Shown in pieces: positions 1 through 45,852 of a stretch of DNA of 45,852 bases. Every line of letters starts with the position of its first letter. Position 1 is the first letter of the stretch. The notes beneath the pieces are model-generated. The model worked only from the letters and a program-made list of their open reading frames with translations, was not told the origin of the DNA and ran no database searches. The stretch spans positions 1-45,852 of the forward strand of contig CAMDNW010000015.1 in NCBI GenBank assembly GCA_945903275.1. Direction: 5' to 3'. This DNA is from Thermoflexus hugenholtzii JAD2 (GTDB lineage: Bacteria > Chloroflexota > Dehalococcoidia > UBA2979). The translations under genes and the position numbers were made by a program.

Positions 1-1
1 C

Positions 2-1300
2 GACTTCACGGCGCAGGACGTGGCGTGGAACATCGAGCGGAGTGGCGGACTCTACGCGGATCGTGAGAAGACCCCGCTGGCGGCGTATCAGCGCGCATCG
101 CTGGCTGTAGGACTGGTGAAAGCGGAGGCGGTCGATCCGCTCACGGTCAAGGTCACGCTCTCCAAGCCGAATAGCGCGTTCTTCAACGGGCAGGTCGAGA
201 ACCGCGTCCCAATGATGCCTCGCGAGATGGTGGACATCGGCTTCCTTGACCCGATGAAGATGGGAGGCGTGGGCGCGTGGGAGATCACGAGTTGGAACAA
301 AGCGACGAGCGCTACGTTCAAGAAGCACTCGCAATACTTCCGCCCGAACGAGCCGTACTTCGATAACGTGGAAATTATGGTTGTGCCGGACGAGGCGGCG
401 CTCCAGGCGGCGTTCATATCCGGACAGACGCAGTTCCTCGCGACGCCGACCCCGGATGCGATCTCAGTGATTCGGAAGTCGAAGCCGGACGCCAACCTGT
501 ATGCGAAAGTGGATAGCAACTGGCAACACTTCCGGTTGCAGGTACAGGCGTTCAAGCCGTTCACTGATTTCCGCGTGCGCAAGGGGATCTTTCTTGCGAT
601 GGATGTGGCGGACATGGCGAACGGGTACTACGGCGACGGCTGGGCGTACCAGACGCTGTTGAGCCCGGGATTCCCGGAGGCGTGGCACCCGGACAAAGTG
701 AAGTTGCTTCCGGGCTTCAACCCTGCGACGAAAGAGAAAGACATCGCTGAGGGACGGAAGATGCTGGAGGCCGCTGGATATCCGCTGGGCAAAGGCATTG
801 AGTTCGAGATGCGTGCGGCGGCGGCAACGGGGGTCAGCTTCGAGAACGGGGTCCGATTCCAGGCGCAGATGGCGCGCGCGTTCCCCGAGATGAAGATAAT
901 CAATAAGCCCTTCGGCCCGGGCGAACTCGCCGTTCCTCAATCCAAGGGTGAGTTCCAGATGATCCCATACACCATCACCTGCGTACCAGACCCTGTGCTC
1001 GAAATGATCTCCCAGTACCACAGCAAGGGCAGCCGCAACTACGGTCGCTTCTCCGATGCCGGCTATGACACCCTCGCCGACAAGGCCCTCGTCGAACTCA
1101 ACCGCGACGCACGCACTGCGTTGCTCGATGAGGCACAGCGGCGGTGGTTCGATGAGTGGATGGCGCAGTACGTGTTGTACGCGCAGCCTAGCAAACACAT
1201 GATGCAGGCGAACATTGGTGGGTACGACGAGACGTGGGGCTTCTGGTTCGTGTATGGGACGAACTCGAAGATCCACCGCTGGTGGTACACCGACAAGTAA
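2..1300 (+). CDS. ABC transporter substrate-binding protein, family 5 (5'-truncated by window edge)
   Basis: C-terminal 432 residues of a periplasmic or lipid-anchored solute-binding protein of the oligopeptide/dipeptide/nickel class (SBP_bac_5), which delivers ligand to an ABC importer. The visible frame opens with DFTAQDVAWNIER, the hallmark segment of this family (FTAEDVAWSIER-like), so the signal peptide and first lobe lie outside the window. Further family features are the VKVTLSKPNSAFF segment, a V-RKGIFLAMDVADM helix and an aromatic-rich C-terminus ending HRWWYTDK. The frame is open from base 2, so the methionine at position 20 is internal. A strong terminator follows 41 bp after the stop, so this is the last gene of its operon. 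The ligand cannot be inferred. Confidence 0.9.
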   Translation, partial: DFTAQDVAWNIERSGGLYADREKTPLAAYQRASLAVGLVKAEAVDPLTVKVTLSKPNSAFFNGQVENRVPMMPREMVDIGFLDPMKMGGVGAWEITSWNKATSATFKKHSQYFRPNEPYFDNVEIMVVPDEAALQAAFISGQTQFLATPTPDAISVIRKSKPDANLYAKVDSNWQHFRLQVQAFKPFTDFRVRKGIFLAMDVADMANGYYGDGWAYQTLLSPGFPEAWHPDKVKLLPGFNPATKEKDIAEGRKMLEAAGYPLGKGIEFEMRAAAATGVSFENGVRFQAQMARAFPEMKIINKPFGPGELAVPQSKGEFQMIPYTITCVPDPVLEMISQYHSKGSRNYGRFSDAGYDTLADKALVELNRDARTALLDEAQRRWFDEWMAQYVLYAQPSKHMMQANIGGYDETWGFWFVYGTNSKIHRWWYTDK

Positions 1301-1341
1301 CGCGACGGCTGCTGCTGGTGAGCGGCGTAGAATGTTGTAAA

Positions 1342-1380
1342 GCCTCCGCCGGGACGCACCCGGCGGAGGCTGTTCTGTTT
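1342..1380 (+). terminator. Rho-independent terminator of the substrate-binding protein gene
   Basis: A perfect 12-bp inverted repeat (1342-1353 with 1359-1370, loop ACGCA) is followed by TGTTCTGTTT. This is the best U-tailed terminator on the plus strand in the window. Confidence 0.85.
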
Positions 1381-1653
1381 CGGCGGGGGCCTCGTCATGA
1401 GGCAAGCCTGCGAGTGTGGAGGGAACGTCGGCCGCTGGTGCAGCGGCACGACTGATTCGCTTCCACCCACATATTACTGTGAGCCTACGCTCGCAAGGCG
1501 CCCGGATGGCCCACCGTGTTTTTCTCCGCCCCACGGCTTCGCTCGTGTTCGAAGCCCCCGTGACCATCTTCGGCGCCGGTCGCTTCGTATTGTCTTATTC
1601 GATGTGTTGCGATGTGGGGGTATCTTCGGGGGTGGGGCGCTGGCGGGGCAGGT
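1381..1653. other. Intergenic stretch between convergent genes, no gene recognised
   Basis: No recognisable protein or RNA gene. It holds a small hairpin (CCGCT/AGCGG near 1430-1445) and GGCTTCG/CGAAGCC near 1542-1563. Short open frames here have no supporting start signals. Confidence 0.5.
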
Positions 1654-2406
1654 TCAGGGTTCGAGGCAGGCGATGATGGCTTCGATGACGCGCTTAGTTT
1701 CGGAGGGGTCGGCGACTTGGATGGCGGTGGCGCCGGCCTGTTTGGCGGGATAGTCGTTGCCGCCGGGGAAGATGGCGTCGCCGATGAATATCATGTTGGC
1801 GATGGGGATGTTGAGGATGTCGCGGAGTTTTTGGATGCCGTAGGCCTTGTCGATGCCGGGCTTGGTGACGTCGATGGAGGTGGTGCCGCCGGAGCGGACG
1901 GAGAAGCCGGCGAGAGGGGTGGCGAGGATCTTCTGGATGCGGAGGCGTTTCTTGAAGTCGGGATCCCAGTCGCGTTTGGCCTCGAGAGGGGCGCGTTGGC
2001 CGAGGGCGGACCAGGTGACCTGGCTGCCTCGGTCTTCGATCTGTTCGCCCCAGACCTGGGAGGCGGTGTAGCCGGCTTCGGCGACAGCGGCGGCGAGGGA
2101 TTGGGTGATGTGGGTTTTTTCGGCGGGGGTGAGGTCTTCGGAGTACTGGGTGCGCCATGTGCCGCTGTCGTAGCGAAGGAATTTGGTGCCACAGGTGGGG
2201 AGCATGGAGAGGCCTCGAAGGCTGTCGTTGAGGGGGAGATAGGTGAGGATTTGGGCCTCGAACTGTGGCCAGTCGCCGCCGGAGATGACGGCGACCTGTG
2301 CGACGCGGAGGAGGCTGGTGAGGAGGGCGGCCATTTCGGAATCGATGGCGGATTTGCTTTCGGCGAGGGTGCCGTCGAGATCGAAGACGATGAGTTGTTT
2401 GGTCAT
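1654..2406 (-). CDS. HAD-IIB hydrolase, phosphomannomutase-like
   Basis: A 250-residue cytoplasmic phosphatase or phosphomutase of the HAD superfamily, subclass IIB. Motif I is VFDLDGTLAES near the N-terminus, motif II is VISGG around residue 40, and motif IV is GDAIFPGGNDYP near residue 218. That last motif resembles the GDKTFPGGNDYE of eukaryotic-type phosphomannomutases. A cap segment carrying SQVTWSALGQRAP also matches the PMM/sucrose-phosphatase branch. The substrate is therefore probably a phosphosugar, but the exact reaction cannot be read from sequence. The ATG overlaps the stop of the upstream DUF3018-type gene by four bases (ATGA at 2406-2403), so the two are probably translationally coupled. 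A much longer open frame runs upstream, but its residues are low-complexity and overlap other genes, so the ATG at 2406 is the credible start. Confidence 0.85.
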   Translation of the reverse strand: MTKQLIVFDLDGTLAESKSAIDSEMAALLTSLLRVAQVAVISGGDWPQFEAQILTYLPLNDSLRGLSMLPTCGTKFLRYDSGTWRTQYSEDLTPAEKTHITQSLAAAVAEAGYTASQVWGEQIEDRGSQVTWSALGQRAPLEAKRDWDPDFKKRLRIQKILATPLAGFSVRSGGTTSIDVTKPGIDKAYGIQKLRDILNIPIANMIFIGDAIFPGGNDYPAKQAGATAIQVADPSETKRVIEAIIACLEP

Positions 2407-2654
2407 TGGGGGGCGCCTCGATTGGGTTCTAGTGCTTCGTTGAAGATTGAGGTGGCGTCGATGACGGCCTGGTCTTCTTTTGCGTGCGGACTTGCGTTGA
2501 GCAGCAGGCTCTGACGGCGGGCCTCGGCGGCGAACTCGGGAGTGCGGAGATCGGGAACCCATATTTCGATGTGGCGTGTGCCTTGTTGTTTCATGCGTGC
2601 GCGGTACGTGCGGGTGTGGTCGCGCGATGTTGCTGGGATAGGTGGCTGCGGCAT
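2403..2654 (-). CDS. DUF3018 / MazE-family antitoxin-like protein
   Basis: An 83-residue protein matching the small DUF3018 family, annotated in databases as MazE-type antitoxins. The diagnostic core is HIEIWVPDLRTPEFAAEARR, followed by QSLLL and an acidic EDQAVIDA segment. The N-terminal TRTYRARMKQQG aligns with the RVRKHRERLRAQG helix of relatives, which supports the ATG at 2654; the ATG at 2594 would remove that helix. No MazF/PemK toxin is adjacent. The next gene, overlapping by four bases, is an HAD-IIB phosphatase, and valS ends 110 bp upstream. The protein may be an orphan antitoxin or a domesticated DNA-binding protein. A CA/GT-rich microsatellite (about 2653-2680) covers the first codons and the upstream region and could be slippage-prone. 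No good ribosome binding site is visible. Confidence 0.7.
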   Translation of the reverse strand: MPQPPIPATSRDHTRTYRARMKQQGTRHIEIWVPDLRTPEFAAEARRQSLLLNASPHAKEDQAVIDATSIFNEALEPNRGAPQ

Positions 2655-2764
2655 GTGTGTGTCCGTGCGTGTGTGTGTGGGGGGTAGGATCGCATTCTCG
2701 GGTGTTCCCGGACAGCGTGTGTATGGGTGAGGTTGAGGGGTTGAGGGGCACCTCGGGGACAGGC

Positions 2765-5578
2765 TCACCCCGGCGGGGGGGAGATGGGGGGTGAGGTGGC
2801 GGCCTCGGTGAGGGTGTCGCGGAGGGCGGTGAGGCGGGCGCGGGCGGTGGCGAGGCGTTCTTCTTCTTTGGCGACGATGGGGGCGGGGGCGCGGGCTTTG
2901 AATTGATCGTCGCCGAGTTTGGTTTCGAGGCGGGAGACTTCGAGTGCAGCCTCGGTAATTTGTTTGGTGAGGCGGGCGCGTTCGGCGTTGAGGTCGACGG
3001 CGCCGGCGAGGGAGACGAAGACGGCGCCGATGTTGGATGGGGGGGTGCGCGGGACGATATCGGCGCCGGTGGGGGCGGCGGCGCGATCGGCGGAGATGGT
3101 AAGCGGGCGCACGCGGGCGAGTTGTTCGATGGCTGGCTGGAGGTCTTGTGCGGTCTGGTCAATGTCGGCGACGCCATCGGCGACGATGTGTGCGGCGAGC
3201 CAGCGGCCGGCGTCGACGCGCTTCTCGGCGCGTGCGTTACGAATCTCGCGAATCCAGTCGCGGACGGCATCGATGTGCGCTTCGGCGATGGGGTCTTCGC
3301 CGCGCATGTTCGAGGCGGCGGTGGGGTAGGCGGCCACGATCAGCGCGGGCGATCCGCCGGATACGGATGGGCAGGTGGTGATGAGGCGTTGCCAGATTTC
3401 CTCGGTGACATACGGCATGCACGGGTGCAGCAGCCGCAGCGTCTGATCGACGACATGCACGAGCACGGGCATAGGCGAGCGGTCGCCGCCACGGATGCGG
3501 ATCTTGGCGAACTCGACGTACCAGTCGGCGAAGTCTTCCCAGAAGAAGTCTCGAACTTGCCGGACGGCTTCACCTAGTTCGAATTTGGTGAGGAGATCGT
3601 TGGCTTGACGAGTGACCGCGGCAAGACGCGAGAGGATCCAGCGGTCTTCCATGCGCAGTGAGGCGCTGTCGTTCGAGAGGGCGAGGTCGTCGGCGGGTTC
3701 GACCATGGTGAGGACGAAGCGGGAGGCGTTCCAGAGTTTATTGGCGAAGTTGCGGCCAGCCTCTAGGCGCTGATCGGTGATGCGCTGATCGTTGCCGGGT
3801 GAGGTGGAGGAGATGAGAGCGTAGCGGAGGGCGTCTGTGCCGTAGGCCTCGATCTGCTGGACGGGGTCGACGACGTTGCCCTTGGACTTGGACATCTTTG
3901 CGCCGTCGGGGGCGCGGACGAGGCCGTGGAGGTAGACGGTCTCGAAGGGGACGACCCCTTTCACGGTGGGGACGTCTCGCATGTTGTAGAGCGAGAGCAT
4001 GATCATGCGGGCGACCCAGAAAAAGATGATGTCGTAGCCGGTCTCCATCACCTGCGTGGGGTAGAACCGCGCGAGATCGGCGGCGGCTGCGTTGGGCCAG
4101 CCGAGGGTGGAGTGGGGCCAGAGGCCGGACGAGAACCATGTGTCGAGGGTGTCCTCATCCTGCCGCACGTTGGCGGCGCCGCACGAGGCGCAGGCCGTGG
4201 GGTCGAGCATCACGTCGTCACGCGCGGGGAGGGTCATGCCGCCGCAGGCATCGCAGTACCAGACAGGGATGCGGTGGCCCCACCAGATCTGGCGGGAGAT
4301 CGTCCAGTCGCGGATGTTCTCCATCCAGTGCATGTAGGTGCGCTCGAAGCGCTGTGGGACGAACTGGATGCGGCGATCCGCGACGGCGCCGATGGCCTCG
4401 GCGGCGAGGTCGTACTGGCCGGGGTGTTCGGCGCGGACGCGCACGAACCACTGGTCGGAGAGGAGCGGTTCGACGATGGTGCCGGAGCGCTGGCAGTGGC
4501 CGATGGCGTGGGTGTATGGCTCGATGCGCTCGATGAGGCCGCGCGCCTCGAGGTCTTCGACGACGCGTGCGCGCGCCTCGAAGCGGTCGAGGCCGGCGTA
4601 GGCACCGGCGGCCGAGGTCATCTTGCCGTCGAAGCCGATGACGGTGTGTGTGTCGAGGTGGTGGCGCTGGCCGATCTCGAAGTCGATGGGGTCATGGCCG
4701 GGAGTGACCTTGAGCGCGCCGGAGCCGCCCTCGATGCTCACGGCGGCGTCGGCGATGACGGGGACGGTGCGGTCGCCGGTAGCGACGAGCACGCGGCGGC
4801 CGATGAGCGCGGCGTAGCGGGGGTCATCGGGATTCACGGCGATGGCCGAGTCGGCGGGGATGGTCTCGGGGCGAGTGGTGGCGATGACGATGTGTTCGCC
4901 GGTAGGTGCGTTGTTGTCATCGACGGTGGGGTAGCGGACGTACCAAAACGAGCCGGGCTCGTCCTCGTGCTCCACTTCGAGATCGGAGATGGCGGTGCCG
5001 CAGTCGGGGCACCAGTTCACGAGGCGCATGCCCCGGTAGATCAGGCCGTCCTCGTAGAGGCGGACGAAGGTGGCGCGGACGGCCTGCTGCGGCACGTCGT
5101 CCATGGTGAAGCGTTCGCGCGACCAGTCGGCGGATGCGCCGAGGCGGCGGTGCTGCCGGGATATCGCGCTACGAGTGCGGTGCACCCATTGCCAGACGCG
5201 GTCGAGAAAGGCGTCGCGGGTCATGTCGCGGCGCTCGATGCCCTCGCGGCGGAGTTCGCGCTCGACGACGTTCTGGACGGCGATGGCGGCGTGGTCGACG
5301 CCGGGGAGCCAGAGGGTGTCATCGCCGGACATGCGGTGCCAGCGGACGAGGAGATCCTCGACGGCGACGGTGAGGGCGTGGCCGAGGTGGAGTTCTCCAG
5401 TGACGTTGGGCGGCGGCATGATGATGGTGAAGGGGGTGCGGGAGACATTGGGCGTGGTGTCGGAGGCGGGGTGGAAGAAGCCCTGACGTTCCCACCACTC
5501 GTAGCGGGCCTGCTCAACCTGGGCGGGTTCGTAGGCGGTGGCCATCTCGGAGGGCGGGTGGGGGGCCTCGGTGGTCAT
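2765..5578 (-). CDS. valS: Valyl-tRNA synthetase
   Basis: A 937-residue class I aminoacyl-tRNA synthetase that charges tRNA-Val. The catalytic HIGH motif appears as PPPNVTGELHLGHAL near residue 55, and the KMSKS loop as KMSKSKGNVVDP in the second half. The CP1 editing domain carries TTRPETIPADSAIAVNP. Cysteine pairs CPDCG, CDACG and CASCG fit zinc sites. The C-terminal 70 residues form the charged coiled coil typical of ValRS (LNAERARLTKQI onward). Length is normal. The ATG at 5578 follows AGGGACAGCGCC; an internal methionine 12 codons in is a possible alternative. Upstream lies a leader peptide plus terminator that fits transcription attenuation in response to valine-tRNA charging. The DUF3018 and HAD genes follow on the same strand. 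Confidence 0.97.
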   Translation of the reverse strand: MTTEAPHPPSEMATAYEPAQVEQARYEWWERQGFFHPASDTTPNVSRTPFTIIMPPPNVTGELHLGHALTVAVEDLLVRWHRMSGDDTLWLPGVDHAAIAVQNVVERELRREGIERRDMTRDAFLDRVWQWVHRTRSAISRQHRRLGASADWSRERFTMDDVPQQAVRATFVRLYEDGLIYRGMRLVNWCPDCGTAISDLEVEHEDEPGSFWYVRYPTVDDNNAPTGEHIVIATTRPETIPADSAIAVNPDDPRYAALIGRRVLVATGDRTVPVIADAAVSIEGGSGALKVTPGHDPIDFEIGQRHHLDTHTVIGFDGKMTSAAGAYAGLDRFEARARVVEDLEARGLIERIEPYTHAIGHCQRSGTIVEPLLSDQWFVRVRAEHPGQYDLAAEAIGAVADRRIQFVPQRFERTYMHWMENIRDWTISRQIWWGHRIPVWYCDACGGMTLPARDDVMLDPTACASCGAANVRQDEDTLDTWFSSGLWPHSTLGWPNAAAADLARFYPTQVMETGYDIIFFWVARMIMLSLYNMRDVPTVKGVVPFETVYLHGLVRAPDGAKMSKSKGNVVDPVQQIEAYGTDALRYALISSTSPGNDQRITDQRLEAGRNFANKLWNASRFVLTMVEPADDLALSNDSASLRMEDRWILSRLAAVTRQANDLLTKFELGEAVRQVRDFFWEDFADWYVEFAKIRIRGGDRSPMPVLVHVVDQTLRLLHPCMPYVTEEIWQRLITTCPSVSGGSPALIVAAYPTAASNMRGEDPIAEAHIDAVRDWIREIRNARAEKRVDAGRWLAAHIVADGVADIDQTAQDLQPAIEQLARVRPLTISADRAAAPTGADIVPRTPPSNIGAVFVSLAGAVDLNAERARLTKQITEAALEVSRLETKLGDDQFKARAPAPIVAKEEERLATARARLTALRDTLTEAATSPPISPPPG

Positions 5579-5637
5579 GGCGCTGTCCCTATCTAAACGT
5601 ATCGCACGTGCGTGCCCCGGCCGGTGGAGGTGAGGGC

Positions 5638-5663
5638 AACAAAACGCCCCGCCGGAGCGGGGC
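5638..5663 (-). terminator. Attenuator terminator ahead of valS
   Basis: On the minus strand a 7-bp GC stem (GCCCCGC with GCGGGGC, loop TCCG) is followed at once by GTTTTGTT. It is 60 bp before the valS ATG and 31 bp after the leader-peptide stop. A full terminator between promoter and gene implies conditional readthrough. Confidence 0.8.
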
Positions 5664-5694
5664 AGAGGCGGCTGGCAGCCTCAGACGTGAGGCG

Positions 5695-5739
5695 CTAGCC
5701 GCCGATGGGTACTGCTACGTGGGCTGGTACTTCGTTCAC
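5695..5739 (-). CDS. Leader peptide MNEVPAHVAVPIGG of the valS attenuator
   Basis: A 14-codon ORF opening with GTG and ending TAG. Three of the 14 residues are valine (positions 4, 8 and 10) and all three use GTA, a seldom-used valine codon in this GC-rich sequence, where GTG dominates. The TAG lies at the base of the first hairpin arm. No usable Shine-Dalgarno is present: GAGGT sits directly against the start. However, TTGACC and TACCAT with 18-bp spacing place the transcription start on the G of GTG, so the leader is probably translated as a leaderless message. Its likely role is to sense charged tRNA-Val by ribosome pausing. Confidence 0.65.
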   Translation of the reverse strand: MNEVPAHVAVPIGG

Positions 5740-5775
5740 ACCTCGATGGTAGGGCGGTGGGTGCTGGGGGGTCAA
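5740..5775 (-). promoter_or_regulatory. valS leader promoter
   Basis: -35 TTGACC (5775-5770), an 18-bp spacer, -10 TACCAT (5751-5746), then six bases to the GTG of the leader peptide. The predicted start site is therefore the first base of that codon. Confidence 0.7.
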
Positions 5776-5869
5776 TGTTAGTTGAGTTGCGTTGTGGAGG
5801 TGAAAGTTAGTATTCGCGATATTACTAGTTATTGAAATAGCAGATGGCAACTGGAGTAATTGATCATTC

Positions 5870-6295
5870 ATGAACGCAGGTAGTTTCGCTGACTCCGCAC
5901 CCGGCCGACTAGTTGCCAGCGGAACGGTGCTGGCTTTCGTTCCAGATCCGTTGCCCCGGCTGCTAGAACTTGACGCCGAGCTCGTCTACCGACTGGAAGA
6001 AGCATCCCGCGCCGTCGCCATGCTTGCGGGGGCCGGGGAGACGCTGCCGAATCCGCACCTGCTCATTCAACCGTTCCTCCGCCGGGAGGCAGTGCTCTCC
6101 TCGCGCATCGTGAACACGCAAGCCTCGGTCTCCGACGTGTATGTGTTTGAAGCGAGTGGGGAATCGCGTACACCGGACTCGCGCCAAAGCGTTAGGGGTG
6201 CACAATGGATTTCGCGGCGAACGGGCCGCGTGGGGGTGAGATGGTGCAAGCAGCCGAGTCCAGCAGTACGAAGCCAGCGCGCTTTCAGGCGCTGA
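5870..6295 (+). pseudogene. Fic-family protein, N-terminal fragment
   Basis: The first ~98 residues match the N-terminal Fic_N region of class II Fic AMP-transferases: FVPDPLPRLLELDAELVYRL, then LPNPHLLIQPFLRREAVLSS, then TQASVSDVYVFEA. After about position 6160 the translation turns into Arg/Ser-rich sequence without similarity, and the catalytic HPFxDGNGR motif is absent before the next gene. The inhibitory motif that normally reads S/TxxxE-G/N is SSRIVN here, so the regulatory glutamate is a valine. It is best read as a decayed remnant. The 60 bp upstream are unusually AT-rich for this window. Confidence 0.75.
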
Positions 6296-7647
6296 CGGCG
6301 CTTGCGGAGAGCGAGTTCCGATGGTTCATGGCGGGGAACATGGCGTTCTTCATGGCGATGCAGATGCAGTTTGTGCTGCGCGGGTATCTGGCGTTCGAGT
6401 TGACGCGGTCGGCGGGGTCGCTGGGGCTGATCGCGCTGGCGATGGGGATGCCGATGCTGATCGCTGCGCCGTTCGGTGGGGCAATCGCAGATCGGATGAA
6501 TAAGCGGACGCTGCTGATCATTACTCAAAGCGGCGCGGCGATCGCGAGCGTGATGATTGCAGTGTTGATCATCGGCGGATGGATCGAGTTCTGGCATCTG
6601 CTGGTGGTGTCGCTGGTGACGGGAATGATCTTCTCGTTCAATATGCCGGCGCGGCAGGCGCTGGTGCCGCAGTTAGTGCCTCGGCACAAGTTGATGAATG
6701 CGATTTCGTTGCAGATGGGTGGGATGACGTTCACGCAGATCGCCTCGCCGGCCGTCGCGGGTCTGCTGATCGGGCCGTTTGGGGCAGGATGGGTATACGC
6801 GATGACGGCGGTGCTGTTCTGCATGGCGACGTATACGGAATTTCACCTGCCGAAGCACGGCATGACGGCGCAGGCGAACGCGGGGCCGATGCTGACGGAT
6901 ATGCGCGCGGGCTTCACGTACGTGTTCGGGCACCCGTTGATCCGGGTGCTGATGCTGACGGGTTTTCTGATGCCGCTGCTAGGGTTCCCGGTGCAGCAGT
7001 TGCTGCCGGTATTTGCGCGTGAGGTGTACGGGCGCGGGCCGGAGGTGCTGGGGATGCTGGCGGCGATGACCGGGGTGGGCGGGCTCGTGGGCGCAGCGAT
7101 CTCGGCGAATATGGACAAGAAGCCGCGCAAGGGGCTGCTGCTGCTGGGTGGGGCGGCGCTGACGGGTGTCTCGCTGCTGGGGTTTGCGCTGGCGCCGAAC
7201 CTAGCGGTGGCGATGCTAGGGCTCGCGCTGGCGGGGGTCGGACAGATGCTGTTCCAGGCGACGCATAGCGCAGTGATCCAGACGACGGTGGCGCCGGAGA
7301 TCCGAGCGCGGGTGATGTCTTTGATGATGATGACGTTCGGGCTTATGCCGCTGGGGGTGTTACCGATCACGGCGGCGGCGGATACGTACGGTGCACCGAA
7401 CGCGGTGGCGGTGGCAGCATGTTTGTTCCTGGCGACCATGGCGCTGGTGTTCATCTTTGTGCCAGGACTGCTGCGGTTGCGCATTGATGCGTTGAGCCGG
7501 GCGGAGTTGTCGCCGGTACGTGCGGCAGAGATGGTGGCTCAGGGGAAGATCACGCAGGCGGAGGCGGATCGGATGACGGGAGTGGGTGGGGGGCGGCCGG
7601 CGGCGGAGGCTGCGGGGCAGGCGGAGGCGGTGGAGACGCGGGGGTAG
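6205..7647 (+). CDS. MFS transporter
   Basis: A 480-residue membrane protein of the major facilitator superfamily with about a dozen hydrophobic segments. The loop 2-3 signature is GGAIADRMNKR (near residue 95). The segment FSFNMPARQALVPQLVPRHKLMNAISL is typical of the Enterobactin-exporter/tetracycline-like MFS_3 group, so it is probably a drug or metabolite exporter. The ATG at 6205 follows TAGGGGTGCACA; the ATG at 6241 follows GGGGGTGAG and is an equally possible start. The C-terminus carries a short helix, KITQAEADRM, and a Gly/Ala-rich tail that is likely cytoplasmic. The gene overlaps the degenerate end of the fic remnant. Confidence 0.88.
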   Translation: MDFAANGPRGGEMVQAAESSSTKPARFQALTALAESEFRWFMAGNMAFFMAMQMQFVLRGYLAFELTRSAGSLGLIALAMGMPMLIAAPFGGAIADRMNKRTLLIITQSGAAIASVMIAVLIIGGWIEFWHLLVVSLVTGMIFSFNMPARQALVPQLVPRHKLMNAISLQMGGMTFTQIASPAVAGLLIGPFGAGWVYAMTAVLFCMATYTEFHLPKHGMTAQANAGPMLTDMRAGFTYVFGHPLIRVLMLTGFLMPLLGFPVQQLLPVFAREVYGRGPEVLGMLAAMTGVGGLVGAAISANMDKKPRKGLLLLGGAALTGVSLLGFALAPNLAVAMLGLALAGVGQMLFQATHSAVIQTTVAPEIRARVMSLMMMTFGLMPLGVLPITAAADTYGAPNAVAVAACLFLATMALVFIFVPGLLRLRIDALSRAELSPVRAAEMVAQGKITQAEADRMTGVGGGRPAAEAAGQAEAVETRG

Positions 7648-7679
7648 GTTCTCGCGCTGGTGGGGTGTCTTTCTCGTTG

Positions 7680-7846
7680 TTCAAGCGTTCGCTCGGCGAG
7701 GCGTACATCTCGGTCGAGCCGTTCCATCTGTTCCGGTATCGCGATGAGCAGGTGTGGAGATTCGAGACTCGGGCCTGACTGACGGCTTCGTTGCGATGAT
7801 GCGTTCGATTGCCGACAAGCGTCTTACATGGAACGACCTGACCCCC
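7680..7846 (+). pseudogene. IS1595-type (ISXO2-like) transposase, C-terminal relic with frameshift
   Basis: Reading from 7680 gives FKRSLGEAYISVEPFHLFRY followed by RDEQVWRFETRA and a TGA. Shifting frame at about 7776 continues the homology as LTDGFVAMMRSIADKRLTW. Together this is the last ~55 residues of an ISXO2-like DDE transposase, whose relatives end in FKR...YxxVxxxHLxRYxxEFxFRxNxR...GKRLTY. The N-terminal domain, catalytic core and terminal repeats are missing, so this is a scar of an old insertion. Confidence 0.7.
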
Positions 7847-7911
7847 AGTCCCTCTCCCCAAGAGGAGGGGGGAGCCAGAAGGTATGCGGGAGCAGATCGG
7901 AGGGGGCGGCG

Positions 7912-8436
7912 CTACGCCTCGACGAGGCCGAGGAGTTGGATGGGGTCATGGAGGGAGATTTTGCCGCCGGTTTCGATGTGGCAGCGGAGGCCGCCGTCGA
8001 AGCCGGCGAGGGCTTTGGTGAGGCCGGGGTGGGCGTTGAGTTGCTGGATGTAGCGGCAGGGGTCGCAGGGTCGGACGCCGGTGATGATGGCTTCGCCGAT
8101 GCGGAAGCGGACGCCGACGAGGCCGTTGAGGCTGAGGCCGCGGGTGACGAGGTTGCGGCGGGCTTGATACGGCTGGATGCCGATGGCCTCGGCGACTTCG
8201 GATTCGAAGAGAGTGAGTTCCTGGTCGTGCCAACGGGGGTCGCTCCACTGGCCGGTGCCGAGGGCGTAACGGTCGCCGACGATGCCGAGGCCGGCGACGA
8301 GGATGACAGAGCCTTGCTGTTCCATGGGGGCGCCGGCGCTCGGAGACGTGTAGATACCGATGAGCGTGGCGTCCCCTGCGCTCTTGGCGGCCTGGGGGAT
8401 GGTGGTGGCGCGGGGGGCGGGTTTGCGGGCGGGCAT
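7912..8436 (-). CDS. MOSC domain-containing protein
   Basis: A 174-residue stand-alone MOSC (molybdenum cofactor sulfurase C-terminal) domain protein. Family features are the early GDRYALGTGQWSD stretch, QELTLFESEVAEAI, the RRNLVTRGLSLNGLVG block and the conserved cysteine segment GVRPCDPCRYI, which carries the likely sulfur- or pterin-handling cysteine. It probably acts in Moco-dependent chemistry or sulfur transfer in the cytoplasm, but no Mo-enzyme gene is nearby. The ATG follows ACGGAG at suitable distance. It is divergent from bioY. Confidence 0.85.
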   Translation of the reverse strand: MPARKPAPRATTIPQAAKSAGDATLIGIYTSPSAGAPMEQQGSVILVAGLGIVGDRYALGTGQWSDPRWHDQELTLFESEVAEAIGIQPYQARRNLVTRGLSLNGLVGVRFRIGEAIITGVRPCDPCRYIQQLNAHPGLTKALAGFDGGLRCHIETGGKISLHDPIQLLGLVEA

Positions 8437-8600
8437 GGGTGGCTCCGTGATCCGTCTGGCTGCCTCTGTGCTGGTTGCTCGTGATTATGTCTGATTACGT
8501 GCGGTGCTGTGTGTCTTGACCGAGCACCCGGCGCGCGGCGATGTTATGTGTATCGTAGCGTCTCGATGGCGGGACGGCTGATGATCATAGGAGTTGCACG

Positions 8601-9659
8601 ATGACGACTGCTTCCCCGGCCCGAATGTATCCGACGCTTTCAGCGGCGGTGTTTCCGCAGCAGACGCTGGTGCGGCACGCCGCGCTGGTGATTGCCTCGG
8701 CGTTGTTCATTGCGGTGTGTGCGCAGGTGAGCATTCGGCTGGCGGTGAGCCCGGTGCCGATCACGATGCAGCCGTTCGCGGTGTTGCTGGTGGGTGGGCT
8801 GCTGGGTATGCGCCTCGGGATGGCATCGGCGGCGCTGTATGTGGCACTGGGTGTGTTCGGGCTGCCGGTGTACGCGGGGCAGGTGGCGAAGGAGGGCTTT
8901 GCGCACGCGGGCAGCATCAGCTTCGGGTGGTCGATCTTGATGGGCGGATCGGGCGGCTACCTGATGGCGTACCCGTTTGTGACGGCGCTCGTTGGCTACC
9001 TCGCGGAGCGCGAGTGGGATCGGACGCCGGTGCGGCTGGCGGCGGCGATGCTGGCGGGCAATGTGCTGATCTACGTGTTCGGTTTGCCGTGGCTGTACAT
9101 GTGGGCGGAGACGAACCCGGCGCTGTCCGGTGTGACGGACATGGATGTGGCGACGACACTGAAGTGGGGGTTGCTGCCGTTCATCCCCGGCGACCTAGCG
9201 AAGTTGGTGCTGGCTGCAGGGCTGGTGCCGTCCGGGTGGCAGTTGTTCCGCGTGTTTAAGGTGCGCAACGCGGAGACGCGCAAGTCCGCCCCAGCATCGA
9301 TGCGGCTTGCGCCGCTGGGGATCGCGGCGGGGCTGGCGATGGCGGCCGCGCCGCTGCTGCCGTGGTCCGGTGGGGTGCTGCCGGTCATGTCGGTGTCGGG
9401 CGCGCTGGTGCTAGTCGCGGGCCTCGATGCGGCGACGTGCGCGATGCTGCGGGCGCGGAGGATGATCGGGCCGGTGATGTCGCAGATCTGGATGTTCGCG
9501 GCGGCGTCCGTGGGCGGACTGATTGCATTCGTGCATCTGGTGGAGTTCACGGCGATGGGCGAGTTGGCGCTGGCATCGTTCGGCCTCGGTGTGCCTGTGG
9601 CGGTGGTGTCGGCGCTGTTGCTTCTGGCGGTGTCAGCTTCGGAGAGTGGTGCGGAGTAA
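8601..9659 (+). CDS. bioY: BioY-family biotin transporter with C-terminal membrane extension
   Basis: Residues ~25-215 are the BioY S-component, an integral membrane biotin-binding protein of ECF-type uptake systems: PVPITMQPFAVLL, LGMASAALYVALGVFGLPVY and the FIPGDLAKLVLAAGL helix are all diagnostic. BioY is usually about 190 residues. This one runs to 352, because a basic linker (~residues 214-235) leads into four additional hydrophobic segments at ~235-255, 265-285, 295-315 and 325-345. The ATG has an excellent ribosome binding site (TAGGAGTTGCACG). No bioMN (ATPase/T component) is adjacent, so it must work alone or share a distant module. TTGACC at 8516 may belong to its promoter, but no well-spaced -10 is evident. 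Confidence 0.9.
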   Translation: MTTASPARMYPTLSAAVFPQQTLVRHAALVIASALFIAVCAQVSIRLAVSPVPITMQPFAVLLVGGLLGMRLGMASAALYVALGVFGLPVYAGQVAKEGFAHAGSISFGWSILMGGSGGYLMAYPFVTALVGYLAEREWDRTPVRLAAAMLAGNVLIYVFGLPWLYMWAETNPALSGVTDMDVATTLKWGLLPFIPGDLAKLVLAAGLVPSGWQLFRVFKVRNAETRKSAPASMRLAPLGIAAGLAMAAAPLLPWSGGVLPVMSVSGALVLVAGLDAATCAMLRARRMIGPVMSQIWMFAAASVGGLIAFVHLVEFTAMGELALASFGLGVPVAVVSALLLLAVSASESGAE

Positions 9660-9700
9660 CGACGTAGTGGTGATGAGGTACGCCTGGGGATGATGCATGA

Positions 9701-9727
9701 CGAAGGCGGCCAGTCTGGCCGCCTTCG
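9701..9727. terminator. Hairpin between convergent bioY and rpsU
   Basis: A perfect 12-bp inverted repeat with a 3-nt loop (CGAAGGCGGCCA/TGGCCGCCTTCG) lies between two converging genes. Neither side has a U tract, so it would be an atypical bidirectional terminator. Confidence 0.55.
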
Positions 9728-9751
9728 CGATCTGCGATGCGAGGGGGCGGA

Positions 9752-9961
9752 CTAGCGGCGCTCGCGGGCTTCCGTGAGGCGGGCGGTCTTGCGGAGTTTG
9801 CGGATGCGGGCGGCTTCCTTCTTCTTGCGGAGGACGGAGGCCTTCTCGAAATACTGGTGCTTGCGGGCGTCGGCGAGGATGCCGTCCGCCATTACCTGCT
9901 TGTTGAAGCGTTTGAGGGCGGACTCCAACGACTCCATCTCACGAACCTGCACATCACTCAT
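9752..9961 (-). CDS. rpsU: 30S ribosomal protein S21
   Basis: A 69-residue small basic ribosomal protein. The N-terminus [18 protein letters not shown] is the S21 signature, and the rest is the usual helical [13 protein letters not shown] tail. S21 contacts the platform of the 30S subunit near the anti-Shine-Dalgarno and helps initiation. The ATG at 9961 gives the canonical MSxVQV start. A GTG at 9976 would add five residues (VEANR), but it overlaps the AGGTGG that probably serves as ribosome binding site. Confidence 0.93.
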
Positions 9962-10121
9962 GCGGTTTGCTTCCACCTATCTGGTCACTCGTCCGGGGGC
10001 ACCGGGCATCGCGGGAGAGCGGTGCGGTGCACGGGTAGCGTATTGGATAGACAACTATGTGTGCAGGCGGCCTCGATGTCTACCCCATCGGGCAGGGTTC
10101 CGCGCGGAAATGGGCTGAGCG

Positions 10122-10967
10122 ATGAAGATCGGGATCAATCTGCTGAACTTTGGGCCGAGGGTCTCGGCGGCCTCGATTGGGCGGTAGGGGCAGGCGGTGG
10201 AGGTGCTGGGATACCACGGCATCTTTCTGTCGGACCATGTGGCGATCACGCCGTCGGTGGCGTCGCGGTACACGGAGCCGTTCTTCGACGCGCTGACGAC
10301 GCTGGCGTTCCTGGCGCGGCAGACCGCCAACCTCGATGCGTTGAGCGGAGGGCAGTTGATCTTTGGCGTGGGGATTGGGAATGCGGTGGACAAGTTCGCG
10401 GCGCTGGGCGTGCCGCACCACTGGCACGGGGCGTGATCGGACGAGATGCTGGAGGCGATCACGGCACTGTGGACGGGCAATGGCGACGTTACGTACGCAG
10501 GCAGGCACATCGCGTTCGAACAGGTGGCGGCGATTCATCCGCAGCAGACGCCGCACCCGCCGATCTGGGTGGGCGGCAACAGCGAGAGCGCGCTGCGCCG
10601 TGCGGTGCGGTACGGCACAGCGTGGCATTCGATCAATCAGTCCATTGGCATGTTGCGCGATCGCTGGCTGCCCGCGCTGCGGGCGGAAGCCGAACGCGCG
10701 GGGAAGCCCACGCCGACATTTGCGCCGCGCATCCGGCTGCACATCACCGCGGAGGCGAACTTTGATGCCGCACGCGTGCCGGGGAGCGGATCGCTGGCAC
10801 AGGTACACGACGACCTCGGTGGCCTCGAAGCGCTGGGGGCGGAGTACGTGGTGCTGAACTGGTACACGGGCGACCTCGATGCGACGCGTGAGCACGAGCG
10901 GGGGTTCGCGATGCTGGCGACGGTGGCGTACCGAGTGGTGGAGTTGGTGCGGGTGCGGGTGCGGTAG
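10122..10967 (+). pseudogene. LLM-class (F420-type) oxidoreductase, broken by two in-frame stops and a deletion
   Basis: One continuous frame encodes a luciferase-like oxidoreductase: MKIGINLLNFGPRVSAASI, GYHGIFLSDHVAITPSVASR, LSGGQLIFGVGIGNAV, PPIWVGGNSESALRRAV. It is interrupted by TAG at 10185-10187, where relatives have a Trp (GRW), and by TGA at 10434-10436, where relatives have Arg (R-TDEML). In addition LAFLARQT runs straight into ANLDALSGG, so about 25 codons of the LGTxVLVLPYRNP strand are missing, possibly by recombination between similar ARQT/AxQT codons. No frameshifts have accumulated, so inactivation looks recent. Function before decay was probably F420-dependent redox chemistry on an unknown substrate. 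Confidence 0.8.
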
Positions 10968-10975
10968 GGGGTGGG

Positions 10976-11392
10976 TTAGACGGGTAGCAACTCGAGTGCA
11001 GCGATATGACGCGGGCGCATCATTGCGAAGTGCCGACGATCGAGGGTGGCGAGTTTGGGTTCGTTGAGGCGTTCGGTGATGGCAAGGACGGCGGCATCGA
11101 CGAAGCCGATGCCGCCGTCCGCGTAGCGGCCGGTGATTTCACGGATACGCGCATAGTCTTCAGCGAGCAGGTCTGTGATCTGGTATGCGCCAGCGGCGAT
11201 GTCATCGAGGAGCGCGATCAGTACCCCGGAATGCATCCGCTGGCGGATCAGCCAATCAACTTCCATAAGTACTGGTGATGGCACGAGTAATTGTTCATTG
11301 CTGTTCCGGAGCAAGTCGAAGGAGGCTGCGTGGTCGCGGTCTGATCGATCCATCGCCGCATAGAGCGGTCCAGTATCAAGGATCAATGCCAC
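10976..11392 (-). CDS. PIN-domain protein, VapC-type toxin
   Basis: A 138-residue PIN-domain ribonuclease. The four acidic positions expected for Mg binding are visible: D6 (LILDTGPL), E44 (VLMEVDWL), D99 (GIGFVDAAV) and D118 (LATLDRRHF). It is the putative toxin of a type II toxin-antitoxin pair. It starts with GTG at 11392 and overlaps the stop of the upstream ribbon-helix-helix gene by ten bases, the normal antitoxin-first order. Nothing in the toxin frame is broken, which makes the state of the antitoxin start codon important. Confidence 0.85.
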   Translation of the reverse strand: MALILDTGPLYAAMDRSDRDHAASFDLLRNSNEQLLVPSPVLMEVDWLIRQRMHSGVLIALLDDIAAGAYQITDLLAEDYARIREITGRYADGGIGFVDAAVLAITERLNEPKLATLDRRHFAMMRPRHIAALELLPV

Positions 11393-11607
11393 GAGCGCGG
11401 TTCGAACTGCATATCAGCGCTCTCGCGGGCTGTGTCGGTGTAGCCGGATGCACCGATGCCGAGGCTGCGCGGCTTTGGCCGGACGCGTGTTGCCTTCTCC
11501 TCAGCTGCCTCACGCATGAACTCGGCGAGGGAGATGCCGCGCTCGGTGGCGAGGATGCGGAGGCGACGGTGCAGGTCTTCGGGGAGGGAGATAGTGGTGC
11601 GCTGTAT
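11383..11607 (-). CDS. Ribbon-helix-helix antitoxin, probable AUA start
   Basis: A 75-codon frame whose residues IQRTTISLPEDLHRRLRILA, then TERGISLAEFMREAAEEKA, form a textbook CopG/ribbon-helix-helix DNA-binding domain, followed by a flexible toxin-wrapping tail (YTDTARESADMQFEPRSWH). It precedes and overlaps the PIN toxin gene. No ATG, GTG or TTG exists in frame before the beta-strand; the in-frame stop is at 11625-11623. A -10 box TATTAT (11619-11614) puts the transcription start on the A of ATA at 11607, so leaderless initiation at AUA, or an ATG lost by a G-to-A change, is the simplest reading. An out-of-frame ATG at 11615 would need a frameshift. The ORF is therefore usually missed. Confidence 0.65.
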   Translation of the reverse strand: MQRTTISLPEDLHRRLRILATERGISLAEFMREAAEEKATRVRPKPRSLGIGASGYTDTARESADMQFEPRSWH

Positions 11608-11619
11608 GATGACATAATA
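11608..11619 (-). promoter_or_regulatory. -10 element of the antitoxin-toxin operon
   Basis: TATTAT at 11619-11614 is followed by six bases and then the ATA codon. No convincing -35 is visible. The AT-rich flank (11625-11660) stands out from the surrounding GC. Confidence 0.45.
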
Positions 11620-11751
11620 GAACTATGCGCATCACTTATTACATTTTTGATTCACTGTCCGGCGGAAGCCTCAAGCGGCCTCGTGGGGTAGGATTGTGGC
11701 TCTCCCCCCTTCGATACTCGATCCCATGGCGATCGGCTAGGAGCGGCGGCG

Positions 11752-12708
11752 GTGCTCGATACGACCCGGTTTGGTGAGATGGCTGTATTCAGCGGGAATG
11801 CGCACCGCGCGTTTGCGGAGGCGGTCGGCCAGCATCTGGAGATACCGCTGGGCAACTGCGAGGTGATGGAGTTCTCGAACGAGAACATCTTTGTGCGGTT
11901 TCACGACAACATCCGCGAGCGGGATGTGTTTTTGATTCAGCCGATCGTGCCGCCGGTGAATACGCGGCTGATGGAGTTGCTGATCATGATCGATGCGGCG
12001 AAGCGCGCGAGTGCGGGCCGCATTACGGCGGTGATCCCGTACTACGCATATGGGCGGTCGGATAAGAAGGATCAGCCGCGGGTGCCGATCACGGCTCGGC
12101 TGGTGGCGAACTTCCTGGAAGTGGCCGGGGCGGATCGGGTGCTGACGGTCGACCTGCACGCTGGGCAGATTCAGGGCTTCTTCAATATCCCGCTGGATGA
12201 GCTGACGGCGTTCCCGCTGATCGCGGACTACTTCAAGAGCCAGAACCTGACGAACCCGGTGGTGGTGGCGACGGATGTGGGTGGGGCGAAGCGCGCGCAG
12301 AACGTGGCCGAGCGGCTGAAGACGGATATTGCGATCGTGGATAAGCGGCGGAGCGGGAATGATGAGAAGGCCGAGGCGGTGACGCTGATCGGCGATGTAA
12401 AAGGGCGCGATTGCATCATTGTGGATGATGAGGTGCTGACGGGCGGGACGGTCGCGTCGTGCATCGGGTTGTTGCGGGAGCGGGGGGCACGGTCGGTGCG
12501 GGTGGCGTGTGTGCATGCGCTGTTTGCGCCTCGTGCGTACCAAGTGCTGGACAACAAGGACACGGACGAGATGGTGTTCACGGACAGTGTGCCGTTGCCT
12601 GCGCCGTGGGGGACGGTGCCGTCACACTCGATTTCGATTGCGCCGCTGATCGGGGATGCGATTCAGCGGATCCACACTGGCGGGTCAGTGGGCGAACTGT
12701 TCCGTTAG
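11752..12708 (+). CDS. prs: Ribose-phosphate diphosphokinase
   Basis: A 318-residue PRPP synthetase, which converts ribose-5-phosphate and ATP to PRPP for nucleotide, histidine and tryptophan synthesis. Seen are the N-terminal EFSNENIFVRFHDNIRERDV segment, the ATP-site loop VIPYYAYGRSDKKD, the flexible VTVDLH-type block (VLTVDLHAGQIQGFF), and the PRPP-binding loop CIIVDDEVLTGGTV. Length is normal. The GTG start follows TAGGAGCGGCGGCG. The gene is separated by 71 bp from secA on the same strand. Confidence 0.95.
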   Translation: MLDTTRFGEMAVFSGNAHRAFAEAVGQHLEIPLGNCEVMEFSNENIFVRFHDNIRERDVFLIQPIVPPVNTRLMELLIMIDAAKRASAGRITAVIPYYAYGRSDKKDQPRVPITARLVANFLEVAGADRVLTVDLHAGQIQGFFNIPLDELTAFPLIADYFKSQNLTNPVVVATDVGGAKRAQNVAERLKTDIAIVDKRRSGNDEKAEAVTLIGDVKGRDCIIVDDEVLTGGTVASCIGLLRERGARSVRVACVHALFAPRAYQVLDNKDTDEMVFTDSVPLPAPWGTVPSHSISIAPLIGDAIQRIHTGGSVGELFR

Positions 12709-12779
12709 CGCCATAGGAGCTTCTCGTCGCCGGAGGTGTGAGGCGTTGTCGGGGCGGGCGGGGGTAAACTAGAAGCACT

Positions 12780-15389
12780 ATGGTTTCATTCCTTCGCAGG
12801 CTGATCGGTGACCCCAACGAACGTGCGCTGAACGAGCTGTGGCCGCTGGTGCGGCAGGCTGAGGCACTGGCGGATCGCATGAGCGTGCTGGACGAGGCTG
12901 GGCTGCGCGCGCTCACTGCGGAACTGCGGGAGCGGGTGCAGGCGGGCGCATCGCTCGATGACGTGGGAGCGGAAGGGCTGGCGGCGGCGCGAGAGGCGAT
13001 CGCGCGCGTTTCGGGCGAGCGGGCGTATCCGGTGCAATTGCTGGGGGCTGTGGTGTTGCATCGCGGGGCGATTGCGGAGATGCGGACGGGCGAGGGTAAG
13101 ACGCTGGTGGCGGCGCTGGCGCTGTACGTGAATGCGCTGGCCGGCGACGGGGCGCATTTGATCACCGTCAACGATTATCTGGCGCGGCGCGACGCGCAGT
13201 GGTACGGGCCAGCGCTGCACATGCTGGGGCTTTCGATTGGGGTGTTGCAGCACGAGTCGGCGTATCGCTTTACGACGGACGAGCAGCGCGGGTCGGAGCC
13301 GGGGATGGAGCATCTGGTCGCGGTGTCGCGGCACGAGGCGTACACGGCGGACATTACGTACGGGACGAACAACGAGTACGGATTCGACTACCTGCGGGAC
13401 AACATGGCGGCCTCGCTCGTTGGCAAGGTTCAGCGGGAGCGGGTGTTCGCGATCGTGGACGAGGCGGACTCGGTGCTGATCGACGAGGCGCGGACGCCGC
13501 TGATCATCTCAGGGCCGCAGCAGGATGACCTGTCGATCTATCCGCGCTTCGCACGCCTCGTGCCGTCGTTGCGGCGGGAGATCGACTACACGGTGGACGA
13601 GCGGTCGCGGTCGGTGCGATTGACCGAGGCGGGGGTGGAAGCGCTGGAGCGCGGGCTGGGCCTCGAGAACATCTATTCGGAGAACAACTTCCGGCTAACG
13701 CGGTACATGGAAGCGGCGCTGCGGGCGCAGATCATTTACCAGCGTGACCGTGACTACGTAGTCGCGGACGGCGAAGTGGTGATCGTGGATGACTTCACCG
13801 GTCGGTTGATGGAGGGGCGGCGGTGGAGCGACGGGCTGCACCAGGCGGTCGAGGCGAAAGAGGGCGTGCCGATCCAGCAGGAGTCGGTGACGTACGCGAC
13901 GATCACGCTGCAGAACTTTTTCCGCATGTACGACAAGTTGTCCGGCATGACAGGTACGGCGGCGACTGAGGCCGAAGAGCTGGCCGAAATTTACAAGTTA
14001 GAGGTGCTGACGATCCCGACGCACCGGCCGATGGTGCGCGAGGACAAGGCCGATCTGGTCTACCGAAACACCACCGGCAAGTTCAACGCGGTGATCGAGG
14101 ACGTGAAAGAGCAGCATGCGAAGGGCCGGCCGGTGCTAGTAGGCACGGTGGCGATTGAGACATCGGAGCATCTGTCGGATCTGCTGCGGCGGCAGGGGAT
14201 CGAGCACGAGGTGCTGAACGCGAAACAGCACGCGCGGGAGGCGAGCATCATCTCGCGTGCGGGCCTGCGGGGCGCGGTGACGATCGCGACGAATATGGCG
14301 GGACGCGGCACGGACATCAAGCTCGACCCGGGCGTCGCAAACCTGGGCGGGTTGCACATCATCGGAACAGAGCGACACGAGTCGCGGCGCATCGACAACC
14401 AATTGCGAGGTCGCGCGGGGCGGCAGGGCGATCCGGGTTCCTCGCGGTTCTACGTCTCGTTCGATGACGAGATCATGCGGCGGTTCGCGCCGGAGTGGTT
14501 GCCGGGGATCATGCAGAAGCTGGGGATGGACGACGATCAGCCGCTGGAATCCAAGATGGTGACGCGCGCGATTGAGACGGCGCAGCAGAAAGTCGAGGCG
14601 TACAACTTCGACATCCGCAAGCATCTGGTGCAGTACGACGACGTGATGAATACGCACCGCGATGTGATCTATACAGAGCGCGACAAGGTGCTGGCCGGCG
14701 AGAACATTAAAGACACCGTGTTGCAGATGATCGATGAGGAGTTGCAGGCGCTGGCGGAGGAGCACCTCGAAGAGGCCGTGCCGCCGGACTACGAGGCGTT
14801 CCACACGGCGGTGGACACGATGCTGGCGGCGAACGGCGAGTTGGGACTGGACGCGATCGTTGACCGAGCAATGGATGATATTTTGGACATGGCCGCGGAG
14901 ATCGCGGAGCGGCGCTACGACCTAGTCGAGGCCGAGCAGGGTGAGGAGAGCCAGCGGCTGGTGGAGCGGCTGGTGCTGTTGCAGGTGATCGACCAGTTGT
15001 GGGTGCAGCACCTGACGGCGATGGAAGATATGCGGCAGGGTATTGGGCTGCGCGCGTACGCGAGCACCGACCCGCTGATCGCCTACAAGGGCGAGGCGCA
15101 CGACATGTGGGGACAATTGCTCGCCAACATCCGGTCGATGGTGGCGCGGCAGATCATCCACGCGCGGCTGATGACCTCGCAGCCAGTGGCGCCGGTGATG
15201 CCGTTGCCATCGCAGTTGCGGGAGACGGGGCCGGGCGATCCGGACGCGGCGATCGGCGTGGGCGGGACGGCGGGCGCGGCGACGGCGACGCGGACGCAGC
15301 AGGCATCGGTGCGCAAAGTGGGGCGGAACGACCTGTGCCCGTGTGGATCGGGTCGCAAGTACAAGCGCTGTCACGGCCAGAACGGCTAG
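12780..15389 (+). CDS. secA: Preprotein translocase ATPase SecA
   Basis: An 869-residue motor of the Sec pathway that drives secretory proteins through SecYEG at the membrane. Visible motifs are Walker A in MRTGEGKTLVAAL (near residue 104), DEADSVLIDEARTPLIISG, the NMAGRGTDIKL block of the second ATPase fold, RIDNQLRGRAGRQGDPG, and a C-terminal zinc finger CPCGSGRKYKRCHG that binds phospholipid and SecB-like partners. There is no Shine-Dalgarno before the ATG. A TAAACT box ends nine bases upstream, which would leave a 5' UTR of only about two bases. Confidence 0.97.
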   Translation: MVSFLRRLIGDPNERALNELWPLVRQAEALADRMSVLDEAGLRALTAELRERVQAGASLDDVGAEGLAAAREAIARVSGERAYPVQLLGAVVLHRGAIAEMRTGEGKTLVAALALYVNALAGDGAHLITVNDYLARRDAQWYGPALHMLGLSIGVLQHESAYRFTTDEQRGSEPGMEHLVAVSRHEAYTADITYGTNNEYGFDYLRDNMAASLVGKVQRERVFAIVDEADSVLIDEARTPLIISGPQQDDLSIYPRFARLVPSLRREIDYTVDERSRSVRLTEAGVEALERGLGLENIYSENNFRLTRYMEAALRAQIIYQRDRDYVVADGEVVIVDDFTGRLMEGRRWSDGLHQAVEAKEGVPIQQESVTYATITLQNFFRMYDKLSGMTGTAATEAEELAEIYKLEVLTIPTHRPMVREDKADLVYRNTTGKFNAVIEDVKEQHAKGRPVLVGTVAIETSEHLSDLLRRQGIEHEVLNAKQHAREASIISRAGLRGAVTIATNMAGRGTDIKLDPGVANLGGLHIIGTERHESRRIDNQLRGRAGRQGDPGSSRFYVSFDDEIMRRFAPEWLPGIMQKLGMDDDQPLESKMVTRAIETAQQKVEAYNFDIRKHLVQYDDVMNTHRDVIYTERDKVLAGENIKDTVLQMIDEELQALAEEHLEEAVPPDYEAFHTAVDTMLAANGELGLDAIVDRAMDDILDMAAEIAERRYDLVEAEQGEESQRLVERLVLLQVIDQLWVQHLTAMEDMRQGIGLRAYASTDPLIAYKGEAHDMWGQLLANIRSMVARQIIHARLMTSQPVAPVMPLPSQLRETGPGDPDAAIGVGGTAGAATATRTQQASVRKVGRNDLCPCGSGRKYKRCHGQNG

Positions 15390-15391
15390 TC

Positions 15392-16270
15392 ATGCCTCGT
15401 GCGCGCAGTGCGGCCGCGCAACCCGAGCCCGCGAAGGGTACGCCAGTACGCCCGGTGCGGGCGTCGCGCGCGAAGAAGGCGGCGACGGCTGAAGTACCCC
15501 CGGCGGAAATCGGCGGGGCGCTGGACGCGGCAGGCCCGCTTGATCCGGAAGCGGCAGTCGCGATCTTCCTCGAAACGCTGGATGCAGGGATGACGTGGTA
15601 TCCGGCGCTGCTGTCAGTGGTGGCGCGGTGGACGGCGGCCTCGGAAGAGATCGATGGGATTACGCGGCAGTACCTGATCGGTGGCGAGGCGTTCGACTGG
15701 CTGCGGCTGGCGGAGCGGCTGGTGGAGGCGGCGGGCGAGCGCATCCCGGCGGCGGAGGCGGAGCGGCTGATCTTTCAGAACGAGCCGCCGGACGGGGCGG
15801 ATGAAGAGGCGTTCGCGCGGGCGATCGGGCCGCAGAAGCATCGCGCGCACCTGAACTTTCAGTACGGGGTGGTGATCGAGGAGACGCTGCTGCTGGATGC
15901 GGAACTGGACCTGCACAAGGCGCGGGCGATCGATGGGATCCGCGGTGAGCCTCCGGATGTGGTGGCGTACGAGCGGGTGTACGGGAAGACGCTGCAGGAG
16001 TTGATGGCGCTGTACCGCTCGGAGACGGGCGCGCCGCTGGGGGACCGGGTGCGGCAGCCGGACTGGCAGGCGTTCACGTACTGGTGCAGCAAGTACCGGT
16101 TCCGGTTCGGGGAGCCGGCGCGAGTGGCGTCGGATACGCGGAAGGCGCTGGCGTTGTTGTCGCGATTGCATGCGGAGCGAGTGCGGCTGGTGGTGGTGCC
16201 GGAGGAGACACGGTACGTGGAGAGCGGGTTCGTGTACGGGGATGAGGACGGGGATGAGGACGGGGAGTAG
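15392..16270 (+). CDS. Conserved hypothetical protein downstream of secA
   Basis: A 292-residue soluble protein that I do not recognise. A basic Pro/Ala-rich N-terminus (~1-45) precedes a largely helical body with FDWLRLAERLVEAAGERIP, HLNFQYGVVIEETLLLDAEL and TYWCSKYRFRFGEPARV. It ends in an acidic repeat, GDEDGDEDGE. There are no membrane segments and no obvious catalytic motif. Its ATG lies three bases after the secA stop, so the two are almost certainly co-transcribed, and a terminator follows 58 bp after its stop. An accessory role in secretion would be a guess from position only. Confidence 0.75.
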   Translation: MPRARSAAAQPEPAKGTPVRPVRASRAKKAATAEVPPAEIGGALDAAGPLDPEAAVAIFLETLDAGMTWYPALLSVVARWTAASEEIDGITRQYLIGGEAFDWLRLAERLVEAAGERIPAAEAERLIFQNEPPDGADEEAFARAIGPQKHRAHLNFQYGVVIEETLLLDAELDLHKARAIDGIRGEPPDVVAYERVYGKTLQELMALYRSETGAPLGDRVRQPDWQAFTYWCSKYRFRFGEPARVASDTRKALALLSRLHAERVRLVVVPEETRYVESGFVYGDEDGDEDGE

Positions 16271-16327
16271 GGGGACGGTTCGAAAGACGCACCTCGAAGA
16301 TCGGAGCCGTTGCGTGGCCTCGGAATG

Positions 16328-16359
16328 GACGCCCGCGCATAGTGCGGGCGTCTGAGTTT
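16328..16359 (+). terminator. Terminator of the secA transcript
   Basis: A 9-bp perfect stem GACGCCCGC/GCGGGCGTC (16328-16336 with 16344-16352) is followed by TGAGTTT. Confidence 0.7.
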
Positions 16360-16365
16360 CGCCTA

Positions 16366-16414
16366 CTCTCCCACCCTGTGAGGGGGGTTTCACCCCTCGC
16401 CCCCACTCAGAGGC
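16366..16414. repeat. Dispersed palindromic repeat, copy A1
   Basis: Contains GAGGGG/CCCCTC as a hairpin (16380-16398) and then CCCCCACTCAGAGGC. The block aligns with 40899-40942 over most of its length (CTCCCxCCCxGTGAGG...TCACCCCTxGxCCCCACTCA...GGC) and partly with 45505-45540. It is intergenic in each case. Confidence 0.55.
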
Positions 16415-16512
16415 TTGCCGCCCCTGAGACCCCCGCACGGACGGTATAAGCGTGCCTCGTGGGGAGCGGGGGATTTCGGAGGTGGTTGTGTGGGTGCGCC
16501 TCGGGGTGAGGG

Positions 16513-17712
16513 TTAGCCCTCGATAGGAGTAGGAGTGGCGGCGCGCCAGAGGAGGTAGGCGGCGGTGGCGAGGGTGAGGACGGTGAGGGCGAGGCCGGCG
16601 AAGGCGAGGCGGAGGGAGATGTCGCCGACGACGCCGGCGATCATGCTGACGATGACGAAGACAAGTGATTCGCCGAAGGGGGCGATGGAGAGGACGGTGG
16701 CGCGGACCTGTGAGTCAGTGCGCGCGTTCACGTAAGCGCCGATGGCGGGCATGGTGATGGCGAGGCTGAGGGCGGTGAGGGCGAAGCCGGCGAAGGCGGT
16801 GACGTGGTTGATGGCGGCGAGGATGGCGAGGCCGGTGACGGCACCGGCGATGGCGAGCGCGAGGACGCGGTGCAGGCCGAGGCGGCGGGTGATGCGGTCG
16901 CTGCTGAGGCCGCCGAGGGCGCTGAGCAGGGGGACGGGGGCGCTGAGAACGCCGAAGAGGGCGAGCGGGACGTGGTGGGCGGCCATGAATGGTTGGCAGA
17001 GGAGGATGTAGGCGGGCATGGAGGCGCTGAGGGCGATCTGGAGGAGGAGGATGCCTCGGACGGGTGGGTTGTCGCGGACAGCGAGGAGGCCGGTGCGAAG
17101 GGTGGCGCGGTAGGGGCGGCGGGGGCCTTCGTTGCGGCGGTGCGGGGGTTCTTGAAGCAGGAGGAGGAGGGGGGCGGCGAGGGCGTAGGAGAGGGCGGTG
17201 GCGAGGACGGCGATCTGAAGGTTAGTGATGACGGCGAGGACGCCGCCAATGATGCCGCCGATGATGGTGCTGCTGATGTTGATGGCGGAGAAGAGGCCGA
17301 GGCGGCGGGTGTACTCGGCTTCGCGGTTGGCGGTCGTGAGGGCGTCGTAGAGGTAGGCCTCGGAGCTGCCGGAGCGGAAGGCGAGGCCGATGGCCCAGAG
17401 GACGTAGGAGAAGGCGAGGAGGGGGAAAGAGGAGGCGAAGCCGAAGATGATGAGGCCAAGGGCCTCGAAGGCGACGGCGGTGAGCATGGCGGCGCGGCGG
17501 CCGTAGCGGTCGGCGAATGTGCCGGAAGGGATTTCGGCGAGGAGTTTGACGCCCCAGAACATGCCTTCCATGAGGCCGACCTGGGCGAGGGTGAGGTGGC
17601 GGTAGTCGGTGAGGTAGACGACCCAGATGGCGAGGATAGGTGTGAGGTCACGGACGAAGGCGAAGGCGTTGAAGAGGCGGAGGTTGCGGTTGAGGGTGAA
17701 GGGGGCGGGCAT
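16513..17712 (-). CDS. MFS transporter
   Basis: A 399-residue major facilitator with about 12 hydrophobic segments. The loop 2-3 motif is GTFADRYGRRAAM (near residue 66), and an equivalent DRITRRLGLHRVL opens the second half. The LLAEIPSGTFAD context is shared with drug-efflux-like MFS_1 proteins; the substrate is unknown. The ATG at 17712 gives a normal start (MPAPFTLNRNLRLFNAFAF). The open frame continues upstream only as low-complexity sequence. No ribosome binding site is present. Instead a TACAGT box ends exactly six bases before the ATG, so the mRNA is probably leaderless. Confidence 0.88.
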   Translation of the reverse strand: MPAPFTLNRNLRLFNAFAFVRDLTPILAIWVVYLTDYRHLTLAQVGLMEGMFWGVKLLAEIPSGTFADRYGRRAAMLTAVAFEALGLIIFGFASSFPLLAFSYVLWAIGLAFRSGSSEAYLYDALTTANREAEYTRRLGLFSAINISSTIIGGIIGGVLAVITNLQIAVLATALSYALAAPLLLLLQEPPHRRNEGPRRPYRATLRTGLLAVRDNPPVRGILLLQIALSASMPAYILLCQPFMAAHHVPLALFGVLSAPVPLLSALGGLSSDRITRRLGLHRVLALAIAGAVTGLAILAAINHVTAFAGFALTALSLAITMPAIGAYVNARTDSQVRATVLSIAPFGESLVFVIVSMIAGVVGDISLRLAFAGLALTVLTLATAAYLLWRAATPTPIEG

Positions 17713-17724
17713 TGAGGCACTGTA
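17713..17724 (-). promoter_or_regulatory. -10 element for a leaderless MFS transcript
   Basis: TACAGT (17724-17719), six bases GCCTCA, then ATG. The predicted start site coincides with the A of ATG. No clear -35 is seen. Confidence 0.5.
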
Positions 17725-17810
17725 TCGCCTCGATGGTCGGAGCCGCCGATGAGGGTGGGGATGTCGGAGGCCGGAGGCCGGAGGGCGGGGTCGCGTGTGT
17801 CTCGGTGGCT

Positions 17811-17839
17811 CCACTTGTGGTTCGACAGGCTCACCACGG
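17811..17839. repeat. Dispersed palindrome with TTCGACAGGCTCACCAC core, copy B1
   Basis: GTGG and CCAC arms flank TTCGACAGGCT. A longer-armed copy lies at 42715-42751, and degenerate relatives at 39741-39760 and 2752-2775. It is intergenic and resembles the REP-like elements with GACAGGCTCA cores common in GC-rich environmental genomes. Confidence 0.6.
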
Positions 17840-17945
17840 TCAGAGGGTCGGGGTGGTGTGGCGCTTCGAGTGGGGTGGCGGGGGCACGTATATATAGGTG
17901 TAGGTGTGCGTGCGGTGGGGGGTGCGTGCGGCATTTCACGATTCG

Positions 17946-17974
17946 TTGACACTCACTCAGGGCGCTGTTACGGT
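17946..17974 (+). promoter_or_regulatory. nuo operon promoter
   Basis: A perfect -35 TTGACA (17946-17951), a 17-bp spacer and -10 TACGGT (17969-17974), followed by six bases and an ATG at 17981. This is the best sigma-70-type promoter in the window. Confidence 0.75.
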
Positions 17975-17980
17975 CGGCTA

Positions 17981-18064
17981 ATGCCGGTGCTGTGCGGGCT
18001 TTTTAGTGCGCCTGTGCGGTGTTTTGCGGGTTGGCGGCGTGCTGTGAAGGGCGCTGGCGACTAG
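17981..18064 (+). CDS. Possible 27-residue leader ORF before nuoA
   Basis: The ATG sits at the predicted transcription start of the nuo promoter, so it would be the first codon of a leaderless mRNA. The product begins MPVLCGLFSAPVRCF, carries two cysteines, and turns basic (GWRRAVKGAG) before TAG. The stop is 15 bp before the nuoA start, close enough for coupled translation of nuoA. No similarity is recognised, and a chance ORF of this size cannot be excluded. Position and start context are the evidence. Confidence 0.4.
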   Translation: MPVLCGLFSAPVRCFAGWRRAVKGAGD

Positions 18065-18079
18065 TGAAGGTACGGGGCG

Positions 18080-18454
18080 TTGGACCACCTCGACCAGTTG
18101 TTTGGGACGTATGCGGCGGTCTTTGCGGCCACGATCGCTGGCTTCATTCTTGTCGTTACCGCGCTGATTGCTTCGCGATTGCTGGCACCGTTCTCGGTGG
18201 AGCGGAACAAGGGCACGTCGTACGAGTGCGGCATGTTGCCGTTGCGGCGGGCGCAGACCAGCATTGGGATGCGGTACTACCTGTACGCGATCCTGTTCAT
18301 CATTTTCGATGTTGAAGCTGTGTTTATCTTCCCGTGGGCGCTCTCCTACGTGGAAGTGGGGCCGATGGCCTACTACGAGATGCTGGTGTTCATCGGCATT
18401 CTGGCGGCCGGGCTGGCCTACGCGTGGAAAAAGGGAGCACTGAAGTGGCAGTAG
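18080..18454 (+). CDS. nuoA: NADH-quinone oxidoreductase subunit A
   Basis: A 124-residue membrane subunit of complex I with three transmembrane helices. The conserved loop [16 protein letters not shown] carries the ECG motif that lines the quinone entry region, and [15 protein letters not shown] is the family's second-helix signature. It starts with TTG at 18080 after GAAGG. It is first in a tight nuoABCDHIJKLMN operon. The stop overlaps the start region of nuoB. Confidence 0.95.
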
Positions 18455-19068
18455 ACACGACTCAGACCGAAGCGCCCGTTGTTCCTGGCGCGCCAGCCGC
18501 GCCCGAGGTTGCGCCGCTGTCGCCGCATGTGCCGACGGAGCACCCACTGGAGATTGAGCGGCTGCGGCCGGTGGAGTTGCACCCGGGTAAAGCGCTGTAC
18601 CGCGTGGTGCTGCCGGGAGTGATCCAGGCACCGGCTGATTTGCTGATCGCGGCCTCGCGGAAGTCTAGCCTGTGGCCGATGACGTTCGGGCTGGCGTGCT
18701 GCGCGATTGAGATGATCGCGACGTACATGTCGCACTATGACCTCGATCGCTTCGGGATTGTGCCGTGGCCGTCGCCGCGTCAGTCGGACGTAATGATTGT
18801 GGCGGGGACGGTGACGAAGAAGATGGCTCCGGCGGTGAAGTTGCTGTACGAGCAGATGCCGAACCCGAAGTGGGTGATATCCATGGGCGCGTGCGCGACA
18901 AACGGCGGGCCGTACACGCGATACGACCGAGTGTTGCAGGGCGTGGACAAGATCATTCCGGTGGACGTGTACGTGCCGGGCTGCCCGCCGCGCCCCGAGG
19001 CACTGCTGGACGCGTTCATCGCGCTGCAAGAGAAGATCATGGAAGAGCGGGCGGCGACCGGCCGATGA
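18445..19068 (+). CDS. nuoB: NADH-quinone oxidoreductase subunit B
   Basis: A 207-residue peripheral-arm subunit that holds the terminal [4Fe-4S] cluster N2, the direct electron donor to quinone. The four ligands are visible as C85, C86, C150 and C180 ([27 protein letters not shown]). The first ~60 residues form a Pro/Ala-rich N-terminal extension before the conserved core. It starts with GTG at 18445, inside the nuoA end, after GGGAG. The end overlaps the ATG of nuoC by four bases. Confidence 0.96.
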
Positions 19069-19604
19069 CTTCCGAAGACGCAGCAGCCGCGCCGCTGCAG
19101 TCATTCGACGGGACGATCTGGTCCGCTGTGGACAAGGCGTTGTCGGGGATATCGGCGCAGCCAGAGCGCGGCGTGCAGGACGTGATCGTGCACATCCCGC
19201 GCGACGAAGTGATTCGCGGATTGAGGGCGCTGAAGACGAACGCCGACATGGCATTTGATTACCTGCGATGCCTGACGTGCGTGGACAACGAGGGCGATGG
19301 CATGGACGTGGTGTACATGCTGTATTCGACCACGAAGGGGCACAACCTGACGGTGAAGGCGCACCTCGACGCGAACGACCTGCACCTGGATACCGCGACG
19401 ACGGTGTGGCGGGCGGCGAACTGGTACGAGCGCGAAGTGATGGAGATGTTTGGGGTGCGGTTTCGTAATCATCCCGACCCACGCACACTGCTGATGCCGG
19501 AAGACCTGACGGATACCTTCCCGCTACGGAAAGATCACCCGCTGGCGGAGATTGAAGTGCTGCAAGGCGAAGGGATCGCTTGGGCGACGGAGGAATCAGT
19601 CTGA
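19065..19604 (+). CDS. nuoC: NADH-quinone oxidoreductase subunit C
   Basis: A 179-residue 30-kDa-type subunit of the peripheral arm with no cofactor, packing against NuoD. The family motif is [20 protein letters not shown] followed by [11 protein letters not shown], ending in PLRKDHPL. It is encoded separately from nuoD, as in the ancestral arrangement and unlike the fused NuoCD of enterobacteria. ATGA overlaps with nuoB and TGATG overlaps with nuoD. Confidence 0.95.
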
Positions 19605-20731
19605 TGACCTCGATGGCACCTGAGCAGGAATTCGAGACACAAGACCTCATGATCAACATGGGGCCGCAGCACCCGGCAACGCACGGCGTCTTCCGGATGG
19701 TGTTGCAAGTGGACGGAGAAGTAGTGCGGGACGTGGTCTCGCACATTGGGTACATGCACCGGGGCGGCGAGAAGTTGTCGGAGACGATGGACTTCCGCCA
19801 GGGCATCGGGTTCATGGATCGGACGGAGTACCTGGCGCAGTTCAACGCGGAACTGTCTTACGTGATGGCCGTTGAGAAGTTGATGGATATTGAAGTGCCG
19901 GAGCGGTCGCAGTGGATCCGGATGATCCTGTGCGAGTTGAACCGGCTGTCGAGCCACTTCATGTTCACGGGGGCTTTCGGCACGGATGTTGGCGTGTTCG
20001 GGACAGGGTTCACGTATGCGTTCCGGGAGCGCGAGAACATCCTCGATTTGTTCGAGGAGATCACGGGCGACCGGCTGATGTACGCATACTTCCGGCCGGG
20101 CGGGCTGGCGTGGGAAGTGACGGACAATTTTGTCGCGCGGGTGCGTGAGGTGCTGAACGTCTCGAAGCAGGGCATCAAGGACATGGATGGCCTGCTGACG
20201 GAGAACGAAATCTTCAAGGCGCGTACGCAAGGTATCGGGGTCATCTCGGCGGCGGATGCGATTGACTGGGGGTCGACGGGGCCGGTGTTGCGGGCGAGCG
20301 GCGTGCCGCTGGACCTGCGCCGGACCGAGCCGTACCTGAAGTACGCAGAAGTCGACTTCGATGTGCCTGTGGGTAAGGTTGGCGATGTGTACGACCGCTG
20401 GCTGGTGCGCATCGAAGAGATGCGTCAGTCGGTGCGGATCATCGAGCAGTGCCTGACGAAGTTGCAGCCGGGGCCGATCCTGCCGGAGCGGATGCCTCGC
20501 ATGTTGCGGACGCCTCCGGGTGAGGTGTACCTGCGGACGGAAGCGCCGCGTGGGGAGTACGGCATCTACATGGTGTCGAAGGGCGGTAACCGGCCGCACC
20601 GGCTGAAGATACGGTCGGCGTGCTTTGCGAACCTCCAGGCGCTGCGCGACATGACGATCGGGTCATACGTCGCGGACGCGGTGGTGATTCTCGGGTCGCT
20701 CGACATCGTGCTGTGCGAGGTTGACCGATGA
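19604..20731 (+). CDS. nuoD: NADH-quinone oxidoreductase subunit D
   Basis: A 375-residue 49-kDa-type subunit that forms the quinone-binding pocket with NuoB; it is homologous to the large subunit of NiFe hydrogenases. Visible blocks are NMGPQHPATHGVFR near the N-terminus, the GYMHRGGEK loop with the quinone-contacting His, and a C-terminal LGSLDIVLCEVDR. The ATG at 19604 follows GGAGG. Length is slightly short of the ~400 typical but complete. It overlaps nuoH by four bases. Confidence 0.96.
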   Translation: MTSMAPEQEFETQDLMINMGPQHPATHGVFRMVLQVDGEVVRDVVSHIGYMHRGGEKLSETMDFRQGIGFMDRTEYLAQFNAELSYVMAVEKLMDIEVPERSQWIRMILCELNRLSSHFMFTGAFGTDVGVFGTGFTYAFRERENILDLFEEITGDRLMYAYFRPGGLAWEVTDNFVARVREVLNVSKQGIKDMDGLLTENEIFKARTQGIGVISAADAIDWGSTGPVLRASGVPLDLRRTEPYLKYAEVDFDVPVGKVGDVYDRWLVRIEEMRQSVRIIEQCLTKLQPGPILPERMPRMLRTPPGEVYLRTEAPRGEYGIYMVSKGGNRPHRLKIRSACFANLQALRDMTIGSYVADAVVILGSLDIVLCEVDR

Positions 20732-21873
20732 CGTGGCCGTTGTTCGGCATGGACATGCCGGTGGTACTGGATCTGTTCATCAGGATGAACATCATCGTGA
20801 TCCTGATGACCGTGATGGTCATGGGGCTGATCTATATCGAGCGGAAAGTGCTGGCACGCTTCCAGATGCGGCTGGGGCCGACGCGGACGGGGCCGATGGG
20901 CCTGCTCCAGTCGGTGGCGGACGCGCTGAAGCTGGTGGCGAAGGAAGACGTGCGGCCGACGAACGCCGACCCGTGGGTGTTCGAGCTGGCGCCGTACTTC
21001 GTGTTCGTGCCGATCTTCATCGGATTCGTGGTGGTGCCGTTTGCATCGGGGCTGGAAGTGCGGGTGCTCGACCTCGGATTGTTCTACCTGCTCGCGGCAT
21101 CCTCGGTGAACTTGGTGGGGTGGGTGATGGCCGGGTGGGGTTCGGACAACCGCTACGCGATCATCGGCGGGCTGCGGTCGGTGGCTCAGTCGATTTCCTA
21201 CGAGTTGCCGCTGGTGCTGTCGCTGCTCGCGGTGGCGATGGTGGCGGACAGCCTGAACCTGACGGAGATCGTGGCGGGCCAGGCGGGCGCGCCGAATATC
21301 CTGTGGCAGCCGATGGCGTTTCTGATCTTTTTCATCGCGATGATCGCGGAGTTGAACCGACCGCCGTTCGACATCCCGGTGGGCGAGTCGGAAGTGGTGG
21401 GCGGGCCGTTTGTCGAGTACAGCGGCATCCGCTGGTCAATGTTCTTCTTGGCGGAGTACGCCGCGCTATTCATCATGGCGTTGGTGGGGTCCGCGGTATT
21501 CCTCGGTGGGTGGGCGTGGCCATTCGGGGAGCAGTTGGGGCTGCCGTGGCAGATCGTGCTCACGACAGTGAAGACCTCGATGATGATCTTCGTGGTGTTC
21601 TGGGTACGGGTGACGGTGCCGCGAATGCGCATCGATCAGTTGATGGCCTTCGCGTGGAAGTTGCTGCTGCCGCTGTCGTTCGCGCAGATCCTCGTGAACG
21701 GCGCGGTGCTGGTGTACGAGTTGCCGAGCGGGCTAACACACGCGCTGCTCGCGGGCAGCGGCGTAGCGGGCGTGTTTATTATGATGTGGGTGATCAATCG
21801 GAGCGTAAGCCGGCCGCGACCGCGGCCCGTGCTGATCCCGCGCACTGACCAGACGTGGGAGGCGACCCGATGA
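20728..21873 (+). CDS. nuoH: NADH-quinone oxidoreductase subunit H
   Basis: A 381-residue membrane subunit with about eight helices that links the quinone chamber to the proton-pumping arm. Diagnostic segments are ERKVLARFQMRLGPTRTGP near residue 35, ALKLVAKEDVRPTNAD, and AELNRPPFDIPVGESEVVGG, which holds the conserved acidic residues at the E-channel entrance. The ATGA overlap with nuoD and the terminal overlap with nuoI show translational coupling. Confidence 0.97.
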   Translation: MTWPLFGMDMPVVLDLFIRMNIIVILMTVMVMGLIYIERKVLARFQMRLGPTRTGPMGLLQSVADALKLVAKEDVRPTNADPWVFELAPYFVFVPIFIGFVVVPFASGLEVRVLDLGLFYLLAASSVNLVGWVMAGWGSDNRYAIIGGLRSVAQSISYELPLVLSLLAVAMVADSLNLTEIVAGQAGAPNILWQPMAFLIFFIAMIAELNRPPFDIPVGESEVVGGPFVEYSGIRWSMFFLAEYAALFIMALVGSAVFLGGWAWPFGEQLGLPWQIVLTTVKTSMMIFVVFWVRVTVPRMRIDQLMAFAWKLLLPLSFAQILVNGAVLVYELPSGLTHALLAGSGVAGVFIMMWVINRSVSRPRPRPVLIPRTDQTWEATR

Positions 21874-22340
21874 AAGGCATCCTGAAGAGCATGAGCGTCA
21901 CGCTGTCGACATTCATGCGGAAGCCGGTGACTCGGGAGTACCCCGAGACGCACAAGGAGTTGCCGGAGCGCGACCGGGCGTTCCCGGTTCTGCTGTGGGC
22001 CGAGGAAGACAAAGAGCCATTCTGCACCGGCTGTCACGCGTGCGAGCGCGCGTGCCCGGTGGAGTGCATGACGGTGCTGATGAAGGACAACCCAAACCAC
22101 AAATCGGTGGGCGGGGATTCTTCGCGGCGCAAGATCATCGACAAGTTTTGGATCGACTACGGGCGGTGCATGCGATGCAATATCTGCGTTGAGGTGTGTA
22201 ACTTCGACGCGATCTCGATGAACAACACGTGGGCTGGTCACGAGACATCCGTGTACGACCGCGCAGACCTAGTGATGGACCTGCCGATGCTGCTGGCGCA
22301 GTCGCGGTCGGGCGAGTTGAAGCCGTGGGTGGCGCCGTAG
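21870..22340 (+). CDS. nuoI: NADH-quinone oxidoreductase subunit I
   Basis: A 156-residue ferredoxin-like subunit carrying clusters N6a and N6b. The two cysteine sets are C52/C55/C58/C62 (CTGCHACERACP) and C100/C103/C106/C110 (CMRCNICVEVC). In the absence of NuoEFG this subunit is the probable docking point for a soluble electron donor such as ferredoxin (inference). The ATG at 21870 overlaps the nuoH stop, and an in-frame ATG 15 bp earlier is less likely. The final G of its TAG is the first base of nuoJ. Confidence 0.96.
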   Translation: MKGILKSMSVTLSTFMRKPVTREYPETHKELPERDRAFPVLLWAEEDKEPFCTGCHACERACPVECMTVLMKDNPNHKSVGGDSSRRKIIDKFWIDYGRCMRCNICVEVCNFDAISMNNTWAGHETSVYDRADLVMDLPMLLAQSRSGELKPWVAP

Positions 22341-22978
22341 TGCTGAACCGACTGCCGCTCCCCGCACAACTCGACCGCACGGTCACGACCGGCGGCCTGC
22401 TGGCTGGCGCCATTGTGACGCCGCCGCTGATCGCGCTGATTGTGCTGCGCGTGCTGGGCAACATTTCGAGCGCGCAGATGGTGTGGTGGATGCTGGCAGG
22501 CGTGATTGTGGCGGGTGCGCTGGGCGCGGTGACGCTGCGGAACGTGGTGCATTCGGCGCTGGCGCTGATTGCCGCGGCGATGGGGCTGGCGGGGATGTTC
22601 CTGCTGCTGGCCTCGGAGTTCCTGGCGCTGGTGCAGGTGCTGGTATACGGCGGCGGGGTGGCGATCCTGCTGATGTTCGGTCTGATGCTCACGAACGCGA
22701 CGGAAGACCCGGTGGTGATCGACGGATCGCAGAAGCCGTTTGCGGCGGGGGTGGGGCTCATTCTGGGCGTGGCGCTGACGGCGGCAATGCTGAGCGCGAA
22801 CTGGGACGCGAGCATTAGCACGGTGGTGGACTTTCGGGACTTAGGGGCGCGACTGTATCGCGACTTTGGGGTGCCGTTTGAGGTGGCGTCGCTAGTGCTA
22901 CTGGTGGCGCTGGTGGGCGCGGTGGCGATTTCGCGCCGGGACAATGATGACGACAACGACGCGGAGGCTGCCTCGTGA
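22340..22978 (+). CDS. nuoJ: NADH-quinone oxidoreductase subunit J
   Basis: A 212-residue five-helix membrane subunit. The signature is LASEFLALVQVLVYGGGVAILLMFGLML, containing the pi-bulge helix TM3 whose rotation opens proton access in known structures. It starts with a GTG that shares one base with the nuoI stop. The tail is acidic (DNDDDNDAE). It overlaps nuoK by four bases. Confidence 0.94.
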   Translation: MLNRLPLPAQLDRTVTTGGLLAGAIVTPPLIALIVLRVLGNISSAQMVWWMLAGVIVAGALGAVTLRNVVHSALALIAAAMGLAGMFLLLASEFLALVQVLVYGGGVAILLMFGLMLTNATEDPVVIDGSQKPFAAGVGLILGVALTAAMLSANWDASISTVVDFRDLGARLYRDFGVPFEVASLVLLVALVGAVAISRRDNDDDNDAEAAS

Positions 22979-23283
22979 TTCCGCTGGAGTACTACCTCGT
23001 GCTGTCGGGAATCCTGTTCGCGCTGGGGTTCTACGGCGTGCTGGCGCGGCGCAGTGCGATCCTGATCCTGATTGCGGTGGAGTTGATGCTGGCGGCAGTG
23101 TCGCTGAACTTCGTGGCGTTCGCGTCGTACATGGATGCGGAGTTGTTCACGGGGGTGATCTTCGCGATCTTCGTGATCACGATCGCGGCGGCGGAGGTAG
23201 GGCTGGCGCTGGGCATTGTGTTGCGGATCTTCCGCGAGCGCCGGTCGGCGAACGTGGACGAAGCGAGCAGTCTGAAGTGGTAA
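22975..23283 (+). CDS. nuoK: NADH-quinone oxidoreductase subunit K
   Basis: A 102-residue, three-helix antiporter-like subunit (MrpC-related). GVLARRSAILILIAVELMLAAV contains the conserved membrane glutamate, and AIFVITIAAAEVGLALGIVL holds the second. GTG start overlapping the nuoJ stop. Confidence 0.96.
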   Translation: MIPLEYYLVLSGILFALGFYGVLARRSAILILIAVELMLAAVSLNFVAFASYMDAELFTGVIFAIFVITIAAAEVGLALGIVLRIFRERRSANVDEASSLKW

Positions 23284-23317
23284 CGACGGCGAGCGCGTGG
23301 CGGGTGGAGGCGGCCTG

Positions 23318-25225
23318 ATGCCGATGGACCAGGCATGGTTGCTGATCGCCGTCCCGGCGGTGACGTTTGTGCTGGTGGCGCTGTTGAACCCGGTGCTGCC
23401 ACGGCGCGGCGACTTGATTGTGGTGCTGGCGCTGGCCTCGGTGGTGTTGATGGGGCTGGGGATCATAGCGGACTTCACTGGGTACTTCCGGGGTGGACTG
23501 TTCACGCCAGAGGGCGCGAACGTGTTCGGGTTCGATTGGATTAACATCGGGCAGGGGTTGTTCGTCATACAGTTCGACACGTACGTGGACGGGATCACGG
23601 TGGTGATGATCTCGGTGGTGTCGATCGTGGCCTTGATGGTCGCGGTCTACTCGATGTCTTACATGCACGGAGAGCCGCGGTACGGGTGGTACTTCGCTTT
23701 GCTGTCGCTGTTCGCGACAGCGATGCTGGCGCTGGTGCTGTCGGGGAACCTGTTGCTGCTGTACTTCGCATGGGAAGGAGTGGGGCTCGCCTCGTTCCTG
23801 CTGATCGGTTTCTACTGGGAGCGGCAGTCCGCGGCGGAGGCGGCGAAGAAGGCGTTCATCACCACGCGCATAGGTGATGTGGGGCTGCTGATCGGCATCG
23901 TGCTGCTGTGGCGGCAGGCGGGGACATTCAATATCCAGGAGATCATCAACTTCGCTGAGGCTGGTGGCTTTAGCAACACTTACCTGACGGTGGCGATGCT
24001 GTTCCTGTTCGCCGGGGCGGTGGGTAAGAGTGCACAGTTCCCGCTGCACGTCTGGCTGCCGGACGCGATGGAAGGCCCGACGCCGGTGAGCGCGCTGATC
24101 CACGCGGCCACGATGGTGGTGGCAGGCGTGTACCTAGTTGCTCGCATGATGCCGGTATTCGACTTAGTGCCCGTGGCGCGCGACTACGTGCTGTACACGG
24201 GGTTAGTCACGGCGGTGATGGCGGCGACGCAGGGTCTCGTGACGAGCGACATCAAAAGGGTGCTGGCGTTCTCGACGGTGTCGCAACTGGGATTCATGTT
24301 TGTCGCGCTGGGCCTAGGCAATGTGACCGCGGCGATGTTCCACCTGTTCACGCACGCTTTCTTTAAGGCGCTGTTATTCCTTGGTTCCGGATCGGTGATT
24401 CACGCGACGCACCATCAGGAAGTCGATCAACTCGGCGGGTTGCGGCACAAGATGCCGATCACGACGGCGACGTTCATCATCGGCAGCATGGCGTTGGCGG
24501 GGGTGATCCCGCTGGCCGGGTTCTGGTCCAAGGACGAAATCCTGCACGCGGCGATGACCGATGGGCCGCTGCCGGTGTACCTGCTGCTGGCGGGGTCAGC
24601 TGTGCTGACGGCGATCTACACGACGCGACTGGTGCTGCTGACGTTCTTCGGCGAGCCAAAGGATCACCACGCCTACGAGCACGCGCACGAATCGCCAGCG
24701 CTGATCACGGGGCCGCTGGTCATTCTGGCGACGCTTGCGACGGTGTCCGGGTTCGTGGTGTTCTCCAGTGTAGGCCGTATGCTCGGGTTCCCGGGCGGTA
24801 TAGGCGAGGTAGTGTTCACGCACGAGCCGCACGCGTTTGTGTTCGACATAGTGTTCGCGGGGACGGCGGTCGCCTCAGCGCTCGCGGGCATCGGCATCGG
24901 GATTGCGTACTGGAAGGGCGACGCGATGCGCGCGGTGCGCGCACGGCAGTGGGCGCCGGAACTGCACGCGCTGCTGGTGAACCGCTACTACTTGGATGAC
25001 CTGTATCAGGCCGTCATCGACCGGGTGGTGCTGGGCCTCGGCAACGTGGTCGCGCTGTTCGATAAGCGCGTGGTGAACGAGTCGGGCGTCGATGGCGGCG
25101 CGCAGACGGTGTCGTGGTTCGGGATGCGGCTGAAGTTCCTGCAGACCGGACGGATTCCGAACTACGCGCTGGCGATGGCCGTCGGCGTCGTGGTGCTGGC
25201 CGTCATGGCGTTGCAGTCGGCATAA
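23318..25225 (+). CDS. nuoL: NADH-quinone oxidoreductase subunit L
   Basis: A 635-residue distal antiporter-like proton-pumping subunit with the long lateral helix at its C-terminus. Motifs are WEGVGLASFLLIGFYW, KSAQFPLHVWLPDAMEGPTP with the pumping Lys/His residues, and SALIHAATMVVAGVYLV. The ATG at 23318 is preceded by GGAGG at seven bases, better than the GTG at 23297. It lies 34 bp after nuoK, the largest gap so far in the operon. Confidence 0.95.
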   Translation: MPMDQAWLLIAVPAVTFVLVALLNPVLPRRGDLIVVLALASVVLMGLGIIADFTGYFRGGLFTPEGANVFGFDWINIGQGLFVIQFDTYVDGITVVMISVVSIVALMVAVYSMSYMHGEPRYGWYFALLSLFATAMLALVLSGNLLLLYFAWEGVGLASFLLIGFYWERQSAAEAAKKAFITTRIGDVGLLIGIVLLWRQAGTFNIQEIINFAEAGGFSNTYLTVAMLFLFAGAVGKSAQFPLHVWLPDAMEGPTPVSALIHAATMVVAGVYLVARMMPVFDLVPVARDYVLYTGLVTAVMAATQGLVTSDIKRVLAFSTVSQLGFMFVALGLGNVTAAMFHLFTHAFFKALLFLGSGSVIHATHHQEVDQLGGLRHKMPITTATFIIGSMALAGVIPLAGFWSKDEILHAAMTDGPLPVYLLLAGSAVLTAIYTTRLVLLTFFGEPKDHHAYEHAHESPALITGPLVILATLATVSGFVVFSSVGRMLGFPGGIGEVVFTHEPHAFVFDIVFAGTAVASALAGIGIGIAYWKGDAMRAVRARQWAPELHALLVNRYYLDDLYQAVIDRVVLGLGNVVALFDKRVVNESGVDGGAQTVSWFGMRLKFLQTGRIPNYALAMAVGVVVLAVMALQSA

Positions 25226-25238
25226 GAGGGGCAGTCAC

Positions 25239-26732
25239 GTGACCGAGACCGACGGCTACATTCTGATTGCACTCTTTGCGCTGCCGCTCGGCGTGGCGCT
25301 GCTGCTGATGCTGCTGCCGTCGCGTGAGCGCAGCGCGCTGATGGCGATCACGGGGCTGTCGAGCTTGGTGCTGTTCGGATTGTCCGTGTACATCTTCGCG
25401 CGGTACGACTACACGAGCACCGAGCAGTTTCAGGGCGTGGTGGCGTGGACGTGGCTGGAGAACGTCGGTTTCTTGGGCGAGCGCGGCATCCAGTTCAAGG
25501 TAGGTCTCGATGGCATCGGTTCGGCGATGGTGCTGCTGACGGGCATCGTGATCCTGGCGGGGACGTGGGTGTCCTGGAAGATTCAGCGGCGGACGAAGGA
25601 CTTCTTCATCCTGCTGTACGTGCTGGTAGGTGGGGTCTACGGCACCTTTGTGATGCTGGACATGTTCTTCTTCTTCCTAATGTACGAGACGTCATTGCTG
25701 CCGATGTACCTGCTGATCGCGGTGTGGGGCTCCACGCGGAAGCAGTACGGCGCGATGAAACTGATGATGATGCTGCTGGCGGCATCGATCCTGATCTTCA
25801 CGGGCATCTTCGCCATCTTCACGGAGGCTGGCGTGGGGACGTTCGACATGGAGGTGCTGTACGCGGCGGAGTACAGCACGACGATGCAGAAGATCTTCTT
25901 CCCGATGATCGCACTGGGATGCGGGACGCTAGGGGGCATGTTCCCGTTCCACTCGTGGTCGCCGGACGGGCACGCGGCGGCTCCGACGGCCGTCTCGATG
26001 TTGCACGCGGGCGTGCTGATGAAGGTCGGCGCGTTTGGCATCATCCGCCTCGGGATCCAGGTGCTGCCGGAGGGCGCGGTGTACTGGGGGCCGGCGCTGA
26101 TCACGGTCGGCATTGTGGCGGCACTGTACGGCGCGATCTCCGCGCTGCAGCAAACGGACATGAAGTTGATGTCGGGGTTCTCCTCGGTGTCGCATATGGG
26201 GTACGTGTTCGTGGGCCTCGGCACCATGAACGTGATTGGGATGACGGGCGCGGTGTTACAGATGTTCGCGCACGGGATCATGACGGCGCTGTTCTTCCTG
26301 CTGATCGGAGGGATTTACGACCAGGCGCACAACCGCGACATCACGAACTTCAGCGGAATGGCGAAGCAGATGCCGCTGTGGGCGATCTTCTTCATCATCG
26401 GCAGCCTCGCGTCGCTGGGCCTGCCGGGGCTGTCGGGCTTCATTGCGGAGTTGCACATCTTCGTGGGAGCGTTCCGGTCGTATCCGGTGGTGGGCGGCCT
26501 CGCGATCCTGACGGCGGCGATCACGACGACGTACCTGATCCGGATGGGCGCGCAAGTGTTCTTCGGCGAGTTGAGCCCGCGGTGGACGGGTCTGAAGGAA
26601 CTGACGTGGATGGAGCGGGCGGGCGCGACGGTGCTGGTGCTCTCCATTCTGGCGCTAGGTCTGTGGCCCGCGCCGTGGATTGACCGGATCGCGACCACGC
26701 TGGCGCAGACCATCCCGGGGGTGTCGCTGTGA
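25239..26732 (+). CDS. nuoM: NADH-quinone oxidoreductase subunit M
   Basis: A 497-residue antiporter-like proton-pumping subunit (MrpD family) of about 14 helices. Visible are the conserved YETSLLPMYLLI segment, which has the pumping Glu, the broken-helix block FPFHSWSPDGHAAAPTAVSM, and MKLMSGFSSVSHMGYVFVGL. GTG start after AGAGGGGCAGTCAC. Its end overlaps the nuoN start by four bases. Confidence 0.95.
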   Translation: MTETDGYILIALFALPLGVALLLMLLPSRERSALMAITGLSSLVLFGLSVYIFARYDYTSTEQFQGVVAWTWLENVGFLGERGIQFKVGLDGIGSAMVLLTGIVILAGTWVSWKIQRRTKDFFILLYVLVGGVYGTFVMLDMFFFFLMYETSLLPMYLLIAVWGSTRKQYGAMKLMMMLLAASILIFTGIFAIFTEAGVGTFDMEVLYAAEYSTTMQKIFFPMIALGCGTLGGMFPFHSWSPDGHAAAPTAVSMLHAGVLMKVGAFGIIRLGIQVLPEGAVYWGPALITVGIVAALYGAISALQQTDMKLMSGFSSVSHMGYVFVGLGTMNVIGMTGAVLQMFAHGIMTALFFLLIGGIYDQAHNRDITNFSGMAKQMPLWAIFFIIGSLASLGLPGLSGFIAELHIFVGAFRSYPVVGGLAILTAAITTTYLIRMGAQVFFGELSPRWTGLKELTWMERAGATVLVLSILALGLWPAPWIDRIATTLAQTIPGVSL

Positions 26733-28210
26733 GCGACTTGAACTTCAACTATGCGCTGCTGCTGCCGGAGATCATCCTCGCGGCCACAGGCGGCATTGTC
26801 CTGCTGTCTGATGCGTTCCGCCGCGAGTTGAAGCTGGGGCGGAACATGCTGCCGTGGATCACGGTGGCGGGCGCGGTGCTGGCGACGCTGGCGAGCGTGG
26901 CGCAGGCGGGGATCGTTGAAGACTTCGCGGGCATCGTGCTGGTGGACGCGTTCACGACGTTCTTCCGGGTGCTGTTCGGGCTGACGCTGGCAGTGGTGGT
27001 GATCGGTTCGCACGAGTACGTCGCGAAGCAGATCCGTGGGCAGGGCGAGTTTTACACGATGCTGCTGTTCGCGACGGTGGGCGCGTCGTTTATGGCAATG
27101 TCGACGGAATTGATCACGGCGTACGTGGGCATTGAGTTGCTGTCGTTCTCGCTGTACGTAGCTGTGTCGCTGGCGAAGAGCGATCCACGTTCGGGCGAGG
27201 CGGGGCTGAAGTATGTGCTGCTGGGCGGACTGGCATCGGCGATTCTGCTGTACGGGCTGAGCTTGGTGTACGGCGCGGCGGGGTCTACGGACTACGCGAC
27301 GATCGCGAAGAACCTGAGCGAGGGCCGGGATGGGATGCACGCGCCGTTGCTGATGGGGCTGACGATGGTGATCGCAGGCCTCGGCTTCAAGGCGTCGGCG
27401 GTGCCGTTCCACATGTGGACGCCGGACGCATACGAGGGCGCACCGCTGCCGGTGACGGCGGTGTTGTCGGCAACCTCGAAAGCAGCGGCGTTCGCGGTGT
27501 TGCTGCGGCTGTTTGGCGGGCCATTCCTGCCGGCGATCGCGGACTGGCAGGGGACGATCGCGTTTCTGGCGGTGCTGACGATGGTGGTGGGGAACCTGAT
27601 CGCGATTCAGCAGCACAACATCAAGCGGCTGCTCGCGTACTCCTCGATTGGGCAGGTCGGGTTCATGCTGATGGCGATCGTAACGATCTCGGATGCGTCG
27701 ACATCGGCGGTGCTGATGCATTTGGGCGGGTACCTGATCACGAACCTCGCAGTGTTCATGGGGGTGATCGCGTTCTACAACCAGACGGGGTCTGAGGAGA
27801 TCGCGGACATGAAGGGGCTGGCGGAGACCAACCCGTTCCTGGCACTGGTGATCGCGGCGGGGTTGTTCTCGCTGGCAGGGATGCCGCTGCTGGCAGGGTT
27901 CACGACGAAGTTCATTCTGTTCCAGGCGGCGGCGTACGGCGGCTACCTATGGCTGGTGGGTGTGGCGGTGGTGGCAAGTACGGTGTCGCTCTACTACTAC
28001 TTGATGGTGATCAAGCAGATCTATGTGATTCAGACGGACGGGTCGCTGTTGGATCCGCAGGCGCATGATGTGGTGGTGCCTCGATGGCGGCTGACGTGGA
28101 CAGGGTACCTGACAACGGCGACGCTGCTGGTGGCGATGGTGGTGGTTGGATTGTGGGTTGCGCCACTGGCGCACGCGGCGGATAGCGCGGCAAAGGCACT
28201 GTTCGGGTAG
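26729..28210 (+). CDS. nuoN: NADH-quinone oxidoreductase subunit N
   Basis: A 493-residue antiporter-like proton-pumping subunit and the last gene of the operon. Key blocks are ELLSFSLYVAVSL with the channel Glu, the GFKASAVPFHMWTPDAYEGAPLP broken helix, and NIKRLLAYSSIGQVGFM. GTG start overlapping the nuoM stop. No nuoE, nuoF or nuoG occurs anywhere in the window, so the operon encodes the 11-subunit form. A convincing U-tailed terminator is not seen after the stop; only a weak TCTCCCTCGGAGA element occurs near 28230. Confidence 0.95.
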   Translation: MSDLNFNYALLLPEIILAATGGIVLLSDAFRRELKLGRNMLPWITVAGAVLATLASVAQAGIVEDFAGIVLVDAFTTFFRVLFGLTLAVVVIGSHEYVAKQIRGQGEFYTMLLFATVGASFMAMSTELITAYVGIELLSFSLYVAVSLAKSDPRSGEAGLKYVLLGGLASAILLYGLSLVYGAAGSTDYATIAKNLSEGRDGMHAPLLMGLTMVIAGLGFKASAVPFHMWTPDAYEGAPLPVTAVLSATSKAAAFAVLLRLFGGPFLPAIADWQGTIAFLAVLTMVVGNLIAIQQHNIKRLLAYSSIGQVGFMLMAIVTISDASTSAVLMHLGGYLITNLAVFMGVIAFYNQTGSEEIADMKGLAETNPFLALVIAAGLFSLAGMPLLAGFTTKFILFQAAAYGGYLWLVGVAVVASTVSLYYYLMVIKQIYVIQTDGSLLDPQAHDVVVPRWRLTWTGYLTTATLLVAMVVVGLWVAPLAHAADSAAKALFG

Positions 28211-28261
28211 ACCTCACCGCCAATCTTTCTCCCTCGGAGAGCTTTGCCTCGAATCTAGTGC

Positions 28262-28295
28262 CTGCCCCAAAAGTCAGTCCGCTGCCCCAAAAGTC
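28262..28295. repeat. Direct repeat CTGCCCCAAAAGTC x2
   Basis: Two perfect 14-bp copies at 28262-28275 and 28282-28295, exactly 20 bp apart. Tandem terminal repeats at such spacing are typical of IS21-type element ends, but no transposase or matching opposite end is present. They may instead be a protein-binding pair. Confidence 0.5.
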
Positions 28296-28482
28296 CCGCA
28301 CGACTCAGCGATAGTCCTCGCGACCGCCTACAAATGCCAAGCTCGTGTCCACGCTGATGTTGGGCAATCGGCAAGGGCTCACGGTGCAGCATCCGAACCA
28401 TCGGCCTTCGTGGGGGGTCTGTTTCAGGGGTTCAGGTCAGGAACGGACTCCAGGCGGGTGCTACCGCGCTAGCGTGGAAAGT

Positions 28483-29028
28483 ATGTCAGTCCTTCAACAA
28501 GGCGACCGCCACGCGATTGCTGCCGGCCTGACGGTCGCGAACATCGCCAGCTCGTTCATCTCGCCGCTCAGACAGGCGCCCGAACGGCCGATCGTGATAA
28601 CGCCGCACGCTCAGCCCTTCGTTACCGAATCGATGGTGAAGTCCCTCCGGGGGCTGCCGCTTCGGGATCATGTCGAAAGTGTTGGCATCGACGCCTACTG
28701 CGCCTTCGTCGTGGATCTCGACAACCAGGGGCACGTTTCTTTGTGGACGAAGCCGCCCGCGTCCCAGGCCGGCGAAGCGGATGATTACGACGGATTTATC
28801 GCGCGCATCGCCGCTCAGTACGCGGAGCGCGTTGCTGACCTCGAACGGCTGCCTGAGGCTGCAGGTCTCTCAGTGGCAGAGGCCCTCCAGCGGATTGCCG
28901 CTAAGTCGCTAGGGGCCTTGAACCAACTCAGTGATGCCGCGCTCGTAGCAGGGATACCCGGCGCCGACGAGATCGCGGCGATCTTGCCGGCCATCGAGGT
29001 CGAGGTGAACGGGCCTGAACCGGAGTAA
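28483..29028 (+). CDS. Hypothetical protein
   Basis: A 181-residue soluble protein with no recognised family. The middle third carries an Asp/Val-rich strand (AYCAFVVDLDNQGHVSLW), followed by two helical stretches (FIARIAAQYAERVADLERL; SVAEALQRIAAKSLGAL) and an acidic C-terminus. It stands alone between nuoN and a convergent monooxygenase. A TAGCGT box lies seven bases before the ATG and GGAAAG lies between, so either a weak ribosome site or a near-leaderless start is possible. Codon pattern and length support a real gene; function is unknown. Confidence 0.55.
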   Translation: MSVLQQGDRHAIAAGLTVANIASSFISPLRQAPERPIVITPHAQPFVTESMVKSLRGLPLRDHVESVGIDAYCAFVVDLDNQGHVSLWTKPPASQAGEADDYDGFIARIAAQYAERVADLERLPEAAGLSVAEALQRIAAKSLGALNQLSDAALVAGIPGADEIAAILPAIEVEVNGPEPE

Positions 29029-29062
29029 CGCGGTCCTGCAGGGATGAGACCGCCCGGCGGCG

Positions 29063-30874
29063 CTATCTCAGGTGGTGGACGGTGGTCATACCGTAGACGG
29101 GGGTGGGGATGCCTTCGAGGCGGGCTTTGAGTTGGAGGGCGAGGTATTTGGAGTAGTTGCGGGAGCCGGAGAGGTTGCCGCCGTGGAACCAGAGGTTGGG
29201 TTGGTGGGTGGGTTTCCACATGTTGCGGAGTTCGCCTTCCCATGGGCCGGGGTCGTACTGGGTGTTGGAGCCGAGGCCCCAGACTTTGCCCACTCGGTCA
29301 GCGACTTCTTTGGAGATTAGTTGTTCGGCCCATTGGATCATGTTGCCGTAGCCGGTTGCGTAGACGATGAGGTCTGCGGGAAGTTCTGTGCCGTCCGTGA
29401 GTACAACTGAGTGTGGGTTGATGCGGTCGATGGTAACGCGGGTGCGGAGTTTGATGTCACCGCTGATGACGAGTTCGGAGGCGCCGACGTCGATGTAGTA
29501 GCCGGAGCCGCGGCGCTGATATTTCATGCCTGCGCCAGTTTGGTCTTCGCCGAAGTCGAGGAGGAATCCGGCGGCTTCGAGACGTGCGTAGAAGTCTGCG
29601 TGTTGCGCGCGGGTGTCGTCGGTGGCTTGTTTGGCGGCGATGGGGGCAATGGCGTTGATGGATGAGGCGGCGATGAGGTCGGCGAGGTCTGTGGTGATGC
29701 CGGCGGCGACAGCAGCCTCGGAGTAGTTGCCGCCGGTGTTGGTGCGGTTTGCGCCAGCGGAGCGGGTGACGGTGGTGTGTGAGCGCTGGATCATGGTGAC
29801 GGCGGCGGCGTCGTGTTCCCAGAGGTCGTGAGCGATGTCATGGGCGCTGTTGTTGGCGCCGAGGATGATGGCGTGTTTGCCTAAGTAGGGTGTGCCGGTG
29901 CGGAATTTGCTGGAGTGCATGAGGTCGCCGGCGAAGGTGTCTGCGCCGGGGATGCTGGGGATGTTGGGGAACCCGGACATGCCGGTGGCGAGGACGAGGT
30001 GGGTTGGGCGGAGGGTGTGTGGCTGGCCGTCGCGGGTGACCTGTACGCGCCATGTGTTGGTGGCTTCATCGTATTCGGCGTGGCGGGCTTCGGTGGAGGT
30101 CCAGTAGTTGAGTTCCATGATGTTGACGTACATCTGGAGCCAGTCGCCCATCTGGTCTTTGGGGGTATAGATGGGCCAATGGGCGGGGAAGGGGATGTAG
30201 GGCATGTGGTCGAACCAGACGGGGTCGTGGAGGGTGAGGGAGTCGTAGCGGTTGCGCCATGAGTCGCCGGCGTTCGGGTTGCGTTCGGCGACGATGGTGG
30301 GGATGTTGAGGCGGCGGAGGCGGGCGGCGAGGCCGATGCCACCCTGGCCGCCGCCGATGATGAGGACGTAGGGTTGTTCCGTGTAGCCGAGCGCGGCCTG
30401 TTCCTCTTGGCGGCGCTGGAGCCAGGTGACTCTGTTTTTGTGCGCGCCGTGGTCGACGCCCATGTCACGAGTGAAGCCCTGCTTTTCTTCATGGCCGGTG
30501 AGTTCCTGAAGGGCGGTGAAGAGTTGCCAGGCTTTGCCGTCGCGGAGGCGGAGGCGGCCTTTGCCGCGGCCGACGGCAGTGGTGAAGGTGAGCCATGCGT
30601 CGATGACGCCGTCCGAGGTGTGGGTGGGGTCGCCTTCGAGTTGCCAGTCAGTCGCGGCGGTGTCTGTGTTGCGGGATTCGAGCATGTGGCAGATGCGGTC
30701 GCGGCCTTCGAGGGTGGTGATGTTCCAGGTGAAGGCGACGAGGTCACGCCAGTAGGAGTCCTCGTGGAAGAGGGCGGCGGTGGCGTCTGTGTCGTTGCGG
30801 GCGAGGGCGGCGGCGAAGGCTTGGAGCCACTGGGTGGCCTCGATGGTGGTGGCGGTGGGTTGGGTGGTGGTCAT
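29063..30874 (-). CDS. Flavin-dependent monooxygenase with N-terminal SnoaL/NTF2-like domain
   Basis: A 603-residue fusion. Residues ~10-125 resemble an NTF2/SnoaL-like fold (WLQAFAAALARNDTDATAALF, then WRDLVAFTWNITTLEGRD). Residues ~168-600 are a class B flavoprotein monooxygenase (FMO/YUC-like). The FAD fingerprint is LIIGGGQGGIGLAARL (~171-186), followed by ERNPNAGDSWRNRYDSL. The NADPH-binding fingerprint is AIILGANNSAHDIAHDL (~340). The FMO-typical ATGYG motif is present (VYATGYGNMI). The protein probably oxygenates a small organic substrate using NADPH and O2, which indicates aerobic metabolism. The ATG follows CCGGAG. The gene lies downstream of the glnA pair on the same strand, 107 bp after the GSI-alpha gene. 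Confidence 0.88.
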   Translation of the reverse strand: MTTTQPTATTIEATQWLQAFAAALARNDTDATAALFHEDSYWRDLVAFTWNITTLEGRDRICHMLESRNTDTAATDWQLEGDPTHTSDGVIDAWLTFTTAVGRGKGRLRLRDGKAWQLFTALQELTGHEEKQGFTRDMGVDHGAHKNRVTWLQRRQEEQAALGYTEQPYVLIIGGGQGGIGLAARLRRLNIPTIVAERNPNAGDSWRNRYDSLTLHDPVWFDHMPYIPFPAHWPIYTPKDQMGDWLQMYVNIMELNYWTSTEARHAEYDEATNTWRVQVTRDGQPHTLRPTHLVLATGMSGFPNIPSIPGADTFAGDLMHSSKFRTGTPYLGKHAIILGANNSAHDIAHDLWEHDAAAVTMIQRSHTTVTRSAGANRTNTGGNYSEAAVAAGITTDLADLIAASSINAIAPIAAKQATDDTRAQHADFYARLEAAGFLLDFGEDQTGAGMKYQRRGSGYYIDVGASELVISGDIKLRTRVTIDRINPHSVVLTDGTELPADLIVYATGYGNMIQWAEQLISKEVADRVGKVWGLGSNTQYDPGPWEGELRNMWKPTHQPNLWFHGGNLSGSRNYSKYLALQLKARLEGIPTPVYGMTTVHHLR

Positions 30875-30981
30875 GGCGGTGGCTCCGGTGGGCGCGTGGG
30901 ACGCCTCGATGGGTGGGCCTCGATGTGGGGTGATGATAGCAAGAGTGAGGGGGAGGAGGAGGGGCGGTTAGCAGGGGTTCG

Positions 30982-32319
30982 TTAGAGGGTGCTGAGGTAG
31001 CGGCGGAGCTCGTAGGCGGAGACTTCGGTGCGGTAGAGAGACCATTCCTGGCGTTTGTTGGTGATGAGGGATTGGGCGATGTGTTCGCCGATGGTGTTGC
31101 GCATGAGTTGTGAGGGTTCGAAGGCGGCGATGGCTTCGCCGAGGCTGCTGGGGAGCATGGTGATGCCTCGTGCGGCGACTTCGTCGGCGGTGAGTTCGCG
31201 GATGTCGCGGTCGAGGGGGGCGGGGAGGGTGTATGCGCCTTCGATGCCGGCGAGGCCAGCGGCGAGGGTGGCGGCGAAGACGAGGTAGGGGTTGCAGGCG
31301 GCGTCGGGGACGCGGTATTCGATGCGGGCGGTTTCGGGGCGGTCGGCTTGGTGGGCGGGGACGCGGAGGAGGTCGGCGTGATTGCGGGTGGACCAGGTGG
31401 CGTGTGTGGGGGCCTCGAAGCCGGGGACGACGCGGCGGTAGGAGTTGACCCACTGGTTGGTGACGAGCATGAGTTCGGGGGCGTGGCGGAGGAGGCCGGC
31501 CATGAATTGCTCGCCGGTCTTGGAGAGGCCGGAGGCGGCGGCGGCGTCGGCGGCGAAGACGTTTTCTTCGCCCCGGAAGAGTGAGATCTGCAGGTGGAGG
31601 CCGGAGCCGTTGTAGTCGGTGCGGGGTTTGGGCATGAAGGTGGCGTATACGCCGTGGCGCATGGCGACTTCTTTGACGATGAGGCGGTAGGTCATAATGG
31701 AGTCGGCCATGGTGAGGGAGTCGGTGTAGCGGAGATCGATCTCGTGTTGCGATGGTGAGGCTTCGTGGTGGGAGAGGGCCACGGGGATGCCCATGTCTTC
31801 GAGGGTGAGGACGGTTTCGCGGCGGAGGTCTGAGCCGGAGTCGAGTGGGGTGAGGTCGAAGTATCCGCCGGAGTCGAGTGGTTCGGTGCCGTTCTGGTCT
31901 TTGAAGTAGAAGAATTCGATTTCGGGTGAGACGTAGCAGGTGAAGCCGGCGGCGGTGGCGCGGGCTATTTGCTGTTTGAGGATGTAGCGGGGGTCACCTT
32001 CAAAAGGTTGTCCGTTGGCGGTGACGATGTCGCAGAACATGCGGGCGACGGCGCGTTCGCGAGGGCGCCAAGGGAGGAGTTGAAAGGTGGCGGGGTCGGG
32101 CATGATGCGCATGTCGGCTTCGTCGGTGCGTGCGAAGCCTTCGATGCTTGCGCCGTCGAAGGTGATACCGTCGGCGAGGGCGTGTTCGAGTTCTTCGACG
32201 GTGATGGCGGCGGATTTGAGCATGCCGAGGATGTCTGTGAACCAGAGGCGGATGAATTTGACGTCATGCTCGCGGCAGGCGTTGAGGACGTGCTGCTGGG
32301 ATTCGAGGTCAGGCATCAT
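30982..32319 (-). CDS. glnA: Glutamine synthetase, GSI-alpha type
   Basis: A 445-residue type I glutamine synthetase of the alpha subgroup (Bacillus-like length and sequence), catalysing glutamate + ammonia + ATP to glutamine. Visible are FDGASIEGFARTDEADM (catalytic Asp and the feedback-sensing Arg region), SPEIEFFYF, the SHHEASPSQHEIDLRY metal-binding block, NGSGLHLQISLF, and VNSYRRVVPGFEAPTHATWS. The NLYDLPPEE-type adenylylation segment is absent; this region reads DRDIRELTADE. Two adjacent ATGs (32319, 32316) follow AAGGGAGACGC. It is downstream of the GSI-beta gene, separated by a 365-bp spacer holding a 16-bp hairpin, so it may have its own promoter. Confidence 0.92.
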   Translation of the reverse strand: MMPDLESQQHVLNACREHDVKFIRLWFTDILGMLKSAAITVEELEHALADGITFDGASIEGFARTDEADMRIMPDPATFQLLPWRPRERAVARMFCDIVTANGQPFEGDPRYILKQQIARATAAGFTCYVSPEIEFFYFKDQNGTEPLDSGGYFDLTPLDSGSDLRRETVLTLEDMGIPVALSHHEASPSQHEIDLRYTDSLTMADSIMTYRLIVKEVAMRHGVYATFMPKPRTDYNGSGLHLQISLFRGEENVFAADAAAASGLSKTGEQFMAGLLRHAPELMLVTNQWVNSYRRVVPGFEAPTHATWSTRNHADLLRVPAHQADRPETARIEYRVPDAACNPYLVFAATLAAGLAGIEGAYTLPAPLDRDIRELTADEVAARGITMLPSSLGEAIAAFEPSQLMRNTIGEHIAQSLITNKRQEWSLYRTEVSAYELRRYLSTL

Positions 32320-32634
32320 GCGTCTCCCTTGCGCGCGGCGCACGATGGCCGGAGGCAGCGTCGCCGCTGCGCGGCGGTTGGGTGCGGCCATCGCGCGCCG
32401 AGCGATGGTACCCGAACAGTGTTTCGTCCACCCTCTCTCCCTGTGTGTGGCAAAGCCCCGCGACCCCCGCGGATTGCGAAGCGCGCGCTCGCACAGGGCT
32501 AGCTGCCACGGCTCGCTCTGGGCGCGTCGCCCCAAGAGATCCTTCGGAAACGATGCGCCGAAGTGTTGCGTGTACCTCGACATTGGGGTGGGGTACGGCG
32601 GGCATTGGTGTGGGACCCTCGGGATTCTGGTGGT
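32320..32634. other. Spacer upstream of the GSI-alpha gene
   Basis: No credible gene. Nearest the start codon, GATGGCC (about 32345) and GGCCATC (about 32385) could pair around a GC-rich interior on the minus strand. I find no half-site array like the one in front of the neighbouring GSI-beta gene. A minus-strand open frame spans much of it but lacks coding character. Confidence 0.4.
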
Positions 32635-32670
32635 ACAGCACGGCCCCGGGCGCGCCCGGGGCCGTGCTGT
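32635..32670. terminator. Hairpin after the GSI-beta gene
   Basis: A perfect 16-bp inverted repeat with a CGCG loop (ACAGCACGGCCCCGGG and its complement) begins 14 bp after the GSI-beta stop. There is no U tract on the minus strand, so termination may rely on the stem, or it may stabilise the mRNA 3' end. Confidence 0.6.
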
Positions 32671-32683
32671 AGGGGCGTGGTCC

Positions 32684-34102
<1,419 letters not shown>

Positions 34103-34253
34103 GTGGTCTCTTCCCCTGTTTCCGTGGTATCCGCCTGTGGGACGCCCGCTGATCGCTCCTGATGATGCCGCTTCGTGTACGCCCGGGGTAGCCGAAGGCG
34201 GCGCGCCCGATTGTGTATCGATACGGTGTCATACGGGAAGGTATCGGGGCGGA

Positions 34254-34291
34254 GTTTCTCGTGGATTACCCGATTGTTACGAGCATGTTTC
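34254..34291 (-). promoter_or_regulatory. GlnR-type operator array upstream of glnA (GSI-beta)
   Basis: Four pentamers spaced exactly six bases apart (11-bp period). On the plus strand they read GTTTC (34254-34258), ATTAC (34265-34269), GTTAC (34276-34280) and GTTTC (34287-34291). In glnA orientation this is GAAAC-N6-GTAAC-N6-GTAAT-N6-GAAAC. The actinobacterial GlnR box is gTnAC-N6-GaAAc, so this contains two such units back to back. The array sits 152-189 bp before the glnA start. A TATGAC at 34233-34228 could be a -10 box. Confidence 0.65.
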
Positions 34292-34293
34292 GT

Positions 34294-34347
34294 ACCTTCC
34301 CTCCGGCCGCCTCTCCTGCCCACAGGAGAGGCGGCCGGAGGGAAGGT
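34294..34347. terminator. Perfect 25-bp hairpin between glnR-like gene and glnA
   Basis: Arms 34294-34318 and 34323-34347 are exact complements with a 4-nt CCCA loop. Two bases separate it from the operator array. It has no U tract. It probably insulates glnA from transcription arriving from the regulator gene. Confidence 0.55.
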
Positions 34348-34436
34348 GGCATCACAGGAACGCCACGGAGAGCGTGGGAGGTGTTGTAGGGGAGTTACAG
34401 AATGCTGCGGGGGCGGAGGGGGTATCGCCGATATCG

Positions 34437-34482
34437 GGGGCAAGAGGCGAGTGTGCGTTCGCGCACATTCGCCTCTTGCCCC
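34437..34482. terminator. 21-bp hairpin downstream of the glnR-like gene
   Basis: Arms 34437-34457 and 34462-34482 pair with a single G-T wobble around a TTCG tetraloop, 86 bp after the regulator's stop. It is the first of two strong stems in series before glnA, also without a U tract. Confidence 0.55.
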
Positions 34483-34567
34483 GAAGCAACCGTAGGGGTG
34501 GGGGCGTTACAGGAGCGCGACTGTGCCGGGCGTGGTGGGTGTGTGATGTGATGACGAGGGAGGCTGA

Positions 34568-35278
34568 CTAGGGGGCTTCCTGGCCCGTGACGGGGATGCG
34601 GCTGCCGGTGGTTTCTTCGAGGAAGCGGTAGCCGACGTTGCGGACGGTTTCGATGAAGGATTCGTTGCGCTCGATTTTGGCGCGGATGCGGCGGATGTGG
34701 ACGTCTACGGTGCGGGAGCCGCCGTAGTAGTCGTAGCCCCAGACGCGGTTGAGGAGGACTTCGCGGGTGAAGGGTTTGCCGGCATTGGTGGCGAGGAAGC
34801 GGAGGAGTTCGTACTCCTTGTAGGTGAGGTCGACGCTTTCGCCGTCGACGGCGACGGTGTAGCGCTCGAGGTCGATGGCGAGTCCGCTGCGGCGGATGAC
34901 GTTACTTTCGTCGGCGCCTGTGCGTAGCCAGAGGGCGCGGTTGAGGCGGACGCGGAGTTCATCGGGGTCGACGGGTGGGACGAGGAAGTCGTCGATGCGG
35001 CCGCATGCGCTGATGAGAGTGAGGTGTTCGGGGGCGGCGATGAGGATGACGCCGACGCGGTCATGGATTTCCTGGTCGCGGAGGACGGCGGCGATTGCGC
35101 CGGGGGTGAGGCCGAGACGGAGGTCAAGGAAGAGGACGGCGGGCTGCCATTCGCGGACGGTGAGGAGTCCGGCTTCGAGGGTGCGTTCGGAGCGCGAGGA
35201 GTTGCCGTCGGCGCGTGCGGCGGCGGTGGCAATGGCGACCTGGTGAGGATCGTCGGAGATGATGAGGACGCGTTGCAT
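34568..35278 (-). CDS. GlnR-like OmpR-family transcriptional regulator
   Basis: A 236-residue DNA-binding regulator. Residues ~1-118 are a receiver-like domain with D9/D10 (ISDDP) and a candidate phospho-acceptor D52 (LFLDLRL). The conserved receiver Lys is missing: that region reads VPPVDPDEL. This is the atypical, phosphorylation-independent condition known for actinobacterial GlnR. Residues ~140-225 form the winged helix, with LTYKEYELLRFLATNAGKPF, VWGYDYYGGSRTVDVHIRR and TVRNVGYRF, a very close match to GlnR. Adjacent glnA genes and a GlnR-type operator support a nitrogen-control role. No histidine kinase gene is present nearby. The start at 35278 follows a TACACT box by seven bases and has no ribosome site. 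Confidence 0.85.
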   Translation of the reverse strand: MQRVLIISDDPHQVAIATAAARADGNSSRSERTLEAGLLTVREWQPAVLFLDLRLGLTPGAIAAVLRDQEIHDRVGVILIAAPEHLTLISACGRIDDFLVPPVDPDELRVRLNRALWLRTGADESNVIRRSGLAIDLERYTVAVDGESVDLTYKEYELLRFLATNAGKPFTREVLLNRVWGYDYYGGSRTVDVHIRRIRAKIERNESFIETVRNVGYRFLEETTGSRIPVTGQEAP

Positions 35279-35291
35279 GGTGGGAAGTGTA
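35279..35291 (-). promoter_or_regulatory. -10 element for the glnR-like gene
   Basis: TACACT (35291-35286), seven bases, then ATG at 35278. Transcription would begin at or one base before the start codon. No -35 recognised. Confidence 0.45.
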
Positions 35292-35444
35292 ATGCGGGGT
35301 TTGGTGTGTGGGGGGTAACTGGGATGTTTCGGGTGGGGGATCTCACCCCCGTGGTTCACTGGGCCATCCGGAATGTTGGATGGCGGTACGGGATGCCTTG
35401 GGACGACGAGTGTGGTTGGGGGGTGGGCGGGGTGGGTGGGGCGC

Positions 35445-35453
35445 TGGTATGAT
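35445..35453 (+). promoter_or_regulatory. Extended -10 promoter of the ABC exporter operon
   Basis: TGGTATGAT combines a TGN extension with a TATGAT -10 box. It predicts a leader of about 70 nt before the ATG at 35532. The GC-rich flank has no -35. Confidence 0.4.
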
Positions 35454-35531
35454 TCCGTCCCGCCACCGGTATGAGCGTTGTACGCCTCGGGCCTGTTTAC
35501 AGGACGAGGGCCGCCTCCGAGGGAGTCCCCA

Positions 35532-36617
35532 ATGTTGGTGATTGAGACGACCGATCTCACGAAGATCTATCAGAACCGGTATATCGCCCTGAACGCGATG
35601 AATATGCGCGTGGAGAAGGGGATGGTGTACGGGCTCGTCGGGCCGAACGGGGCGGGGAAGTCGACGACGTTCCGGTCGTTGGTGGGGTTGCAGCGGCCGA
35701 CGGCGGGGAGTGTGAAGGTGTTCGGCGAGGAGATGACGGCGGAGCGGTCTGATCTGCGCCGCCGGATCGGGTTCTTGCCCACGAACCCGTCGTTTCCGCC
35801 GAACCTGACGCCGATTTCGTACCTTGAGTTCATCGGGGCGTTGATGGGGTTGCCGAATGACCGGGCGAAGATTCGATTGGCGACGCTGTTGCAGGCGGTG
35901 GACTTGACCGGGTCGGCGTCGCAGCGGATCGGGAGGCTGTCGACCGGTATGGTAACGCGCCTTGGGATCGCGGCGGCGCTGATGGGCGATCCGGAGTTGT
36001 TGATCCTCGATGAGCCGACATCGGGGCTGGATCCGTCGGGGCGGAAGTCGACGATCGAGTTGATCCGCGAGTTGTCAGGGCGCGACCGGACGATTGTGAT
36101 CTCGACGCACATTCTGGGCGATGTGGAGCGCGTGTGTACGGACGTGGGGATCATCTCGCAGGGGCGGCTAATCTATTCGGGGCCGATGACTGAGATGCGG
36201 CGGCTAGCGCGGCACGGGTCGATCACGGTGGAGATTGAGGGGAATGCGAACGCCTTCGAGCAGCAGATTCCGCTGCTTGACGAGGCGGGTGCGGTGAGAT
36301 ACGAGCGGGTGGGCACGGAGTTCCGGATGTCGTTCATGGGGACGGAGCCACTGCCGGTGTACATCCACCGGGTGCTGGATCTCATCGACCGGACGGGTGT
36401 GGATCTGCTGCACTTTAATACTGGTGACGACGAGATCGAAGAGGCGTTCCTGCGGCGGCTGGAAGAAGACCGGTCGCGCGGGTTCTTGCGGGCCTCGGCG
36501 TGGTCGGCGGCACAGCGGCTGGGGAGCGGGCCGGAGCACTCGATACTCGGCGAGCGGCAGGTGTCGGAAGTAGTGGTGGGAGAGGTTGTGGATGCAGGCG
36601 TTCCTCGTTCTTCTTAA
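35532..36617 (+). CDS. ABC transporter ATP-binding protein
   Basis: A 361-residue nucleotide-binding subunit of an ABC-2 type exporter. Walker A is GPNGAGKST (near residue 38), the signature loop is the variant LSTGMVTRLGIAAAL, and Walker B with the D-loop is LLILDEPTSGLDPSG. A C-terminal domain of ~130 residues follows, as in CcmA/NatA-like ATPases. Residues after ~330 are a poorly conserved tail that overlaps the permease gene by 26 bp. The ATG follows GGGAGTCCCCA. Together with the permease this forms a two-gene operon; the cargo is unknown. Confidence 0.92.
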   Translation: MLVIETTDLTKIYQNRYIALNAMNMRVEKGMVYGLVGPNGAGKSTTFRSLVGLQRPTAGSVKVFGEEMTAERSDLRRRIGFLPTNPSFPPNLTPISYLEFIGALMGLPNDRAKIRLATLLQAVDLTGSASQRIGRLSTGMVTRLGIAAALMGDPELLILDEPTSGLDPSGRKSTIELIRELSGRDRTIVISTHILGDVERVCTDVGIISQGRLIYSGPMTEMRRLARHGSITVEIEGNANAFEQQIPLLDEAGAVRYERVGTEFRMSFMGTEPLPVYIHRVLDLIDRTGVDLLHFNTGDDEIEEAFLRRLEEDRSRGFLRASAWSAAQRLGSGPEHSILGERQVSEVVVGEVVDAGVPRSS

Positions 36618-37308
36618 ATACGACATTGTGCAGATGGCGCGGTCATGGATCGTGCAGGTGTGGGTGGGACTGTTGGTGATCGCGGCGGGCTTTCTGGTGG
36701 GGGTCGCGGCGAGCAATACGGAGTCAGCTTCGGAGACGATGGCGCTGTACATGTATGCGATCTTCGCGCCGCTGTCGTGGTTGGCGGTGTCGATTTTTGC
36801 GGCGTCGGCGATCAGTGGCGAGGCTGAGGTGGTGGCGGACTCAATCCTGTCGAAGTCTGTGAACCGTACGGAGTATCTGTCGGCGAAGGTGGTGTCGCGC
36901 GTGGGCGTGACGCTGGTGGTGTATGTGCTGGTGGTGCTGCCGTTCGCGTATATGCTGTCGCAGTATACGGTGGCGGATACGACGGGACTGGGGATGACAT
37001 CGGGATTGCTGATGGTGGGGGCGATGTTCGCGTTCCTCCCGGCGCTGGGGATTCTGTTGTCTACGGTGTTCCGGAATGTGCAGCTGGCGATCTTGGCGGT
37101 GATGGCGGCGGTGTTGTTCTCGGGGGCGCTGTTGCAGTTCCTGGGGCTGCCGTGGATGAGTACGACGGCGGTGCTGAATGGGTTGCCGGCGACGTTCCGG
37201 GGCGAGGTGTCGCTGGGGACGACGTTGCGGGTGGTGGTTGTGTTCTTGTCTTTGACGGCGGCGGCGATTGCTTCGTCGCTGTGGTTGTACCGGCAGAAGG
37301 ATCTGTAG
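36592..37308 (+). CDS. ABC-2 type transporter permease
   Basis: A 238-residue membrane protein with six hydrophobic segments (about residues 20-40, 55-78, 103-123, 138-158, 168-188 and 208-228), matching the permease half of ABC-2 exporters of the NosY/YhaP type. The motif region FAASAISGEAEVVADSILSK is characteristic. The ATG at 36592 is preceded by GGGAGAGG at a good distance; a TTG at 36586 would add two residues. It overlaps the ATPase gene, so the two are co-translated. Confidence 0.85.
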   Translation: MQAFLVLLKYDIVQMARSWIVQVWVGLLVIAAGFLVGVAASNTESASETMALYMYAIFAPLSWLAVSIFAASAISGEAEVVADSILSKSVNRTEYLSAKVVSRVGVTLVVYVLVVLPFAYMLSQYTVADTTGLGMTSGLLMVGAMFAFLPALGILLSTVFRNVQLAILAVMAAVLFSGALLQFLGLPWMSTTAVLNGLPATFRGEVSLGTTLRVVVVFLSLTAAAIASSLWLYRQKDL

Positions 37309-37431
37309 GCCGCTGTGGTGGTGTGCCGCGCGGGGCGCGGGATCGGAGGCGGAACCGGACGCCAGCCGCTGCGTGGCGGCGTCGGTGGGTGCTGCGCCGT
37401 TTGACTGGGCGAGGTATGTGCCGGGGGCGGG

Positions 37432-37797
37432 CTAGTCGCGGAAGCGTGCGGCGCAGAGGATGACCTCGACGAGGGCGGTGCAGAAGGTGGGGTCGAGGGG
37501 TTCGGCGGTGATGACGGTGCGGATGATGATGGGACCCATGAGCATCTGGGTGTAGAGACGCCAGTCGCCAGGGAGGATTTCCCCGCGGTCGGTGGCGCGT
37601 TTCCAGATGGTGGTGACGAGGGTAGTGCGCTGTTCAATAACGGACTGACGGAAGAGGACGGCGAGCGGTTCGTTGTGTGCGATCTCGCCGATCATGGCTG
37701 CGGCGAGGGTGACGAGGGCGCGTAGGTCGCCGTGGATCGTACCGGTGTCAGGGATGAGGTGTTCGCGGAGCAGGATGGCGTGTGGTGCCTCGGAGTC
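37432..37797 (-). pseudogene. TetR-family regulator lacking its DNA-binding domain
   Basis: The frame encodes only a TetR C-terminal ligand/dimer domain: HAILLREHLIPDTGTIHGDL, then NEPLAVLFRQSVIEQRTTLV and GDWRLYTQMLMGPIIIRTVI. The ~50-residue helix-turn-helix that should precede it is absent; in its place lies the end of the rimI gene, which overlaps by one base. The first ATG in frame is at 37695 and would give an 87-residue product. Either a deletion joined the tail of a tetR gene to rimI, or a headless protein is made. I favour a remnant. Confidence 0.65.
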
Positions 37798-38423
37798 TAG
37801 GAGGCGGTGTAGTCGATGGTGTCGCGGTATCGGGCGGCGTGGTCTGCGCGGAGGTGGCGGATGCGTTCGGTGTGGGCGGTGGAGGTGAGTTCGGGGGTGA
37901 GCATGACGGTGGCGTCTTCGTTGTTGTTTGCGTAGTAGGCGCGGAGGTTGCCGACGCGGGTGAAGCCGAACTGTTCGTAGAGGGCGCGGGCGCGGGTGTT
38001 GGAGGCGCGGACTTCGAGGGCGATGGTGCGGAGTTCGGCTTCAATGGCAAGGCGGTAGACCTCGAAGAGGAGGCGGTGTGCGATGCCACGGCGTTGCATG
38101 GGTGGGTCGACGGCGAGGGTGACGAGGTGGAGTTGGTCAACGGTGTACCAGACGCCGGCGAAGCCGACGATGCGTTCTCGGGGGGCGCGGAGTCCGAGGA
38201 GGCGGAGGAGAGGGCCGAGCGGGTCTGGTTCGACGCGTTCGTGTTCGGGGGGCAGCTCGGTGCATTCGATGGCGACGATGTAGTGAGCGAGGCCGTTGTG
38301 GATTTCGCGTTCGAAGGGGGTGCTGGGGACGCGCGTGCCGTAGGCGTTGCGTTCGATGTGGCGGACGGCACCGAGGTCGGCGGTGGTCATGGGGCGGAGG
38401 GTGATGCGTTTGTTGTTGGGCAT
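37797..38423 (-). CDS. rimI: GNAT acetyltransferase, RimI-like
   Basis: A 208-residue GNAT-fold N-acetyltransferase resembling RimI, which acetylates the N-terminal alanine of ribosomal protein S18. Visible are ITLRPMTTADLGAVRHIERN at the N-terminus, LVTLAVDPPMQRRGIAHRLL with the acetyl-CoA P-loop (QRRGIA), and EVRASNTRARALYEQFGFTRVG, the RimI-typical EVRxSNxxAxxLYxxxGF block. A C-terminal ~35-residue extension is unusual. The start is uncertain: ATG at 38423 gives the family-typical N-terminus and follows a TACACT box by ten bases, whereas ATG at 38522 (after GGGAA) would add 33 unconserved residues. Confidence 0.82.
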   Translation of the reverse strand: MPNNKRITLRPMTTADLGAVRHIERNAYGTRVPSTPFEREIHNGLAHYIVAIECTELPPEHERVEPDPLGPLLRLLGLRAPRERIVGFAGVWYTVDQLHLVTLAVDPPMQRRGIAHRLLFEVYRLAIEAELRTIALEVRASNTRARALYEQFGFTRVGNLRAYYANNNEDATVMLTPELTSTAHTERIRHLRADHAARYRDTIDYTAS

Positions 38424-38882
38424 GGCGAGGGGAAGTGTACGACCTCGGTACTCTCCGCTCGCTTCTTCAACCACGTAGCTGACGCTGTGTGGTGCGCTCC
38501 GCAGTACGTTGAATTTTCGCATGCGTGTATTCCCGTTCGTGAGTGAGCGCCAAGCCTCTTCTTCGGTAGCAGGTCCGGCAGGATCGGTCGGTCTCATTGT
38601 GTGCGATTCCAGTCACGGCAGAAGGCTTTCGTGCGTGCTTCCGTACATGCAGTAGCGGAGGGCATTGTCTCCACGTATCCTCCCGCTCGGTGGTGGGTCT
38701 GAGAGCTGGGCTTAGCCGATGGGTGCTCGCGAGGCGGACGCCGAGGGTGATGGTGTGTGCGCCTCGGCGGGGTGAGGAATGCGCGGCGCCGGCGGCTGAC
38801 GTGTACAAATACATGATGATTGGCGGCCGCCGGCGCGATACAGTAGTGGTGCAACTGGCCCACTAGGAGAGCGCAAGGAGCC
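38424..38882. other. Divergent intergenic region between rimI and htpX
   Basis: About 450 bp without a recognisable gene. It should contain both promoters. On the plus strand TACAGT near 38840 could be the htpX -10 box; on the minus strand TACACT lies before rimI. A GC palindrome (GGCGGCCGCC) lies near 38823. Confidence 0.4.
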
Positions 38883-39707
38883 ATGAACAACCTCAAGACC
38901 GTCGCACTGTTGGCCGCGCTGAGCGGTCTGCTGATCGCTGTGGGCGGTGCCCTTGGCGGGATGCAGGGCGCATTCATGTTCTTTCTCATTTCAGCGGTGA
39001 TGAACATCGGCGCCTACTGGTTCTCCGCGGACATTGTGCTGCGGACGGCTGGAGCGAAGGAGATCAAGCAGGAGGACGATCCGCAGCTGTTCGCGATGGT
39101 GGCGGACGTGGCGCAGCGATCCGGGATGCCGATGCCGCGCGTCTACATCATCGATTCGGCACAGCCGAACGCGTTCGCGACGGGGCGTAACCCGGAGCAT
39201 GCGGCGGTGGCGGTGACGACGGGGATCCAGGCGCTGCTGACTGAGCGCGAGCTGCTCGGTGTGCTCGGCCATGAGATAGCGCACGTGAAGAACCGCGACA
39301 TCCTGACGTCGACGGTGGTGGCGACGATCGCCTCGGCGATCACCACGCTGTCGTACATGGCGATGTGGTTCGGCGGGTCACGCGAGCGGGGCAATGGGGC
39401 AGCTGGGCTGCTGGCGATGATTATTGCGCCGATAGCGGCGACGATCATTCAGTTGTCGATTAGCCGGACGCGCGAGTACCAGGCGGATCGGGATGGCGCG
39501 CGCGTGGTGGGCGATCCGGAGGCGCTGGCCTCGGCGCTGGCGAAGATGCACATGGGGGCGCAGCGGACGCCGATGATGGTGCCGGAGTCGACGGCGCACC
39601 TGTACATCGTGAATCCGTTTAGCGGGCGGCAGCTGACAGGGCTGTTCAGTACGCACCCGCCGATCGAGGAGCGGATTGCACGGCTGCGGAGCATGCGGAT
39701 CACGTGA
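38883..39707 (+). CDS. htpX: HtpX-type membrane zinc metalloprotease
   Basis: A 274-residue M48 family membrane protease for quality control of membrane proteins. Two N-terminal hydrophobic segments (~5-25, 28-50) precede the zinc motif H130-E131-xx-H134 (GHEIAHVKNRD). Two more membrane segments follow at ~145-165 and 178-198, then the third-ligand region SISRTREYQADRDGARV. The C-terminus LFSTHPPIEERIARLRSM is classical HtpX. The ATG has a strong AAGGAG ribosome site. It is monocistronic. Confidence 0.95.
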   Translation: MNNLKTVALLAALSGLLIAVGGALGGMQGAFMFFLISAVMNIGAYWFSADIVLRTAGAKEIKQEDDPQLFAMVADVAQRSGMPMPRVYIIDSAQPNAFATGRNPEHAAVAVTTGIQALLTERELLGVLGHEIAHVKNRDILTSTVVATIASAITTLSYMAMWFGGSRERGNGAAGLLAMIIAPIAATIIQLSISRTREYQADRDGARVVGDPEALASALAKMHMGAQRTPMMVPESTAHLYIVNPFSGRQLTGLFSTHPPIEERIARLRSMRIT

Positions 39708-39740
39708 CCACATCCGTTGCCTAACGCCTTCGCCCGGAAG

Positions 39741-39783
39741 GGACAGGCTCGCCACGAGCGAGAAGTGGCACCCGCCACGAGCG
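39741..39783. repeat. Clustered small palindromes with CGCCACGAGCG core
   Basis: CGCCACGAGCG occurs at 39750-39760 and 39773-39783, and as CGCCACGGGCG at 39854-39864 inside the next hairpin; each is the centre of its own inverted repeat. GACAGGCTCGCCACGAGCG (39742-39760) also resembles the B-family palindrome. Confidence 0.5.
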
Positions 39784-39838
39784 GGATATGAGTGCGGTGA
39801 TGTGCGGAGCCTTGGAAGTATCGCGAAGCAGGAACAAG

Positions 39839-39882
39839 ACCGGACGAGCGCCCCGCCACGGGCGCTCGTCCGGTGTCTGTGG
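39839..39882 (+). terminator. Hairpin downstream of htpX
   Basis: Perfect 15-bp arms ACCGGACGAGCGCCC (39839-39853) and complement (39860-39874), with a 6-nt loop and a weak GTCTGTGG tail. It lies 131 bp after the htpX stop. Confidence 0.5.
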
Positions 39883-40123
39883 CGCGCGGTGCGCTAGGCG
39901 AGCGGTCGAGTGACCTAGAGGCGGGCGAGGGCGGTGGCTCCACCGTACGAGGGGGGGCAGATGCAGCGCAGTGCGGAGTGCCCGCACGCCGGTGCGCCTG
40001 AGGACGCCGTGCCTCGATCATCGGATTTGCAATTACTCGCCCCCGCGACTATCCGAAGTTTTTGGCGAGACCAAAATCGTTCTCGTGGTTACGTCTTTCG
40101 TAGGTAGACTCTCTGATGTGTCT

Positions 40124-40720
40124 ATGCACCCTAGCCCAGCGACCGATTATCTCGACCTGCGCGCGCGCATGATGCCGGAGTTGCCAGACCACATGGCGGC
40201 GCATATCGACCGGGTGGTTGTGCTGGCGATGGCGCTGGCGAGGCGGCACGGCGCGGATGAGAGTCGCGCGGCGCTGATGGCGCAGGCGCATGATCTGGTG
40301 CGGGCGTGGAAGCGGCAGGACTGGCTGGCGGCAGCGGAGCAACACGGGCTGGAGTTGCTGCCACTGGAGCGCGCCGAGCCGGTGATGCTGCACGGGCCGA
40401 TCGGGGCGCTGCTGCTGGAGGAGCGGGGACTGGTCGCGGACATCGAGGTGCTGGACGCAGTGCGGTATCACACGACGGGGCATCCGGCGTACTCGGTGGA
40501 GGCGTGGGCGATGTTTGTGGCGGACAAGGTGGAGCCGGACAAATTGCGGCGGCGGCCGGCGTTGCAGGTGGTGGCGGAAGCGGCAGAGCGTTCGCTGGAG
40601 GCGGGGGCGCTGGCATACCTGGACTTGATGGCGAGGGATGAGGAGTACGGGGCGCGGGTGAGCCATCCGCTCGCGGAGGAGACGCGTGAGTGGTTGCGGG
40701 AGTGGGTGGGGCGCCGGTAG
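40124..40720 (+). CDS. HD-domain hydrolase, YqeK-like
   Basis: A 198-residue HD-superfamily metal-dependent phosphohydrolase. The first His is in HIDRVVVLAMALARRHGAD, the HD pair is H56-D57 in LMAQAHDLVRAW, and further histidines lie in MLHGPIGALLL and VRYHTTGHP, with a final Asp in FVADKVEPDK. This order matches YqeK-type diadenosine tetraphosphate hydrolases. The nadD and rsfS genes that often flank yqeK are absent here, so the assignment is by motif. The ATG at 40124 has no ribosome site; TAGACT ends 13 bases upstream, giving a very short 5' UTR. Confidence 0.75.
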   Translation: MHPSPATDYLDLRARMMPELPDHMAAHIDRVVVLAMALARRHGADESRAALMAQAHDLVRAWKRQDWLAAAEQHGLELLPLERAEPVMLHGPIGALLLEERGLVADIEVLDAVRYHTTGHPAYSVEAWAMFVADKVEPDKLRRRPALQVVAEAAERSLEAGALAYLDLMARDEEYGARVSHPLAEETREWLREWVGRR

Positions 40721-41086
40721 GGGCGCTGGCGGCGCGTCATGCGGCGGCGGCTGTGCGCGCGGCGGCAGATCAGTTGGTGGTGTCGGCGCCGGGAGCTTCG
40801 GCGGCGGGCTGTGACTCATGGGCGCAGCGGCATGCGCTCAGCACGGCGGCTGTCGCCGCGGCGGGTAAGGGCGCCCTCGCTTCGCTCGGGCGAGGTGCTT
40901 CTCCCGCCCGGTGAGGTGTCACCCCTGGACCCCACTCAAGGCGACACGGGAACTTTCCTTCAAGAGCGCACAGCGGATCTACCGAGCATTCGTGATGCAC
41001 TGCTGAGGCCCGACGCGTGCATCGGATGTGCAACGCGGGGCTGTGATCACGGCCACACGTTGTGAGGTGTGTGCGTATGTCTCGGG
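40721..41086. other. Intergenic region between convergent yqeK-like and ridA-like genes
   Basis: About 366 bp with no supported gene. It holds the hairpin CGCCCTCG/CTCGGGCG (about 40872-40892) and the repeat copy A2. An Ala-rich open frame at the left end has no ribosome site. Confidence 0.5.
40877..40942. repeat. Dispersed palindromic repeat, copy A2
   Basis: The left part TCGCTTCGCTCGG matches TTGCTTCGCTCGG at 45450 (copy A3). The right part from 40899 matches copy A1 at 16366. The two halves together suggest one element of ~65 bp. Confidence 0.5.
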
Positions 41087-41473
41087 CTAGGCGGAGCCGA
41101 CGACGGCTTCGACTTCGATTTCGATGTGTTGGTCGGGGGAGATGAGGCGGGCGACCTGGACCATGACGAGGGCGGGTTTGGCTGTGCCAAACTTTTCGTG
41201 GAGGGCGGATCCGATGGCTTCCCAACGGTCGATGTCTGTGCAGTAGACGCGGGCGGCGACGACATCATCGATGGTGGCTCCTGCCTCGGTGAGGGCGTCG
41301 GCGATGATGTTGAGGGCGACGCGGACCTCGTCGATGAGGTCGGTGGGGACGGTGCCGTCTGGGCGGGTGCCGGTGGTGCCGGAGACCCAGATGCGGTCGC
41401 CGACTTTGACCGCGCGGGAGTAACCGATCTTGTCTTCCCAGGGGCTACCGGAGGAGATGCGTTGGCGGGGCAT
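41087..41473 (-). CDS. RidA/YjgF-family protein
   Basis: A 128-residue small cytoplasmic protein of the RidA (YjgF/YER057c/UK114) family, many of which deaminate reactive enamine/imine intermediates. Visible are SSGSPWEDKIGYSRAVKVGD, WVSGTTG, NIIADALTEAGATIDDVV, and ALVMVQVARLISPDQHIEIE. Active RidA enzymes carry an Arg in a CVRVQ-type motif near the end; here the region reads MVQVARL, so the Arg is slightly displaced and this may be one of the non-archetypal Rid subfamilies. No clear ribosome site precedes the ATG. It is 76 bp downstream of ruvB on the same strand. Confidence 0.85.
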   Translation of the reverse strand: MPRQRISSGSPWEDKIGYSRAVKVGDRIWVSGTTGTRPDGTVPTDLIDEVRVALNIIADALTEAGATIDDVVAARVYCTDIDRWEAIGSALHEKFGTAKPALVMVQVARLISPDQHIEIEVEAVVGSA

Positions 41474-41549
41474 GAGGCGGCGCTTTCTGTTAGGTGCGTG
41501 TGTAGTGATCAGTATCGACGGTCAGCAGGTTTGTGGTCAGTGGGTCGAG

Positions 41550-42626
41550 TTATGCGGTCGGGTCTACGTCCGGGATGCCGTCCGCGGTGAAGAGGGGTTG
41601 CTGGGGGGAGGGCGCGGCAAGCCTGGGTGGGGTGATGCCGAGGTGATCGTAGGCGAGGCGGGTGGCGACGCGGCCGCGGGGGGTGCGCTGGAGGAAGCCG
41701 ATCTTGAGGAGGTGGGGTTCGTAGACATCCATGATGGTGTCGGCCTCCTCGGAGACGGAGGCGGCAAGGGTTTCGAGGCCGGCTGGGCCACCGTTGAAAC
41801 GCTCGATGAGGATGCGGAGGAGTTCGCGATCCATGGCGTCGAGGCCGAGGGCGTCGATCTGGAGTTGGTCGAGGGCGGCTTGGGCGAGGGGGCCGGTGAT
41901 GACGCCGTTGCCTTCGACCTGAGCGTAGTCGCGGAGACGGCGGAGGAGGCGGTTTGCGACGCGCGCGGTGCCTCGGGCGCGACGGGCGATCTCGCGGACG
42001 CCGTCTTCGTCGACCTCGACGTGGAGTACCTGCGAGGAGCGGCGGACGATCTGGGAGAGGGCGTGCTCGTCGTAGAAGTCGAGGCGGTAGGTACTGCCGA
42101 AGCGGTCGCGCATGGGTTGTGAAATGGCGGCGTAGCGGGTGGTGGCGCCGATGAGGGTGAAGCGGTTGAGTTTGAGGCGGACATCGCGGGCCTGGGGGCC
42201 GGTGCCGAGGATGATGTCCAGTGCGTAGTCCTCCATGGCGGGGTAGAGCATCTCCTCGACGACGCGGGGGAGGCGATGAACTTCGTCGATGAAGAGGATG
42301 TCGCCGGTCTGGAGGGTGGTGAGCATGGAGGCGAGGTCGCCGGTGCGCTCGATGGCGGGGCCGGCGGTGACGCGAATCTGCACGCCCATTTCGGCGGCGA
42401 GGATCATGGCGAGAGTGGTTTTGCCGAGGCCGGGTGGGCCGTAGATGAGGATGTGGTCGAGTGGGTCGTCGCGGCCCTGGGCGGCGGCGATGGAGATGCG
42501 GAGGCTGTCTTTGACGGCGTCCTGTCCGAAGTACTGGTCGAGGCGGCGGGGGCGGAGGGTGGGCTCGGCGGCGGCGTCCTCGGTGGTTTCGGCGGCGGTG
42601 GTGGGGCGGCGAGTGGTGTCGTCCAT
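41550..42626 (-). CDS. ruvB: Holliday junction branch migration helicase RuvB
   Basis: A 358-residue AAA+ hexameric motor that drives branch migration with RuvA during recombination. Visible are [11 protein letters not shown], Walker [11 protein letters not shown] (near residue 65), Walker [11 protein letters not shown], sensor LIGATTRYA with the RDRFG arginine-finger region, and the winged-helix C-terminus with [20 protein letters not shown]. ruvA and ruvC, often linked, are not in the window. A TATACT box ends seven bases before the ATG and no ribosome site is present, so a leaderless mRNA is likely. Confidence 0.96.
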
Positions 42627-42633
42627 GTGCGTG

Positions 42634-42639
42634 AGTATA
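42634..42639 (-). promoter_or_regulatory. -10 element of ruvB
   Basis: TATACT (42639-42634), then CACGCAC and the ATG. Start of transcription is predicted at or next to the initiator codon. Confidence 0.5.
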
Positions 42640-42714
42640 GCGAACGTGCGTTCTTAGGGGGCGCGGTGTGGGTGGTGGGCGGTGTACCTCGGACGGTGCG
42701 ATACGGCATGGAGG

Positions 42715-42751
42715 CCCCGCTCGTGGTTCGACGGGCTCACCACGAGCGGGG
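42715..42751. repeat. Dispersed palindrome, copy B2
   Basis: Perfect 12-bp arms CCCCGCTCGTGG (42715-42726) and CCACGAGCGGGG (42740-42751) around TTCGACGGGCTCA. It shares TTCGACxGGCTCACCACG with copy B1 at 17811. Lies between the convergent-side end of the subtilase gene and the ruvB promoter. Confidence 0.6.
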
Positions 42752-42789
42752 AGTAGGTTGGTTCGTGTGCCTCGATCTTCGGATCGGGG

Positions 42790-44445
42790 TTAGGGGGCGA
42801 AGGTGAAGATAAGGAGTTCGCCGTCCTGGAAGACGTCGAAGGTGTTGACGATGGCGGGTGCGCGCGGGACGAAGGTGTCGAAGCGGAGGCGGCCGAGGTC
42901 GAGGCGGTAGATGGCGTGAGGTTCGCGGTTGGGGGTGAGCATGTAGGAGAAGCGGGCGGGGTAGAGGGCGGGGCCGCGGTAGCGGAAGACGGCAACGGGG
43001 GCGTTGGGGGCGGAGAGTTCGGTGAGAGTGGCGGTGGCGGCGTCGCGGGGGAGGAGGGTGCCGAGGCCGGTGAGCGCGCCGAGTTGGAGGGCGCCTGCGC
43101 CGACCTCGGAGTCGATGGCGGGAGGTGGCAGTTTGGCGGCGCGGGCGCGGAGTTGTGCAGCGATGGCAGGGGCGCTTGCGCCGGGGAAGGCCTCGACGAT
43201 GAGTGCGGCGGCGGCGGCGGCGTGGGGCGCGGCGGCGCTGGTGCCGCCGAAGGCGGCGTCGGCACCGGTGGCGACGCCCGTGGGGGAGACGAGTTCGGGC
43301 TTCGGGCGGCCGTCAGTGGTGGGGCCCCGGGATGAGAAGCGTGCGAGTTGCTGGGGGAGCAGCGGGTTGGCCGCGCCGACGGTGAAGACACCGGGGTGAT
43401 CCGCAGGTTCGGTGAGGGAGCCGGCGACGACGGGCACCTCGATGCCTTCGCCGCGGTCGGGGGTGCCGAGCATGAGCAGATCGACACGCTTCACCTGCGC
43501 GCCAGCGGTCTTGATGATGCGCGCGCGGTAGCGGCCGTCGAGGGTGGCGAGCACCTGCATGCCCTCGATGGGGTCGCTCTTGCAGGTCTGGATGGTGCGC
43601 GAGGCGCGGACGAGTGAGCCGTCGGGGCCGAAGAGTTCCACGTCGTAGTCGTTGCAGGATTCGCCCCAAGGGTCGTCCCAGCGGAGCGATACAAGGATGA
43701 GGTCGCCGGTGCGGTAGTTGCGGCCGTTGTCCTCGACGCCGCTGGTGAACTCGTGGATGGAGTTGTTGTTGCGGTCCGTGAAGGGGCCAGCCCAGTGCTG
43801 TTGCGCCCAGTTGCCGGCGGCGACGGACCAGAATGCGCCAGCAGCTACGCTACGCGAGACGATCTCATTGACGGGGCCGGCACCGTTGCCGGGGCCGTTG
43901 TGGACGAAGCCGATGGAGAACGAGACGACGGTGATGCCCTGGGCGATGGTGTAGTCGACGAGCGCGGAGAGTTCAGCGACGGTCTGGAAGTTGAGCAGAT
44001 ACAGCTGCGCGCCGGGAGCGATGTTGCTGACGATGCGTGCTGCGAGCGTGCCGTGGTCACTTTTTGCGGCGAGGTCGCCATCGGCGCGGAAGGAGCGCGT
44101 GCGGACGGCAGCGGGTAGGGATGTGCCGAGGTGCGCCTCGTACCCGGCGAAGCCGGTGTCGACGATGGCGACGCGGACGCCGTGACCGGTGAAACCGGCG
44201 GCGCGCCAGCGGTCGGCACCGATCAGTTCGGTGGCGGCCTGTGAGGGATGCAGCGGCTCCTCGATGAGGGCTGGGTATGCGGCGAGTGCGATGGGAAGGG
44301 CGTGGGGGGCGCGGCTAGCGAGGGGTACGGCGCTGTGCGATGCGAGATCGCGGGGCGCCTCGATGAGGAGGGCGTGCAAAAGCGCGGCGAGCGCAAGGAG
44401 CGTACCGGTGAGCGCCAATAGCCTGCGGTAGGTACGGCGTCGCAT
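42790..44445 (-). CDS. Secreted subtilisin-like serine protease with inserted domain
   Basis: A 551-residue S8 peptidase with an N-terminal basic plus hydrophobic signal segment (MRRRTYRRLLALTGTLLALA), so it is exported through Sec. The catalytic triad is D96 (VRVAIVDTGF), H131 (SDHGTLAARI) and S403 (FGGTSAAAPH); N212 (AAGNWAQ) supplies the oxyanion hole. Between Asn and Ser lies a ~120-residue insertion (~225-345) with a beta-rich, Asp/Gly-containing sequence (LRWDDPWGESCNDYDVELFG) resembling pre-peptidase or jelly-roll modules. A C-terminal ~100-residue beta-rich tail follows the catalytic domain. The ATG follows AAAGG. Its role is probably extracellular protein degradation, feeding peptide importers such as the one at the window start (inference). 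Confidence 0.9.
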   Translation of the reverse strand: MRRRTYRRLLALTGTLLALAALLHALLIEAPRDLASHSAVPLASRAPHALPIALAAYPALIEEPLHPSQAATELIGADRWRAAGFTGHGVRVAIVDTGFAGYEAHLGTSLPAAVRTRSFRADGDLAAKSDHGTLAARIVSNIAPGAQLYLLNFQTVAELSALVDYTIAQGITVVSFSIGFVHNGPGNGAGPVNEIVSRSVAAGAFWSVAAGNWAQQHWAGPFTDRNNNSIHEFTSGVEDNGRNYRTGDLILVSLRWDDPWGESCNDYDVELFGPDGSLVRASRTIQTCKSDPIEGMQVLATLDGRYRARIIKTAGAQVKRVDLLMLGTPDRGEGIEVPVVAGSLTEPADHPGVFTVGAANPLLPQQLARFSSRGPTTDGRPKPELVSPTGVATGADAAFGGTSAAAPHAAAAAALIVEAFPGASAPAIAAQLRARAAKLPPPAIDSEVGAGALQLGALTGLGTLLPRDAATATLTELSAPNAPVAVFRYRGPALYPARFSYMLTPNREPHAIYRLDLGRLRFDTFVPRAPAIVNTFDVFQDGELLIFTFAP

Positions 44446-44577
44446 CGGGAGCCTTTGCCTATGAACGGCGGAAGCATGTCCGCAATGATGTTACCGCGCG
44501 TAGCGATAAAGCGGCGTCACAGCGGCGTGCTGTCCTGCGGGGTGTGTGCTGATGCAGGGATGTAGTGAGCCGCGACC

Positions 44578-44583
44578 TATACT
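44578..44583 (+). promoter_or_regulatory. -10 element of the flavin reductase-like gene
   Basis: TATACT is followed by six bases and the ATG at 44590, so the predicted start site is the A of the initiator codon. No ribosome site exists. Confidence 0.55.
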
Positions 44584-44589
44584 CGATGC

Positions 44590-45393
44590 ATGGCAGACGA
44601 CCCACTTGTGGAGATTGAGCGGCGACCGATCACCGCGGCGGCGCGGATCCTGGCGGGCGGGCCGGTGGCGCTGGTGACCTCGTCGGATCGGGGGCGGATG
44701 AATGTCGCGCCTGTGGTGTGGCACACGCCGCTGTCCTCGACGCCAGCGCTGGTGGGGATCGCGTTAGAGCGGAGCCGGCACAGCGCGGAGATGATCTCGC
44801 ATGCCGAGGAGTTCGCGCTGAACTTTCCCGCGCGGGCGCTGCTGCATCACGTGCAGTATTTGGGAGCGATGAGCGGGTCGCGTATCGACAAGATCGAGGC
44901 GACACAGTGGGAGACGTTCGAGGCGATCGAGGTCGATGCGCCGCTGCTCACGGGGTGTATTGCATGGGTGGAGTGCAAGGTGCAGCAGGTGGTGCCGGTG
45001 GGCGATCACCTGCTGTTCGTGGGGGTAGTGGTGTCTGTGCAGGTGCTGCCGCATGCGTTTGATGAGCGATGGCTGCTCAAGGATGCGGATGTGCGGCCGC
45101 TGCACTTTCTGGGCGAGCGGTACTACTCGGTGTTGGAGGGGGTAATGGAGGCGCGTGCGCCGGGGAATTCGGATGCGCCGGAGCGGGTGCTGGCGGATCG
45201 GTTGGTGGAGGAGTTGGAGTTGTCGCATGACGCGCAGGAACGGCGGGCGGAGCTGCTGGGCGAGCTCGCGCACGACGTGGCGTTGGGGAATGTGATCGAT
45301 GTGTCGCAGGTGGGGATGGGGCCGGGGCCACTGTGGGCGCCGCCGCCGGGGCTGGCGTTGCCGCACGTCTCGGAGGGTGAGCGCGAGCGTTAA
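44590..45393 (+). CDS. Flavin reductase-like FMN-binding split-barrel protein
   Basis: A 267-residue cytoplasmic protein whose first ~170 residues match the flavin reductase-like domain: GGPVALVTSSDRGRMNVAPV, then VVWHTPLSSTPALVGIALER and EFALNFPARALLHHVQYLGA. Members bind FMN and either supply reduced flavin to monooxygenases or act on small substrates. The C-terminal ~90 residues (from about 175) are helical and acidic (VEELELSHDAQERRAELLGE) and not part of the core fold. It is monocistronic and probably leaderless. Whether it partners the FMO at 29063 is unknown; class B enzymes normally do not need a reductase. Confidence 0.8.
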   Translation: MADDPLVEIERRPITAAARILAGGPVALVTSSDRGRMNVAPVVWHTPLSSTPALVGIALERSRHSAEMISHAEEFALNFPARALLHHVQYLGAMSGSRIDKIEATQWETFEAIEVDAPLLTGCIAWVECKVQQVVPVGDHLLFVGVVVSVQVLPHAFDERWLLKDADVRPLHFLGERYYSVLEGVMEARAPGNSDAPERVLADRLVEELELSHDAQERRAELLGELAHDVALGNVIDVSQVGMGPGPLWAPPPGLALPHVSEGERER

Positions 45394-45445
45394 CGGTCGC
45401 CTCGAAACGGGGCGCGAACAGCTGTGCCGTTGCGAGTAAGGACAC

Positions 45446-45540
45446 TTTGCTTCGCTCGGCGGAGTGTTTCGCCAGCCGTTCACCGGGTCTGTTGTTCCCG
45501 GCCGACGCCCGGAAGGGTTCCCTGCCCCACTCAGGGCTAC
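45446..45540. repeat. Dispersed palindromic repeat, copy A3 (degenerate)
   Basis: TTGCTTCGCTCGG near the left end and CCCTGCCCCACTCAGGGC near the right end match copies A2 and A1, with ~40 bp of unrelated sequence between. The rest of 45394-45672 shows no gene I can support. Confidence 0.4.
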
Positions 45541-45672
45541 GCTGCGGGCCCCCCTGCGGAGCCCTCGGCGAAGCATCAGTTACGTGCTGCGACATCTGGG
45601 GCAAGTGACGACGGTCGAGGGGGAACGTGCGACGAAAGCGTGCGGGTGGTTTGTGGACTGGTTCGAGCCGGG

Positions 45673-45852
45673 TTAGGGGCGGACGGTGTCCTCGCGAGTG
45701 GAGGTGGGGTTAGCTGCCGGTGTTGCTGTGGCTGCCGGGGCTGCCGGGGCTGCCGGGGCTGCCGGTGTTGCTGTGGGTGTTGCTGTGGGTGTGGGTGTAC
45801 CGGTTGCGCCGAGGTAACGGGCTGCGGTGACCACGCCGTCCTGTGTGGCGCG
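45673..45852 (-). CDS. Unknown protein, 3' end only, with Thr/Pro/Ala-rich tail
   Basis: The last 59 codons of a minus-strand gene whose 5' part lies beyond the window. The segment DGVVTAARYLGATG looks like the end of a folded domain. It is followed by a TPTPTATPTATP stretch, four PAA repeats and a short NPTSTREDTVRP end. Such tails are typical of secreted or surface proteins in this kind of genome. The frame is open to the window edge and ends in TAA. The family cannot be assigned from this fragment. Confidence 0.6.
   Translation of the reverse strand, partial: RATQDGVVTAARYLGATGTPTPTATPTATPAAPAAPAAPAATATPAANPTSTREDTVRP
45731..45766. repeat. 9-bp tandem repeat GCTGCCGGG x4
   Basis: Four adjoining nonamers, the last with one change, encode the PAA repeats of the minus-strand protein tail. 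In-frame, so copy-number change would alter tail length without a frameshift. Confidence 0.8.

Follow-up and report, generated by a model that had tools for sequence, protein, structure and literature searches.

A probable leader-peptide attenuator with a leaderless, GTA-rich ORF upstream of valS in Thermoflexus hugenholtzii JAD2 and its relatives among Dehalococcoidia

In enterobacteria, the synthetase genes pheST are attenuated through a leader peptide. Leader-peptide attenuators are also predicted for leuS and trpS of Streptomyces, with both terminator and antiterminator hairpins drawn for leuS (PMC1262725), so that the view of this mode of control as an enterobacterial style, adopted in a preliminary description of the locus analyzed here, is too narrow. 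For the ilvB-II motif, with the uORF of Corynebacterium ilvBNC, the 3' arm of the terminator has been proposed to pair with the loop of hairpin P1 (PMC10272879), and the Mtb ilvB1 leader contains LVVI (PMC13236596). Leaderless polycysteine uORFs with a proposed role in translational attenuation are attributed to mycobacteria in the account that the latter paper gives of earlier work (Canestrari et al. 2020, cited in PMC13236596). T-boxes on synthetase genes, treated in the preliminary description as a trait of Firmicutes, are listed for Dehalococcoides ileS along with trpE and trpB (PMC2494555), and the genome considered here has one on ileS as well. In bacilli, T-box and His leader peptide have been exchanged before hisS (PMC2965389). 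A search of the open-access literature, with subscription papers mostly outside it, yielded no valS leader peptide and no leader-peptide attenuator of Chloroflexota, in agreement with the earlier statement that no described example of this arrangement was known for valS.

The valS leader region of Thermoflexus hugenholtzii JAD2

The window, that is, the whole stretch of 45,852 nucleotides that was analyzed, corresponds to contig C15 of a genome of 1.75 Mb with a G+C content of 65%. The following parts of the valS locus are identified in it:

5770..5775, minus strand: -35 element TTGACC (promoter scan; a TTGAC-like element recurs in relatives)
5746..5751, minus strand: -10 element TACCAT (promoter scan; a TANNNT-type hexamer precedes the leader start in relatives)
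5695..5739, minus strand: predicted leaderless leader-peptide ORF with GTG start at 5739-5737, product MNEVPAHVAVPIGG and stop codon TAG at 5697-5695 (orthologous ORF in 30 family genomes)
5728..5730, minus strand: leader codon 4, Val GTA (codon counts in leaders versus valS genes)
5716..5718, minus strand: leader codon 8, Val GTA (leader comparison)
5710..5712, minus strand: leader codon 10, the last Val GTA, 6 nt 5' of hairpin 1 (Val-to-hairpin spacing across 30 genomes)
5667..5703, minus strand: hairpin 1, with outer stem GGCGGCT/AGCCGCC and a nested inner stem, its 5' arm overlapping the end of the ORF (folding; 30/30 genomes)
5638..5664, minus strand: intrinsic terminator TGCCCCGC-TCCG-GCGGGGCG (stem 5664-5645) with U-tract TTTTGTT (5644-5638) (conserved in 30/30 genomes)
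2765..5578, minus strand: valS, valyl-tRNA synthetase, the downstream gene, with ATG at 5578 (Pfam PF00133, PF08264, PF10458)

The two promoter hexamers are separated by a spacer of 18 nt and form the single sigma-70-like site between 5400 and 6300 (9 of 12 matches; 0.2 sites expected from shuffles), and the GTG start codon lies 6 nt 3' of the -10 element. Hairpin 1 and the terminator together fold with -46.1 kcal/mol (z -4.8; none of 200 shuffles equal). The promoter, the start site on the GTG (by geometry), the 14-codon ORF with its three valines all encoded by GTA and the U-tailed terminator are thus found as they had been described, the terminator ending 59 nt (60 bp in the preliminary description) before the valS ATG. 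The accompanying statement that the stop codon sits at the base of the nested hairpin is correct for the inner hairpin and does not apply to the nested hairpin as a whole, as the TAG starts on the final base of the 5' arm of the outer stem.

GTA is used for only 1 of the 73 Val codons in the valS gene of this genome, which encodes three tRNA-Val species (UAC, GAC and CAC); the GTA codons of the leader most likely read out the UAC isoacceptor. Rfam searches of the region 5560-5800 detect no T-box (RF00230) and nothing near the cut-off of any family, even at E 10, and the same method recovers the ileS T-boxes of this genome and its relatives. Divergently from valS, on the plus strand at 5870-6295 of the window, there is a 141-aa ORF whose only match is to PF13784 (Fic/DOC N-terminal domain; E 1.4e-17). 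This ORF, which appears to be a truncated Fic gene, runs into the beginning of a gene for an MFS transporter.

Conservation of the valS element within the family

The DNA upstream of valS was compared in 44 genomes of the family, which represent the whole order as sampled. The same architecture is present in 30 genomes from 13 genera of this one family/order of Dehalococcoidia (Chloroflexota), the common parts being a TANNNT -10 element, a leaderless ORF of 7-21 codons, a Val cluster, a hairpin rich in G+C and a terminator of the form GCCCCGC..GCGGGG. Outside these 30, nothing comparable precedes valS in the low-G+C genera g5, g8 and g10, contig ends truncate the loci of G016 and G018, and the element of g17 is degenerate; every other genome with an upstream region belongs to the 30. 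G026 has a degenerate leader ORF, additional to those of the 30. Codons and the gap between the -10 element and the start were counted over 31 leaders (433 codons after the start).

The predicted leader peptides, e.g., MHTPVVVVPGGG (G004), MATRVHPNVVVA (G010), MDTKRIRVAVSSVALVPVVVR (G063) and MNLEVVR (G008), are unrelated between genomes in their N-terminal parts, with respect to both sequence and length (7-21 codons). ValS of G004 ('Dehalococcoidia bacterium SSF39', same family) is 71% identical to the query, and most of the identities across the sharing genomes are in the range of 57-74%; given this divergence and the unrelated N-termini, recent descent alone is insufficient to account for the shared features. 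The comparison of orthologous upstream regions, suggested earlier as a check, came out in favor of the proposal: leaderless ORF, Val codons and terminator are retained together in the 30 genomes of 13 genera, in none of which is the terminator found without the ORF, and genus g14 is the weakest case. In the g14 leaders (G029 and G015), ORF, hairpin and terminator are retained, but the Val codons number just 1 and 4, and each leader has a single GTA; sensing in this genus may be decaying or retuned.

Val accounts for 121 of the 433 leader codons (28%), compared with 7.9% of ValS proteins, and 107 of these 121 codons (88%) are GTA, which makes up 36 of the 2018 Val codons (1.8%) in the valS genes (binomial p < 1e-100, a value that overstates independence because the genomes are related). 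GTAGTA is ~100 times as dense in the 260 nt upstream of valS as elsewhere in these loci, and 26 of 31 genomes contain this hexamer. The short ORF predicted upstream of valS thus carries clustered cognate codons, and the observed arrangement is confirmed to be well beyond chance.

The gap between the -10 element and the leader start is 6-7 nt in 25 of the 31 genomes and 4-11 nt in the remainder; over half of the family genomes have a TTGAC-like -35 element about 35-38 nt upstream of the start codon, and some members of g9 have TTGTG in this region. This geometry by itself places the predicted transcription start on the leader start codon and, with the start codon 6-7 nt past the -10 element (25/31), leaves no space for a Shine-Dalgarno site. 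GAGG, which overlaps the gap between the -10 element and the start in some genomes, was considered as such a site and rejected, being too near the start and unconserved. The proS and hisS genes of this order themselves look leaderless, with TANNNT 5-9 nt upstream of the ATG, which suggests that leaderless transcripts could be common in the order.

In 30 genomes, 0-7 nt (sd 1.8 nt) separate the end of the last Val codon from the first base pair of hairpin 1. The stop codon is found at -2 to +20 nt from the same pair (sd 5.6), and the distance from the start to Val has an sd of 13 nt. The small spread of the Val spacing next to the larger spreads of stop and start indicates that the position of a Val-stalled ribosome relative to hairpin 1 is the constant feature, and a stop that varies more than the Val spacing is what a sensor based on codon position would predict. 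The leading edge of a stalled ribosome lies about 10 nt past the A-site codon. With such an edge, a ribosome that occupies the last GTA would extend over about half of the outer stem, its lower part, and one on the first GTA of the run would stop short of hairpin 1. Only the final codons of the cluster are positioned for a stalled ribosome to lie over the 5' arm.

Each of the 30 genomes folds hairpin 1, with a mean z of -3.0 relative to mononucleotide shuffles. Its loop sequence is unconserved, and position 4 of its outer stem, as read by hand, is G-C in g1-g6 and A-U in g7, g12, g13 and g16, a compensatory change that only this manual reading brings out. The RNAalifold consensus derived from the sequence alignment is poor (8 pairs, 0 compensatory pairs) because MAFFT fails to align the variable inner stem. 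An intrinsic terminator lies between the leader ORF and valS in 30 of 30 genomes, with 4-7 T within 9 nt past the stem, and is located 13-148 nt upstream of the match to valS in the genomes examined. At the level of sequence, the comparison shows that the predicted ORF, its leaderless geometry, the bias to Val and GTA, the spacing from Val to the hairpin, the hairpin and the terminator are conserved across the 13 genera.

A covariance model of the valS element matches 30 of the 45 family entries listed. It gave no confident match outside the family among the 393 class genomes sampled (one marginal, E 0.0098) and, with strict filters, 0 matches in 399 further genomes of the phylum. Two weak second-site matches, in G010 and G028, have no leader ORF and were judged to be due to chance. 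A cousin of the valS leader, spotted by hand in G050 from another family of the class, consists of TACCAT, 6 nt, GTG, MSANPTTNRRSSVSVRQAR with two GTA, a hairpin and a terminator; this variant escaped the covariance model and is possibly an independent or diverged version.

Leaders of ilvB and leuS, and T-boxes in the same class

In the same family, leaderless ORFs upstream of ilvB and leuS end in a shared motif, GTN-CTT-ANN-TAG-GCGR, with GCGRC and a hairpin coming after the TAG. A pattern search for this motif in the 44 genomes produced 37 matches, against 0 for the reversed pattern, and 29 of 30 fetched motif loci precede ilvB or leuS. The Val codon of the motif is GTA before ilvB in 16 of 19 cases and GTC before leuS in 10 of 10 (0/10 GTA; Fisher p 1.4e-5), the three ilvB exceptions all belonging to the low-G+C genus g8. 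Val concerns valS and ilvB, not leuS. Since GTA and GTC appear within the same motif, the choice of GTA follows the amino acid of the target gene and not RNA structure or leader composition. Codon-based sensing by the ribosome is the only simple reading of these parallel leaders with a target-dependent GTA or GTC.

The ilvB leader of T. hugenholtzii JAD2 (contig C14, near 13305) ends in ..VLVLT* (GTA CTC GTA CTT ACC TAG), with a hairpin after it. In the genomes examined, the leader hairpin of ilvB is followed by a U-tailed terminator (e.g., GACCCGCCCATGCGGGTCGTTTTCG in T. hugenholtzii JAD2), and this leader is a candidate second attenuator. It is retained in low-G+C g8, where the valS element is gone. 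The g8 ilvB leader uses mostly GTC and GTG, each about 11-12% of the Val codons in g8 valS genes, and avoids GTT and GTA, which are common in g8, mirroring the rarity of GTA in the high-G+C relatives; each genome may employ as its sensor a Val codon that it otherwise seldom uses. The leuS leader (contig C8, near 15150) ends in ..LLVLT* (CTC CTC GTC CTT ACC TAG GCGGCGTCGC) and has a conserved hairpin; no obvious U-tailed terminator is found downstream of the leuS leaders. A pairing between the leuS leader of T. hugenholtzii JAD2 and the ribosome-binding site, noticed by eye, is unconserved in relatives and was dropped. A simple scan of thrS, proS, hisS, serS and pheS in four genomes of four genera detected no comparable leader ORF.

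The T. hugenholtzii JAD2 genome combines a T-box (RF00230) on ileS (locus L085, 2343-2630; E 4.7e-11), found also in the relatives G010 and G002, with leader peptides on valS and leuS. A T-box precedes valS in another family of the class (G041; E 8.7e-17) as well as in an outside Chloroflexota genome (L004). From this distribution, tRNA-charging control seems to predate the valS leader element, the sensor having changed, we infer, from T-box to leader peptide.

Mechanism, alternatives and comparison with described systems

It is very probable that valS is controlled by a ribosome-mediated transcription attenuator that senses the charging of tRNA-Val. The preliminary description had proposed such control by a ribosome on a leaderless message, and both the conservation in 30 genomes and the codon control of ilvB and leuS support it. 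RNA polymerase would start on the leader start codon, and a ribosome would load straight onto the 5' end and translate the short ORF. With abundant Val-tRNA, this ribosome would traverse the GTA cluster and depart, hairpin 1 and the U-tailed terminator would form and most transcripts would end ~60 nt upstream of valS. Under a shortage of Val-tRNA, it would instead stall at GTA, its front resting on the 5' arm of hairpin 1; fewer transcripts would terminate and valS would be expressed. That stalling lowers termination, and acts in this direction, is what we infer from the arrangement.

The weak point of this reading concerns the antiterminator: a classical attenuator requires a pairing that precludes the terminator while the ribosome is stalled. 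Folding with a ribosome constraint at each of three positions, and folding of truncated transcripts, revealed no alternative structure common to the genomes. For a ribosome on the last Val codon, the terminator remains the favored structure at equilibrium in almost every genome; this outcome is not decisive because the E. coli trp leader, used as a positive control, also retains its terminator in the full-length equilibrium test, which is thus insensitive. In many genomes, the best alternative for the same ribosome position joins two 3' arms, that of hairpin 1 and that of the terminator. This pairing usually falls several kcal/mol short of the terminator in stability and is absent in g16. There is no conserved 2:3 pairing, and a weak 2:4 pairing is seen in some genomes. 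Swaps of terminators between genera do not worsen the alternative structure, so that hairpin 1 and the terminator give no signal of coevolution. Further points that speak against the attenuator are the few Val codons of the g14 leaders, the absence of the element from g5, g8 and g10 and the expectation that a ribosome on an early Val codon would fall short of hairpin 1. Hairpin 1 might act instead on polymerase pausing or directly on the adjoining terminator.

With no antiterminator evident, and with a sibling leuS leader that has an ORF and a hairpin and no obvious U-tailed terminator, the ribosome on the leader might sense Val-tRNA and yet affect mainly the translation or stability of the valS mRNA, in the manner proposed for the mycobacterial polycysteine uORFs, the U-tailed hairpin being a minor or constitutive partial terminator. 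This appears unlikely, considering that a U-tract intrinsic terminator separates leader and gene for both valS and ilvB in the genomes examined and that hairpin 1 is remote from the valS ribosome-binding site. Still less probable, by a considerable degree, is an RNA- or protein-binding attenuator that dispenses with codon sensing, whether through thrS-like autocontrol, in which ValS or another factor would bind hairpin 1, or through a degenerate T-box, with the ORF incidental. The stability and conservation of hairpin 1 and the T-boxes that govern valS in related genomes are compatible with it, but the ORF is open from the leaderless start to the Val cluster despite the unconserved N-terminus, GTA versus GTC tracks the target gene within an otherwise identical motif, the loop of hairpin 1 varies in sequence and, as indicated above, Rfam finds no T-box at 5560-5800 even at E 10.

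At 65% G+C, a genome contains many short ORFs and G+C-rich hairpins, and an ordinary promoter, an unrelated terminator and a chance ORF could have come together by coincidence. This explanation is refuted by conservation and retains next to no probability: the arrangement recurs in 30 genomes with ValS mostly 57-74% identical, the covariance model matches upstream of family valS and almost nowhere else, and GTAGTA is ~100-fold enriched.

Beyond the attenuation of valS, a wider scheme can be outlined tentatively and with appreciable doubt. The order could possess a BCAA regulon (valS, leuS and ilvB) that operates via leaderless leader peptides with rare codons as addresses, GTA for Val in G+C-rich genomes and probably CTT for Leu. 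T-boxes would have been replaced on some synthetase genes, and attenuation would proceed with no conserved antiterminator, e.g., with the stalled ribosome opening a hairpin that assists the terminator.

The valS element broadens the reach of leader-peptide control, which now includes valS and a phylum for which it seems undescribed, and its leaderless start would couple transcription and translation from nucleotide one. Within one class, the tRNA-charging control of one gene appears to have been exchanged between the T-box and the translating ribosome, and the matched ilvB, leuS and valS leaders amount to a natural experiment on synonymous codons that encode the sensed amino acid. The presence of a conserved hairpin adjoining a conserved terminator, despite which no conserved antiterminator was found, poses a mechanistic question.

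With pheST and the Streptomyces leuS and trpS leaders, the valS element shares the succession of a short ORF with codons for the synthetase's own amino acid, hairpins, an intrinsic terminator and the synthetase gene; it differs in that the target is valS, the ORF is predicted to be leaderless, the phylum is Chloroflexota and there is no clear antiterminator. The ilvB-II motif and the Mtb ilvB1 leader are similar in that the uORF overlaps the first hairpin (P1), the U-tailed terminator (P2) comes next and BCAA codons are used, whereas those leaders control biosynthesis and valS encodes a synthetase; a 3'-arm capture like that of ilvB-II can be drawn for the valS element in some genomes and is unconserved. 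The mycobacterial polycysteine uORFs, as far as the account in PMC13236596 goes, resemble it as leaderless sensor ORFs made of codons for the amino acid of the regulated pathway, but they involve cysteine, a biosynthetic operon and translational attenuation, compared with valine, valS and a U-tailed terminator here; instead of a run of Cys codons before a cys operon, which is absent, there are Val codons before valS. T-boxes (RF00230) likewise sense tRNA charging, control synthetase genes and precede valS in related lineages, but none is present at this valS locus, where the proposed sensor is the translating ribosome and not direct tRNA binding. Finally, hisS of bacilli is a different gene, for a different amino acid and in a different phylum, and the valS switch is found among families of one class; nevertheless, both cases represent the same evolutionary exchange of the sensing system before a synthetase gene.
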